Shown here piece by piece: positions 1 to 34,397 of a stretch of 34,397 nucleotides of DNA. Below the pieces are notes generated by a model that made no database searches, was not told the DNA's origin, and saw nothing but the letters and a program-made list of their open reading frames with translations. Numbering within the stretch: position 1 is the first letter of the stretch; the number at the start of each line of letters is the position of its first letter. The stretch lies in the NCBI GenBank assembly GCA_015490155.1, contig WFYI01000106.1:1-34397 (forward strand), in the 5' to 3' direction. The DNA comes from Aquificaceae bacterium (lineage in GTDB: Bacteria > Aquificota > Aquificia > Aquificales > Aquificaceae). The translations under genes were made by a program, and so were the position numbers.

Positions 1-1609
1 GAACTGCATGCTCTATGCCCCCAATGTAAGTATCTACGGGCATCCAGTAGTCCACGCTTTCCTTGCCGAAGGGTTCACTATCGTTTTTAGGGTCGCAGTA
101 CCTCAAAAAGTACCACGAGGAATCAAAGAATGTGTCCATCGTATCCGTTTCCCTTCTCGCAGGCGAGCCGCACTCGGGACACTTCGTATGCAGGAATTCC
201 TTAGAGCTTTCAAGGGGATTCCCCTTTCCCGAGAACTCAACCTCAAGGGGAAGTTTTACCGGCAGTTCTTCTTCCGGTACGGGAACGGTTCCACACCTCT
301 CGCAGTAAACTATCGGGATAGGTGTCCCCCAGTATCTCTGCCTTGATACGTTCCAATCTTTGAGCCTGTATGTGATTTTAAACTTACCGAGTCCTTTTGA
401 TTGGAGCCACTCCGTAATCTTCCTCTTAGCCTCTTCGCTCTCTAACCCGCTGAACTCCCCCGAATTAATCAGCCTTCCCTTTCCTTCGTAGGCACCTTCT
501 TTAAAATTCCACCTGCCTTCGGCAGGTTCTATTACAGGAATTATCTCTATACCGTACTTCTTAGCGAACTCCCAGTCCCTCTGGTCGTGAGCGGGAACGC
601 ACATTATTGCTCCCGTTCCGTATTCGTAAAGGACGTAGTTGGCAGTCCACACGGGTATCTCCCTGCCGGTTGCGGGGTTTTTAGCGTAAACACCCAAAAA
701 GACCCCTTCTTTTTCTTTCAGGGTTCCCCTTTCCTTGGTCGTTAGCTTTTTAACCTTTTCTACGAACTCCTTAACATCTTCCTCTTTGCCTCCCCTTCGT
801 GCAAGTTCAAGGGTCAAAGGATGCTCGGGCGCTAAGACGACAAAGGTGGCTCCGAAAACTGTATCGGGTCTGGTGGTAAAAACCTCAACGGGAGTGTCTT
901 CTACGTTGAATTTGAGAACTGCCCCCTCAGACCTACCAATCCAGTTCCTCTGCTGGATTATCACCCTATCGGGCCAACTGCCCTCAAGCTCTTGCAAGTC
1001 TTCCAGAAGCCTGTCCGCGTAGTCCGTTATCTTTAAAAACCAAGAGGGTATTTCTCTCTGAACAACCTGAGTGCCACACCTCCAGCACTTTCCCTCTATC
1101 ACCTGCTCGTTGGCAAGGACTGTCTCGTCGTGGGGACACCAGTTTACGGTGGCGGACTTTCTGTAAGCTATACCTTTTTTGTACATCTGGAGGAATATCC
1201 ACTGGTTCCATTTGTAGTACTCCTCATCGCAGGTAGCTATCTCCCTGTCCCAGTCGTAGGAAAATCCCAGGAGCTTTAGCTGTTTTCTCATGTAATCTAT
1301 GTTTTGATAAGTCCACTCGGCGGGGTGTACGCCCTGCTTGATAGCCGCGTTCTCAGCAGGTAGTCCGAAGGCGTCCCAGCCCATAGGGTGAAGAACATTC
1401 TTACCTCTTAGTTTTAAAAACCGCGCTATCGCATCCCCTATGGTGTAGTTCCTCACGTGGCCCATGTGGATACGCCCCGAAGGGTAGGGGAACATCTCAA
1501 GGACGTAGTGTTTATCAGCTCCTTCCTTTTCCCGGGCTTTGAAAACCCCTCTCTTTTTCCACTCGGACTGCCACTTTTTCTCTATCTCTTTAGGGTTGTA
1601 GGCTTCCAT
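1..1609 (-). CDS. leuS: Leucyl-tRNA synthetase, N-terminal part (runs off window edge)
   Basis: Class I aminoacyl-tRNA synthetase that charges tRNA-Leu. About 536 codons are visible, open to base 1. The start [14 protein letters not shown] is typical of LeuRS. The HIGH-type ATP site is [13 protein letters not shown] at residues 44-56. Zinc-type Cys pairs lie near residues 160-180 and 435-500. The editing (CP1) domain shows TTRPDT near residue 245 and a [16 protein letters not shown] block later. The KMSKS loop and anticodon-binding region lie outside the window. In Aquifex aeolicus LeuRS is split into alpha and beta chains, the alpha chain being about 630 residues; whether this gene is split cannot be seen here. 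The ATG at 1609 has no Shine-Dalgarno sequence but has a promoter just upstream, which suits a leaderless transcript. Confidence 0.97.
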
Positions 1610-1619
1610 GGGAGTAGGT

Positions 1620-1648
1620 ATTATCTTACATTAAACCTCGGTATGCAA
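1620..1648 (-). promoter_or_regulatory. leuS promoter, probably giving a near-leaderless mRNA
   Basis: On the minus strand TTGCAT (1643-1648) is followed after 17 bases by GATAAT (1620-1625). The expected transcription start, about 7 bases further on, falls only a few bases before the leuS ATG at 1609. No ribosome-binding sequence separates them. This is read from the sequence; activity is inferred. Confidence 0.55.
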
Positions 1649-1744
1649 ACGGTTGATGAGACAGCCCACATTTTGAGAGTGCTTGAAGTCTCCAAGTGTT
1701 AAAAAGTATGTGGGAAGCTCACACAAGAAGTAAATTATTAAGCG

Positions 1745-1996
1745 ATGACAGGTGTCAAGGAAGAAAAGGAACTCTGGTAAGGGGTAAGGGAGATTAGGCA
1801 GGAGTTTAAAGAACTAAGAGGGGCAGTTTACAAACTTGACGTCAAGATAGAGCAAACAGATAAATCCTTACGTGAAGAAATCCACCGCATTGATGAAAAG
1901 TTCACTGTTTTGACACTCATAGTTATATTCCTCATTACCTTCCTCAACCAAGGCTCCCTTGAACTTATACTTAGGGTTTTGGGAGTTCTTAGGTAG
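1745..1996 (+). pseudogene. Small coiled-coil/membrane protein gene interrupted by a stop codon
   Basis: One reading frame of 83 codons begins MTGVKEEKELW, meets TAA at codon 12 (1778-1780), then continues in the same frame as GVREIRQEFKELRG, a charged helical stretch with coiled-coil character, and a hydrophobic segment VLTLIVIFLITFL, ending at TAG 1994-1996. A single AAA-to-TAA change would explain the break and restore an 83-residue protein with a cytoplasmic helix and one C-terminal membrane anchor. No ATG, GTG or TTG lies just after the stop to rescue translation. The plan resembles small coiled-coil membrane proteins (DUF1640-like) but I cannot name a family. The flanks 1649-1744 and 1997-2094 show nothing else I can support. 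Confidence 0.55.
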
Positions 1997-2094
1997 GCGT
2001 ATTCTTCCCCTTGAGAGGAATTTATCACGCCGAATAACGCTTGTAGGTGCCTTCATACCTTAGGTCTTGAAGTGCAATAGCTGAGAATATATAA

Positions 2095-2119
2095 GACAAA
2101 AGGGGGAGATTAATCCCCC
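2095..2119 (-). terminator. Rho-independent terminator of dnaK
   Basis: A 6-bp perfect stem (2102-2107 with 2114-2119, GGGGGA/TCCCCC, loop of six) starts six bases after the dnaK stop. On the minus strand it is followed by TTTTGTCTTATAT. This is a standard intrinsic terminator and one of very few in the window. Confidence 0.8.
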
Positions 2120-2125
2120 ATATCC

Positions 2126-4018
2126 TTAATCAACGGGCTTTGCGTCCACGACATCGTCTCCGCTTCCCTTGTTGTCTCCCTCTTTACCTCCTGCTTGCTT
2201 ACCCGCTTCTTCGTAGAGGGTAGAGCCTAGCTTTGAGGAGACCTGAAGAACCTTCTCCATAACACCCTTTATCTCATCTATGTTCTGGGATTCTGCAACC
2301 ACCTTTTTTGCCTCCTCTATTACCTGCTGAGCCTCCTTAGCGTCCTCTTCCTTAATCTTCTCCTTGTTCTCGTTCAGTATCTTCTCAAGGTTATAGACGA
2401 GCTGGTCTAACTGGTTTTTGGTATCCACAAGCTCCTTTTTCTTCTTGTCTTCCTCCGCGTGGGCTTCCGCTTCTTGTACCATCTTCTCTATCTCCTCCTG
2501 CGTGAGTCCGGAGGAAGGCTCTATCCTTATGGACTGCTCCTTTCCTGTACCCAAGTCCTTGGCAGTTACGTGGAGTATTCCATCCGCGTCTATATCAAAG
2601 CAAACCTCTATCTTGGGAACTCCTCTGGGTGCAGGGGGTATTCCCGTTAAGAAGAACTTACCCAGAGATTTGTTGTCCTTTGCCATAGGTCTTTCGCCCT
2701 GAAGAACGTGTATCTCAACCTCTGTCTGGTAATCGGAGGCCGTCGTGAAGACCTCACACTTCTTGTAGGGTATGGGTGTGTTTCTGGGTATCAAGGTTGT
2801 CATGACTCCTCCGTAGGTTTCTACTCCGAGGGAAAGGGGTACGACATCAACCAAGAGTATCTCCTTCACATCACCGCTGAGAACTCCGGCCTGTATAGCC
2901 GCTCCTACCGCTACCACCTCGTCCGGGTTCACGCCCTTGTGAGGCTCCTTGCCGAAGAATTCCTTAATCCTCTGTTGAACCAGAGGTATCCTCGTAGAAC
3001 CTCCTACGAGAACTACGTCGTTTATGTCGTTGGGTGTGAGTTTTGCGTCTTCAAGGGCGCGCTTTACTATGTCCATAGTCCTGTCTATGAGGTCTTTTAT
3101 CATTTCCTCAAGCCTTGCCCTCGTGAGCTTCTTTTGGAGGTGTAGGGGCTGGTTGGTGTTGGGGTCTATCGTTATGAAGGGCAGGTTTATCTCGGTCTCG
3201 AGCTTGAAGGATAGCTCCTTCTTAGCCTGTTCGGAAGCTTCTTTAAGCCTCTGGAGAGCAGTTCTATCGTTTTTGAGGTCAATACCGTGTTCCTTCTTGA
3301 ACTCCTCTATGAGCCAGTCCATTATCCTCTCGTCCACATTTGCACCGCCGAGGTGGGTGTCCCCGAGGGTAGCCTTAACCTCTATAACTCCATCTCCACC
3401 CTCGAGTATGGACACGTCAAAGGTTCCTCCGCCGAAGTCATAGACGAGTATCTTTACATCGTTTTTCTTATCAAGCCCGTAAGCGAGAGCAGCAGCCGTA
3501 GGCTCGTTTAGTATTCTTACAACCTCTAACCCTGCTATCTTGCCCGCGTCCTTCGTAGCCTGCCTCTGTCTCTCGTTAAAGTACGCTGGGACAGTTATAA
3601 CCGCCTTGCTTACCTTTTCACCTAAATAGTCCTCGGCCGCTTCCTTGAGCTTCCTTAAAACATTTGCTCCAACTTCTTCAGGTCTTACCACCTTACCCGC
3701 GTTGGGTATATCAAATGCGGCGTCTCCTTTGTCGTCAGCAACCACCTTGTAGGTAACTCTCTTAGTTTCTTCCTTTACCTCCTCAAACTTTCTTCCTATA
3801 AACCTCTTTGCTTCGTAAACGGTGTTTTCAGGGTCTAAGACGGCTCTCCGTTTTGCCGGTTCGCCCACGAGAATTTCCTTCTCCTTTGTCCAGGACACAA
3901 TTGAGGGAGTTAAACGGTCTCCCTCTTGGTTCTGGATAACTACAGGTTCATCGCTCACTATTACCGAAACGACCGAGTTCGTAGTTCCTAAGTCTATACC
4001 AAGTATCTTTTCCGCCAT
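2126..4018 (-). CDS. dnaK: Chaperone DnaK (Hsp70)
   Basis: ATP-driven cytosolic chaperone that works with DnaJ and GrpE. Its 630 residues match the family. The N-terminal ATPase begins [17 protein letters not shown], with the phosphate loop and later [10 protein letters not shown] and VGGSTRIP signatures. A substrate-binding domain and a charged helical lid follow. The C-terminal tail is Gly/Asp-rich and ends [10 protein letters not shown], close to the acidic EEVKD-type end of bacterial DnaK. The start is fixed by a strong Shine-Dalgarno sequence (GGAGGAGG) seven bases before the ATG. It is transcribed alone from its own promoter and stopped by a hairpin. No grpE or dnaJ is adjacent, though a J-domain protein lies 7 kb away in the chemotaxis locus. 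Confidence 0.99.
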
Positions 4019-4057
4019 CTTTGACCTCCTCCTTTAAGTGAACTTTATTCAGAAATT

Positions 4058-4086
4058 ATTTTAGACCCTTAGTGAGTTATTGTCAA
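4058..4086 (-). promoter_or_regulatory. dnaK promoter (sigma-70 type)
   Basis: TTGACA (4081-4086, minus strand) is followed after exactly 17 bases by TAAAAT (4058-4063). The predicted start near 4051 gives a leader of about 32 bases carrying the Shine-Dalgarno sequence. No CIRCE repeat is visible, so HrcA control is not supported. Confidence 0.8.
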
Positions 4087-4103
4087 GTTTTATATAAAGA
4101 AAT

Positions 4104-4580
4104 TTATAAAAGAAATCTATCAATCGCTTCTCCAAATAGGGCAAATACGTAAATTCTTATAAACCTCGCTATCAATGAGGCAATCAGGAAGCTGACAAAG
4201 GACATACGGAATATACCCGAGAGCCAGCACATAAGTTTGTAAGGCTCTCCTATGAGAACCGCAAAGAAACCGAAGCGGTTAAATAGAGCCTCTCCTTTGA
4301 GGTAGAGTTTTTCGCTGAACAACCTCTTGACAGCAGACTCTCCGAGTTTACGCCCCAGAAAGAAGGACACGAATGCACCCAATATGTTTCCCGCGAAGGC
4401 AACATGGGCTGCAACCCACGGACTTAATCCAAACACGGGCGCCGCGGTTATAAAGGGATAGGGGGGAACCGGCTGGACTATAGACTCGCTGAAGGAAAGC
4501 ACAAAGAGGGCAAAGTAGCCGTAGCTTTGAATAAAGAGTTTTGCCGATGTCTCAAGTTCTTCATAAAAAGGTATGGGCAT
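4104..4580 (-). CDS. YqaA-type DedA/VTT family membrane protein
   Basis: A 158-residue integral membrane protein of the SNARE-associated/VTT superfamily, YqaA branch. Features seen are the N-terminal amphipathic stretch, a re-entrant-like SESIVQPVPPYPFI segment (about 30-45), the GNILGAFVSFFLGRKLGE block (about 64-82) and two later hydrophobic segments. VTT proteins are linked to lipid flipping and membrane homeostasis; the substrate of this one is unknown. Its ATG overlaps the cheW stop by one base (TAATG), so it is probably translationally coupled and is the last gene of the mini-receptor/cheV/cheA/cheW operon. A role in chemotaxis is not implied by sequence; the location may be incidental. 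Confidence 0.8.
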   Translation of the reverse strand: MPIPFYEELETSAKLFIQSYGYFALFVLSFSESIVQPVPPYPFITAAPVFGLSPWVAAHVAFAGNILGAFVSFFLGRKLGESAVKRLFSEKLYLKGEALFNRFGFFAVLIGEPYKLMCWLSGIFRMSFVSFLIASLIARFIRIYVFALFGEAIDRFLL

Positions 4581-5050
4581 TAATGCTCAACTATGGTATC
4601 AAATATTTTGTCTATGTCAAGTATGGAGATCAACCCCTCCTCTATGTGGGCAACGTTCCTGACGTAGGCGCTGTAACGACCCACCATAGGATTGGGTTCT
4701 AACTGGTTTTCCTCGAGCCTTATCACACCTATTATGGTATCAACCAAAACTCCTGCCTTTCCGTGATTAGTATCTAAGGTAACTATCCTTGAGGTTTCCT
4801 TTGTTTCTATCAAACCTAAAAGGTTCTTCAGGGAGAAGATAGGTATTATTTCTCCTCTTAGGTTTATTATTCCTTCCATGTAGTCAGGTGTGAAGGGAAC
4901 CTTAACTATATCAAGGGTCTTTGATATCGTGAGTATTTTCTTTAGGGGGATTCCCACTATTTCGTCTTCTAACATTAAGCTCAAAAACTCTTCTACCTTG
5001 TCGCCTCTGTGTAGAAGTCCTTTGTCTCCCGTAGGGACTATACCGCTCAT
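4580..5050 (-). CDS. cheW: Chemotaxis coupling protein CheW
   Basis: Scaffold protein of 156 residues linking receptors to CheA. It is a single CheW domain: GIPLKKI near residue 33, then the conserved GIINLRGEIIPIFSLK block at 60-75 with the receptor-binding Arg (R65), and a closing GLISILDIDKIF segment. An N-terminal extension of about 18 residues precedes the domain. It lies 14 bases after cheA and overlaps the downstream yqaA-like gene by one base. CheV two genes upstream supplies a second CheW-type coupler. Confidence 0.95.
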   Translation of the reverse strand: MSGIVPTGDKGLLHRGDKVEEFLSLMLEDEIVGIPLKKILTISKTLDIVKVPFTPDYMEGIINLRGEIIPIFSLKNLLGLIETKETSRIVTLDTNHGKAGVLVDTIIGVIRLEENQLEPNPMVGRYSAYVRNVAHIEEGLISILDIDKIFDTIVEH

Positions 5051-5064
5051 AGCTGTCTAACCTC

Positions 5065-6990
5065 CTAAATTATAGCGGCTGAGTTTGTTTCTCTCTTGAG
5101 TATACCTTCAAGGTCTAATATAAGAACTACCTTTCCTTCACCCGTTATGGTTGCACCGGATATTCCTTGTATATCCCCAACTATCTTACTGAAAGGTTTC
5201 ACAACTATCTCTTCGTCTCCGTAAAGCTCCTCGACGGTGAACGCTGCTCTCTGCCCGCCTACCTGAGCCACGATGATGTACCCTATGCTGCCCTCTTCCA
5301 CTCCCAAGATGCTTCCCAATCTGAAAAGGGGTATGGTTTGCTCCCTTAAAAGTAGGACTTCCTTTCCGGAAAGGGTCTTTATCTCTGCATCTTCACCTTG
5401 AATTATCTCGAGGACAGAGTAAATAGGTATGGCATAGAACCTGTCCTTTATAGACACGAGCAGAGACCTTATTATGCCTATTGTGAGGGGGAAAGACATA
5501 AGTATCTTTGTCCCCTTGTTTTTCTCTGTTTCTATATCTATGGTTCCTCTGAAATTGGATACGGTGGTTATAACGACGTCCATCCCCACTCCGCGTCCGG
5601 AAACCTCCGAAACGTCTTCTCTCGTTGAAAATCCGGGATGGAAAATTAGGAAGAGGGTTTCCTTTTTACTCATTTTGTCAAGTCTTTCTCTCGAGACTAT
5701 ACCCTTCTCGAGAGCTTTTAGCTTTACCTTGTCTACATCTATACCTCTGCCGTCGTCAACGATTTCAACAAATATTCTGTCTCCCTGATAGTAAGCCTTG
5801 AGAAGTATCGTTCCCTTTCTGGGTTTTCCGAGCCTCTCCCTTTCCTCAGCCGGCTCTATACCGTGGTCTATGGCATTTCTTATCAGGTGTATCATAGGCT
5901 CTTCGAGCTTCTCTATGATGGTTTTGTCCATCTCAACATCTTCACCTTCGGTTACGAGTTCAACCTCCTTGCCGAGCATTTTCGATAGGTCTCTAACCAC
6001 GCGCGGGAACTTTTGGAATAGCCTTTTCACGGGTTGCATACGCGTTTTCATAACGGCGAGCTGAAGGTCACCGACTATTCTGTCTATGGAGGACAGTATC
6101 GTCTCAAATTCGTCCATGTCCTTTGATACGCATTCCTGGGAAATTTTCTGAAATCCTCTCACTAACCTGTTTCTTTCAAGGACAAGCTCCCCAACCAGGT
6201 TCATGAGAGCCTCTATTTTATCTACGTCTATCCTGAGTACTTTCTCCCCCGCTTGTTTTTCTTTTTTCTCAGGTTTTTCCGCTTTTTTATGCTCCTTTTG
6301 TTCTTTTGGCTGTTCTTCCTTAGCTTGAGCTTCCCCGCGTTTTTCCTGTTCCTCTTCCTCCTTGCTCATCTCTATCATCTTTATGTCGGCTTCAAGCTCC
6401 TTTTCTTTGTACTCTTGCTCGGATACCTCGCCCGTTGAGATTAACTTGTCAAGCTCGGATATTAGCTCGTCCGGTCTTTCGTCAGGTGGTAAGAGTATAA
6501 GCTCTTCAAGAACTTCCTCAATAGGCTTCCCTTTAAGATGAGAAAATCCGTACTCGTCTAAGAGCTTGTCAAGGCTGCTTACTTCGTCAGATGGAGCAGG
6601 TGTAGAGCCAGAAGCAAGGGAGCGTAACTTCTCCACAAGCTCCGTCGGAGTTTCAACCTCTTCTCCCTCCTCGTATTTGCTTATCGCTTCTCTGATAAAG
6701 TCTATCGCAGACAGTATGGCGTCGTTTATATCTGCGGAGAACCTCAGGCTCTTTTCCCTAAGCTTACCTAAGATATCCTCTGCTGCATGAGCCACCTCAA
6801 CTATAGCGTCAAGCCCGAGAAATCCTGCTCCACCCTTGAGGGTGTGCATAGCCCTGAAGGCGCTGTTGAGTATCTCCTCGTTCTCGGGGTCGTTTTCCAG
6901 CTCCAACAGGTCTTGTTCGAGCTTATCGAGGTTTTCCGATGCTTCTACGACAAACTCGTTAAAAATCTCCCTCATGTCGTCGTTAATCAT
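5065..6990 (-). CDS. cheA: Chemotaxis histidine kinase CheA (linker peptide instead of a clear P2 domain)
   Basis: Sensor kinase of 641 residues that phosphorylates CheY (and probably CheV). Domains: HPt at 1-110 with the phospho-His in RAMHTLKGGAGF (H49); a region at 125-245 without a recognisable P2 fold, containing SSLDKLLDEYGF (138-149) and then a low-complexity Glu/Lys linker (190-250); dimerisation helices at about 250-310; ATPase with N box HLIRNAIDHG (368-377), G1 DDGRGI (412-417) and G2 GRGVGMD (465-471); and a CheW-like P5 domain from about 505 to the end. The linker peptide matches the CheZ C-terminus and FliM N-terminus of the next operon, so it probably docks CheY. A GGGAG ribosome site lies before the ATG, which is three bases after cheV. 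Confidence 0.97.
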   Translation of the reverse strand: MINDDMREIFNEFVVEASENLDKLEQDLLELENDPENEEILNSAFRAMHTLKGGAGFLGLDAIVEVAHAAEDILGKLREKSLRFSADINDAILSAIDFIREAISKYEEGEEVETPTELVEKLRSLASGSTPAPSDEVSSLDKLLDEYGFSHLKGKPIEEVLEELILLPPDERPDELISELDKLISTGEVSEQEYKEKELEADIKMIEMSKEEEEQEKRGEAQAKEEQPKEQKEHKKAEKPEKKEKQAGEKVLRIDVDKIEALMNLVGELVLERNRLVRGFQKISQECVSKDMDEFETILSSIDRIVGDLQLAVMKTRMQPVKRLFQKFPRVVRDLSKMLGKEVELVTEGEDVEMDKTIIEKLEEPMIHLIRNAIDHGIEPAEERERLGKPRKGTILLKAYYQGDRIFVEIVDDGRGIDVDKVKLKALEKGIVSRERLDKMSKKETLFLIFHPGFSTREDVSEVSGRGVGMDVVITTVSNFRGTIDIETEKNKGTKILMSFPLTIGIIRSLLVSIKDRFYAIPIYSVLEIIQGEDAEIKTLSGKEVLLLREQTIPLFRLGSILGVEEGSIGYIIVAQVGGQRAAFTVEELYGDEEIVVKPFSKIVGDIQGISGATITGEGKVVLILDLEGILKRETNSAAII

Positions 6991-6993
6991 CGC

Positions 6994-7953
6994 CTACTCC
7001 CCCTTGGCTCTTTTCTTGACGGTTTCCTGAACGAGCTTCAACAGGTCTTTAGCGTCGAACTTAACTATGTAGGCGTCCGCATTAACCCTGTATGCCCTCT
7101 GTTTATTTGATTCATCACTCAGCGTGGAATTAACTATGACCGGCAGTCCCATAAGCCCTATTGACTCCTTTACCTTCTTAGTAAAGGTAAGTCCGTCCAT
7201 GTTGGGCATCTCTATGTCCGTTATAACGAGCTGTATGTAATCCGTTATAGGTTTCCCTTCAGCCTTTGCCCTGTCAAGGTACTTCGTGAGTATCTCGTAA
7301 GCCTCAAGCCCGTCCTCCGCAAGTATTACGTTGTGTCCCGCACTTCCGAGGATGTCCGAGATAATTTTTCTCGCAACCGGAGAGTCGTCTGCTACGAGTA
7401 TGGTGTAAGTTTCTCCCTGCTGGGAGTCCTTAGCCTCCGCTTCGTGGAAAATCTTAAGAAGTCCTATGTCGTGAAGTATACCCTCAAAGTCGAGAATTAT
7501 TAGCAGTCCGTCTTCCGTATCTACAACTCCTGTTATCCTGCCGTTAAGCTTTTGGTTCAGTGTCTCCGGAGGCTTTTTGATGTCCGCCCAGGAGATTCTC
7601 CTTATCCTTTTTGCATCATGAACTATAACGCTTACGTTCTCCCGTAAGAACTCGAGATGTAACAGGTACTTCTTTCTGGAGTCAGGTTCGTCTATCCCCA
7701 TCCACCTCGCAAGGCTAATAACTGGAACGAGTCTTTCTCTTATCTCCGTCATACCTTCAACTTCCGGCGGCATATTGGGAACTTTCGTTATCTTAGGTAG
7801 TATAAGAACCTCCCTAACCTTAGCCACGTTCACACCGAATATCCACTCGTAGATTCCGCTTTCCCTGTCCTCGTATATCCGGAAATCAACTATCTCAAGC
7901 TCGTTGGAACCCGTCTCCAATATATCCGGAAGTCCGTATTTTTCTCCGCTCAT
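6994..7953 (-). CDS. cheV: Chemotaxis coupler/response regulator CheV
   Basis: A 319-residue fusion of a CheW domain (about 20-165) with a receiver domain (about 183-315). Receiver residues are all present: acidic pair D189/D190, phospho-acceptor D246 in [12 protein letters not shown], Thr/Ser switch near NSTLS (275-279) and K298 in YIVKFD. CheV couples receptors to CheA, and its phosphorylation tunes that coupling, giving a form of adaptation without receptor methylation. This may matter here because no cheR, cheB or cheD is in the window. Its ATG overlaps the mini-receptor stop by four bases (ATGA). Confidence 0.95.
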
Positions 7954-8225
7954 TCCTTCCCCTCACCGGCTTCAACCGTGGAGTGCAGAGCCTCAATTCT
8001 ACCTTTTATACTCGTAGATAACTTAGCGGTGCTGTCCGCGAGCTTTCTGAACTCCGAGGCTACGACCGCAAAACCTTTACCGGCCTCCCCGACGCGAGCA
8101 GCCTCTATGGCCGCATTTAGGGCAAGGAGGTTAGACTGCTTGGCTATCTTAGTAAGGGATTCTGCCAGTTCTTCCAGCTCCTCCAGCTCCTTTTTAATCT
8201 TCTCAATGTCTAAGTTTTCCACCAT
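7950..8225 (-). CDS. Mini-chemoreceptor: signalling-tip hairpin only, 91 residues
   Basis: The protein consists almost wholly of the tip of a methyl-accepting chemotaxis protein hairpin. Residues 6-30 form a charged helix. Residues 31-58 hold the near-invariant tip ([19 protein letters not shown], then [14 protein letters not shown]), and residues 60-88 form the returning helix. There is no ligand domain, membrane segment, HAMP domain or methylation region. Each arm is about six heptads long, against roughly 18-22 in usual receptors. The start chosen is the ATG at 8225, which has GGAGG five bases upstream; a GTG at 8237 would add four residues but would bury that ribosome site inside the coding sequence. 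It leads the cheV-cheA-cheW operon. It should be able to bind CheA and CheW; any sensory input would have to come from a partner. Confidence 0.88.
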
Positions 8226-8271
8226 CTCCACCTCCACTCAATTCCTATTTTAAATTAAAATTTAAAGAATT
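8226..8271. promoter_or_regulatory. Divergent control region of the two chemotaxis operons
   Basis: Only 46 bases separate the mini-receptor ATG (minus) from the fliM ATG (plus). The middle is A/T-only over about 20 bases (8246-8265) and nearly palindromic. TAAAAT on the minus strand (8247-8252) could be a -10 box, and TAAAAT on the plus strand (8256-8261) another. I see no convincing -35 box and no sigma-28 flagellar motif. Confidence 0.4.
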
Positions 8272-9246
8272 ATGGAGCAGGATTTTTTATCCCAAGAAGA
8301 GGTTGACCTCCTGCTCAAAAGCTTGGGAAAGGAACAGGAAGAGGCGGAAGGCGGTGATGAAAGGGAGGACGTTAAGCCCTTTGACATAAACGAGCTTGAA
8401 AAGATATCCCCTCTTAGGTATGCGAGACTTGAGCAGATAATAAACAAGTGGACTGTTTACCTCTTCCCGGAGTTAAAGTCCGTTGTTATAAACCTCGAGA
8501 ACATATCTATGAAATCCCTATCCCATGAGAAGCTCTCTGATTTTATCCTTAAGATACCTCTTCCCTCTGCGATAGCCGTTTTGGAAATAGAACCCCTCGA
8601 GGGAAAGTTCTACCTGATAATAGACCCCAGGCTCCTTTACACCATAGTGAGCGTGGTTTTGGGAGGACCACCCAAGTCCTACAAGATAGAGGGCAAGAGT
8701 TTTACAAAGGTGGAGTACAGGATAATGAAGAGGGTTCTTACGAAGATGGTAGATACCCTCGATAGAGCGTGGAACGAGTTCATACCGGACAGCAGAATAA
8801 GGCTTGTGGACATAGACGATAACCCGCGTCACCTCATAACCGTGAGCAAACAGGAAATAATCCTTCTTACCACCATGGAGCTTGAGATAGAAACATTCAA
8901 AGGGCAGTTTTTCTTAGTCCTACCCATGAAAAACTTAGACCCTATAAAGGACACACTCAGAAACACGAGAACGGGTGAGGAAAACCTAAAAGATGTGGTG
9001 GTAGAAAACCTTATGAATACACCTGTTCTTATAGAAGCTCTCCTCGATAGATTTCAGATGAGTGTAAGAGACATACTGAACCTTAAAGAGGGAGATATAA
9101 TAAACACCGATAGGTACATAAGTTCTAAAATAAGCATAATAGCCGGGGGAGTTCCTTTGTTTGAAGGGACGCTCGGGACTTCGAGAGGTAAGAAGGCTGT
9201 TAGGATAGACATGCTTAAAGAAACTAAGGCTAAGGGGGATATGTGA
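8272..9246 (+). CDS. fliM: Flagellar motor switch protein FliM
   Basis: C-ring component of 324 residues that receives phospho-CheY and sets rotation direction. The N-terminal CheY-binding peptide FLSQEEVDLLLKSLG (5-19) is followed by an acidic linker (20-40), the middle domain (about 45-240, including VVLGGPP near 130) and the C-terminal FliN-like SpoA domain (about 245-315, with LKEGDII and VDVGE-like elements replaced by local variants). The ATG has no clear Shine-Dalgarno sequence. Other flagellar genes are not in the window, so the motor is encoded elsewhere. It heads a tight operon with cheZ, cheY, a receptor and a J-domain protein. Confidence 0.95.
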   Translation: MEQDFLSQEEVDLLLKSLGKEQEEAEGGDEREDVKPFDINELEKISPLRYARLEQIINKWTVYLFPELKSVVINLENISMKSLSHEKLSDFILKIPLPSAIAVLEIEPLEGKFYLIIDPRLLYTIVSVVLGGPPKSYKIEGKSFTKVEYRIMKRVLTKMVDTLDRAWNEFIPDSRIRLVDIDDNPRHLITVSKQEIILLTTMELEIETFKGQFFLVLPMKNLDPIKDTLRNTRTGEENLKDVVVENLMNTPVLIEALLDRFQMSVRDILNLKEGDIINTDRYISSKISIIAGGVPLFEGTLGTSRGKKAVRIDMLKETKAKGDM

Positions 9247-9249
9247 GCC

Positions 9250-9807
9250 ATGAAGGATTTTGAATCTCTTATAAAGGAGCTTCTCGAGAGCGTTAGAACC
9301 CTTGAGGAGACCTTAGAGAAGGCTAAGAAGCCGATAGAAACGAGCTCCCAAATCATACCTCAAACCACCGAGAATATCCGCGATGTCATGCAATTTCTCG
9401 AGGATACCTCCCATAACATAATGAACTACCTCGAGGAGATAAACACCAACTCGAAAGCAATTCAGGAGGATATAGATTTCCTCATGTCTCTGAACCCTAC
9501 GCAGAAAATAAAAGACAAGCTCGTTGATATGAAGAAGAGGAACGACGAGAACCTTAACATCTTGCTTCAGTTGTTCTCTATGATGTCCTTCCATGACTTG
9601 GCGGGACAGCAGCTTAAACTCGTTATATCCTCACTTGAGTCAATAAAGGAGAACCTTATAAACGTTATAGTAGCCAAAGTTGCGGAGGAGAAGAAGCTCG
9701 AGGACAAAGAGGTTGAAAAGCTCAAGGGTAAGGTATCGGAGCTTCTTACGCAAGACCGTGTATCTCAAGACGATGTTGATAAGCTTTTGGAGGAGTACGG
9801 ACTATAG
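9250..9807 (+). CDS. cheZ: CheY-P phosphatase CheZ
   Basis: Helical protein of 185 residues that removes phosphate from CheY. The catalytic motif is SFHDLAGQQLK with D116 and Q120, matching the family DLTGQ pattern (D143/Q147 in E. coli). Long flanking helices should form the four-helix bundle dimer. The C-terminal SQDDVDKLLEEYGL (172-185) matches the CheY-binding tail of known CheZ proteins and resembles both the FliM N-terminus and the CheA linker peptide. It starts three bases after fliM and is followed by cheY. CheZ is common in proteobacteria; its presence here fits the proteobacterial-like genes often seen in Aquificales. Confidence 0.9.
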   Translation: MKDFESLIKELLESVRTLEETLEKAKKPIETSSQIIPQTTENIRDVMQFLEDTSHNIMNYLEEINTNSKAIQEDIDFLMSLNPTQKIKDKLVDMKKRNDENLNILLQLFSMMSFHDLAGQQLKLVISSLESIKENLINVIVAKVAEEKKLEDKEVEKLKGKVSELLTQDRVSQDDVDKLLEEYGL

Positions 9808-9821
9808 AGGAGGTATGAGTA

Positions 9822-10205
9822 ATGCCCTTACCGCCCAAAGACATTAGGATACTTGTCGTTGACGACATGAGTACGATGAGAAGGATTATCCGAACAATAC
9901 TAAACCAGTTGGGCTACGAGAACATAGAGGAGGCTGAAAATGGAAAGCAAGCCCTTGCAAAGCTCAGGTCTGAGAAGTTTGATTTCGTGGTAACTGACTG
10001 GAATATGCCGGAGATGGACGGCTTAACACTCGTTCAAGAAATTAGGAAAGATGAGAACTTGAAGAGCCTTCCCGTGCTTATGGTAACAGCGGAGGCTAAA
10101 AAGGAAAACGTTCTTATGGCACTTAAAGCCGGGGTTAATAACTACATAGTTAAGCCTTTCACGCCGGAGGTTCTGAAGGAAAAGATAGAAAAAATCTTTA
10201 AGTAA
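9822..10205 (+). CDS. cheY: Chemotaxis response regulator CheY
   Basis: Single receiver domain of 127 residues that carries the signal from CheA to FliM. Functional residues are all present: D14/D15, phospho-acceptor D59 in [11 protein letters not shown]89 in MVTAEA, Y108 and K111 in NYIVKPF. The sequence is very close to the classical CheY form, including the aromatic residue used to bind FliM. A strong ribosome site (GAGGAGG) precedes the ATG. Its position between the genes for its phosphatase and a soluble receptor supports the chemotaxis role over a generic receiver. Confidence 0.97.
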
Positions 10206-10207
10206 TC

Positions 10208-10969
10208 ATGGAGAATAGTATAGAGGAAAGGCTCAGGCTCTTAGAGAAAGCCTGTAGCTTGACGGATGTGGGAGTGGTGTTGCTTGAGGAAGGCACGGTT
10301 AGCTATGCCAACTATGTGGCGGAGGAGTTTCTATCGAGCCACGACTTAAACGAGTTGGAAAAGAAGACCCTAATCCTTTACAGAGACGGGCGTTCCATAG
10401 TATTCAGAAAGACCGAGAGTAAAGCTCAATCCTCTGTTTTGGAAACCTCTTCTGAAGCTCTAAGGGAGCTTGAGGAAATCCTAAGAATCATAGAGAACGG
10501 TGTTTCCATAGCGGAAGAGGTGGCTTCCGCTTCTTCAAAAACGGAAGAGGAATTGAAGCAGGACATTGAACTCGTAAACAGATTAATAGAGGAATCCTCC
10601 GGGATAAAAAGAATTCTTACCTTTATAAACGAGGTTTCAGAACAGACCTCACTCCTTTCTTTGAACGCCACCATAGAGGCTGCACGGGTAGGAGAAGCCG
10701 GCAGGGGCTTTGCGGTCGTGGCAGAGGAGATAGGTAAGTTAGCTTCAAAGACTATAGAGTTCACAGAGGAGATAAGCCAAGTGCTTAAAAAGATAGAGAG
10801 GAGTATATCTACCATAAGTGAGCATATAGATAAGATTGTAGGGCTTGCCGGAGAACAGAAGGAGCTTTCCTCGGACGCGGAGATGCTCTTTTACCTGATA
10901 AGGGATAGAACCGACACCTTAAGGGACAGGTACAGGGAAATCAACGAGCTTATTGCTAAACTCTCTTAG
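10208..10969 (+). CDS. Soluble chemoreceptor with PAS-like N-terminus
   Basis: A 253-residue methyl-accepting-protein relative with no membrane segment. Residues 15-68 read like a short PAS fold ([20 protein letters not shown], then a FRKTE strand). Residues 75-253 form a coiled-coil hairpin whose tip [18 protein letters not shown] and [15 protein letters not shown] lies at 148-179. The arms are about ten heptads, shorter than usual receptors, and I see no clear methylation-site consensus. It is probably a cytoplasmic sensor that binds CheA/CheW. It starts two bases after cheY without a Shine-Dalgarno sequence, so translation may depend on coupling. The PAS assignment is uncertain. Confidence 0.85.
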
Positions 10970-10980
10970 GAGGGTATAGT

Positions 10981-11460
10981 ATGAAATCCTTCTGTAAGAA
11001 GGTTATCGAACACATGTACGACACCAGACTTGAGGATTTTATCTCCTCCTTCTACGAGCTGTACGGTAGATACAAGCACCTAAACGAGGACGATTTCTTT
11101 AGGGAATGGTTCGACCGCTTTGTGGTTCGGAGCCTTATGAAGTACTTTTCTCCTGTGATAATATCTGAGAACCTCGAAGAGGTTAGACATATTAAAAGGA
11201 AGGCTTACGTTACCTACGTCAGAACTTACTGGAGTTTGTGTTCTTATCCCAGAAGGTATCCCGGCAGAGTGGAGGAGGCGAAAAGGTTCTTTAATATAGA
11301 GGAACTTAACATGAAAACTCTCAAGAGAGCTTACAGGAATATGGTAAGGGAGAATCACCCTGACAGGGTAGGCAGGAGTAAAAAAAGTCACTTGAACATG
11401 GTAAAAATCAATTACTACTATCAGATACTTAAAGGCTACCTTGAGAATGTAGCTGCATAG
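10981..11460 (+). CDS. C-terminal J-domain protein of the chemotaxis operon
   Basis: A 159-residue protein. Residues 1-105 are an unrecognised, helical, aromatic and basic region. Residues 108-155 form a compact J domain: LKRAYRNMVRENHPDR carries the HPD triad at 126-128, and the third helix follows (VKINYYYQILKGYL). J domains stimulate Hsp70 ATPase, so DnaK is the expected partner. There is no Gly/Phe or zinc region, so it is not DnaJ itself; the layout is that of a client-specific cochaperone, as in DjlA/HscB-like proteins with a terminal J domain. A strong ribosome site (AGGAGGG) precedes the ATG. It is last in the fliM operon, and its stop directly abuts the stop of glmU on the other strand. 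Confidence 0.85.
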   Translation: MKSFCKKVIEHMYDTRLEDFISSFYELYGRYKHLNEDDFFREWFDRFVVRSLMKYFSPVIISENLEEVRHIKRKAYVTYVRTYWSLCSYPRRYPGRVEEAKRFFNIEELNMKTLKRAYRNMVRENHPDRVGRSKKSHLNMVKINYYYQILKGYLENVAA

Positions 11461-12849
11461 TTACTTCTTTATCTTAGCCTCGCCCTTACCTTCGTAAATC
11501 TTTAGTTTTGCTCTTTCTACGGCCATGGCACCGTCCGGGACGTCCTTTGATACTACAGACCCGCCTGCTATGTAGGAAAGCTTGCCCACCTTGATAGGGG
11601 ATATTAGCAGCGAGTTACTTCCTACGAATGCCCTATCTCCTATCTTGCTTTTATGCTTTCTTTTGCCGTCAAAGTTAGCTATAACCACGCCTGCCCCTAT
11701 GTTTACCCTGTCACCTACCTCTGTATCCCCGAGGTAAGAGAGATGTTTTGCGTTTACCCTATCTCCTATCTTACTCTTTTTCACTTCGACAAAGTTCCCT
11801 ATGTGGCTTTTCTCTCCCACGTAGCTTTTTTCCCTTACGTGGGCAAAGGGTCCGATTGTACTCCCGTCATCTATCTTTGAGTTCCTGACTATAGAGTAAG
11901 GTTGTATATCTACGTTCACGCCTATCTCGGAGTTCTCTACGATACTTCCCTCGCCTATCACACTTCCTTTCTTTATCTTTGACTTACCCTTCAGTACCGC
12001 AGATGGGAATATCTCGACGTCCTCTTCAAGGGTAACATCTGGCTCTATCCATACAGTCTCGGGCGAGTGGAAGGTTATGCCCTTTTCCGCCCAGAAGCGG
12101 ATTAACTTCAGCCTTAGCAGGTTTTCCGCAATTGCCAAGTCCCACCTCGTATTTACTCCTAAGACCTCTAAGGGGTCGGAAGCCATGAAACTGCGAACCT
12201 CGTGTCCGTTCTCCACTATGAAGCTCACTACATCCGTTAGGTAAAGCTCTCCCGTCTCCTTACTCGGTTTTATCCTAAAGAGGGCATTAAGCAGGTAAGG
12301 AGTGTAAAAGATGTACACACCGCTGTTTACTTCGGTTATAGCTTTCTCTTCGTGGGAAGCGTCTTTCTCTTCCACTATTTTCAAAATCCTGTCGTTGGAG
12401 GCTTTAACAACTCTACCGTATCCGGTTGGGTCTTGCAGGTGAGTCGTAAGTATAAGTCCTCCCAGCTTGAAGCCCTCGTATTCCTCGACCATCAACAGAT
12501 ACCTTTGCATCTGTTTAAGGGTTTCTGAGGAAACTAAGGGACTGTCCCCGTTTACGATTAAGACATAGCCGTCGTAGGAACGCCAGAAGTCTATTGAAGA
12601 AACAACCGCGTCTGCAGTTCCACCTTTTGGATTTTTCTGATAAAAAAACTTTACGTCTTCCTCTTTTAAGCTTTTTTCCACTTCCTCAGCCTTATGACCC
12701 ACCACCACGCCTATATCCTGTATTCCGGCATTCTTTACCGTGTTGACTACGTACCAGAGCATTGGCTTTCCGAGTATAGGGTGGATTACTTTCGGCTTAT
12801 CGCTTTTAAACCTTGAGCCGTATCCGGCAGCGAGAATTATAGCTCTCAA
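11461..12849 (-). CDS. glmU: Bifunctional GlmU: GlcNAc-1-phosphate uridyltransferase / GlcN-1-phosphate acetyltransferase
   Basis: Makes UDP-GlcNAc for peptidoglycan and lipid A. Its 462 residues are the normal length. The N-terminal nucleotidyltransferase starts with LAAGYGSRFKSDKPKVIHP, with GGTADAV and NGDSPL later. The C-terminal left-handed beta helix begins near residue 250 and includes the acetyltransferase block KHLSYLGD with its catalytic His. It overlaps lpxA by four bases, so two enzymes of envelope precursor synthesis are coupled. Its stop touches the stop of the convergent J-domain gene with no space for a terminator. Confidence 0.97.
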   Translation of the reverse strand: MRAIILAAGYGSRFKSDKPKVIHPILGKPMLWYVVNTVKNAGIQDIGVVVGHKAEEVEKSLKEEDVKFFYQKNPKGGTADAVVSSIDFWRSYDGYVLIVNGDSPLVSSETLKQMQRYLLMVEEYEGFKLGGLILTTHLQDPTGYGRVVKASNDRILKIVEEKDASHEEKAITEVNSGVYIFYTPYLLNALFRIKPSKETGELYLTDVVSFIVENGHEVRSFMASDPLEVLGVNTRWDLAIAENLLRLKLIRFWAEKGITFHSPETVWIEPDVTLEEDVEIFPSAVLKGKSKIKKGSVIGEGSIVENSEIGVNVDIQPYSIVRNSKIDDGSTIGPFAHVREKSYVGEKSHIGNFVEVKKSKIGDRVNAKHLSYLGDTEVGDRVNIGAGVVIANFDGKRKHKSKIGDRAFVGSNSLLISPIKVGKLSYIAGGSVVSKDVPDGAMAVERAKLKIYEGKGEAKIKK

Positions 12850-13664
12850 GATATTCCCTCCTTTACTGATGTTTTTTTACCATCGGTTGCTATACCTATT
12901 TTGCTGTTTCTTAAACTCTCTATGAACTCAACGAGTTCCATCACCCTTTGATTATGATACATGTCCTTTTTAAGCTCCTCCACAGCCTTCGAGAGTGTGT
13001 CGCTCTTTTTAAATAGGACTATATACGCTTTCTTGAGGGCTTGTATGTCCTCTCTGGAAAAACCTGCTCTGCTCAGCCCGATTGTGTTTATGCCGTACAG
13101 GTGGACATGGTTCCCCGAAGCTCTCGTGAAAGGAGGAATATGTTTGTTTACTCCCGTTAGCCCACCTATCATCGCATAGCTTCCTACCTTAGTCCACTGC
13201 TGTACCGCTGAAAGCCCGCCCATAAAGACGTTATTGCCTATCTCCACGTGTCCTGCAAGGGTGGCACAGTTAGCCATTATCACGTTGTTGCCAACCACGC
13301 AATCGTGCGCAACGTGAGCGTAAGCCATAAGCATACATTTATCTCCGACGATAGTTTTTCCCTTATCCAACGCCGTTCCCCTGTGTACGGTAACGTACTC
13401 TCTTATTATCACATTGTCACCTATGATTACTTCCGTATCTTCCCCCTTATAGCCTAAATGCTGAGGTTCTTCACCGATTACGGCTCCATCATGAATTTTA
13501 CAGTTTTTTCCTATTCTCACTCTGCCCTTAATAGAGACCCTGTTACCAATTGTAGTTCCGTCGCCGACCTCTATCTCTCCCTCGAGAACACAAAAAGCTC
13601 CTATCTTAACGTCTTTACCCAGCTTTACGTTACCGCTCAGCACACTTGTTTGATGTACGCTCAT
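12846..13664 (-). CDS. lpxA: UDP-GlcNAc acyltransferase LpxA
   Basis: First enzyme of lipid A synthesis, transferring an acyl chain from acyl-ACP to UDP-GlcNAc. Residues 1-190 are hexapeptide repeats of a left-handed beta helix. HVAHDCVVGN (117-126) holds the catalytic His (H120, equal to H125 of E. coli), and the C-terminal helical domain follows. At 272 residues it is slightly longer than usual, with a short charged tail. It implies a lipopolysaccharide-bearing outer membrane. It overlaps cinA upstream and glmU downstream by four bases each. Confidence 0.97.
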   Translation of the reverse strand: MSVHQTSVLSGNVKLGKDVKIGAFCVLEGEIEVGDGTTIGNRVSIKGRVRIGKNCKIHDGAVIGEEPQHLGYKGEDTEVIIGDNVIIREYVTVHRGTALDKGKTIVGDKCMLMAYAHVAHDCVVGNNVIMANCATLAGHVEIGNNVFMGGLSAVQQWTKVGSYAMIGGLTGVNKHIPPFTRASGNHVHLYGINTIGLSRAGFSREDIQALKKAYIVLFKKSDTLSKAVEELKKDMYHNQRVMELVEFIESLRNSKIGIATDGKKTSVKEGIS

Positions 13665-14353
13665 GACATCTCCTTTAGGATAAGTTTTCTTAGGTTATTT
13701 AAAGCTACCTGCGTAGAAAGGTAACGATTTGCGTTCCTTCCCTTGCTGAAGATTCTCTCCTCTACGAGGAGTTTATCTTTTAAGTAAACACCTATGTAGG
13801 TTAACCCTTCGGGTTTGGTTTCTGTCCCTCCTGGGCCTGCTATACCCGTTATGGCAATACCTGTATCTGTGCCAAACTTACCCTTTAATCCCTCAAGCAT
13901 TTCCATACAGGTTTGGCGCGAAACAGCTCCGTAGTTTTCAAGGGTTTTATCTCGTACTTGTAAAAGTTTCTTTTTAAGGGAATTAGAGTAAACAACAACT
14001 CCCCCGAGAAAGTACTCTGAGCTACCGGGTACGTTCACAATCCTCGCAGATAGAAGACCTGCAGTACAACTTTCTGCGACGCTGAGGGATAGGGACGAGC
14101 TTTTTAAGAGTTTGCCCACGACTTCTTCCATGCTCTCTCCTCTTTCCGAGTAAACAAAATCGCCCAAAAGCTCCTTAGCTCTATTGAACTCATCCACACT
14201 TGAAAAGGTAAGAGTTATACCCGACAGGCTCTCTTGAACCGTTAAATGTTCGGTGTTTACGACATTAAAGATTTCGTCTTTGCCTATTCCAAAAAGCCTC
14301 AACGTTAAATGTGTGTCCGTTGCAGTTTCGGACAGGCATACATCGCAATTCAT
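13661..14353 (-). CDS. CinA-like protein with nicotinamide-nucleotide amidase domain, lacking the N-terminal domain
   Basis: The C-terminal part (about 75-230) is the CinA/PncC amidase, with LSVAESCTAGLLSARI, YFLGGVVVYSNSLKKKLL and TGIAGPGGTETKPEG. It deamidates nicotinamide mononucleotide in NAD recycling. Residues 1-70 resemble the small KH-like middle domain of full CinA. The first, molybdopterin-binding-like domain (about 170 residues) is absent. The ATG at 14353 has no Shine-Dalgarno sequence; a TATAAT box (14369-14374, minus strand) lies 15 bases upstream, so the short form appears to be transcribed as such, not cut off by a sequence error. It heads the cinA-lpxA-glmU operon. Confidence 0.82.
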   Translation of the reverse strand: MNCDVCLSETATDTHLTLRLFGIGKDEIFNVVNTEHLTVQESLSGITLTFSSVDEFNRAKELLGDFVYSERGESMEEVVGKLLKSSSLSLSVAESCTAGLLSARIVNVPGSSEYFLGGVVVYSNSLKKKLLQVRDKTLENYGAVSRQTCMEMLEGLKGKFGTDTGIAITGIAGPGGTETKPEGLTYIGVYLKDKLLVEERIFSKGRNANRYLSTQVALNNLRKLILKEMS

Positions 14354-14414
14354 GATACCGAATAGGTTATTATATTACTCTAAAAATTTTATACTCCCCT
14401 AAGGAGGCTATCTA

Positions 14415-15431
14415 ATGGAAAAGAGCTGGAGTGTTGGAACAAAATACCTGAACGACAAAACGAGGTTAATAGTGATAGGAATAACCGGAAGGGAAGCTTC
14501 TCAGGTCGTTTCTGAATCTGAAGCTCTCTATCCTGGTTTTATAAAGGTTGGAGTAACTCCTGGAAAGGGCGGTAGTGAAGTGGCTGGTGTTCCTGTATTC
14601 AATACTGTAAAGGAAGCCCTAAACTCTCCAGAGGGTAAGGATGTAAACACCGGACTGATTTATGTTCCACCTGCTTCTGTGAAGGATGCGGTCATAGAGC
14701 TTATAGACTCTGGAATAAAAGTTATATACATAATTACGGAGCATGTGCCTATAAGGGATACCGTTTACTTTTACCATTACGCCAAAGAAAGAGGTGTTAC
14801 CATAGTGGGACCCACTTCATTGGGATGTATGGTTCCTGCAATTCCAGCAAGAATAGGTGCTATAGGTGGTAAAAATCCTTCCATAGCCTATAAAAAGGGA
14901 GGACTGGTTATACTCTCAAAGTCCGGAGGATTGACAACCACAACCGCAGAGATGTTTATGAGAAGGGGTTGGGGTACATATATGGCTCTTGCTTTGGGTG
15001 GAGACATAATAGCCGGTACGAATTATGCAGACGTTCTTGAGGAAATCAAGGATGACCCTAACGTTAAAGGTGTGATAATTCAAGGTGAAGTTGGCGGAAC
15101 TTACGAAGAACAAGCAGCGGAGACCATACTCAGGCTTTATAAAGAGGGTAAGTGGGATAAGCCTGTAGCTGCCTTCGTTGCGGGTAAATTCCAAGAAGGA
15201 CTCGAAGGTGTATCCTTTGGACACGCAGGTGCAATAGTAGAAAGGGGAAAGGGAAAGGCTACCGATAAAATAAGACTGTTTAACGAGGTTGGAAAAGAGA
15301 CGGGTCTTGTTAAGGTAGCGGAATTTTACCACGACCTTGTCAATTGCATAGAAGAGCTTGGAGTTGAGAGAGACTTTGAGGATTCTACACCTGCGGGAAG
15401 GGTGCAACCTCTTTACTCTACGATACGATAA
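14415..15431 (+). CDS. ccsB: SucD-family ATP-dependent CoA ligase subunit, probably citryl-CoA synthetase small subunit
   Basis: 338 residues with the CoA-binding Rossmann domain (about 15-140) and a ligase domain containing the phospho-His in FGHAGAIVERGKGKA (H270). Succinyl-CoA synthetase alpha subunits are nearer 290-305 residues. The length here (about 36 kDa) and the extra N- and C-terminal segments fit CcsB, the small subunit of citryl-CoA synthetase known from Hydrogenobacter thermophilus. With CcsA that enzyme activates citrate in the two-step citrate cleavage of the reductive TCA cycle. The large subunit is not in the window. A good ribosome site (AAGGAGG) precedes the ATG. SucD itself is the alternative. 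Confidence 0.75.
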   Translation: MEKSWSVGTKYLNDKTRLIVIGITGREASQVVSESEALYPGFIKVGVTPGKGGSEVAGVPVFNTVKEALNSPEGKDVNTGLIYVPPASVKDAVIELIDSGIKVIYIITEHVPIRDTVYFYHYAKERGVTIVGPTSLGCMVPAIPARIGAIGGKNPSIAYKKGGLVILSKSGGLTTTTAEMFMRRGWGTYMALALGGDIIAGTNYADVLEEIKDDPNVKGVIIQGEVGGTYEEQAAETILRLYKEGKWDKPVAAFVAGKFQEGLEGVSFGHAGAIVERGKGKATDKIRLFNEVGKETGLVKVAEFYHDLVNCIEELGVERDFEDSTPAGRVQPLYSTIR

Positions 15432-15443
15432 ATCCTGAAGACT

Positions 15444-15995
15444 GTGGATTTGAAGGATAGGGACCGCTGGAACGAGAAGTACAAACAAGGGTGGCGAACC
15501 TCTTTAAACGCTACCCTTTTGAGGTTTTATCAACTTGCCTCCAAGGGTAAAGCTTTGGATATAGCCTGCGGTAGTGGCGATAACTCCATCTTCCTCGCTG
15601 AAAAAGGATTTTCTGTAGATGCCTTTGATATTAGCGACGAGGCTATAAAGATTGCTAACGCCTTGGCATTGAAGAGAGGTGTTAAGGTAAACCTCCTAAT
15701 GAGTGACATAGAGAGCTTTCCGTTCAAGGGGGAGTATTACGACTTGATAATAAACTTCTATTTTTTGGATAGGAATTCTTTCTCCAAAATTACAGCTTCT
15801 TTAAAACAAGGCGGACTTTTAATATTTGAAACTTATAACGAGAAGCATCTACTTAGTAAACCATCTTTTAACAGGAGCTATCTTTTGAGGGAAGGCGAAC
15901 TTAGGGAGGTTTTTAAAGAGCTTGAGATAGTTTATTACGAAGAGGCTTCAAATATAACTACTTTGGTGGCTAAAAAATCTTCCACCTTTTCTTAG
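15444..15995 (+). CDS. Class I SAM-dependent methyltransferase
   Basis: 183 residues in a TehB/UbiE-like fold. Motif I is ALDIACGSGDNSIFLAEKG (37-55), an acidic strand end VDAFDIS follows (58-64), and a motif IV-like YDLIINFYFLD lies near residue 97. The usual DRWNEKY opening is present. The start is a GTG 12 bases after the ccsB stop. The substrate is unknown. The last 26 bases overlap the convergent RHH gene, so its 3' end is antisense to that gene. Confidence 0.85.
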   Translation: MDLKDRDRWNEKYKQGWRTSLNATLLRFYQLASKGKALDIACGSGDNSIFLAEKGFSVDAFDISDEAIKIANALALKRGVKVNLLMSDIESFPFKGEYYDLIINFYFLDRNSFSKITASLKQGGLLIFETYNEKHLLSKPSFNRSYLLREGELREVFKELEIVYYEEASNITTLVAKKSSTFS

Positions 15996-16443
15996 CTTGG
16001 AGAGCGTTCATGAGTTCATCCTTCTCCCTGTTCAATACTTCTATTCTTAGCTCAAGCTCTTTTATCAGCAAAAGCTTCTCATTCAATTCCTTATTCAAGC
16101 GGGTAGTCTCCTGAGCTTTCTTATCAACCTCTCCCTTTAGATTCCCTATTTCTCTTTTCAACCCCTCAAGCTCTAACACAAGTCTTTCCTTTTCCTTCTG
16201 ACTAAGCTCAAGCTTTGCCTGTATTTCACCTATCCTGTACTTAGTAGCTGATACTTCGTCAGTCAGTTTTTTGTACTCTTCGAAGGGAACAAAGCTTCTA
16301 TCCTTGGCTGATTCCCTGGTTCTGAAAAAAACCCTTAGAGCCTCCCTTATCACCTCTGTCCTTGAGGTGCCCTCTTCCCTTGCCAGCCTGTCTACCTCGT
16401 CGAGTATGTGCTTCTCCAGCCTTATAGATATACTCTCCTTCAT
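15970..16443 (-). CDS. Ribbon-helix-helix DNA-binding protein with long coiled coil
   Basis: 157 residues. The N-terminal 45 (ESISIRLEKHILDEVDRLAR, then EGTSRTEVIREAL) form a CopG/MetJ-type ribbon-helix-helix domain. From about 65 to 150 the protein is a continuous charged coiled coil (heptads rich in Glu/Lys/Leu), ending KRWKIF. Most RHH repressors are 45-90 residues; the long rod is unusual and may bring distant sites together or bind a partner. There is no Shine-Dalgarno sequence, and the promoter sits right at the start codon. A perfect 8-bp inverted repeat lies just upstream of the -35 box, a likely site for its own product. Confidence 0.8.
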   Translation of the reverse strand: MKESISIRLEKHILDEVDRLAREEGTSRTEVIREALRVFFRTRESAKDRSFVPFEEYKKLTDEVSATKYRIGEIQAKLELSQKEKERLVLELEGLKREIGNLKGEVDKKAQETTRLNKELNEKLLLIKELELRIEVLNREKDELMNALQAKKRWKIF

Positions 16444-16450
16444 AGCAGAA

Positions 16451-16500
16451 ATTATAAGATTTTTGTATTACATAGTCAATATATCTATTGCTAATAGATA
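16451..16500 (-). promoter_or_regulatory. Promoter and palindromic operator of the RHH gene
   Basis: On the minus strand TTGACT (16474-16479), a 17-base spacer and TATAAT (16451-16456) form a near-consensus promoter. The ATG at 16443 is only seven bases after the -10 box, so the mRNA is predicted to be leaderless. Immediately upstream of the -35 box is a perfect inverted repeat, TATCTATT (16482-16489) and AATAGATA (16493-16500) with three bases between. Binding there would fit autoregulation. Confidence 0.7.
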
Positions 16501-16668
16501 ATTTAGTAGACAAAGTTTGCACTACAAAATATTGCAAAATAATTGGTTAATATAATGATAATTATGTTAACATTAAGGGTAGATTATTAACCGTGGTTAA
16601 GGCTTAACGAATGTTTGTTGGATAATATGGGAGTGTTATGCAAGTGATGTGTGCCGGATTTTATTTGA
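16501..16668. other. AT-rich gene-free stretch with GGTTAA repeats
   Basis: This follows the operator and lies beyond the 3' end of the glycosyltransferase gene. GGTTAA or TTAACC occurs at 16545-16550, 16587-16592 and 16595-16600; the last two form the perfect palindrome TTAACCGTGGTTAA. GTTAAC is at 16566-16571. I see no ORF, terminator or RNA gene. The repeats may be protein-binding sites, but the base composition makes chance matches likely. Confidence 0.35.
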
Positions 16669-17616
16669 CTACTCGTCTTCCAAGTTAATCTTTCTCTCAA
16701 TTATGTAGGGTTTCTCATTCCTTGATTCGTAATAGGTTCTGACTATCAGTTCTGCCACCACTCCTGTTGATATAAGTTGTATCCCGGAGAGTATTAAGAG
16801 GACGCTAAGCAGTAATAGGGGTCTGTTACCTATACTTTCACCCATGAATACTTTAAGGAAGCTTAGGTACACACCAAGGAGTACACCTACAGATAAAAGT
16901 CCGAACCCCACACCACCAAAAACGTACAGAGGTCTTGTTATATATTCGTTTAAAAACTTTACGAGGAATATGTCGAGTATTACCCGTATGGTTCTACCTA
17001 TTCCATACTTTGACTTTCCATAGATACGAGGGTGGTGTTTAACAGGAACCTCTGTTATCCTTGCACCGAACCTCTTTGCAAGTGCGGGAAGAAATCTATG
17101 CATGTCTCCGTAGAGTCTATAATGTTTTGCCACTTCTTTCCTGTAAGCTTTAAGCGTGCAACCGTAGTCATGCAGGTAAACGCCTGTAACCTTAGAGATA
17201 ATCCAGTTTGCAATCTTTGAGGGAAGTTTACGGGAAAGAAATGGGTCCTTTCTATCTTTTCTCCATCCACTCACTATATCGAAGCCCTCTTCAATCTTTC
17301 TAAGGAGCAAGGGTATGTCCTCTGGGTCATTTTGAAGGTCTGCATCCATCGTAATTATCACATCTCCCTTCGAATGTTCAAAACCTGCGTACATTGCAGC
17401 TGTCTGCCCGTAATTTCTCCTAAACCTAACTACCTTAACTTTTTTGTCCTCACTCGCTATCTTTTCAAGTATCTCAGGAGTTCTGTCCGTACTTCCATCG
17501 TCAATAAATATAATTTCGTAGTTCTTTTCAAGAGTATCAAGAACCTCTTTAAGTTTCTTATAAAGTACAGGGAGACTCTCCTCTTCATTGTAAGCCGGTA
17601 TAACGATGGAAATCAT
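16669..17616 (-). CDS. GT2 glycosyltransferase, dolichol-phosphate-mannose-synthase-like, membrane anchored
   Basis: 315 residues. The GT-A domain has VIPAYNEEESLP (5-16), FIDDGSTDRT (37-46) and the metal-binding DAD in ITMDADLQNDPEDIP (88-102). KSKYGIGRTIR lies near 205-215. Two C-terminal membrane helices (about 231-255 and 265-290) mark the ArnC/GtrB/polyprenyl-phosphate group. It probably transfers a sugar from a nucleotide donor to a polyprenyl phosphate on the inner face of the membrane. Its ATG overlaps the yaaA stop (ATGA), and it closes the gene block that begins with STT3, which suggests a lipid-linked donor pathway. The sugar is unknown. Confidence 0.9.
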   Translation of the reverse strand: MISIVIPAYNEEESLPVLYKKLKEVLDTLEKNYEIIFIDDGSTDRTPEILEKIASEDKKVKVVRFRRNYGQTAAMYAGFEHSKGDVIITMDADLQNDPEDIPLLLRKIEEGFDIVSGWRKDRKDPFLSRKLPSKIANWIISKVTGVYLHDYGCTLKAYRKEVAKHYRLYGDMHRFLPALAKRFGARITEVPVKHHPRIYGKSKYGIGRTIRVILDIFLVKFLNEYITRPLYVFGGVGFGLLSVGVLLGVYLSFLKVFMGESIGNRPLLLLSVLLILSGIQLISTGVVAELIVRTYYESRNEKPYIIERKINLEDE

Positions 17617-18296
17617 ATATACTGTCCCTCGCTTGTCATAATTACAGATATAGTGGAGTCTTTTTCCTCAATACTTTTTACCTTGTAGTCTAAAAAGTTC
17701 ACTTTTTCAAGGGTATTTAGGTTTATGTCCTTTTCCGCTACATACCTGAGCGTGTAAGCTCTATGTGGCAGTGGATTTACAACCCTCTTACCTGCTCTTA
17801 TGTAAGTAAACCTAATAACGGTACAGTTGGGTGGAAAGCTCACAACCGACCTATGATTTTCACTTAGCAGGTCTAAAACTGTTTTTCCTACGAGCAAAGT
17901 CCCAAATAGGTTTTGGAGTTTTTCCTTCCAAAAAACGCCGAGCTTCTTTCCATCAAAAGAGGTTTTAAAGTCTACAGTGTAAGGAGGTACAAGGTCTGAG
18001 GGAGCAAGCAAGCCAAATAGGGAAGATATGATAAGCCCCTTTTTAGAAATTCTTTCCTGAACCGTGGAGGGTAAAGCCCAAAAATGTAAGTTATCCCAAA
18101 AGCTCCCTCTGTATCTGCGCCATGCTGGTAGAAGGGGTGAGGTTCTCACACCGAAAGTCCTGATAAGCTCCTCTCTTTCAGGATTCAGGAACAGAAATCT
18201 GTTCTTACTTTCGTCATCCCATACTTTAAACAGTTCCTCTTTAACCAAATCCATAGAGGATTGCTTAGTGGATGAAGGAAGCAGGTACACATCCAT
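17613..18296 (-). CDS. YaaA family (DUF328) protein
   Basis: 227 residues, a little shorter than E. coli YaaA (258). Family landmarks are the N-terminal YLLPSSTKQ, LFGLLAPSDLVPPY near 92-105 (LYGVLRPLDLMQPY-like), FWKEKL, a conserved VVNPLPHRAYTLRYVAEK region and a DYKVKSIEE end. YaaA binds DNA structures and limits iron-dependent oxidative damage in E. coli. Whether this distant member does so is inferred. The ATG at 18296 has a TATAAT box nine bases upstream and no Shine-Dalgarno sequence, so it may have its own leaderless mRNA inside the block. Some divergence from the family keeps confidence moderate. Confidence 0.7.
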   Translation of the reverse strand: MDVYLLPSSTKQSSMDLVKEELFKVWDDESKNRFLFLNPEREELIRTFGVRTSPLLPAWRRYRGSFWDNLHFWALPSTVQERISKKGLIISSLFGLLAPSDLVPPYTVDFKTSFDGKKLGVFWKEKLQNLFGTLLVGKTVLDLLSENHRSVVSFPPNCTVIRFTYIRAGKRVVNPLPHRAYTLRYVAEKDINLNTLEKVNFLDYKVKSIEEKDSTISVIMTSEGQYI

Positions 18297-18305
18297 GGGA
18301 ACATT

Positions 18306-18311
18306 ATTATA
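18306..18311 (-). promoter_or_regulatory. -10 box of an internal yaaA promoter
   Basis: TATAAT on the minus strand sits nine bases before the yaaA ATG. No good -35 box is found at 17 or 18 bases. The position repeats the near-leaderless layout seen at leuS, the RHH gene and gatC. Confidence 0.4.
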
Positions 18312-18317
18312 TCTTTG

Positions 18318-18340
18318 TTACCTCTTTACTGAAGAGGTAA
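18318..18340 (-). other. Perfect stem-loop over the gspF stop codon
   Basis: A 9-bp perfect inverted repeat (TTACCTCTT at 18318-18326, AAGAGGTAA at 18332-18340, five-base loop) encodes the last residues and the stop of gspF. No T-run follows on the minus strand, so it is not a standard terminator. It could protect the upstream mRNA or reduce readthrough into yaaA. Confidence 0.5.
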
Positions 18341-19514
18341 TCTCGGTTATGGGCAGTAGCACGCTTAGAACTATTATTGCAACGATAATACCTATTATTA
18401 GCATAGTTATAGGTTCCACCATGCGCGTCCAGAGGTTTATCTTTTTTATAGCTTCCTTCCTGTATATATCTTCCGCAAGACTTAGCATCTTTTCAAGTTC
18501 TCCGCTGTTTTCACCTGTTTCTATGAGGTTGATGAACAGGTTGGGAAAGACTCCTGTGCTTTTAAGGAGCCACGATAAACTTTTACCCTTACTTATGGCT
18601 TCAATGTTTCTCTCAATTAGGCTTCTTATGTAAGAATTCGAAATGCTACCGGCACTTACCTCGACGGCTTTGTTTATGGGAGTAGCGGAACTTAACATCA
18701 TGTAAAGTACCCCTGCAAACCTTGAGAGGTCAAAGTAGAGGCTTATATTCCCTATTACGGGAAGTCTGAGTAAAGCTTTATCTATCATATCTTTTTTTAT
18801 GCGGTTTCTGAACAGCAAACTAATTACTAACAGTAGCGGAGATAGGTAAAGAAGGTAGGTCATTAAATCTACAAAAATGAGTATAAGCTGTGTAATCGTT
18901 GGAAGCTCCTTCCCAAATCCTTCAAGAACGCTTGCAACCTTTGGGACTACAAACTTAACTGAGACGAGCACCGCGAGAAAGCTAAGAACTATCACAAAGA
19001 GCGGATATACCAAAGCGTTCATAAGTTTAGATTTAATATCTGAAACGGTTTCCAAGTAGTTTCCTACAAGCTCCATAGCTTCCTCGAGGTTTTCCCCCGT
19101 TTCTGCACTTGCAAGTGTTTGTTGAACGAACTCCGGGAAAACCTTACTCGCCGCAAATGCGGAGGCTACACTTTTCCCTTTTTCCAACTGAACCTTTATT
19201 TCCTCAAGTGAGTTTGAGAGGTCACTATCCTCCACTTGCGAAGCTAAAAGCCCAACTGCCGTAGGCAGTGGAATTCCTGCCCTGAGCATAGTGGCAAGCT
19301 GTATAAAGAAAAAGGCGAGGTCTTCGTAAGACACTTTTTTACTTACGTTAAGACTTAACCTAAGACTTTTCCCTTTAACAGGCTCTACAGATACAGGTAC
19401 TATCCCTTCCTCTTTCAGCTCCCTTATTACCTCTATCCTCGAAGAGGCTTCCTTTTTTCCCTTTACCTTCCTACCGTCTTTCTTTACACCTTCGAAGAGG
19501 AACTCTTTCATCAT
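18318..19514 (-). CDS. gspF: Type II secretion inner-membrane platform protein GspF
   Basis: 398 residues, the family length, with the usual duplicated cytoplasmic domain. Copy 1 (about 60-165) has LATMLRAGIPLPTAV and ETGENLEEAM; copy 2 (about 260-365) has MLSSATPINKAVEV and ETGENSGELEKML. Membrane helices lie near 165-190, 208-232 and 368-392. The N-terminal KKDGRKVKGKKEA motif is standard. It forms the platform with which the assembly ATPase builds the pseudopilus. The ATPase (gspE) and secretin (gspD) are not in the window. It overlaps gspK by four bases, which supports a type II secretion role over a type IV pilus (PilC) role. Confidence 0.93.
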   Translation of the reverse strand: MMKEFLFEGVKKDGRKVKGKKEASSRIEVIRELKEEGIVPVSVEPVKGKSLRLSLNVSKKVSYEDLAFFFIQLATMLRAGIPLPTAVGLLASQVEDSDLSNSLEEIKVQLEKGKSVASAFAASKVFPEFVQQTLASAETGENLEEAMELVGNYLETVSDIKSKLMNALVYPLFVIVLSFLAVLVSVKFVVPKVASVLEGFGKELPTITQLILIFVDLMTYLLYLSPLLLVISLLFRNRIKKDMIDKALLRLPVIGNISLYFDLSRFAGVLYMMLSSATPINKAVEVSAGSISNSYIRSLIERNIEAISKGKSLSWLLKSTGVFPNLFINLIETGENSGELEKMLSLAEDIYRKEAIKKINLWTRMVEPITMLIIGIIVAIIVLSVLLPITEITSSVKR

Positions 19515-20365
19515 GTAAGCTCTTTGTACAATATTCTCCTCTGCTGTCTATCGTATATTACATCAAGGCGGGATTCGGTGTCGCCGACCTTGACCTTTAT
19601 CTCTATGTGAAATACCCTGCTTTTTACGTCAACTACATTCTGGAACTTGTGGAGCATGTCGAAGGTTATTCCCTCAACAAGTACTAGGTCCTGAACCTTC
19701 TTAAAAGGGCTTTTCCCTCTGCGGGAGATTATCCTGTCCGCAAGGCTTTCGTCTATATTCTCGTGCAAAGACATGATTATGTGCTTAGGTGCAGTATTCA
19801 AGTTTATCTTACCCGAGGAATAGGCGGTTGTTAGCCCGTACAAGCCTGGTACGAATTCGTCACCTAACAGGTATCCCGTTAGGTATTTTTCGGGAACGCC
19901 GATGTATTTAAGTTCGTACTTGCTATCTAAGGGCCTTCTCTTTATGGGGTATTCGTTCTCGAACTCTCCGGGCTTATTCCCAGTCCAAACCTTGAGCCTG
20001 TCGAGGTAAACATACTCTATGTTTAGGAGCTTGAATAATCTTTGTATAATCTGTTCGTACTGCCCGTTGCCGAGCATATTGAGATTTGCAAACCTGTCCT
20101 CGTCATATATAACTATCTCCAACTCACCTTTGTCGGTTTCCATGGTGAAGGGAAACGCCCATGGGTCGTGTAGCGTGTCTACCTTTTGGTCTTCCATATT
20201 GAGCATATTTAGGACTATCGGTAGTACGGACGTGAGGGCGTGGGTTGCCTGTTGTTTGCTGTAAACCTCCTCAATAAATGTTCTCGTTGAGCTTGCACTT
20301 TGGAAAGAAGAAACTACATATCCGGATAGGGCTATAAAGAATACAAGAGCTAAGAATATAGCCAT
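19511..20365 (-). CDS. gspK: Type II secretion minor pseudopilin GspK-like, without a basic leader
   Basis: 284 residues. A hydrophobic N-terminal helix (2-22) is followed by a periplasmic domain with the GspK signature GKINLNTAPKHIIMSL and a helix-hairpin-helix-like DRIISRRGKSPFKKVQDL segment. GspK caps the pseudopilus tip with GspI and GspJ. The protein starts MAIFLALVFFIALSG: it lacks the charged leader and the Gly/Ala-cleavage context that prepilin peptidase needs. An in-frame stop codon lies two codons upstream, so no longer start is possible. It begins three bases after the sensor-like gene and overlaps gspF. Confidence 0.85.
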   Translation of the reverse strand: MAIFLALVFFIALSGYVVSSFQSASSTRTFIEEVYSKQQATHALTSVLPIVLNMLNMEDQKVDTLHDPWAFPFTMETDKGELEIVIYDEDRFANLNMLGNGQYEQIIQRLFKLLNIEYVYLDRLKVWTGNKPGEFENEYPIKRRPLDSKYELKYIGVPEKYLTGYLLGDEFVPGLYGLTTAYSSGKINLNTAPKHIIMSLHENIDESLADRIISRRGKSPFKKVQDLVLVEGITFDMLHKFQNVVDVKSRVFHIEIKVKVGDTESRLDVIYDRQQRRILYKELT

Positions 20366-20368
20366 TTT

Positions 20369-22030
20369 TTAAAAGGGTGCTATAAATACATCGTGGTCTG
20401 AGATTATCTTAAGTAAACTCAGTTTTGTGGATACATCAATGTCAGAAGTAAGTATTCCGTTGACCAATATACCGCTTAAAAGCTCCGGTTCAACGAGTAT
20501 CTCTTCTACTTTGTCAGATTCTATGTAGGCAAAGGCTTCTATGCTGTCCTTAACGGGCTGTTTCTGTTCTTCGCTCAGAGATTCAAGGACTTTCTGTATT
20601 ATCTCCTTTATGGTTTCACTATCGGGTAGTGGAAGGTCTGCACCAACGGTTATGTGTGATAATTCTTCTAAGTAGGCTTTACCCTTAAGTATGTGTCCTC
20701 TAAGGGGGCAAATTGTATCCACGTCCAAGCTCATGAGTTTATCTATAGCTTTTGAGAGGCTGATTGAAGAGGGCATGTATACCCTATGGTACAGGCGTAA
20801 AAGCTCCATTTTGTCTTCTTCCGGTAGATTTGCACTGAAGGAACTTGCCACCTCCGGGGTGAACAATCTCTTGTGTTCCTCATCGTAGAGTGTAAAACTT
20901 CCTGGATGGGGGGCATGGTGCACCGGAATGAAGCTGAGCCTATGTCCGGTTGTAAGAGGCATACTACCGAAAGCCATATGTTCCACGAGCTTCACCCTCA
21001 TGCCTGCCAGTCCCATATGTGTGAAGGAGTCTCTTATGTAAGAGGTGGTTATTACATACAGTTTGGGGTTTTCATGGTACAGCTTTGATATGTTAAAGGT
21101 AGCTCTAACATCCGGGCTTAGTAGTATAACAGCTGTTAGGTTCTCCGCACCGCCTATAGAATCGTTTAGAAATCTCTTGAGTTCCTCCCAATCCTTAAGC
21201 CCACCTGCGTTTATTAAGAAGTTAAGCTCTTGCCCATTTCCCTTAAATATCCTGAGATAGTAATTGTTCCTTGTCAGGTTTTCTCCATCGAATACGCTGA
21301 ATATACGTGTATCCTCCCCTAAATCCTCAACCTCTTCTTGAGTTTGAGGCTCCTCTGTCTTTACCTGAGCCACATTAACGGAAATTTCATCTAACACGGT
21401 ATCCTCCAGAAGGGCTTCTATAAACTCTTTGCTACCGTCAAAACCGGCTTCAGCATCCGTTATCTCGCTGAAAGGTGCCACCTCTATGGTGAGTTCCTTG
21501 CTCGTGAAAAGACTTCTAACTTTTTCAACGCTACAGCTGGAGGTTTTAAGCTCTCCCTTTTCTATGGACAGTTCACATGTGCCTTTCTCACTTTTCAACA
21601 GAACATTAAAGCTGTTTCTCCTTCTGTTTGCACTGATGATTATATTTATCAAGCCATAGAGGTTAAGATCCCTCTCTACCTCCAATTTATTGAGCATAAC
21701 GAGTTTGTTCAAAAGTTCTAGGGGATTAAAAGGCTTTACGACCGTGTTGAGTTCCGAAAATCCAGAGGATATAAGACTGTCCATCTGAGCCTGAGAATCA
21801 CATATAAAGAACGGAACTATGAATTTACCATCGGAGCTCATGTTCTTTTTCCATACACCTATTTCGTTTGCAGGCGCTATGAAAACATCAACCTCTACAG
21901 TATTTAGGAAGTTAACAACACTTTCTTCATCCGGAGCCACCATAAGTTTATGTCCGGTTACATCGAATATGTCCCCCAGAAGGTCAAAAAACTCCCTATC
22001 TTTATCGTACAAAATGGCTGTTAAAGACAT
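20369..22030 (-). CDS. Pseudo-receiver plus degenerate metallo-beta-lactamase (ODP-like) sensor protein
   Basis: 553 residues, soluble. Residues 1-115 have a receiver-like fold: acidic residues in LYDKDREFF and the conserved Lys in VVKPF (K99), but the strand that should end in the phospho-Asp reads DVFIAPANEIG, so phosphorylation is unlikely. Residues 120-240 are unassigned. Residues 245-460 resemble the metallo-beta-lactamase domain of flavodiiron/ODP oxygen-binding proteins: FLINAGG, PVHHAPHPGSFTLYDEEH (369-386), and TICPLRGHILKGK (439-451). The usual HxExDH metal motif is replaced by LLSPDVRATF, and the later CPxHG His is Arg. ODP proteins sense oxygen in some chemotaxis systems. Here metal binding is probably partial or lost. 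The tail (460-553) is helical and acidic. Confidence 0.65.
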   Translation of the reverse strand: MSLTAILYDKDREFFDLLGDIFDVTGHKLMVAPDEESVVNFLNTVEVDVFIAPANEIGVWKKNMSSDGKFIVPFFICDSQAQMDSLISSGFSELNTVVKPFNPLELLNKLVMLNKLEVERDLNLYGLINIIISANRRRNSFNVLLKSEKGTCELSIEKGELKTSSCSVEKVRSLFTSKELTIEVAPFSEITDAEAGFDGSKEFIEALLEDTVLDEISVNVAQVKTEEPQTQEEVEDLGEDTRIFSVFDGENLTRNNYYLRIFKGNGQELNFLINAGGLKDWEELKRFLNDSIGGAENLTAVILLSPDVRATFNISKLYHENPKLYVITTSYIRDSFTHMGLAGMRVKLVEHMAFGSMPLTTGHRLSFIPVHHAPHPGSFTLYDEEHKRLFTPEVASSFSANLPEEDKMELLRLYHRVYMPSSISLSKAIDKLMSLDVDTICPLRGHILKGKAYLEELSHITVGADLPLPDSETIKEIIQKVLESLSEEQKQPVKDSIEAFAYIESDKVEEILVEPELLSGILVNGILTSDIDVSTKLSLLKIISDHDVFIAPF

Positions 22031-22278
22031 TACCCCGGCTCCTCCTTTTTTGCAGCTACATCCAAAAGCTTAATATTCTCTTTAAGGATGTTAATCGATT
22101 GCACGACCATAAAGAAGGAATGCTCCACATTAAGAAGCGCAGCTTGGAATGATAGGTCGTCTGTTCTAAGCCTGAGTTCCCTAAACCTTCTGTATATATC
22201 GTCTACCTTAGTCCCGCACTCTAACAGTAACTTTATAGCTTCAGCTGAAAGCTCCACAGCCTCCCTTTTTGTATCCAT
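22030..22278 (-). CDS. Small all-helical protein of unknown function
   Basis: 82 residues with three predicted helices (about 5-30, 33-47, 48-75), no membrane segment and no known motif. It contains one Cys (C21). The stop overlaps the start of the sensor-like gene (TAATG), so the two are translationally coupled and may act together. The ATG has no Shine-Dalgarno sequence, but a -10 box lies six bases upstream. I do not recognise a family. Confidence 0.65.
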   Translation of the reverse strand: MDTKREAVELSAEAIKLLLECGTKVDDIYRRFRELRLRTDDLSFQAALLNVEHSFFMVVQSINILKENIKLLDVAAKKEEPG

Positions 22279-22284
22279 ACATCA

Positions 22285-22313
22285 ATTTTAGCAGGAAAGT
22301 TAAGTTTTTTCAG
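22285..22313 (-). promoter_or_regulatory. Promoter of the small-protein/sensor/gspK/gspF unit
   Basis: Minus strand CTGAAA (22308-22313), 17 bases, TAAAAT (22285-22290), then six bases to the ATG at 22278. The -35 box matches four of six consensus bases and overlaps the STT3 stop. It would give a leaderless mRNA independent of STT3. Confidence 0.45.
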
Positions 22314-24331
22314 TCAGTTTCGGACTCCTGAACCTCTCTAAGGTACCTTACCCTGTAAGCTACGAGATAGGGGAAATCGTCGTACACAAGCTCAAAGAGC
22401 TTACTGTCGTAATTCCTAAGTATGTACATCTGGACAAAAGCGGTATTGAAAGCCCTCTCGTTCATCACGTACCTTGCGAGCTTATTACCCTTTTGAACGA
22501 CGACCACGTAAAAACCTATTCTCCTGTAAGGAAGTGCACTTATCTGACCCTGAGAAGACCTCATAATCACAGCCTTCAAAGGTAGGGCTTCATTATTTTC
22601 TTTAATGTACACTCCCCTGTTAAAGTCAAACACACCTTGGTCACATTTAAAAACGTTCCTACCTATGGCTTTACAGTTATAAACTTGCAGAATAGGTGAC
22701 TTAATACCCTCCCTTTTCTCAAAATCCCAACTTCCATAATAGTAAATCCATCCAAACTTCTTCGGAATGTCGACGTTAAAAGTCCAGTATACCGGAAATG
22801 GAAACTCTTTCAGATATTCTCCTCTTCTAAGCTTGCCCTCATACAGAACGGATTCCTTAGGTGAAAGCTGAAATATATGAGCAAAGTTCCCCCATACTAT
22901 GGAGTTTATCAAGTTGTAAGCTTCACTTTGAGAGTTACTTGAGTATGCCTTAGCTATAAACAAAGACCTTAGTCCATCAAACCCACTGGCGTGAAACACC
23001 CTTCTATTACTAAGATACTGTACCACGTACCCATAATCCCACCAATCTAGAATATAGGCATTTTTAGGTGTAAGCTCACCCAGCTTTACGTAACCTTCGT
23101 TGGTTTTTATGTTGAGTATAGGTGGTGTCCTTAGCTCTGCGAGTAGTGTCCACGGAGCTGAGAGTAAAACAAGCAGGCTCAGGAGACCGGCTCTCAATAA
23201 GTGTATATATCTATCTTTGATAAAGGAACCGGCGTGCTTATTTATGAGCCAAAGGGCTACGTAGTACAAAAACCCTATACCCATACCGAGGAAGGGGGCT
23301 AAGTACATACTGAATCGAGATGCACCGAAGAAGGAAAGAGCACCTATTGCCAATATTGGGAGCATAAGTATTATGTATCTAAACCTAAAAATAATAAGTA
23401 AACATAGTCCTATAATAGAGATGTAAAGTACAGGTTCAAAGCCCATAGTGTACTCAGCAAGCTTTGAAACTCCTAACTCTTTAAGTTCTATAACTCCAAT
23501 ATTGGGATTAGGTAAAAGTCCTTTTTCTCCCTGCTCCAACCCTACAGTCCACGCTTTTGCCCTGTTAATTGCAAAGGCTAATAAAGATTTCAAATTTATA
23601 CCCTTGTAGATTACAGCTATTAAGCTCAAAAGTAAAGTTAGGATAAGGTAAATCAGCGCCCTTTTACGTGAAGTCTTATCCAAAACGGACTCCACAGTCA
23701 GAAATAAGATGTAAGCTCCTACCATGGACACGGTTATATAGGTATGCCCCCGATACCACCATTCGTAAAGAAACAGAACTACCCAAGAGCTTAAAAAGGC
23801 AAGTCCTGCCCATAACGGTTTGGCCTTTACGCTGAGTAGGAAAAACAGAACGGAGAACATGGGTAGCGTCAGGTTCAATGAATCTGTATCGAACCTAACT
23901 ATTGAGGTTCTTACCAAATATATTGGAGAAAGTGCGGCTGTTATGGCTCCACAAAAGCCAACTACAGGCATCTTTAATTTGTACCAGTAGTAGAACACGG
24001 GAAACGCTACGAGTGAGGATAGTATCGGTGTAAGATATAAGTCAATATTTTCAGGATATACACCGAAGAGTTTTGATAGGTAGCCCTCCAGAACCCCTAT
24101 CAGGCTTATACTTAATACACTCTGAACCTTACCGTTTGCAAAATCCAGGGCTTGTTTTGCATATAGATAGCCATCAAAACTCGTGAGCAACGGTCTACCG
24201 TCGTAGAAGTACTTGTCCGGCTCTTGGAGCCATATATAAAGCTCCTTGAATCTAAAAGCCAATCCAAGTAGGAAGGGTAGAAAAGGAATTAATATATAAA
24301 AAAGCTTCCCTCTCATCTTTGTGTTTAACAT
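22310..24331 (-). CDS. STT3/PglB-type oligosaccharyltransferase
   Basis: 673-residue polytopic membrane protein with about 12-13 N-terminal helices and a periplasmic C-terminal domain. Catalytic landmarks: first-loop acidic residue in SFDGYLYAKQ (D53), DxD in VRFDTDSLN (D148/D150), Arg in GASRFSMYL (R339), and the acceptor-binding ILDWWDYGYVVQYL with WWDYG at 430-434. STT3 moves a lipid-linked glycan to Asn in secreted proteins. Bacterial members occur in epsilonproteobacteria, some deltaproteobacteria and Aquificales. The first ATG (24331) overlaps a TATAAT box (24330-24335, minus strand), so the true start may be the second Met at 24316, before RGKLFYIL. The downstream DPM1-like transferase may help make the donor. 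The glycan and acceptors are unknown. Confidence 0.9.
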   Translation of the reverse strand: MLNTKMRGKLFYILIPFLPFLLGLAFRFKELYIWLQEPDKYFYDGRPLLTSFDGYLYAKQALDFANGKVQSVLSISLIGVLEGYLSKLFGVYPENIDLYLTPILSSLVAFPVFYYWYKLKMPVVGFCGAITAALSPIYLVRTSIVRFDTDSLNLTLPMFSVLFFLLSVKAKPLWAGLAFLSSWVVLFLYEWWYRGHTYITVSMVGAYILFLTVESVLDKTSRKRALIYLILTLLLSLIAVIYKGINLKSLLAFAINRAKAWTVGLEQGEKGLLPNPNIGVIELKELGVSKLAEYTMGFEPVLYISIIGLCLLIIFRFRYIILMLPILAIGALSFFGASRFSMYLAPFLGMGIGFLYYVALWLINKHAGSFIKDRYIHLLRAGLLSLLVLLSAPWTLLAELRTPPILNIKTNEGYVKLGELTPKNAYILDWWDYGYVVQYLSNRRVFHASGFDGLRSLFIAKAYSSNSQSEAYNLINSIVWGNFAHIFQLSPKESVLYEGKLRRGEYLKEFPFPVYWTFNVDIPKKFGWIYYYGSWDFEKREGIKSPILQVYNCKAIGRNVFKCDQGVFDFNRGVYIKENNEALPLKAVIMRSSQGQISALPYRRIGFYVVVVQKGNKLARYVMNERAFNTAFVQMYILRNYDSKLFELVYDDFPYLVAYRVRYLREVQESETD

Positions 24332-24340
24332 TATACTCCC
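24332..24340. promoter_or_regulatory. Nine-base divergent junction of STT3 and mltG
   Basis: The annotated ATGs of two divergent genes are nine bases apart. TATAAT on the minus strand (24330-24335) and TATACT on the plus strand (24332-24337) overlap here. Neither gene has a Shine-Dalgarno sequence. Promoter elements of each gene must lie within the coding region of the other. Confidence 0.35.
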
Positions 24341-25309
24341 ATGAGGCTTACGTATGTATTCGTTGCTTTAATGTTATGTTTTCTTGCGCTTGTTTATTCT
24401 GTATTTATGCCCGTAAGAATTGAGGAACCAAAAGTGGTTAACATACCTTTGGGGACACCTGTAATCAAGGTGGCAAGCTTACTCTCAAAGGAGGGGATAC
24501 TTAGAAACCCTTACTCTTTTCTTACCATCCATGTATTTTACAGAAAGAAAATCATTTCCGGAGAGTACGAGTTTACAGGGGTGCTTTCTCCGTTTGAGGT
24601 GTACAAAACTCTATCCGAGGGTAGAAGCAAACTCTACAGAGTTACAATTCCGGAGGGTAGCGACCTTTTAGATATAGCAAATATACTCTCGGAATATGGA
24701 ATAACCGATAAATATAGGTTTATGGAACTCGTATTCAATCCAGAGACCTCCAAAAGGTACGGTATTAATCTTCCTACCATGGAAGGCTTTTTGTTCCCGG
24801 ATACTTATTACTTTTCTCGTGGAACATCTCCCGAGAAAGTTGTAGAGGTTATGTATACGAACTTTTTGAAAAAAACACAAGCGCTGAGAAAGGAATTAAG
24901 AGATAGAAAGCTAAGTTTGGAGAGATGGGTGATAATAGCATCGATGATAGAAAAGGAGACAGCCTTAAACCACGAGAAACCACTCGTGTCCGCGGTAATA
25001 TACAACCGGTTGAAAATGGGAATGAAACTTCAGATAGACCCTACCGTTATATACGCTATAAAGATTATGGGAAATTGGGACAGTAAGCTTAATCCCTCAG
25101 AGCTGAAGCTGAACAGCTTTTACAACACATACATGTTCAAGGGCTTACCGCCTACACCTATATGCAACCCGGGATTGGAGTCCCTTAAAGCAGCTCTCTA
25201 TCCTGCAGATGTGGATTACCTGTACTTTGTAGCCGATGGCAAGGGTGGACATATTTTTAGCAAAACTTACAGAGAACATCTAAAAAACATAAGGAAGATA
25301 TCCAGATGA
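24341..25309 (+). CDS. mltG: Endolytic murein transglycosylase MltG
   Basis: 322 residues (YceG family), inner membrane, that cleaves nascent glycan strands and sets their length. An N-terminal membrane helix (4-22) precedes a LysM-like subdomain (about 33-90) and the catalytic domain. Catalytic block SMIEKETALNHEK (201-213) carries the active Glu. NRLKMGMKLQIDPTVIY (222-238) and GLPPTPICNPG near 268 are conserved. The start ATG is nine bases from the divergent STT3 gene and has no ribosome site. The folC gene overlaps its end by four bases. Confidence 0.95.
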   Translation: MRLTYVFVALMLCFLALVYSVFMPVRIEEPKVVNIPLGTPVIKVASLLSKEGILRNPYSFLTIHVFYRKKIISGEYEFTGVLSPFEVYKTLSEGRSKLYRVTIPEGSDLLDIANILSEYGITDKYRFMELVFNPETSKRYGINLPTMEGFLFPDTYYFSRGTSPEKVVEVMYTNFLKKTQALRKELRDRKLSLERWVIIASMIEKETALNHEKPLVSAVIYNRLKMGMKLQIDPTVIYAIKIMGNWDSKLNPSELKLNSFYNTYMFKGLPPTPICNPGLESLKAALYPADVDYLYFVADGKGGHIFSKTYREHLKNIRKISR

Positions 25310-26529
25310 CCATGCAACTGTGGGAACTGTATAAGGGAAAGGACTACCATATTGAGCCTACGCTCGAAAGAATAAAAAGGGCTGTGGAGTACATAAATTA
25401 TCCTAACAGGAAGTATTTAAGCCTCCTTGTGGGTGGTACAAACGGAAAAGGCTCTACCTGCGCATTTACAGAAAGCATACTCAGACATCACGGATACAAA
25501 ACCGGTTGGTTTGTATCACCTCACCTTGTAAGGGAGGAGGAAAGGTGGAGGATTAACTCAGAGCTTATAGATGAGGACACGCTCAAAGCCTACGTAAACG
25601 AATTAAGGAGAGTTTTCGAGAAATTTGAGCTCACCTACTTTGAAGCTGCTACACTGATAGCGATTCAGTACTTCAGAGATGTGAAAGTGGACATAGCGGT
25701 ATTTGAGGTAGGCTTGGGAGGTAGATGGGACGCAACCAAGATATGTGAGCCTTCAGCGGTTGCTATAACCAACGTAGAGAGGGACCATACGAGGTGGCTC
25801 GGTAGAAGTATATGGGAAATAGCTAAGGAAAAGGTGGAACTCTACAGGGAAGGCAGCCCGTTAGTTATAGGTTCAGCAAGGTACCCCCTTTATCCCGCAG
25901 CCCGTAGCAAAGCGAACCTGAAAGACCTCAAGGTTGCAGGGATAGACTTCAATTACTATGGGGAAGTAAGGAAAGGAGAAACTTTTTTAAAGCACTTATC
26001 CACGGATACCATAACCTTAAAGGACGCGGAGCTTGGATTATGGGGAAGGTGGCAGATAGATAACGCAGCCTTATCTGTCAAGCTCGCGGAGGAGGTGATA
26101 AGGCTCAAAGGAGGAACACTTATAAAAGCTTTATGGGACACTCGCTTAGAAGGCAGAATGGAGATTTTAAGAAAAGACCCGCTTTTTATGGTAGATGGTG
26201 CCCATAACCCTTATGCGGTAGAGAAGGTTGTGTCTGAGGTAGCTAAATACATACCTGACATAGATATACTATTTACGGGCTTAAGGGAAAAGGAATGGAA
26301 AGAATCGATGAGGATTTTACGGAAATTCACGGATAAGATATACCTTTTGGAGGTCAGCCATCACAGGGGGGAGCCTATAGAAAAGCTCGTTGAGGAAGCA
26401 AGAAAACTCCAGTACAATAAAATAAAAGTATTTAAAAGTTCAAGGGAGGTTTTAGAATACGAAGAACCTATGCTGGCTTTAGGCTCACTTTATCTCGTAG
26501 GAGAGATTAAGAAGCTATTTTTAGAATAA
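25306..26529 (+). CDS. folC: Folylpolyglutamate / dihydrofolate synthase FolC
   Basis: 407 residues, cytosolic Mur-ligase-family enzyme adding glutamate to folates (and possibly making dihydrofolate from dihydropteroate). The P-loop is VGGTNGKGSTC (42-52). Then follow SPHLVREEERWRIN, FEVGLGGRWDATK with the metal site, the TNVERDH block, and a C-terminal domain starting near MVDGAHNPYAVEKV. A GRWDATK reading in place of the common GRLDATN is a small local variation. It is coupled to mltG by an ATGA overlap. Confidence 0.95.
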   Translation: MTMQLWELYKGKDYHIEPTLERIKRAVEYINYPNRKYLSLLVGGTNGKGSTCAFTESILRHHGYKTGWFVSPHLVREEERWRINSELIDEDTLKAYVNELRRVFEKFELTYFEAATLIAIQYFRDVKVDIAVFEVGLGGRWDATKICEPSAVAITNVERDHTRWLGRSIWEIAKEKVELYREGSPLVIGSARYPLYPAARSKANLKDLKVAGIDFNYYGEVRKGETFLKHLSTDTITLKDAELGLWGRWQIDNAALSVKLAEEVIRLKGGTLIKALWDTRLEGRMEILRKDPLFMVDGAHNPYAVEKVVSEVAKYIPDIDILFTGLREKEWKESMRILRKFTDKIYLLEVSHHRGEPIEKLVEEARKLQYNKIKVFKSSREVLEYEEPMLALGSLYLVGEIKKLFLE

Positions 26530-26550
26530 AATTAACCTGAGCTTAGCACT

Positions 26551-27771
26551 ATGTTTGTAGTATTTAAGCAGCCCGTAGTCGACGGAGAAAAGAATGTCGT
26601 TTTCTACGAAGCCCTTTTAAAGGATATAAAAACGAAAAAATACCCGGAGGATATAGACCCTTTTAAAGCTTCTTCCATAGCCGTAAACCTGCTTATGGAA
26701 CTCGGGTTAGAGCGAATAACTCAGGGGAAGAAGATATTTATAAACGTGCCTTCGTTGTTCTTGAGGGCATCTATGTTTGAGCTTTTGCCCCCGGAGTACA
26801 TAGGTATCGAGCTTGTCGAAAACAAAGAAATTACCAATGACCTCCTGCAGGCAGTAAATACGCTGGTAAAAAGAGGCTTCACTTTTATAATTGATGACTT
26901 TGGATTTGAGAAGATAAATTATCTGTCTCTCCTGGGCAAGTGCCACGGGGTAAAGATAGATATAAGCGCCGGTATATACGACGATGAAGATATGAGGGAG
27001 ATATTACATATACTCGAAGAGCTGGGTAAGGAAACTATAGCTAAGAATATAGCTACCGAAGAGGATTTTAAACGCGCAAAAGAATTTGGTTTTAACTACT
27101 TTCAAGGTTTTTACACAGGTAAGCCTGAGCCTGTGAGAGATGTTAAGAGCTTCTACTTTATGAAGAGGACGATAATAGAGCTTTACAAAGCCCTAAAGGG
27201 TAGAAACCTAAAGAAAGCCGCTGAGGTTATAGAGAGCGATGTTGGGGCAACCTACAGACTCCTAAGCTTTGTCAGGGCAAACTACAAGGAAGCTAATCAC
27301 ATAGATTCGGTAGAGTCAGCGGTGTCCTTCCTCAACGTGAATAAAATGGCAAACTTTACCCTGTCCCTTGCTATAACGGAACTTTTTGCCGGCATAGAGG
27401 AGGAAGAGTTTATAAGGGCGTCCCTTTTTAGAGCGAGCTTAGCTGAGGAACTCACAAAGATGTTCGCTCCCGATAGGAGTGAAAAAGCCTACCTGATGGG
27501 TCTGTTTTCTATGACTAAATATCTTATAGGAGAAGCTCCAGAGGATGTGGCAAGGGAACTTAACCTTGATAAAGACATAATTACCGCTTACGAAAAAAGG
27601 AATAATGAACTCGGCTTGATACTGTCGATAGTAGAGCTTTTAGAGGACAAAGCGGAAAAGTCTATAATTGATAAGGTAGCCAGAATCCTAAGAACAGACC
27701 CAAAAGATATAAGGAAGGCTATAAAGAAAGCAAGGGCAACAGCCCAAAGGCTATTTGCCCCTATTCGGTAG
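26551..27771 (+). CDS. EAL-HDOD (YuxH-type) signalling protein with degenerate EAL domain
   Basis: 406 residues. The EAL fold (1-200) keeps YEALL (E20), INVPS (N65), E87, IIDDFGFE (D115/D116) and KIDIS (K135). The AEGVET motif reads IAKNIATEE, so two Glu residues needed for metal binding and catalysis are lost; DDFGTG is DDFGFE. Cyclic di-GMP hydrolysis is therefore unlikely, though binding is possible. The HDOD domain (about 205-400) lacks HD-type metal residues, as is normal for HDOD. Such proteins control motility and cyclic-di-GMP responses in other bacteria. It starts 21 bases after folC, and its last 11 bases overlap the convergent CcsB-type gene. Confidence 0.88.
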   Translation: MFVVFKQPVVDGEKNVVFYEALLKDIKTKKYPEDIDPFKASSIAVNLLMELGLERITQGKKIFINVPSLFLRASMFELLPPEYIGIELVENKEITNDLLQAVNTLVKRGFTFIIDDFGFEKINYLSLLGKCHGVKIDISAGIYDDEDMREILHILEELGKETIAKNIATEEDFKRAKEFGFNYFQGFYTGKPEPVRDVKSFYFMKRTIIELYKALKGRNLKKAAEVIESDVGATYRLLSFVRANYKEANHIDSVESAVSFLNVNKMANFTLSLAITELFAGIEEEEFIRASLFRASLAEELTKMFAPDRSEKAYLMGLFSMTKYLIGEAPEDVARELNLDKDIITAYEKRNNELGLILSIVELLEDKAEKSIIDKVARILRTDPKDIRKAIKKARATAQRLFAPIR

Positions 27772-28699
27772 CGTAACTGTGCAATCCGGGGAAGTAAAGA
27801 TTAATAGCAAAGAAGCATATAAGAACAGTTACAAATCCTGCAACCACCATCCACGCAACTCTTTTACCCTTCCAACCCATAAGTTGCCTCGCATGAAGGT
27901 AAGCACCGAAGAAAAGCCAAACTATAAGTGACCAAACTTCCTTGGGGTCCCAGCTCCAGTATCCGCCCCACGCTTCGTTTGCCCACGCCGCTCCGAGTAT
28001 TATCGAAGCAGTCCAAACCGGAAAGACGATAGCTATGGATTTGTAGGTTATCTCGTCGAGAAGTTCTTTTGACGGGAGGTAGTTTTTAGCAAACCGTGAG
28101 TTTTCAAAGTACTCCTTTACGAGGTATGCCACCGCACCCCCGAAGGCTACCGTAAATCCTGCATAGCCTATAAATGCAGTTACCACGTGTATGTATAGCC
28201 AGTAGCTCCTGAGCGCCGGCATGAGGGGTTGTATATCGTGGGAAGCTTTGAATATCGCGTAGGCGGATGTAAAGAATATCAACGGTAGAACAAAAGCCCC
28301 TATAACCTTAAAGCCATACTTTCTCTCAACGACGAGGTAAACCAATCCCGCTATAAAGCTCCAGAAAGTCAGAGCTTCAAAAAGATTGCTCCAGGGTGGG
28401 TGGAATATACCCATCTGGTAGCTTTCTATACCCCTTCTTATCATTCCGGTAAGGTTCAAAGTGAGTCCAAAAACTAGGACCAGGGTTCCTATATTACCGA
28501 GTATCTTTTCCCTGAGAAAAGCATATGCAAAGTAAACAAGAGAGCCGAGACCGTAAACCAGCATGGCGGACTTGTACCAGAAAGTATTGGGGTAAGGTAG
28601 TAGAGAAAGTAAAACCGCACCCAAAACACAGGCTACCCCCACGAGGAGGTCTAAAGATAGAAAACTTGCCTTCTTCCTTTCTACGTATACCTCTTTCAT
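27761..28699 (-). CDS. Cytochrome c assembly protein, CcsA/ResC family (c-type biogenesis system II)
   Basis: 312 residues with about eight membrane helices. The heme-handling WWD motif is WANEAWGGYWSWDPKEVW (239-256). Conserved His residues include H171 (SYWLYIHVVTAF), H269 (GAYLHARQ) and H307 (PGLHSYATE). With a CcsB/Ccs1-type partner it delivers heme to apocytochromes on the outer face of the membrane. The partner gene is not in the window. In gene naming this family is called CcsA or CcsB depending on the organism and is unrelated to citryl-CoA synthetase. It follows rplI by 12 bases and has only a weak ribosome site. Confidence 0.92.
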   Translation of the reverse strand: MKEVYVERKKASFLSLDLLVGVACVLGAVLLSLLPYPNTFWYKSAMLVYGLGSLVYFAYAFLREKILGNIGTLVLVFGLTLNLTGMIRRGIESYQMGIFHPPWSNLFEALTFWSFIAGLVYLVVERKYGFKVIGAFVLPLIFFTSAYAIFKASHDIQPLMPALRSYWLYIHVVTAFIGYAGFTVAFGGAVAYLVKEYFENSRFAKNYLPSKELLDEITYKSIAIVFPVWTASIILGAAWANEAWGGYWSWDPKEVWSLIVWLFFGAYLHARQLMGWKGKRVAWMVVAGFVTVLICFFAINLYFPGLHSYATE

Positions 28700-28711
28700 A
28701 GTTTTAGTAAT

Positions 28712-29164
28712 TTATTCCTCTTCCTCGGGTTTGACATCTACTTTTATATCAACGCTAACTTCCCTGTGCAGTCTCACGCTGATTGTGTGTATACCTATTT
28801 CCCTTATGCCGCTTTTCATAAGTATATTCTTCCTGTCAAGCTCAAAACCCTTTTCCTTAAGAGCCTGAAGGATATCCGATACGGTAACGGAGCCGAACAA
28901 CTTTCCACCTTCTCCGACCTTTCTCTTTACCTCTACGATTGTACCTTCAAGCTTCTTGGCAATCTTCTGGGCGCTTTCCTTTTCCCTCTCTAACTTGCGC
29001 CTTTTCTGGGCAAGGATATCTCTTATATGCTTCACGTTGCCTTCGGTGGCAGGAAGAGCCAACCCTCGGGGGATAAGGTAGTTATTTGCAAAGCCATCCT
29101 TTACCTCTATTACGTCTCCCATAAACCCGTAACCTTCCAAATCACTTCTTAGTATTACCTTCAT
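28712..29164 (-). CDS. rplI: Ribosomal protein L9
   Basis: 150 residues: the N-terminal rRNA-binding domain (MKVILRSDLEGYGFMGDVIE, NNYLIPRGLA near 27-36), the long connecting helix (about 40-75) and the C-terminal domain. The tail is acidic. It ends the rpsF-ssb-rpsR-rplI operon. The ATG lacks a Shine-Dalgarno sequence and is preceded by a strong hairpin 20 bases upstream, so its translation may depend on structure or on a short ORF in the 153-base spacer. Confidence 0.98.
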   Translation of the reverse strand: MKVILRSDLEGYGFMGDVIEVKDGFANNYLIPRGLALPATEGNVKHIRDILAQKRRKLEREKESAQKIAKKLEGTIVEVKRKVGEGGKLFGSVTVSDILQALKEKGFELDRKNILMKSGIREIGIHTISVRLHREVSVDIKVDVKPEEEE

Positions 29165-29181
29165 AGCTATAACCGTTTATC

Positions 29182-29282
29182 CAGACTGTATGTGAGCTAT
29201 ACAGTCCGGAGCTGGGCTATTTGTACCCCGCCTGTTAAAAGTGTCCACAGACCCAGCGGGCGGCATTTGGACACCTGTATAC
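29182..29282 (-). promoter_or_regulatory. Structured spacer between rpsR and rplI with alternative pairings
   Basis: Several perfect pairings can form in the 153-base gap. Hairpin A is 29184-29191 with 29199-29206 (8 bp, seven-base loop), extendable past one mismatch. Hairpin B is 29241-29247 with 29268-29274 (7 bp). GCTGGG 29211-29216 can pair with CCCAGC 29252-29257 inside the loop of B, a pseudoknot arrangement. CCGCC 29228-29232 can pair with GGCGG 29259-29263. ATACAG in hairpin A can instead pair with CTGTAT at 29275-29280. Such competing pairings suggest a switching leader. I do not recognise a known riboswitch or a tRNA. Confidence 0.5.
29197..29274 (-). CDS. Possible 25-residue leader peptide before rplI
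   Basis: GTG at 29274 is preceded at seven bases by AAGGAGG (29282-29288, minus strand), the best Shine-Dalgarno placement in the operon, although rplI itself has none. The frame runs 25 codons (VSKCRPLGLWTLL at the start) to TAG at 29197-29199. The start codon lies in one arm of hairpin B, and the stop lies in hairpin A. The peptide resembles nothing known. Translating it would disrupt B and reach A, so it could act as a leader ORF. It is short enough to be chance. Confidence 0.35.
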   Translation of the reverse strand: MSKCRPLGLWTLLTGGVQIAQLRTV

Positions 29283-29317
29283 CTCCTTGTACCCATGGTG
29301 ATAATTAGCCTCTAACT

Positions 29318-29539
29318 TTAAGAAACCACGTAAGGTAGAAGGGCTAACTGTCTTGCCCTTTTTATCTGAACGGTGAGCTTTCTCTGGTGCTTTGCGCACA
29401 GTCCCGTTTGCCTTCTGGACTTTATCTTTCCTCTGTCAGTCATAAATTGCCTCATTTCCTCGTAGTTCTTGTAGTCAGGGTCTCTCTTTTGCTCACAGTA
29501 AAAGCAAACCTTCTTCTTTGCGGGTCTTTTTATAGACAT
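29318..29539 (-). CDS. rpsR: Ribosomal protein S18, zinc-ligand form
   Basis: 73 residues, binds 16S rRNA with S6 on the small-subunit platform. It keeps Cys/His ligands C12, C15 (CFYC), C48 and H51 (CAKH), the zinc-binding variant. KSRRQTGLCAKHQRKL is the family core. A GGAGG ribosome site lies seven bases before the ATG. Confidence 0.97.
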   Translation of the reverse strand: MSIKRPAKKKVCFYCEQKRDPDYKNYEEMRQFMTDRGKIKSRRQTGLCAKHQRKLTVQIKRARQLALLPYVVS

Positions 29540-29554
29540 ATCTAAACCTCCTTT

Positions 29555-30004
29555 TTAAAAGGGTATCTCGTCGTCTTCATCTTTAAATGGCTTACCCTCA
29601 TCTAACTTTTTAAGCTCTTCATTCACGTCATCTGGTATGTCCATACCGGTGATTTCTTCCTCCTCAACCTCTTCGCCCATTTTGGGCTTGCGGATAATCC
29701 TTACTGACTCAGCGACTATTCTGACCCTGCTGTAATTCTTACCGTCCTGTCCAGTCCACCTGTCTTGAGTAAGCCTGCCCTCCAAAACTACGGTATATCC
29801 TTTTGCCAACCTATCAGCGAGGTTTTCAGCGAGCTTCCCGTAAGCTTTTACATCAAAAAAGTGGCTTTCTTCCTTCCACTCGTCACCCATCTTGTACCTA
29901 CGGTTATAGGCTAAGGTAAACTCGCATACAGGTGTGCCAGATGGCAGGTATTTTATAGATGGGTCGGCTGTAAGGTTTCCTATTAATAGGACTTTGTTCA
30001 GCAT
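29555..30004 (-). CDS. ssb: Single-stranded DNA-binding protein SSB
   Basis: 149 residues. The OB fold occupies about 1-105 (MLNKVLLIGNLTADPSIKY, FFDVKAYGKLAENL). An acidic linker follows, and the C-terminal tip DEDDEIPF is the protein-interaction peptide used to recruit repair and replication factors. It lies between rpsF and rpsR, the usual bacterial order. An AGGGAGGG ribosome site precedes the ATG. Confidence 0.98.
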   Translation of the reverse strand: MLNKVLLIGNLTADPSIKYLPSGTPVCEFTLAYNRRYKMGDEWKEESHFFDVKAYGKLAENLADRLAKGYTVVLEGRLTQDRWTGQDGKNYSRVRIVAESVRIIRKPKMGEEVEEEEITGMDIPDDVNEELKKLDEGKPFKDEDDEIPF

Positions 30005-30017
30005 AACTGAACCCTCC

Positions 30018-30359
30018 CTACTTTTTAGCTTTCAGTACGTCACCTTCCTTTATCTGAAAGGTCATCCACCTTATAACATTTTCATTTATCCTGAAGAAGA
30101 AATCAAGGTCGTTGGGGAGTTCCGGATTAGTTGTTTTGAACTGAAGTAATATGTACCTGCCGTGACTGAAGTCTTCTATCCTGTATGCCATGCTTTTATT
30201 TCCCCAGTCCTCTTCGTAGAGTATCTCTCCTCCCTTCTGGGTAATCTGCTCCTTTACTTCTTCAAATATCTTACGGCTTTCCTCTTCTGTAAGAGTAGGT
30301 TTTAGAACAAAGACGGTCTCGTAAAACCTTTCGGTTTTATAGTGTCTATTTCTCGGCAT
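30018..30359 (-). CDS. rpsF: Ribosomal protein S6
   Basis: 113 residues, partner of S18. The ferredoxin-like core begins at RFYETVFVLKPTLTEEE, with the conserved WGNKSMAYRIEDFSHGRYILLQF-type central strands (split here for length: WGNKSMAYRI, then HGRYILLQF). The N-terminal basic extension MPRNRHYK is short. A CAGGAGG ribosome site lies eight bases before the ATG. It is first in the rpsF-ssb-rpsR-rplI operon. Confidence 0.97.
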   Translation of the reverse strand: MPRNRHYKTERFYETVFVLKPTLTEEESRKIFEEVKEQITQKGGEILYEEDWGNKSMAYRIEDFSHGRYILLQFKTTNPELPNDLDFFFRINENVIRWMTFQIKEGDVLKAKK

Positions 30360-30434
30360 TCTCTTACCTCCTGGTCTTTAAGGTCTCCCGTCCTGCGCAG
30401 AGCGGGAAACGAGGTTTTAAGTGGAAAAATTATA
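30360..30434 (-). promoter_or_regulatory. rpsF operon promoter and leader hairpin
   Basis: TATAAT on the minus strand (30429-30434) gives a predicted start near 30422 and a leader of about 62 bases. The leader contains a long imperfect hairpin: 30388-30395 pairs with 30408-30415 (GTYTCCCG/CGGGAGAC type), and the central CTGCGCAG at 30398-30405 is self-complementary. In many bacteria S6:S18 bind the rpsF leader to repress the operon; whether this hairpin is that element is not proven. No good -35 box is seen. Confidence 0.5.
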
Positions 30435-30448
30435 CAACTTTTTTCCTT

Positions 30449-31342
30449 TTATTGCCCCTCTTCCTGAACCTCCGGACTCTCAGTAGTAGTTTGAGAGCCT
30501 TTGAAGAACTTATTACTCAAGTCAAGGACGAATGCACTCGCTACGAACACAGAGGAGAAAGTACCTACTACAACACCTACAACGAAAGCAAACATTATGT
30601 TTGAGAGTGCGTATCCGCCAAGCACGAACAAGGTAAAGGAGGTTGCAAAGGTAGTTAGAGAGGTCATTATGGTACGCGATAGAGTTTGGTTGATGGATAG
30701 ATTCATTATTTCTTTAAGCTCCAAGTTTTTCCTAATCCTTAGATTCTCTCTTATCCTGTCGAATATAACTACCGTATCTGCCACCGAGTATCCCGCTACT
30801 ACGAGAATTGCCGAGACCACTTCAAGGTTTACCTCTCTAAAGGTTAAGGAATAAGCGCCCAGCACCGTAACTACGTCGTGTACAAGGGCAAGTATGGCTC
30901 CCGCTCCCCAAAGGGGTTTAAATCTGAATGCTATGTACAAGAGTATCCCAGCGAGTGCGGTTAAAACGGCGAGAATCGCCTTCTGTTTTAGCTCTCCGCT
31001 TATGACACTCCCTATTTTCTCCTTCCTTATTAGGGTATATTTCCCGAAATTCTTAAATATCTCTTCAGCTTTAGATATTTCTTCCCCTTCTCTGACTTTG
31101 ACTATGAAGGTTCCGTCCTGTGTTTCCTGAAGCAGAAAGGACTCAAAACCTGCTGCTTTAAGGGCTTTTCTCAACTTTCCTATGTCCGGGTGTTTCTCAA
31201 ACCTTACCTCTATAACGGTTCCACCTGTGAAATCCAGACCGAGGTTCATCCCTCTGGTCATAAGGAGGAAAATACTGCCTACTATAAGTACGAGAGAGAT
31301 ACCGTAAGCGATAAACCTATGTTTCAGGAAATCGATTTGCAT
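30449..31342 (-). CDS. secF: Protein translocase subunit SecF
   Basis: 297 residues, six membrane helices, RND-related partner of SecD that pulls exported proteins across using the proton gradient. The periplasmic P1-like segment starts at [15 protein letters not shown] (34-48). Later landmarks are [20 protein letters not shown] (with the DRIREN turn) and [13 protein letters not shown]. Its ATG overlaps the hpf stop by one base (TAATG). SecD is not adjacent in this window, unlike the usual secD-secF pairing. Confidence 0.96.
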
Positions 31343-31944
31343 TATAGAGCCTTACACTCCGTATTTATGATGCCGAAGTTACCACCCTTTTTCCTGTAGA
31401 TTATCCTTAGCTTACCTGTACTTATATCGACAAAGGGCATAAAGAAAGTTCCCGTCTCTTCGAGTTCAAGCATGGCATCTTCTACGCTCATGGGTTTGTC
31501 TACTACAAGCTCTTCTTCAACCACAAGGGGTTTTTCTCTATCTTCCGGTGGGAGCGGTTGGGGTGTGTGCATCTGTTCTTTAAGTTTTGCACCCTTTCTC
31601 CTTAAAACGAGCCTTCTCTGCTTTAACTTTATTAGCTGTCTCTCTACCTCGTCCAGCACCATGTCAAGGGCGCTGAACACGTCTACATCTTCCTCCCAAG
31701 CGTGTATAGCCCCGTTGGGAAGAGTTTTTAGATATATGTCCAAGTCTACCCTGTAAATTGTCGTTTTGCTTTCACCCGCAAAGTCCTTATGCCTTGACCT
31801 TACGCTCGATATAGTTACCACTACCTCCACCTGGTCTTCTCCCGCTTCCTTGAGGTACCTATCAAATCTGTGGAGCTTATTTTCTATGTAACCTTTCATA
31901 GCGTCGGTTATTTCAATATCAACGCCCCTGTACTCTATGTTCAT
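31342..31944 (-). CDS. hpf: Ribosome hibernation promoting factor, long form (HPF)
   Basis: 200 residues. The N-terminal domain (1-105, [20 protein letters not shown]) binds the decoding centre. A basic linker follows, then a Pro-rich spacer and a C-terminal dimerisation domain (about 140-195, ending GNFGIINTE) that joins two ribosomes into 100S dimers. A GGAGG ribosome site (31951-31955) precedes the ATG. It is divergent from hisH across 43 bases and coupled to secF. Confidence 0.93.
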
Positions 31945-31964
31945 TTTTAACCTCCAAACTGGAT

Positions 31965-31973
31965 TGGTATAGT
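31965..31973 (+). promoter_or_regulatory. Extended -10 box of hisH
   Basis: TGGTATAGT fits the extended -10 pattern TGnTATAAT with one mismatch. It ends 14 bases before the hisH ATG, leaving a leader of about seven bases and no Shine-Dalgarno sequence. Confidence 0.45.
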
Positions 31974-31987
31974 ATTTTATTCTAAAA

Positions 31988-32608
31988 ATGCGAGTCCTTG
32001 TTATAGATTACGGAATGGGAAACTTGAGGAGCGTTTCCAAAGCTCTGGAACACGTGGGATTTACAGAGGTCATAGTTTCTTCTGATAAAGACATGATTTT
32101 TCGCGTAGATGCCCTCGTTTTGCCGGGTGTGGGGGCTTTCAAAGACGCTATGGAAAACCTCAAAAGGCTAAATTTGATAACGCCTCTGATGGATTACATA
32201 GAGGGAGGAAAGCCCTTCTTAGGTATCTGCCTCGGCTTGCAACTTTTATTCGAAAGGAGTTATGAATTTGGGGAGTCGGAAGGGCTGGGTATTTTGGAGG
32301 GTGAGGTATCTTTACTGCCCAAGGGCGTGAAAATCCCCCACATAGGTTGGAATCAGGTGTGGCTTAAACAAAAAGAGGGTATGTTCGAAGGTGTAAACGA
32401 CGGAGACTTCTTTTATTTTGTCCATTCCTATAGGGTAGTTCCGACGAGGGAAGACGTAATAGCCTCAACCACCGACTACGGGGACTACTTCGTATCCTCG
32501 GTTCAATATCAGAATATCTGGGCTGTCCAGTTCCATCCAGAAAAGAGCCAAAAGCTGGGACTACAACTTCTTAGGAACTTTTATAGAGAGGTTAGTGGCA
32601 AGAATTGA
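31988..32608 (+). CDS. hisH: Imidazole glycerol phosphate synthase, glutaminase subunit HisH
   Basis: 206 residues, class I glutamine amidotransferase that feeds ammonia to HisF in histidine synthesis. The catalytic Cys is C81 in FLGICLGLQLLF; the His/Glu pair is in QFHPEKSQ (H183, E185). VLPGVGAFKDAM (44-55) forms part of the oxyanion region. Length is normal. No other his gene is present here, so histidine genes appear scattered, as is common in Aquificales. A small ORF overlaps its stop. Confidence 0.97.
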   Translation: MRVLVIDYGMGNLRSVSKALEHVGFTEVIVSSDKDMIFRVDALVLPGVGAFKDAMENLKRLNLITPLMDYIEGGKPFLGICLGLQLLFERSYEFGESEGLGILEGEVSLLPKGVKIPHIGWNQVWLKQKEGMFEGVNDGDFFYFVHSYRVVPTREDVIASTTDYGDYFVSSVQYQNIWAVQFHPEKSQKLGLQLLRNFYREVSGKN

Positions 32609-32829
32609 CGGAAAGGAAATTCAGTGGTAACAACCCTGTGACTCGCTATACACAGCCCAAGAGCTTAGAGGAGCTACTTTCTGAAAAGCTATCCGATGCA
32701 AGGGTTAGAAACCATATAAAGAGAGTGGCGGGTGGTGTAAAAATATTGAGCAGGGCAAAAGAAGCGAGTATTGAGGAAACTTTGCAGGGTTGGATAACGG
32801 GTTGGTATTTAGTTGTTTACGGAGGGTGA
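32605..32829 (+). CDS. Small hypothetical protein after hisH
   Basis: 74 codons starting at a TTG that overlaps the hisH stop (TTGA). The product is basic and hydrophilic at first (TERKFSGNNPVTRY, then KSLEELLSEKL), with a helical middle and an aromatic end (GWITGWYLVVYGG). No family is recognised. The overlapping start suggests coupling to hisH, but a TTG start with only a weak purine stretch 13 bases upstream makes the call uncertain. Confidence 0.4.
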   Translation: MTERKFSGNNPVTRYTQPKSLEELLSEKLSDARVRNHIKRVAGGVKILSRAKEASIEETLQGWITGWYLVVYGG

Positions 32830-32837
32830 AAACTTTA

Positions 32838-32870
32838 CCTCTAACGGAACAAAATTATAGCCGTAAGAGG
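32838..32870 (+). terminator. Possible stem-loop after the hisH unit
   Basis: CCTCTAACGG (32838-32847) and CCGTAAGAGG (32861-32870) pair at nine of ten positions with a 13-base loop, starting nine bases after the small ORF. Only CATTATTACT follows, so the T-run is weak. Confidence 0.35.
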
Positions 32871-33190
32871 CATTATTACTCACCTACGTAGCTTCCGAAT
32901 AATGATACGAGACAGTGATTTCCTTGGAATAACGTACTGAGCTATGGCTGGGTTTGTAAGATGGGAACTATAAGGCTCGTGGCGGTGGACAACGGCAATA
33001 ACACCTCTGAGCTTGTGGGGTTTCCCGATGACTTAGACTAAGAAGGATAATAACATTCTCAAGGTAGAGTGTACTCAGCCCTACTCTTGGGAAAGCACAG
33101 TTTACTTGCTAAACGGACATAAGAACGAATAGAGAGAAGTTTGTTTTGAGGCGTGGAACTATAACAACTTAGCGGATTCTTTTGAATAAA
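32871..33190 (+). pseudogene. Decayed gene remnant, family unknown
   Basis: The stretch has no intact ORF, but adjoining plus-strand frames read like broken protein. One part contains FPWNNVLSYGWVCKMGTI, then RLVAVDNGNNTSELVGFPDD, ending at TAA near 33042. A second frame picks up at once as KDNNILKVECTQPYSW, then ESTVYLLNGHKNE, a stop, and REVCFEAWNYNNLADSFE before TAA at 33187-33189. One frameshift plus one stop would join them into a protein of about 85 residues. I do not recognise the family. Upstream of 32930 the reading is too broken to follow. Confidence 0.35.
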
Positions 33191-33228
33191 AAGGCTGTAG
33201 TATGTTATTGAGGATTGTAGAGGAGAGC

Positions 33229-33423
33229 ATGATTGAAAAAGAAACACTCAAGGAGCTTGGGAAGATGAGCTTAACCGTGTCTGTTGCGTGGCTTGTTTTC
33301 GGAATTATCCAGCCTGTATTTTCAGGGAAGTTTTCCATAGTGAACGGTGCAATTGCAAGCTTCTCCTTTTTGGCTTTTTTGTCCGTAGGAGTTATATTGT
33401 TAAACAGAGGTGCTAAGCAATGA
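33229..33423 (+). CDS. Small two-helix membrane protein
   Basis: 64 residues from the ATG at 33229, preceded at a good distance by GAGG. A start at 33202 would add nine residues. A charged N-terminal MIEKETLKELGK is followed by two membrane helices (about 14-31 and 38-57) and a short basic end NRGAKQ. It ends in an ATGA overlap with the next tiny gene, so the two form one unit. No family is recognised. It stands intact between decayed sequences. Confidence 0.6.
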   Translation: MIEKETLKELGKMSLTVSVAWLVFGIIQPVFSGKFSIVNGAIASFSFLAFLSVGVILLNRGAKQ

Positions 33424-33533
33424 GCAAGGAGGCTTTTATTTATTACACACTTGTTGTAGGTATTCCACTACTTGCCTTTTTGGTCATTATATTCATATCC
33501 CGTTCTGAGCCTACGAAAAGAGGTGCTTCCTGA
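33420..33533 (+). CDS. Tiny single-helix membrane protein, 37 residues
   Basis: ATG at 33420 overlaps the previous stop by four bases. The product starts MSKEAFIYYTLVVGIPLL, with one membrane helix (about 6-29), then a basic, polar tail ending RSEPTKRGAS. The ribosome site would lie in the end of the previous gene. The overlap, the clean membrane-helix pattern and the codon use argue for a real gene. Small subunits of respiratory complexes look like this, but nothing here proves it. Confidence 0.5.
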   Translation: MSKEAFIYYTLVVGIPLLAFLVIIFISRSEPTKRGAS

Positions 33534-33736
33534 CTAAACCGTGAAACTCTCGCTACAAAGTGAGTTTACAAAAAGAGATTAACTTAGACATCGTAAGAGG
33601 TCACGTCGTTTGGGTTTCTTTATCTGGGCTTGAGGACTGCAAGGCTCATGGTCAGGGTTTTTGTCTCCCTTTCGCTTGAGAGGTGATCTGTCTGTGTGGG
33701 ATAGGAGACTTCGTTTACCACAGGTTCGGGAAAGCT
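33534..33736. other. Gene-free stretch with no intact feature
   Basis: No complete ORF with start and ribosome site is seen. A plus-strand frame is open over about 40 codons (VSLQKEINLDIVRGHVVW) before TGA. It could be another decayed piece. Confidence 0.3.
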
Positions 33737-33962
33737 TTATCCCGCACAGGTACCAAGGGTATGTGGGGTGTAGTATTTCTGGGTTGCTTCCACTTCGCAG
33801 GTGATAGATGCCCCTCCTATAGCGTACCAGCTGAGGGCTTTGCCTTTGGGATAGGTGTTGAGACTCCCTGTTGTGTTCCGAGTAAATATACCTAATCTAA
33901 CCGTGTATTATGTAATACTTGCCGTCCTTATTGAGTGATATAAGGGGTTTTATATTTGACAC
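33737..33962 (-). pseudogene. Possible decayed exported-protein gene, antisense to the gatC upstream region
   Basis: On the minus strand a GTG at 33962 opens VSNIKPLISLNKDGKYYIIH to TAG at 33897. One frame over, TVRLGIFTRNTTGSLN continues, then YPKGKALSWYAIGGASITCE and VEATQKYYTPHTLGTCAG, to TAA at 33737-33739. The composition (Thr, Ser, Gly, Tyr, a C-terminal Cys pair) suits a small exported or pilin-like domain. One frameshift would join the parts into about 75 residues. The antisense plus-strand ORF at 33683-33895 is Cys/Phe-rich and looks like a shadow. Confidence 0.3.
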
Positions 33963-33986
33963 AACCCGGTCTTTTGAAGTTATATT
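33956..33986 (+). promoter_or_regulatory. gatC-recA promoter
   Basis: TTGACA (33956-33961) is followed by TATATT (33981-33986) after 19 bases, or TTATAT after 18. The gatC ATG at 33995 is eight bases past the -10 box, with no Shine-Dalgarno sequence, so the transcript is predicted to be leaderless. Confidence 0.6.
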
Positions 33987-33994
33987 AAATAGCT

Positions 33995-34279
33995 ATGGTA
34001 GATAGAGATTGGGTAAATAGAATTGCTCTACTGGCAAGGTTAAAGCTCAGGGAAGAGGAAGTGGAGGTTTTCAGTAAACAGCTCGCAGGTATTTTGGAAC
34101 TCGTTGAACAGCTGGAGGAAGTGGATACCTCTAACGTGGAGCCTTACATAGAAAGACCGGAAAACACACCCATGAGAGAAGATGTTCCCGATGAAGGTTT
34201 AACACAAGACAAAGCTCTTATGAACGCTCCTCACATGGAGGGCGGCTTTTTTGTAGTTCCGAGAATAGTGGAGGTTTAA
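33995..34279 (+). CDS. gatC: Aspartyl/glutamyl-tRNA amidotransferase subunit C
   Basis: 94 residues, small subunit of GatCAB, which converts Glu-tRNA-Gln (and Asp-tRNA-Asn) to the correct amide. The family pattern is clear: WVNRIALLARLKLREEEVEV at the start, then QLAGILELVEQLEEVDTSNV, and ending FFVVPRIVEV. GatA and GatB are not beside it. recA begins five bases after its stop, so recA is probably cotranscribed. Confidence 0.95.
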   Translation: MVDRDWVNRIALLARLKLREEEVEVFSKQLAGILELVEQLEEVDTSNVEPYIERPENTPMREDVPDEGLTQDKALMNAPHMEGGFFVVPRIVEV

Positions 34280-34284
34280 ATCGA

Positions 34285-34397
34285 ATGGCAGAGGTCTCTG
34301 AGAAGGAATTGACGGAAAAGAAGAAAGTTCTTGAGGCTTCAATTGCCAACATAGAGCGGAAGTTTGGTAAGGGAACCATAATGCCCTTTAATACCGC
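34285..34397 (+). CDS. recA: RecA recombinase, N-terminal part (runs off window edge)
   Basis: 37 codons are visible. KKKVLEASIANIERKFGKG followed by TIMPF matches the RecA N-terminal helix and the QIEKQFGKGSIM-type block. The ATP-binding core lies beyond the edge. The ATG has GGAGG 12 bases upstream. No LexA-type box is seen before it, and transcription probably comes from the gatC promoter. Confidence 0.93.
   Translation, partial: MAEVSEKELTEKKKVLEASIANIERKFGKGTIMPFNT

Follow-up and report, generated by a model that had tools for sequence, protein, structure and literature searches.

Chemotaxis and Motor Genes of the Window

The window, by which we mean the whole stretch of 34,397 nucleotides analysed, comes from a heat-loving bacterium of the Aquificota. 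Its minus strand carries cheW, cheA, cheV and the gene of a mini-MCP, and its plus strand fliM, cheZ, cheY and a gene for a soluble MCP-like protein. The genes and peptides that matter here are the following:

5065..6990, minus strand: cheA, 641 aa; P1 8-97, P3 250-316, P4 366-503, P5 510-633; without P2
8272..9246, plus strand: fliM, with MEQDFLSQEEVDLLLKSLG as its N-terminal start
8287..8328, plus strand: FliM residues 6-19, LSQEEVDLLLKSLG, the family's N-terminal CheY-binding peptide
9250..9807, plus strand: cheZ, with SQDDVDKLLEEYGL as its C-terminal end
9763..9804, plus strand: CheZ residues 172-185, SQDDVDKLLEEYGL, the family's C-terminal CheY-binding helix
9822..10205, plus strand: cheY, 127 aa; Escherichia coli-type, with the face that binds FliM, CheZ and P2 conserved

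The window CheA has the composition of a CheA histidine kinase, with a P1 Hpt domain bearing the phospho-histidine followed by P3, P4 and P5 (Hpt, H-kinase_dim, HATPase_c and CheW in Pfam), and H49, within MHTLKGG, is invariant across an alignment of 57 Aquificota CheAs. Its partner CheY is clearly of the E. coli type and aligns very closely with E. coli CheY, retaining K91, K92, Y106 and K119 (E. coli numbering), residues of the surface to which FliM, CheZ and P2 bind. All three peptides singled out in an earlier note on this DNA are present, at CheA residues 138-149 (SSLDKLLDEYGF), at the end of CheZ (SQDDVDKLLEEYGL) and at the start of FliM (MEQDFLSQEEVDLLLKSLG).

Several other features of these loci deserve mention in their own right. 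A 95-aa protein encoded at 7950-8237, with a GTG start and a 4-base overlap with cheV, consists of the MCP signalling tip alone, and such tip-only proteins, of about 85-120 aa, recur at many related loci. Elsewhere in Aquificota the N-termini of FliN, which adjoins FliM, repeat a [SD]QE[DE][LMI]AxxWEEAL-like motif two or three times in tandem (L064, L078, L079, L141). The genome of the window also encodes a second CheA of unrelated type (L084, G000:C91:22000-37000), with cheB and cheR nearby, in what is a separate chemosensory cluster; one TGA was reported inside its search match, yet the open frame runs to 761 aa.

Absence of P2 and a Predicted Module in Its Place

No Pfam P2 was detected between P1 and P3 in the window CheA or in any of 57 Aquificota CheA N-terminal halves; as a control, the same scan detects P2 in 17 of 42 CheAs from other phyla. 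Nor was an alpha/beta fold found, the AlphaFold2 model of CheA residues 1-255 being helical throughout, with no strand. A hidden folded P2 in residues 125-190, the outcome on which the earlier note would have given up its proposal, is ruled out by this all-helical model together with the negative Pfam scan, and the view that this CheA has no recognisable P2 is borne out, for the window protein as for its 57 relatives. The region between P1 and P3 is instead made up as follows:

6427..6582, minus strand: CheA residues 137-188, conserved, predicted three-helix module at the P2 position, absent from Pfam and NCBIfam
6544..6579, minus strand: CheA residues 138-149, SSLDKLLDEYGF, CheZ-like; helix 1 of the module and the following turn
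6472..6510, minus strand: CheA residues 161-173, LEELILLPPDERP, near-invariant core of the module
6244..6426, minus strand: CheA residues 189-249, variable E/K-rich linker reaching P3, its C-terminal part with low pLDDT

The module, of about 52 residues, is contained in 57 of 57 aligned N-terminal halves, a count of homologous sequences and hence not of independent events, and every flagellar-type Aquificota CheA tested carries it. AlphaFold2, run on the alignment for residues 1-255, places helices at 134-146, 157-165 and 174-188, with 10-residue block means of pLDDT of 89-93 over residues 141-180; folded alone, the module again gives three helices (pTM 0.57). Its least variable segment, LEE[LI][IV]L[LM]PPxxRP (161-173), lies downstream of the CheZ-like peptide and had escaped the earlier note: across the 57 sequences no variation is seen at L161, L166, P169, R172 or P173, and almost none at E162, E163 and P168. 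The P2 domain (PF07194, the CheY-binding model of Pfam) occupies the same position between P1 and P3, and the role proposed for the module, that of keeping CheY near P1, would be shared with it; yet P2 is an alpha/beta domain of about 70-80 residues, whereas the module is shorter, all helical in the model, and without a sequence match to P2.

The module appears confined to Aquificota in the genomes searched. A profile built from it gave strong matches in 83 Aquificota genomes, one in each and nearly always within a frame of cheA length, and no credible match in the roughly 157 genomes searched from other phyla. When 84,980 species genomes were scanned with the core pattern, all 46 loci returned lay in Aquificota. 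Two further profile matches, each with an E of about 0.003 and located in an unrelated frame (295 and 316 aa), are at chance level over 293 genomes. The second CheA of the window's genome (G000:C91) does not figure among the matches. Searches of Pfam, NCBIfam, PDB sequences and Foldseek gave no credible known small domain family (best Foldseek E 2.1), a Foldseek row to the middle domains of Thermotoga maritima FliM-FliG (E 2.9, TM 0.36) not being meaningful. The module is a small, predicted helical domain previously unlisted in Pfam and NCBIfam.

Likeness of the CheA Segment to CheZ and FliM

Against the CheZ 10-mer VDKLLEEYGL, the CheA segment LDKLLDEYGF scores 40 in BLOSUM62, with residue matches at L140/V, D141/D, L143/L, L144/L, Y147/Y, G148/G and F149/L. 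The best unrelated protein in a background of about 1,360 proteins (299,191 residues), in which the filter had left some CheAs, scores 31; all rows above it are CheAs, and none of 2,000 shuffled CheA linkers reaches 40. The resemblance of the two 10-mers is well beyond chance. Plain chance is thereby ruled out for the 10-mer core, but not for a 13-residue CheZ profile, which is equalled by 14% of background proteins and by 22 of 200 shuffles and fails to reach significance because CheA is devoid of the upstream SQ[DE][DE]. FliM gives a different outcome: 265 of 1,368 proteins match its VDLLLKSLG as well as CheA does, so that a FliM motif in the window CheA is rejected, the likeness being at chance level. 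The core of the docking peptides, phi-[DE]-x-L-L, is thus shared above chance between CheA and CheZ, but not between CheA and FliM. It follows that the single pattern which the earlier note had drawn through CheA, CheZ and FliM shrinks to the first two; the acidic residues that it placed after LL are absent from FliM itself, which has LLKSLG, and the [LI][ST]Q found upstream in both FliM and CheZ is missing from the CheA peptide.

The likeness to CheZ has its own bounds. Where the window CheA reads LDKLLDEYGF, E. coli CheZ has VDDLLDSLG, with F at its very end. The CheZ C-terminal helix (PF04344; E. coli CheZ 200-214 in PDB 1kmi) has in common with the segment the core phi-D-x-L-L-x-x-[YL]-G-[FL]; it is, however, a free C-terminus preceded by SQxx, whereas the CheA segment is internal, without SQxx, and is followed by two further helices. 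In addition, D and G are kept in CheZ C-termini (in all of 42 distinct ones, which were chosen by a pattern of that type) but are not conserved in the CheA segment. FliM N-termini, for their part, depart only very rarely from the LSQ[DE]E[IV][DN] frame, and with the FliM peptide (LSQEEIDALL) the window CheA shares only a loose phi-D-x-L-L. Among 48 parsed CheA N-terminal regions from other phyla, the pattern used found no CheZ-like motif. The linkers of two CheAs from other phyla (L198 and L200) share EIERLLxxRxEEDKKR; L198 has no Pfam P2, and the stretch is possibly another docking motif.

The 57 Aquificota N-terminal halves fall into two forms. The first comprises 28 CheAs, those of Aquificaceae together with some Hydrogenothermaceae-type genera, and its module starts with phi-[DES]-x-LL-x-x-[YF]-G-[FL]-x-H-L-x-G-K; in the second (29 CheAs) the module starts with [VIL]xxx[IL]KxLIxx[YF]PGK and has no GFSHL stretch. 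All 29 second-form CheAs lack the CheZ-like D141 and G148, and the strict D/G pattern is found in 16 of the 28 first-form CheAs, 12 being without it; a relative from the same genus has N at 141 (GLNRLLEKYGF), and residue 146, E in the window CheA, is basic (K or R) in 26 of the 28. Neither D and G nor the upstream [LI][ST]Q is a conserved property of these CheAs, and aligning their linkers, as the earlier note had suggested, placed the segment within a conserved module while showing that the D and G of the docking pattern are not kept. Common to both forms are only the hydrophobic positions 140, 143, 144 and 147, which, being the ones retained, probably pack the core of the module, helix 1 lying against the other two helices.

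FliM-like Peptides in Gammaproteobacterial CheAs

Closer matches to FliM occur elsewhere. We analysed 25 gammaproteobacterial CheAs plus that of Pseudomonas aeruginosa, whose annotation and repeats identify the class as Gammaproteobacteria. No Pfam P2 was found in 25 of 25. By pattern, 70 copies of a FliM-like peptide lie in the P1-P3 linkers of 26 CheAs of the class, nearly all parsed CheAs having it, mostly as two to four tandem copies per linker and up to six (L257-L285; L319:2501-4762). The repeat has the consensus D-E-I-[TS]-[DE]-[DE]-E-F-E-A-L-L-D-x-L-H-G, with the longer forms ITDDEFEALLDxLHGKG and [IL][TS]xxEFEALLDxLHGKG, and the four copies of P. aeruginosa CheA read ITDDEFEQLL, ISDAEFEALL, ISDDEFEALL and ISDDEFESLL. 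Pfam reports SHOCT in these CheAs, overlying a repeat in one member examined. In the same genomes FliM starts, nearly invariantly, with L[SN]QDEIDALLHG, and CheZ ends with QD[DE]VDDLLSSLGF. Run against other proteins (465,602 residues), the pattern recovers almost only FliM, CheZ and a few CheAs missed by the filter, and the likeness of the CheA repeats to FliM has strong statistical support; these repeats, unlike the window segment, match FliM closely. One CheA of the same class (L206) has three FliM-like peptides in its linker. One complete gammaproteobacterial genome (G326; L259, L301) has genes for CheZ and for a CheA carrying such peptides, but gave no FliM match.

By their sequences, the linker repeats are a candidate CheY-docking array, and they back the general idea of a shared motif better than the window does. 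Their presence in P2-less CheAs suggests that docking elements probably replace P2 elsewhere. A study of Pseudomonas putida assigns this region of CheA to a P2-like 'YB' domain (PMC11978298), and in the open-access papers searched we found no description of FliM-like peptides in CheA linkers.

Function of the Module

The module stands where E. coli CheA has P2. Since it replaces P2 in the flagellar-type CheAs of a whole phylum, a P2-like holding of CheY would be its simplest role, and we suggest that residues 137-188 form a putative three-helix P2 substitute, tethered between P1 and P3 by stretches modelled as flexible, that would keep CheY beside phosphorylated P1. To this reading as a whole, the tethering included, we assign a probability of roughly 0.45; its support lies in the conservation of the module in 57 CheAs, its position, its predicted strand-free fold, the absence of P2 from all 57, the match of the CheA and CheZ 10-mers, the retained CheY face and the FliM-like peptides in the linkers of P2-less gammaproteobacterial CheAs. 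In the Aquificaceae-type branch, helix 1 and the GF turn could have come to resemble CheZ by using the same CheY face, or the likeness may reflect convergence of short amphipathic helices. Against a P2 substitute counts that the second form, judged from its sequences, has the module without the CheZ-like D and G. Moreover, in the predicted fold helix 1 probably turns its hydrophobic face inwards, and CheZ-style binding of CheY would then call for an opening of the fold. Nor is a substitute strictly needed, since more than half of known CheAs manage without P2, according to a recent survey (Berry et al. 2023; PMC10782961).

It is possible, if on balance doubtful, that the module has a structural or regulatory role and does not bind CheY, positioning P1 or binding CheV, CheW, CheZ or CheB, its likeness to CheZ being that of any short amphipathic helix of the same spacing. 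Such a role is nearly as good an account as a P2 substitute because the most conserved surface, LEELILLPPDERP, is not the CheZ-like part; it would also agree with helix 1 being conserved across both forms at its hydrophobic positions alone, and with the full 13-residue CheZ profile, which is not significant and on which other helices score higher by chance, such as VEDVYELLEELGQ (Hpt domain end, second CheA). It sits less well with a 10-mer match that unrelated proteins do not reach in about 300,000 residues, and with a position that is exactly that of P2. In E. coli, kinase, motor and phosphatase are already pictured as competing for one CheY face, and the earlier note proposed such competition for the window. 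In that model CheA 138-149 would be an unfolded docking peptide within a flexible linker, equal to the CheZ C-terminus and the FliM N-terminus. The residue-by-residue match to CheZ and the tandem FliM-like peptides in P2-less gammaproteobacterial linkers speak for such a peptide; nonetheless, we judge it improbable, because AlphaFold2 puts the segment in helix 1 of the three-helix module and not in a flexible, exposed stretch, conservation of D and G fails even inside the branch, the upstream [LI][ST]Q is missing and the comparison with FliM is at chance level. What survives of that proposal is a CheZ-like segment at the place of P2; what does not is its nature as a free linker peptide.

These findings bear on how P2-less CheAs pass phosphate to CheY efficiently. 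The survey ascribes to such CheAs, which the window CheA resembles in having no P2, a long region without structure (PMC10782961) and, in the passages considered, reports neither the module nor docking peptides (Berry et al. 2023). We tentatively propose that P2 could be one of several interchangeable solutions for CheY docking, among them the FliM-like arrays of gammaproteobacteria and the three-helix module of Aquificota, CheZ-like in one branch, with kinase, motor and phosphatase recognising CheY by versions of one short motif. A phylum-wide module at the P2 position and the tandem peptides of Pseudomonas-type CheAs are concrete, testable candidates for such alternative docking; if the proposal is true, the modelling of phosphotransfer and of competition for CheY would change for many P2-less CheAs.

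Follow-up and report, generated by a model that had tools for sequence, protein, structure and literature searches.

We asked whether a 91-residue chemoreceptor that appears to consist of nothing but the signaling tip is a gene in its own right, and what such a protein might do. The gene lies in a 34,397-nucleotide stretch of DNA from an Aquificaceae bacterium (contig WFYI01000106.1), which is called the window here. A first-pass annotation, made from the sequence by itself, had described the protein as the hairpin tip that contacts CheA and CheW, and had offered three options for it: a structural filler of receptor arrays, a dominant modulator of kinase activity, or a module that pairs with another protein.

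The open reading frame occupies positions 7950–8225 of the minus strand, including the stop codon (7950–7952), with its ATG at 8225; the strand is our addition to the annotation. The plus strand of the same interval contains several stops. A Shine-Dalgarno sequence, GGAGG, is present at 8231–8235 (minus strand), and a similar one precedes the ATG in most orthologues. An alternative GTG start at 8237 overlaps this GGAGG, and the ATG at 8225 is therefore the better start. The protein matched the Pfam MCPsignal profile (PF00015) with 86.6 bits (E 2.3e-24; cut-off 34.6), and is by its signaling-tip sequence a member of the MCP family; the match spans only positions 25–102 of the 172 in the profile. 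The glutamate at the center of the hairpin turn, which corresponds to E391 of Tsr and is invariant in tips and longer receptors, is residue 47 (8085–8087), giving arms of 46 and 44 residues, or about six heptads each, as had been annotated. Pfam and hydrophobicity analyses of the tip found no sensory domain and no membrane anchor, the entire protein being tip, which bears out the earlier statement on this point; across the orthologues the best 19-residue Kyte-Doolittle mean was at most 0.98, too low for a membrane helix. The methylation sites of receptors fall outside the tip part. Methylation helices are accordingly absent from this protein, whose arms have about 45 residues and whose match stops at profile position 102 of 172.

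The tip gene is the first of a minus-strand series, tip-cheV-cheA-cheW, in agreement with its annotation as the head of this operon. Its stop codon overlaps the cheV start (ATGA, 7950–7953). The cheV gene (6994–7953) encodes 319 amino acids with a CheW domain and a receiver; it is followed by cheA (5065–6990; 641 amino acids, with Pfam Hpt, H-kinase_dim, HATPase_c, and CheW domains) and cheW (4580–5050; 156 amino acids, one CheW domain). On the opposite strand are fliM (8272–9246), cheZ (9250–9807), cheY (9822–10205), and the gene for a 253-residue cytosolic receptor (10208–10969; PF00015, 99.8 bits), a possible partner for the tip in trimers. At the position of Tsr 376, both this receptor and its orthologue in genome G001 carry Ser rather than Asn, and at 404 they carry Gly rather than Arg; their tip region is canonical apart from this. 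The tip ATG and the divergent fliM ATG (8272) are separated by 46 bases (8226–8271), which leaves no room for the remnant of a longer receptor. This interval contained no promoter-like match, and fliM has no obvious Shine-Dalgarno sequence; a promoter and terminator scan of the tip region found nothing.

Two chaperone-type genes lie near this cluster. Positions 10981–11460, adjoining the chemotaxis genes, encode a 159-residue protein whose C-terminal part is a J domain (PF00226; E 3.5e-6, narrowly below the cut-off). The orthologue in genome G009 scores 37.4 bits, and most tip-bearing genomes keep the gene in their che loci. A dnaK gene (Hsp70, 830.9 bits) is at 2126–4018, two genes downstream of cheW, and dnaK is also near cheW in genomes G001, G006, and G021. 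In the genome from which the window comes (1.59 Mb in 127 contigs), seven proteins account for eight MCP-domain matches, and the tip is the only one of these proteins shorter than 250 amino acids. Outside the window, contig C91 of this genome carries an F9-like set at about 25866–35123, which consists of a triple-CheW protein (462 amino acids), a double-MCP protein (632), an MCP of 391 amino acids, a CheA of 761, and CheR.

Distribution was examined in 41 genomes, the window's genome and its relatives. Short tip orthologues, with open frames of 82–128 amino acids, were present in 17, all among the 22 genomes that have CheA; none of the 19 genomes without CheA had one. The five CheA-bearing genomes that lack the tip belong to two genera (g13 and g14), and to judge by them a chemotaxis system of this order can work without it. 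In a search of the phylum, 36 of 136 genomes matched with an E value no higher than 1e-19. The matches were short frames, with the single exception of a frame of 407 amino acids in G120; from some drafts of genus g6 this search recovered no tip. Among the matches listed in a contig scan that reached outside Aquificota with patterns derived from the tip, four Aquificales loci had frames of 92–110 amino acids, and the other 76 loci had frames of 222–808. Length statistics were compiled after start codons had been chosen, with G092 left out and G064 added. G092 is an error-rich draft in which cheA and cheV are also fragmented and the tip has an odd N-terminal arm; it was excluded from the tree as well. 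An apparent in-frame stop in G064 was considered as a possible frameshift remnant and proved to be the natural end of a shorter, 77-residue tip. The resulting 33 tip proteins, including that of the window, come from two families and are 77–121 amino acids long (median 91), with arms of 45 and 45 residues at the median.

In 33 of 33 loci, counting the window and G092, cheV is the next gene downstream of the tip gene; in most of them the two overlap or lie no more than about 30 bases apart. In all tip loci that were mapped, cheA follows cheV. Farther upstream the loci differ: some have fliM there, some a longer receptor, and some cheY together with a receptor. Nei-Gojobori dN/dS values of the tips, taken from close pairs whose sites were not saturated, were 0.00–0.04; the tip gene is under strong purifying selection. 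A maximum-likelihood tree was built from 28 tips and 60 longer receptors of the same genomes and phylum, using 82 columns that left the finer branching unresolved. All 28 tips fell on one side of a single branch, which had a support of 100/100; the stem measured 1.02 changes per site. In the CheA tree, all 17 sampled sequences from tip-bearing genomes formed one lineage apart from two from tip-less genomes, and in the CheV tree the 17 tip-bearing sequences were likewise separate from two tip-less ones. Because short orthologues, locus, selection, tip clade, and the CheA and CheV trees all agree, we conclude that one chemosensory lineage has the tip as a fixed component.

These results also bear on the possibility that the gene is a truncated receptor, a pseudogene, or an assembly artefact. 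The Pfam match does cover only the middle of the domain, as a truncation would have it; however, the short orthologues stand at the same place in every locus, form one fully supported clade, and show dN/dS values near zero, and the gene has its own Shine-Dalgarno sequence and ATG without upstream space for a remnant. We found no full-length orthologue at any examined locus, the opposite of what the first-pass annotation had named as evidence for a truncated copy, and no sign of relaxed selection. A truncation, pseudogene, or frameshift remnant was therefore rejected, and we regard its probability as negligible.

To compare residues, 29 tips were aligned with 63 longer receptors, and Tsr numbering was set by the hairpin turn, with E391 equal to tip residue 47. 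From 376 to 407 the two groups are nearly identical except for a few fixed changes. Residues L362, L365, N366, and A368 of TM1143 from T. maritima have been reported as contacts with CheW and CheA (PMC5706961), and align to Tsr 377, 380, 381, and 383. The first three of these positions are invariant in 29 of 29 tips, and at 383 Ala is found in 25 tips and Val in the other 4; by this alignment, the reported CheW/CheA contact residues are kept in the tips. The trimer contacts, as worked out from the residues that PMC8466855 lists, include 373, 381, 385, 388, and 398. The last four are invariant in the tips and include the two residues of the described E385–R388' lock (PMC8144572). At contact 373, all 29 tips have Lys (Lys29 of the window's protein, 8139–8141), whereas 62 of the 63 longer receptors have Glu or Asp.

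Further changes were fixed in all 29 tips. Position 401 is small and neutral in the tips and Asp or Glu in 63 of 63 longer receptors; 403 is Phe (Phe59, 8049–8051) in place of the Val or Ile of all 63; 389 is Val (Val45, 8091–8093), compared with Ala in 59 of 63; 394 is Lys, compared with Arg in 58 of 63; and 370 is Lys or Arg where the longer receptors mostly have Glu, Asp, or Ser. The heptad pattern puts 389 and 403 in the core, where the bulkier residues may stabilize a short bundle that has to hold together by itself. In the longer receptors, Glu373 lies opposite Lys or Arg409 across the hairpin if the turn is taken as an axis of simple symmetry; in the tips both positions are changed, to Lys and mostly Asn, respectively. 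Lys373 may alter the choice of trimer partners, possibly favoring mixed trimers with Glu373 receptors, but it could also mean that the tips avoid trimers or bind some different partner. Positions 370, 394, 401, and 409, which have changed too, are on surfaces where another partner might bind.

Some relatives have unusual receptor sets. The complete genome G009 (1,500,577 bases) encodes only two MCP-domain proteins, an 86-residue tip and a 183-residue hairpin (L051:7455–8006) in which no recognizable sensor was found, and its che cluster is otherwise complete, with cheZ, cheY, cheV, cheA, and cheW all present. Orthologues of the 183-residue protein elsewhere have about 70–120 additional N-terminal residues, with only weak PAS similarity in two; in the aligned family of the window's 253-residue receptor, two orthologues have a weakly PAS-like N terminus. 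In genome G028, which is 99% complete, locus L174 has a cheA-cheW-cheV-cheY cluster and the genome gave no PF00015 match at all, so that this is apparently a chemotaxis cluster without receptors. Dependence of the tip on CheR-based adaptation was considered and rejected: five tip-bearing genomes had no CheR match of any kind, and the tip is thus independent of methylation-based adaptation.

Solved structures that match the tip include receptor chains of its size in PDB entries 3UR1 (85 amino acids) and 4JPB (90 amino acids), with 56.5 bits. We take both entries to be complexes with CheA and CheW, and their receptor tips to be laboratory constructs. The tip is the same part of the receptor at the same length, and differs from these chains in being encoded by a natural gene. 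A Tar cytoplasmic fragment without its membrane part has been shown to form arrays with CheA and CheW and to activate the kinase in vitro (PMC3964821). By analogy with the engineered tips of the same size and with the Tar fragment arrays, the 91-residue tip is a plausible binding-competent unit. Like other MCPs (PF00015), it retains the hallmark hairpin sequence and the CheW/CheA contacts; of the trimer contacts, four are kept and 373 is changed. Unlike other MCPs, it has no sensor, membrane segment, HAMP domain, or methylation helices, and it forms its own clade with fixed changes at 373, 401, and 403 and with Val389 and Lys394.

The first-pass annotation had also held that known short receptors still carry a sensory domain. 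The tip is indeed a receptor without one, but sensor-less receptors are not new. DosM, a receptor with two signaling domains, has no sensor in 98% of its homologues and was described as a scaffold (PMC9321776); it is found in every other trimer of the V. cholerae F9 arrays (PMC7534058). The tip may work as DosM does, a usually sensor-less structural scaffold that shares its array with other receptors. It is unlike DosM in being a single hairpin of about 90 residues in a cheV-cheA-cheW operon; DosM has two full signaling domains and goes with a triple CheW. The DosM partner CheW3 is absent next to the tip, where the adjoining cheW has a single domain, and the triple-CheW gene of this genome is on contig C91. 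Membership of the tip in the F9/DosM system was rejected on these grounds, the different contig and neighbors, and also because several tip-bearing genomes have no double-domain receptor. Natural soluble, single-chain MCP signaling domains from Rhodospirillum centenum and a few other organisms are mentioned in PMC4692393. They share with the tip the lack of a membrane part; they are described as resembling constructs with two kinase-control subunits, far larger than the tip. The literature searched, outside which most subscription papers fell, gave no description of a natural tip-only receptor or of any receptor this small, and among the listed matches of the contig scan the frames of 92–110 amino acids were all in Aquificales.

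We propose that the tip is a dedicated subunit without a sensor, which assembles into the CheA/CheW/CheV array together with longer receptors, and we consider the odds that this reading is right to be about even. Its chains would fold as short helical hairpins and dimerize into a stub of a four-helix bundle. The dimers would be incorporated into trimers of dimers at the baseplate formed by CheA, CheW, and CheV, preferably mixed with the longer receptors of the cell; such Lys-Glu neighbors would be favored because 373 is Lys in one partner and Glu or Asp in the other. There the tip could give CheW, CheV, and CheA-P5 additional places to dock, help to build or close the array, and determine how active the kinase is at rest and what fraction of each trimer consists of sensing receptors. 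Since it carries no input of its own, its part would be that of scaffold and tuner. We infer the dimerization, the mixed trimers, the binding of CheV, CheW, and CheA, and the effect on the kinase. A more far-reaching version, which we hold only tentatively and think doubtful, makes the sensor-less tip an obligatory array subunit: the charge reversal at 373 would impose fixed mixed trimers, the number of sensing receptors per trimer would be set genetically, and the whole array of one complete relative would consist of two receptors without recognizable sensors.

Other readings shift the weight from the array to a single partner. The tip might mainly hold CheV, in a soluble or array-bound unit that provides a CheV-specific docking site or acts as a phosphate-sink module. 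The unbroken tip-cheV adjacency, with genes that mostly overlap or nearly do, would suit such a pairing, as would the proposal that CheV is an adaptor for particular receptors (PMC4742279). However, this adjacency does not single out CheV, because cheA in turn follows cheV in all of the mapped tip loci; moreover, the tip-less relatives also possess CheV, and the tips retain the CheW/CheA contact residues in their general form. We think this reading rather improbable, and are somewhat less inclined to see the tip as a soluble, constitutive activator or inhibitor of CheA that competes with full receptors and has no structural place in the array. Signaling is retained by cytoplasmic Tsr fragments that lack the methylation segments (Ames, Yu and Parkinson 1996, cited in PMC3570549), and the tip has no membrane anchor; but its trimer contacts are invariant except at 373, and a simple competitor needs no fixed change there.

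It is very unlikely that the tip is an assembly factor, which would nucleate or chaperone CheA/CheW/CheV rings at high temperature and not remain a stable member of the array. The idea draws on the J-domain gene in the che neighborhood of most tip genomes and on the dnaK near cheW in several; this link to chaperones is one of neighborhood only, and the strictly kept contact residues fit a permanent interface at least as well. Sequence alone cannot separate the three options raised at the outset, but the evidence tends toward a subunit that co-assembles and has a structural or tuning role.

The tip is real and conserved, forms one clade under strong constraint, and is a variant of the chemoreceptors. 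G009, with two receptors of which neither has a recognizable sensor, raises the question of what such a system senses. The fixed Lys at a trimer contact provides a simple, testable idea for how receptors might be sorted into mixed trimers, and the protein itself, small, soluble, and probably stable to heat, is a natural module suited to structural studies of the CheA/CheW/CheV complex. A piece that structural biology had engineered thus exists in nature as a conserved part in a lineage of heat-loving Aquificales. The smallest receptor that builds arrays and controls CheA has so far been studied with engineered fragments; this lineage appears to have made one.

Follow-up and report, generated by a model that had tools for sequence, protein, structure and literature searches.

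The spacer between rpsR and rplI

When the minus strand of the window (the whole analysed stretch of 34,397 nt, contig WFYI01000106.1 of an Aquificaceae bacterium) was examined, the genes were found in the order rpsF (S6), ssb, rpsR (S18), spacer and rplI (L9). The original prediction had read the spacer as a switch-like RNA with a leader ORF that could regulate L9, and the features that it named are present. Two hairpins (P1 and S3) form in the minimum free energy (MFE) fold, a 6-bp pairing (S2) lies in pseudoknot position, and a 25-codon GTG ORF follows its ribosome site AAGGAGG (Table 1). The start codon of the ORF is inside P1, its stop codon is at the stem/loop junction of S3, and rplI has no Shine-Dalgarno motif within 20 nt upstream (CTGGATAAACGGTTATAGCT). 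The competing partners that had been proposed for the same bases hold in part: a 5-bp helix (S1) exists and covaries in relatives, but it need not compete, as it has no base in common with P1 or S2.

Table 1 Features of the spacer and its element in the window
Feature	Position	Strand	Remark
rplI (L9), gene downstream of the element	28712..29164	-	
Whole inserted element (left end of ~5 nt, core, S3, right end AAACGG)	29173..29281	-	inferred borders
AAGGAGG	29282..29288	-	interpreted as the former rplI Shine-Dalgarno, now on the left of the element
25-codon GTG ORF	29197..29274	-	GTG at 29274, stop 29199-29197; no conserved ORF in other copies
Conserved 67-nt core (P1, S1, S2)	29211..29277	-	covariance-model match of 77.0 bits
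P1 hairpin	29239..29276	-	29276-29268 with 29247-29239; S1a and S2a inside its loop
S1 pseudoknot helix	29228..29263	-	29263-29259 with 29232-29228; paired in 77/77 distinct copies
S2 pseudoknot helix	29211..29257	-	29257-29252 with 29216-29211; two-sided changes at 5/7 pairs
S3 hairpin	29181..29209	-	29209-29199 with 29191-29181; in the MFE fold, stem recurs in other copies

The spacer is as organised as had been claimed. Its MFE is -50.9 kcal/mol (z-score -2.47; 1/200 shuffles equally good), and the combined arrangement of P1, S1 and S2, which was searched for and found in the spacer, arose in 18 of 20000 first-order Markov resamples. The pseudoknot-free MFE fold contains P1 and S3 plus a local hairpin across the 3' halves of S1 and S2. 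From 5' to 3' the RNA consists of P1a, S1a, S2a, P1b, S1b, an A-rich linker, S2b and the S3 hairpin. P1, S1 and S2 thus cross each other mutually in the order ABCABC, which is a rare helix topology.

Covariation in related copies, which had been proposed as a check, strongly favoured this structure. Among 77 distinct copies found by the covariance model, 98.0 % of the cells are paired and two-sided changes occur in 310 cells, compared with 74.8 in shuffles (0/500 reached this value) and no more than 75 after sliding of the partners. P1 shows two-sided changes at 9/9 pairs and S2 at 5/7 pairs when an adjacent seventh pair is counted in; S1 shows a C-G/G-C exchange in one of its five pairs and is invariant in the remaining four. 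As the pattern scan fixes most positions of S1 and S2, their covariation was judged on alignment A2, whose rows were found by the covariance model instead; A2 has been fitted to P1 and is biased in favour of that helix. The 60-row alignment A1 excludes seven poorly parsed elements and others with a short P1, and the P1 tallies from the element alignment also exclude the seven. A stem of at least six Watson-Crick pairs is found at S3 in 124/145 copies sorted as short (7.5 % of shuffles) and in 62/64 sorted as long (10 % of shuffles). Judging from these patterns, we regard the structure of three mutually crossing helices and the S3 hairpin as real.

In two copies S2 is nearly all rewritten and still paired (GCAGACC with GGTCTGC in L299 of genome G065, and GCCAGTG with CACTGGC in L302 of genome G074), which strongly supports this helix. 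In addition, the base before S1a co-occurs with the second base after S1b without Watson-Crick pairing (A-A 43 and G-G 34, n = 124), perhaps as a base triple.

Probable insertion before rplI and distribution of the family

When 41 genomes were searched for rplI, 30 loci were retrieved, 29 of them from relatives. A Shine-Dalgarno-like motif lies at most 20 nt from the ATG in all 29, and the core is present in none (0/29, last 200 nt searched). By this comparison, the element of the window was gained in this lineage. The order in the window is AAGGAGG, TATAC, core, S3, AAACGG (ending at 29173) and TTATAGCT-ATG, and rejoining the flanks at GG gives AAGGAGG-TTATAGCT-ATG. Thus, an insertion between the Shine-Dalgarno and the ATG of rplI would explain both the ribosome site without a gene and the gene without a ribosome site.

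The window copy is consistent with insertion at GG, and we infer its exact borders; the right end AAACGG is unlike the ACCAGG of the long forms described below, and the left end has only about 5 nt. The left border is the less certain one. Between the rpsR stop and AAGGAGG there are 29 nt (29289-29317), which may be part of the element or of an older insertion; in the congener (G001) the Shine-Dalgarno comes straight after the rpsR stop. A TATA target duplication was first considered as the insertion signature. This was dropped because IS607 elements make no duplication and because the GG join explains the flanks better.

The spacer belongs to a dispersed family. When it was used as a BLAST query, four places were matched in its own genome, before rplI, hfq, rplU and mreB, and the covariance model added a fifth copy before a DUF2173 gene. 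Matches to the spacer were obtained in 17 of the 41 genomes, its own included. In a covariance-model survey of 136 Aquificota genomes (up to 38 candidates scored a genome), the core was found in 86 (E ≤ 0.001); the congener gave 16 matches and G009, a complete genome, gave 35. Three genomes of the same genus as G009 gave no match of weight (best E 0.18). A DNA pattern retrieved at least 117 stretches with the core, also from thermophiles outside this phylum, so that the phylum spread is a lower bound; among the matches listed are Aquificota, Thermoanaerobacter, Caldanaerobacter, Thermovorax, Fervidicola, Carboxydothermus, Caldisericum, Thermodesulfobacteriaceae and others. Rfam gave no match in the window, and none at the element when nine additional loci were examined. 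One Thermosyntropha locus carries an FMN riboswitch (L050:3668-3785) that is unrelated to the element.

Copies were sorted into long and short forms by regular expressions, which gave 54 long and 79 short in one sorting and 51 and 80 in another. At least eight long forms were left among the short ones (L035, L121, L140, L149, L206, L208, L210 and L216) and L097 was sorted as long although it is short, so the totals for short copies (146, 137 and 13) are approximate.

Long forms with TnpB and an IS607 transposase

In the long forms, which make up 51 to 54 of the roughly 131 copies listed by the pattern scan, extra conserved sequence precedes the core and overlaps the end of a TnpB-like ORF. The protein scores above the NCBIfam cut-offs of TIGR01765 and TIGR01766 and below that of NF040570 (guided TnpB). 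When a six-sequence profile was compared with PDB chains, Cas12f1 and TnpB were matched (E-values 9e-5 and 0.0017), and a fold search with a weak AlphaFold model (pLDDT 63, pTM 0.43) placed Cas12f first; a Pfam search and a single-sequence PDB search gave no useful match. The best PADLOC match is a model named Csx1, across most of the protein length (E-value 4e-52), and this model is probably mislabelled. An IS607 serine transposase (TnpA) above cut-off is encoded directly upstream of the TnpB ORF in G003 and G039. The long form is thus a mobile element in which an IS607-type tnpB has the RNA at its 3' end. At the window copy this is not the case, and neither a TIGR01765 protein nor an IS607 transposase above cut-off was detected in the draft genome of the window (96.5 % complete).

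IS607 elements insert at GG without duplication and have no terminal inverted repeats, according to PMC6188088. For the latter reason we call the element of the window a non-autonomous IS607 derivative and not a MITE. The left ends of the long forms carry the motif AACA(A/G)(C/T)TG. Among the matches listed, 12 long forms have this motif 0.6-2.6 kb upstream, and in 10 of them GG(A/C)GG(G) lies a few bases further left, so that these elements sit within a Shine-Dalgarno (GGAGG|element|ATG). Joining their flanks at GG restores a Shine-Dalgarno-like motif ahead of the downstream start region, as expected for insertion at GG without target duplication. In the remaining two (L135 and L148) the usual A after the motif is missing, and these may be chance matches. 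Almost all long forms have ACCAGG as their right end, and an ATG often follows 4-10 nt later.

The tnpB frame continues through the structured RNA, which is thus also translated as a conserved protein tail (alignment A3, C-terminal tails). Genome G074 alone has 21 TIGR01765 matches, possibly a current transposon burst.

The scaffold was then compared with known IS607 systems. According to the available text of PMC10711439, the reRNA of ISXfa1 requires a pseudoknot, as IS607 reRNAs do; the covariation of S1 and S2 indicates such a scaffold in the present family. By its description, the ISXfa1 system is also alike in its GG crossover and in a fixed right-flanking nucleotide, whereas no leader role is reported in that text. 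The RAGATH-18-type reRNAs (ISFba1), as presented in PMC11061315, likewise combine an IS607 TnpB with a structured, pseudoknotted 3'-side RNA. The TAM of those TnpBs, AGGAG or GAGGG, resembles the GGAGG of the present family, and no TnpB adjoins 36 % of the RAGATH-18 RNAs. In contrast, the present TnpB has about 480 aa and TIGR01765 (about 390 aa there), the present core has three mutually crossing helices, and the present solo copies are conserved mRNA leaders. We rejected membership in RAGATH-18 as there is no Rfam match, the presence of RAGATH-18 in Rfam 15 being taken from the use of Rfam in PMC11061315. The identification of the window element with a portion of a TnpB transposon's guide-RNA scaffold is well supported, and by analogy with IS607 TnpB reRNAs the element would be a putative ligand of TnpB and a guide of cleavage.

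Solo copies as putative mRNA leaders and their origin

All 35 copies in G009 are in the sense orientation, and a start codon follows 8-46 nt past the core. The start-codon control made for the copies is lenient, as 0.54-0.67 of random places pass it. They precede hfq (two copies, the second named by its protein start), infC and ftsH, as well as rpsK, rpsT, rpmF, tsf, rho and others (genes identified by reading protein starts). In G036, ftsH is also preceded by a long form. TIGR01765 is absent from G000, G009 and G014.

In genus g11, a copy precedes htpX in 13/14 genomes (12/13 in one survey, plus G071), the gene being assigned by NCBIfam for L291 and by N-termini for the others. In these 13 leaders P1 shows two-sided changes at 7/9 pairs (23 cells, compared with 6.8 in shuffles and at most 6 when slid), and S1 and S2 are invariant. 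TIGR01765 has no match in seven of these 13 genomes, and in an eighth the only match is below cut-off. In addition, the hfq, rplU and DUF2173 leaders are common to the window genome and its congener, and P1 differs between them yet pairs. Position, conservation and covariation thus indicate that many solo copies persist as structured 5' leaders, also in genomes in which TnpB of this clade is not detectable, and some copies in thermophiles seem to be host-owned mRNA leaders by now.

The number of exact TATAAT boxes is highest at 0-11 nt before P1, with 22 cases compared with 15 in the eight bins that span 18-65 nt (n = 136). Therefore, many leader mRNAs should start at or near P1. A Shine-Dalgarno had been expected left of every short copy, and this was not borne out. 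The short copies as a class have no excess on the left (11/80, compared with 8-15 in control stretches), nor have the copies of G009 (7/35, compared with 3-9). A motif like the right end is found in 57/146 copies sorted as short (22.9 by chance).

We consider it likely that the spacer carries the 3' scaffold module of a thermophile IS607 TnpB reRNA (omegaRNA) as a solo copy that is non-autonomous, that this copy split AAGGAGG from the rplI ATG, and that solo copies have been kept as 5' leaders. In the proposed mechanism, IS607 transposases cross over at GG and, in the thermophile TnpB clade, this GG lies within the Shine-Dalgarno, so that elements insert in the sense orientation behind the Shine-Dalgarno and ahead of the start codon, as the window copy would have done before rplI. 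As a structured 5' leader, the element would have transcription beginning at or beside P1, so that the 5' end of the mRNA would consist of a helix and a triple-crossing pseudoknot, presumably shielding it from decay. S3 would end shortly before the start region and leave it open. In the case of rplI, the insertion would change L9 initiation within the operon and probably make it weaker. Against this reading count that neither TnpB nor TnpA was detected in the draft genome of the window, that the window copy has a short left end and a deviating right end, and that the short copies have no Shine-Dalgarno excess on the left and few right-end-like motifs.

Evolution may have run from transposon to leader or from leader to transposon. 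Either direction fits, as there is no general Shine-Dalgarno on the left, right-end motifs are few, and the recurrence of the same leader genes across genera could stem from repeated insertions and not only from descent. The leader would be the older if an ancient host 5' UTR RNA, binding a protein or ligand, had been captured by IS607 TnpB transposons as the right-hand part of their reRNA, keeping the genes behind insertions translated. Leaders kept without TnpB (in G000, G009, G014 and the seven htpX genomes), the missing insertion signature on the left of short copies and the almost invariant core among leaders agree with such a history. We nevertheless think it unlikely, because the window copy is a gain that all 29 relatives lack, because IS607 reRNAs are known to need pseudoknotted scaffolds (PMC10711439, in its available text) and because the leaders have no common gene class and no evident common expression platform.

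Somewhat less probable still is that solo copies are IS607 debris without host function. Copy number does vary sharply (35 in G009 and none in three genomes of its genus), and the window copy takes the Shine-Dalgarno away from rplI. Against this stand the orthologous htpX leaders, with P1 changed on both sides at 7/9 pairs, an invariant core and mostly no detectable TnpB, and the TATAAT peak directly before P1. An L9-specific riboswitch or leader-peptide attenuator, which the structure, ORF and ribosome site had suggested, is highly improbable, as the element precedes rplI in 0/29 relatives and elsewhere many genes unrelated to each other, as an ORF of 20 codons or more that starts within P1 and has a Shine-Dalgarno-like motif is found in only 9/146 copies sorted as short, and as Rfam has no match. 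A general influence of the element on L9 translation is possible. A riboswitch or ribosomal protein leader of any other kind was rejected because the diverse downstream genes suggest no single regulon or metabolite theme, and self-cleaving ribozymes (HDV, pistol and twister) were considered and gave no Rfam match.

If the spacer is a scaffold module of a TnpB transposon, IS607 TnpBs would have a second family of reRNA scaffolds, whose triple-crossing fold is unusual. This would explain why an RNA-guided transposon is able to persist ahead of essential genes, as it lands in the Shine-Dalgarno and replaces it with its right end CCAGG. The RNA part of a Cas12 ancestor would have turned into a host leader, and guide-RNA domestication without nuclease would become testable. 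Some mRNAs, E. coli ompA among them, carry stabilising stems at their 5' terminus, and the helix predicted at the 5' end of the present leaders is alike; those are single-gene hairpins, whereas the present ones are a dispersed pseudoknotted family. TldR proteins, TnpB-derived RNA-guided repressors, are another case in which parts of TnpB systems were domesticated by cells or phages (PMC13418256, in its available text), with the difference that the protein survives there as a repressor, whereas the present family retains the RNA and lacks the protein.

As stated in PMC10278001, the guide of TnpB is made from the mRNA that encodes it, which suggests that leader mRNAs could enter TnpB where it is present, with the gene start as guide. 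For IS200/IS605 elements in plasmids, PMC11870625 describes TnpB as acting in a gene drive against element-free alleles. A broader reading, plausible though somewhat short of probable, is that TnpB guide-RNA scaffolds were domesticated without nuclease as a genome-wide class of pseudoknotted 5' leaders in thermophilic bacteria (35 in one 1.5-Mb genome), seeded by a Shine-Dalgarno-targeting transposon, and that, with TnpB present, leader mRNA could also guide against element-free alleles of its own gene. In the literature on TnpB or IS607 together with Shine-Dalgarno, leaders, domestication, MITEs or thermophiles that our search covered (most subscription journals lie outside it), no such report was found. 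By title and abstract, none of the papers listed for Shine-Dalgarno together with TnpB treats the Shine-Dalgarno as a TnpB-transposon target, and the word 'ribosome' is absent from the main text of PMC11061315.

A minor observation was made on the copies of G009 (L225-L256). About 10 of the 35 cores are near-identical and their S3 hairpins are different, as if the cores had been homogenised or recently copied without S3.
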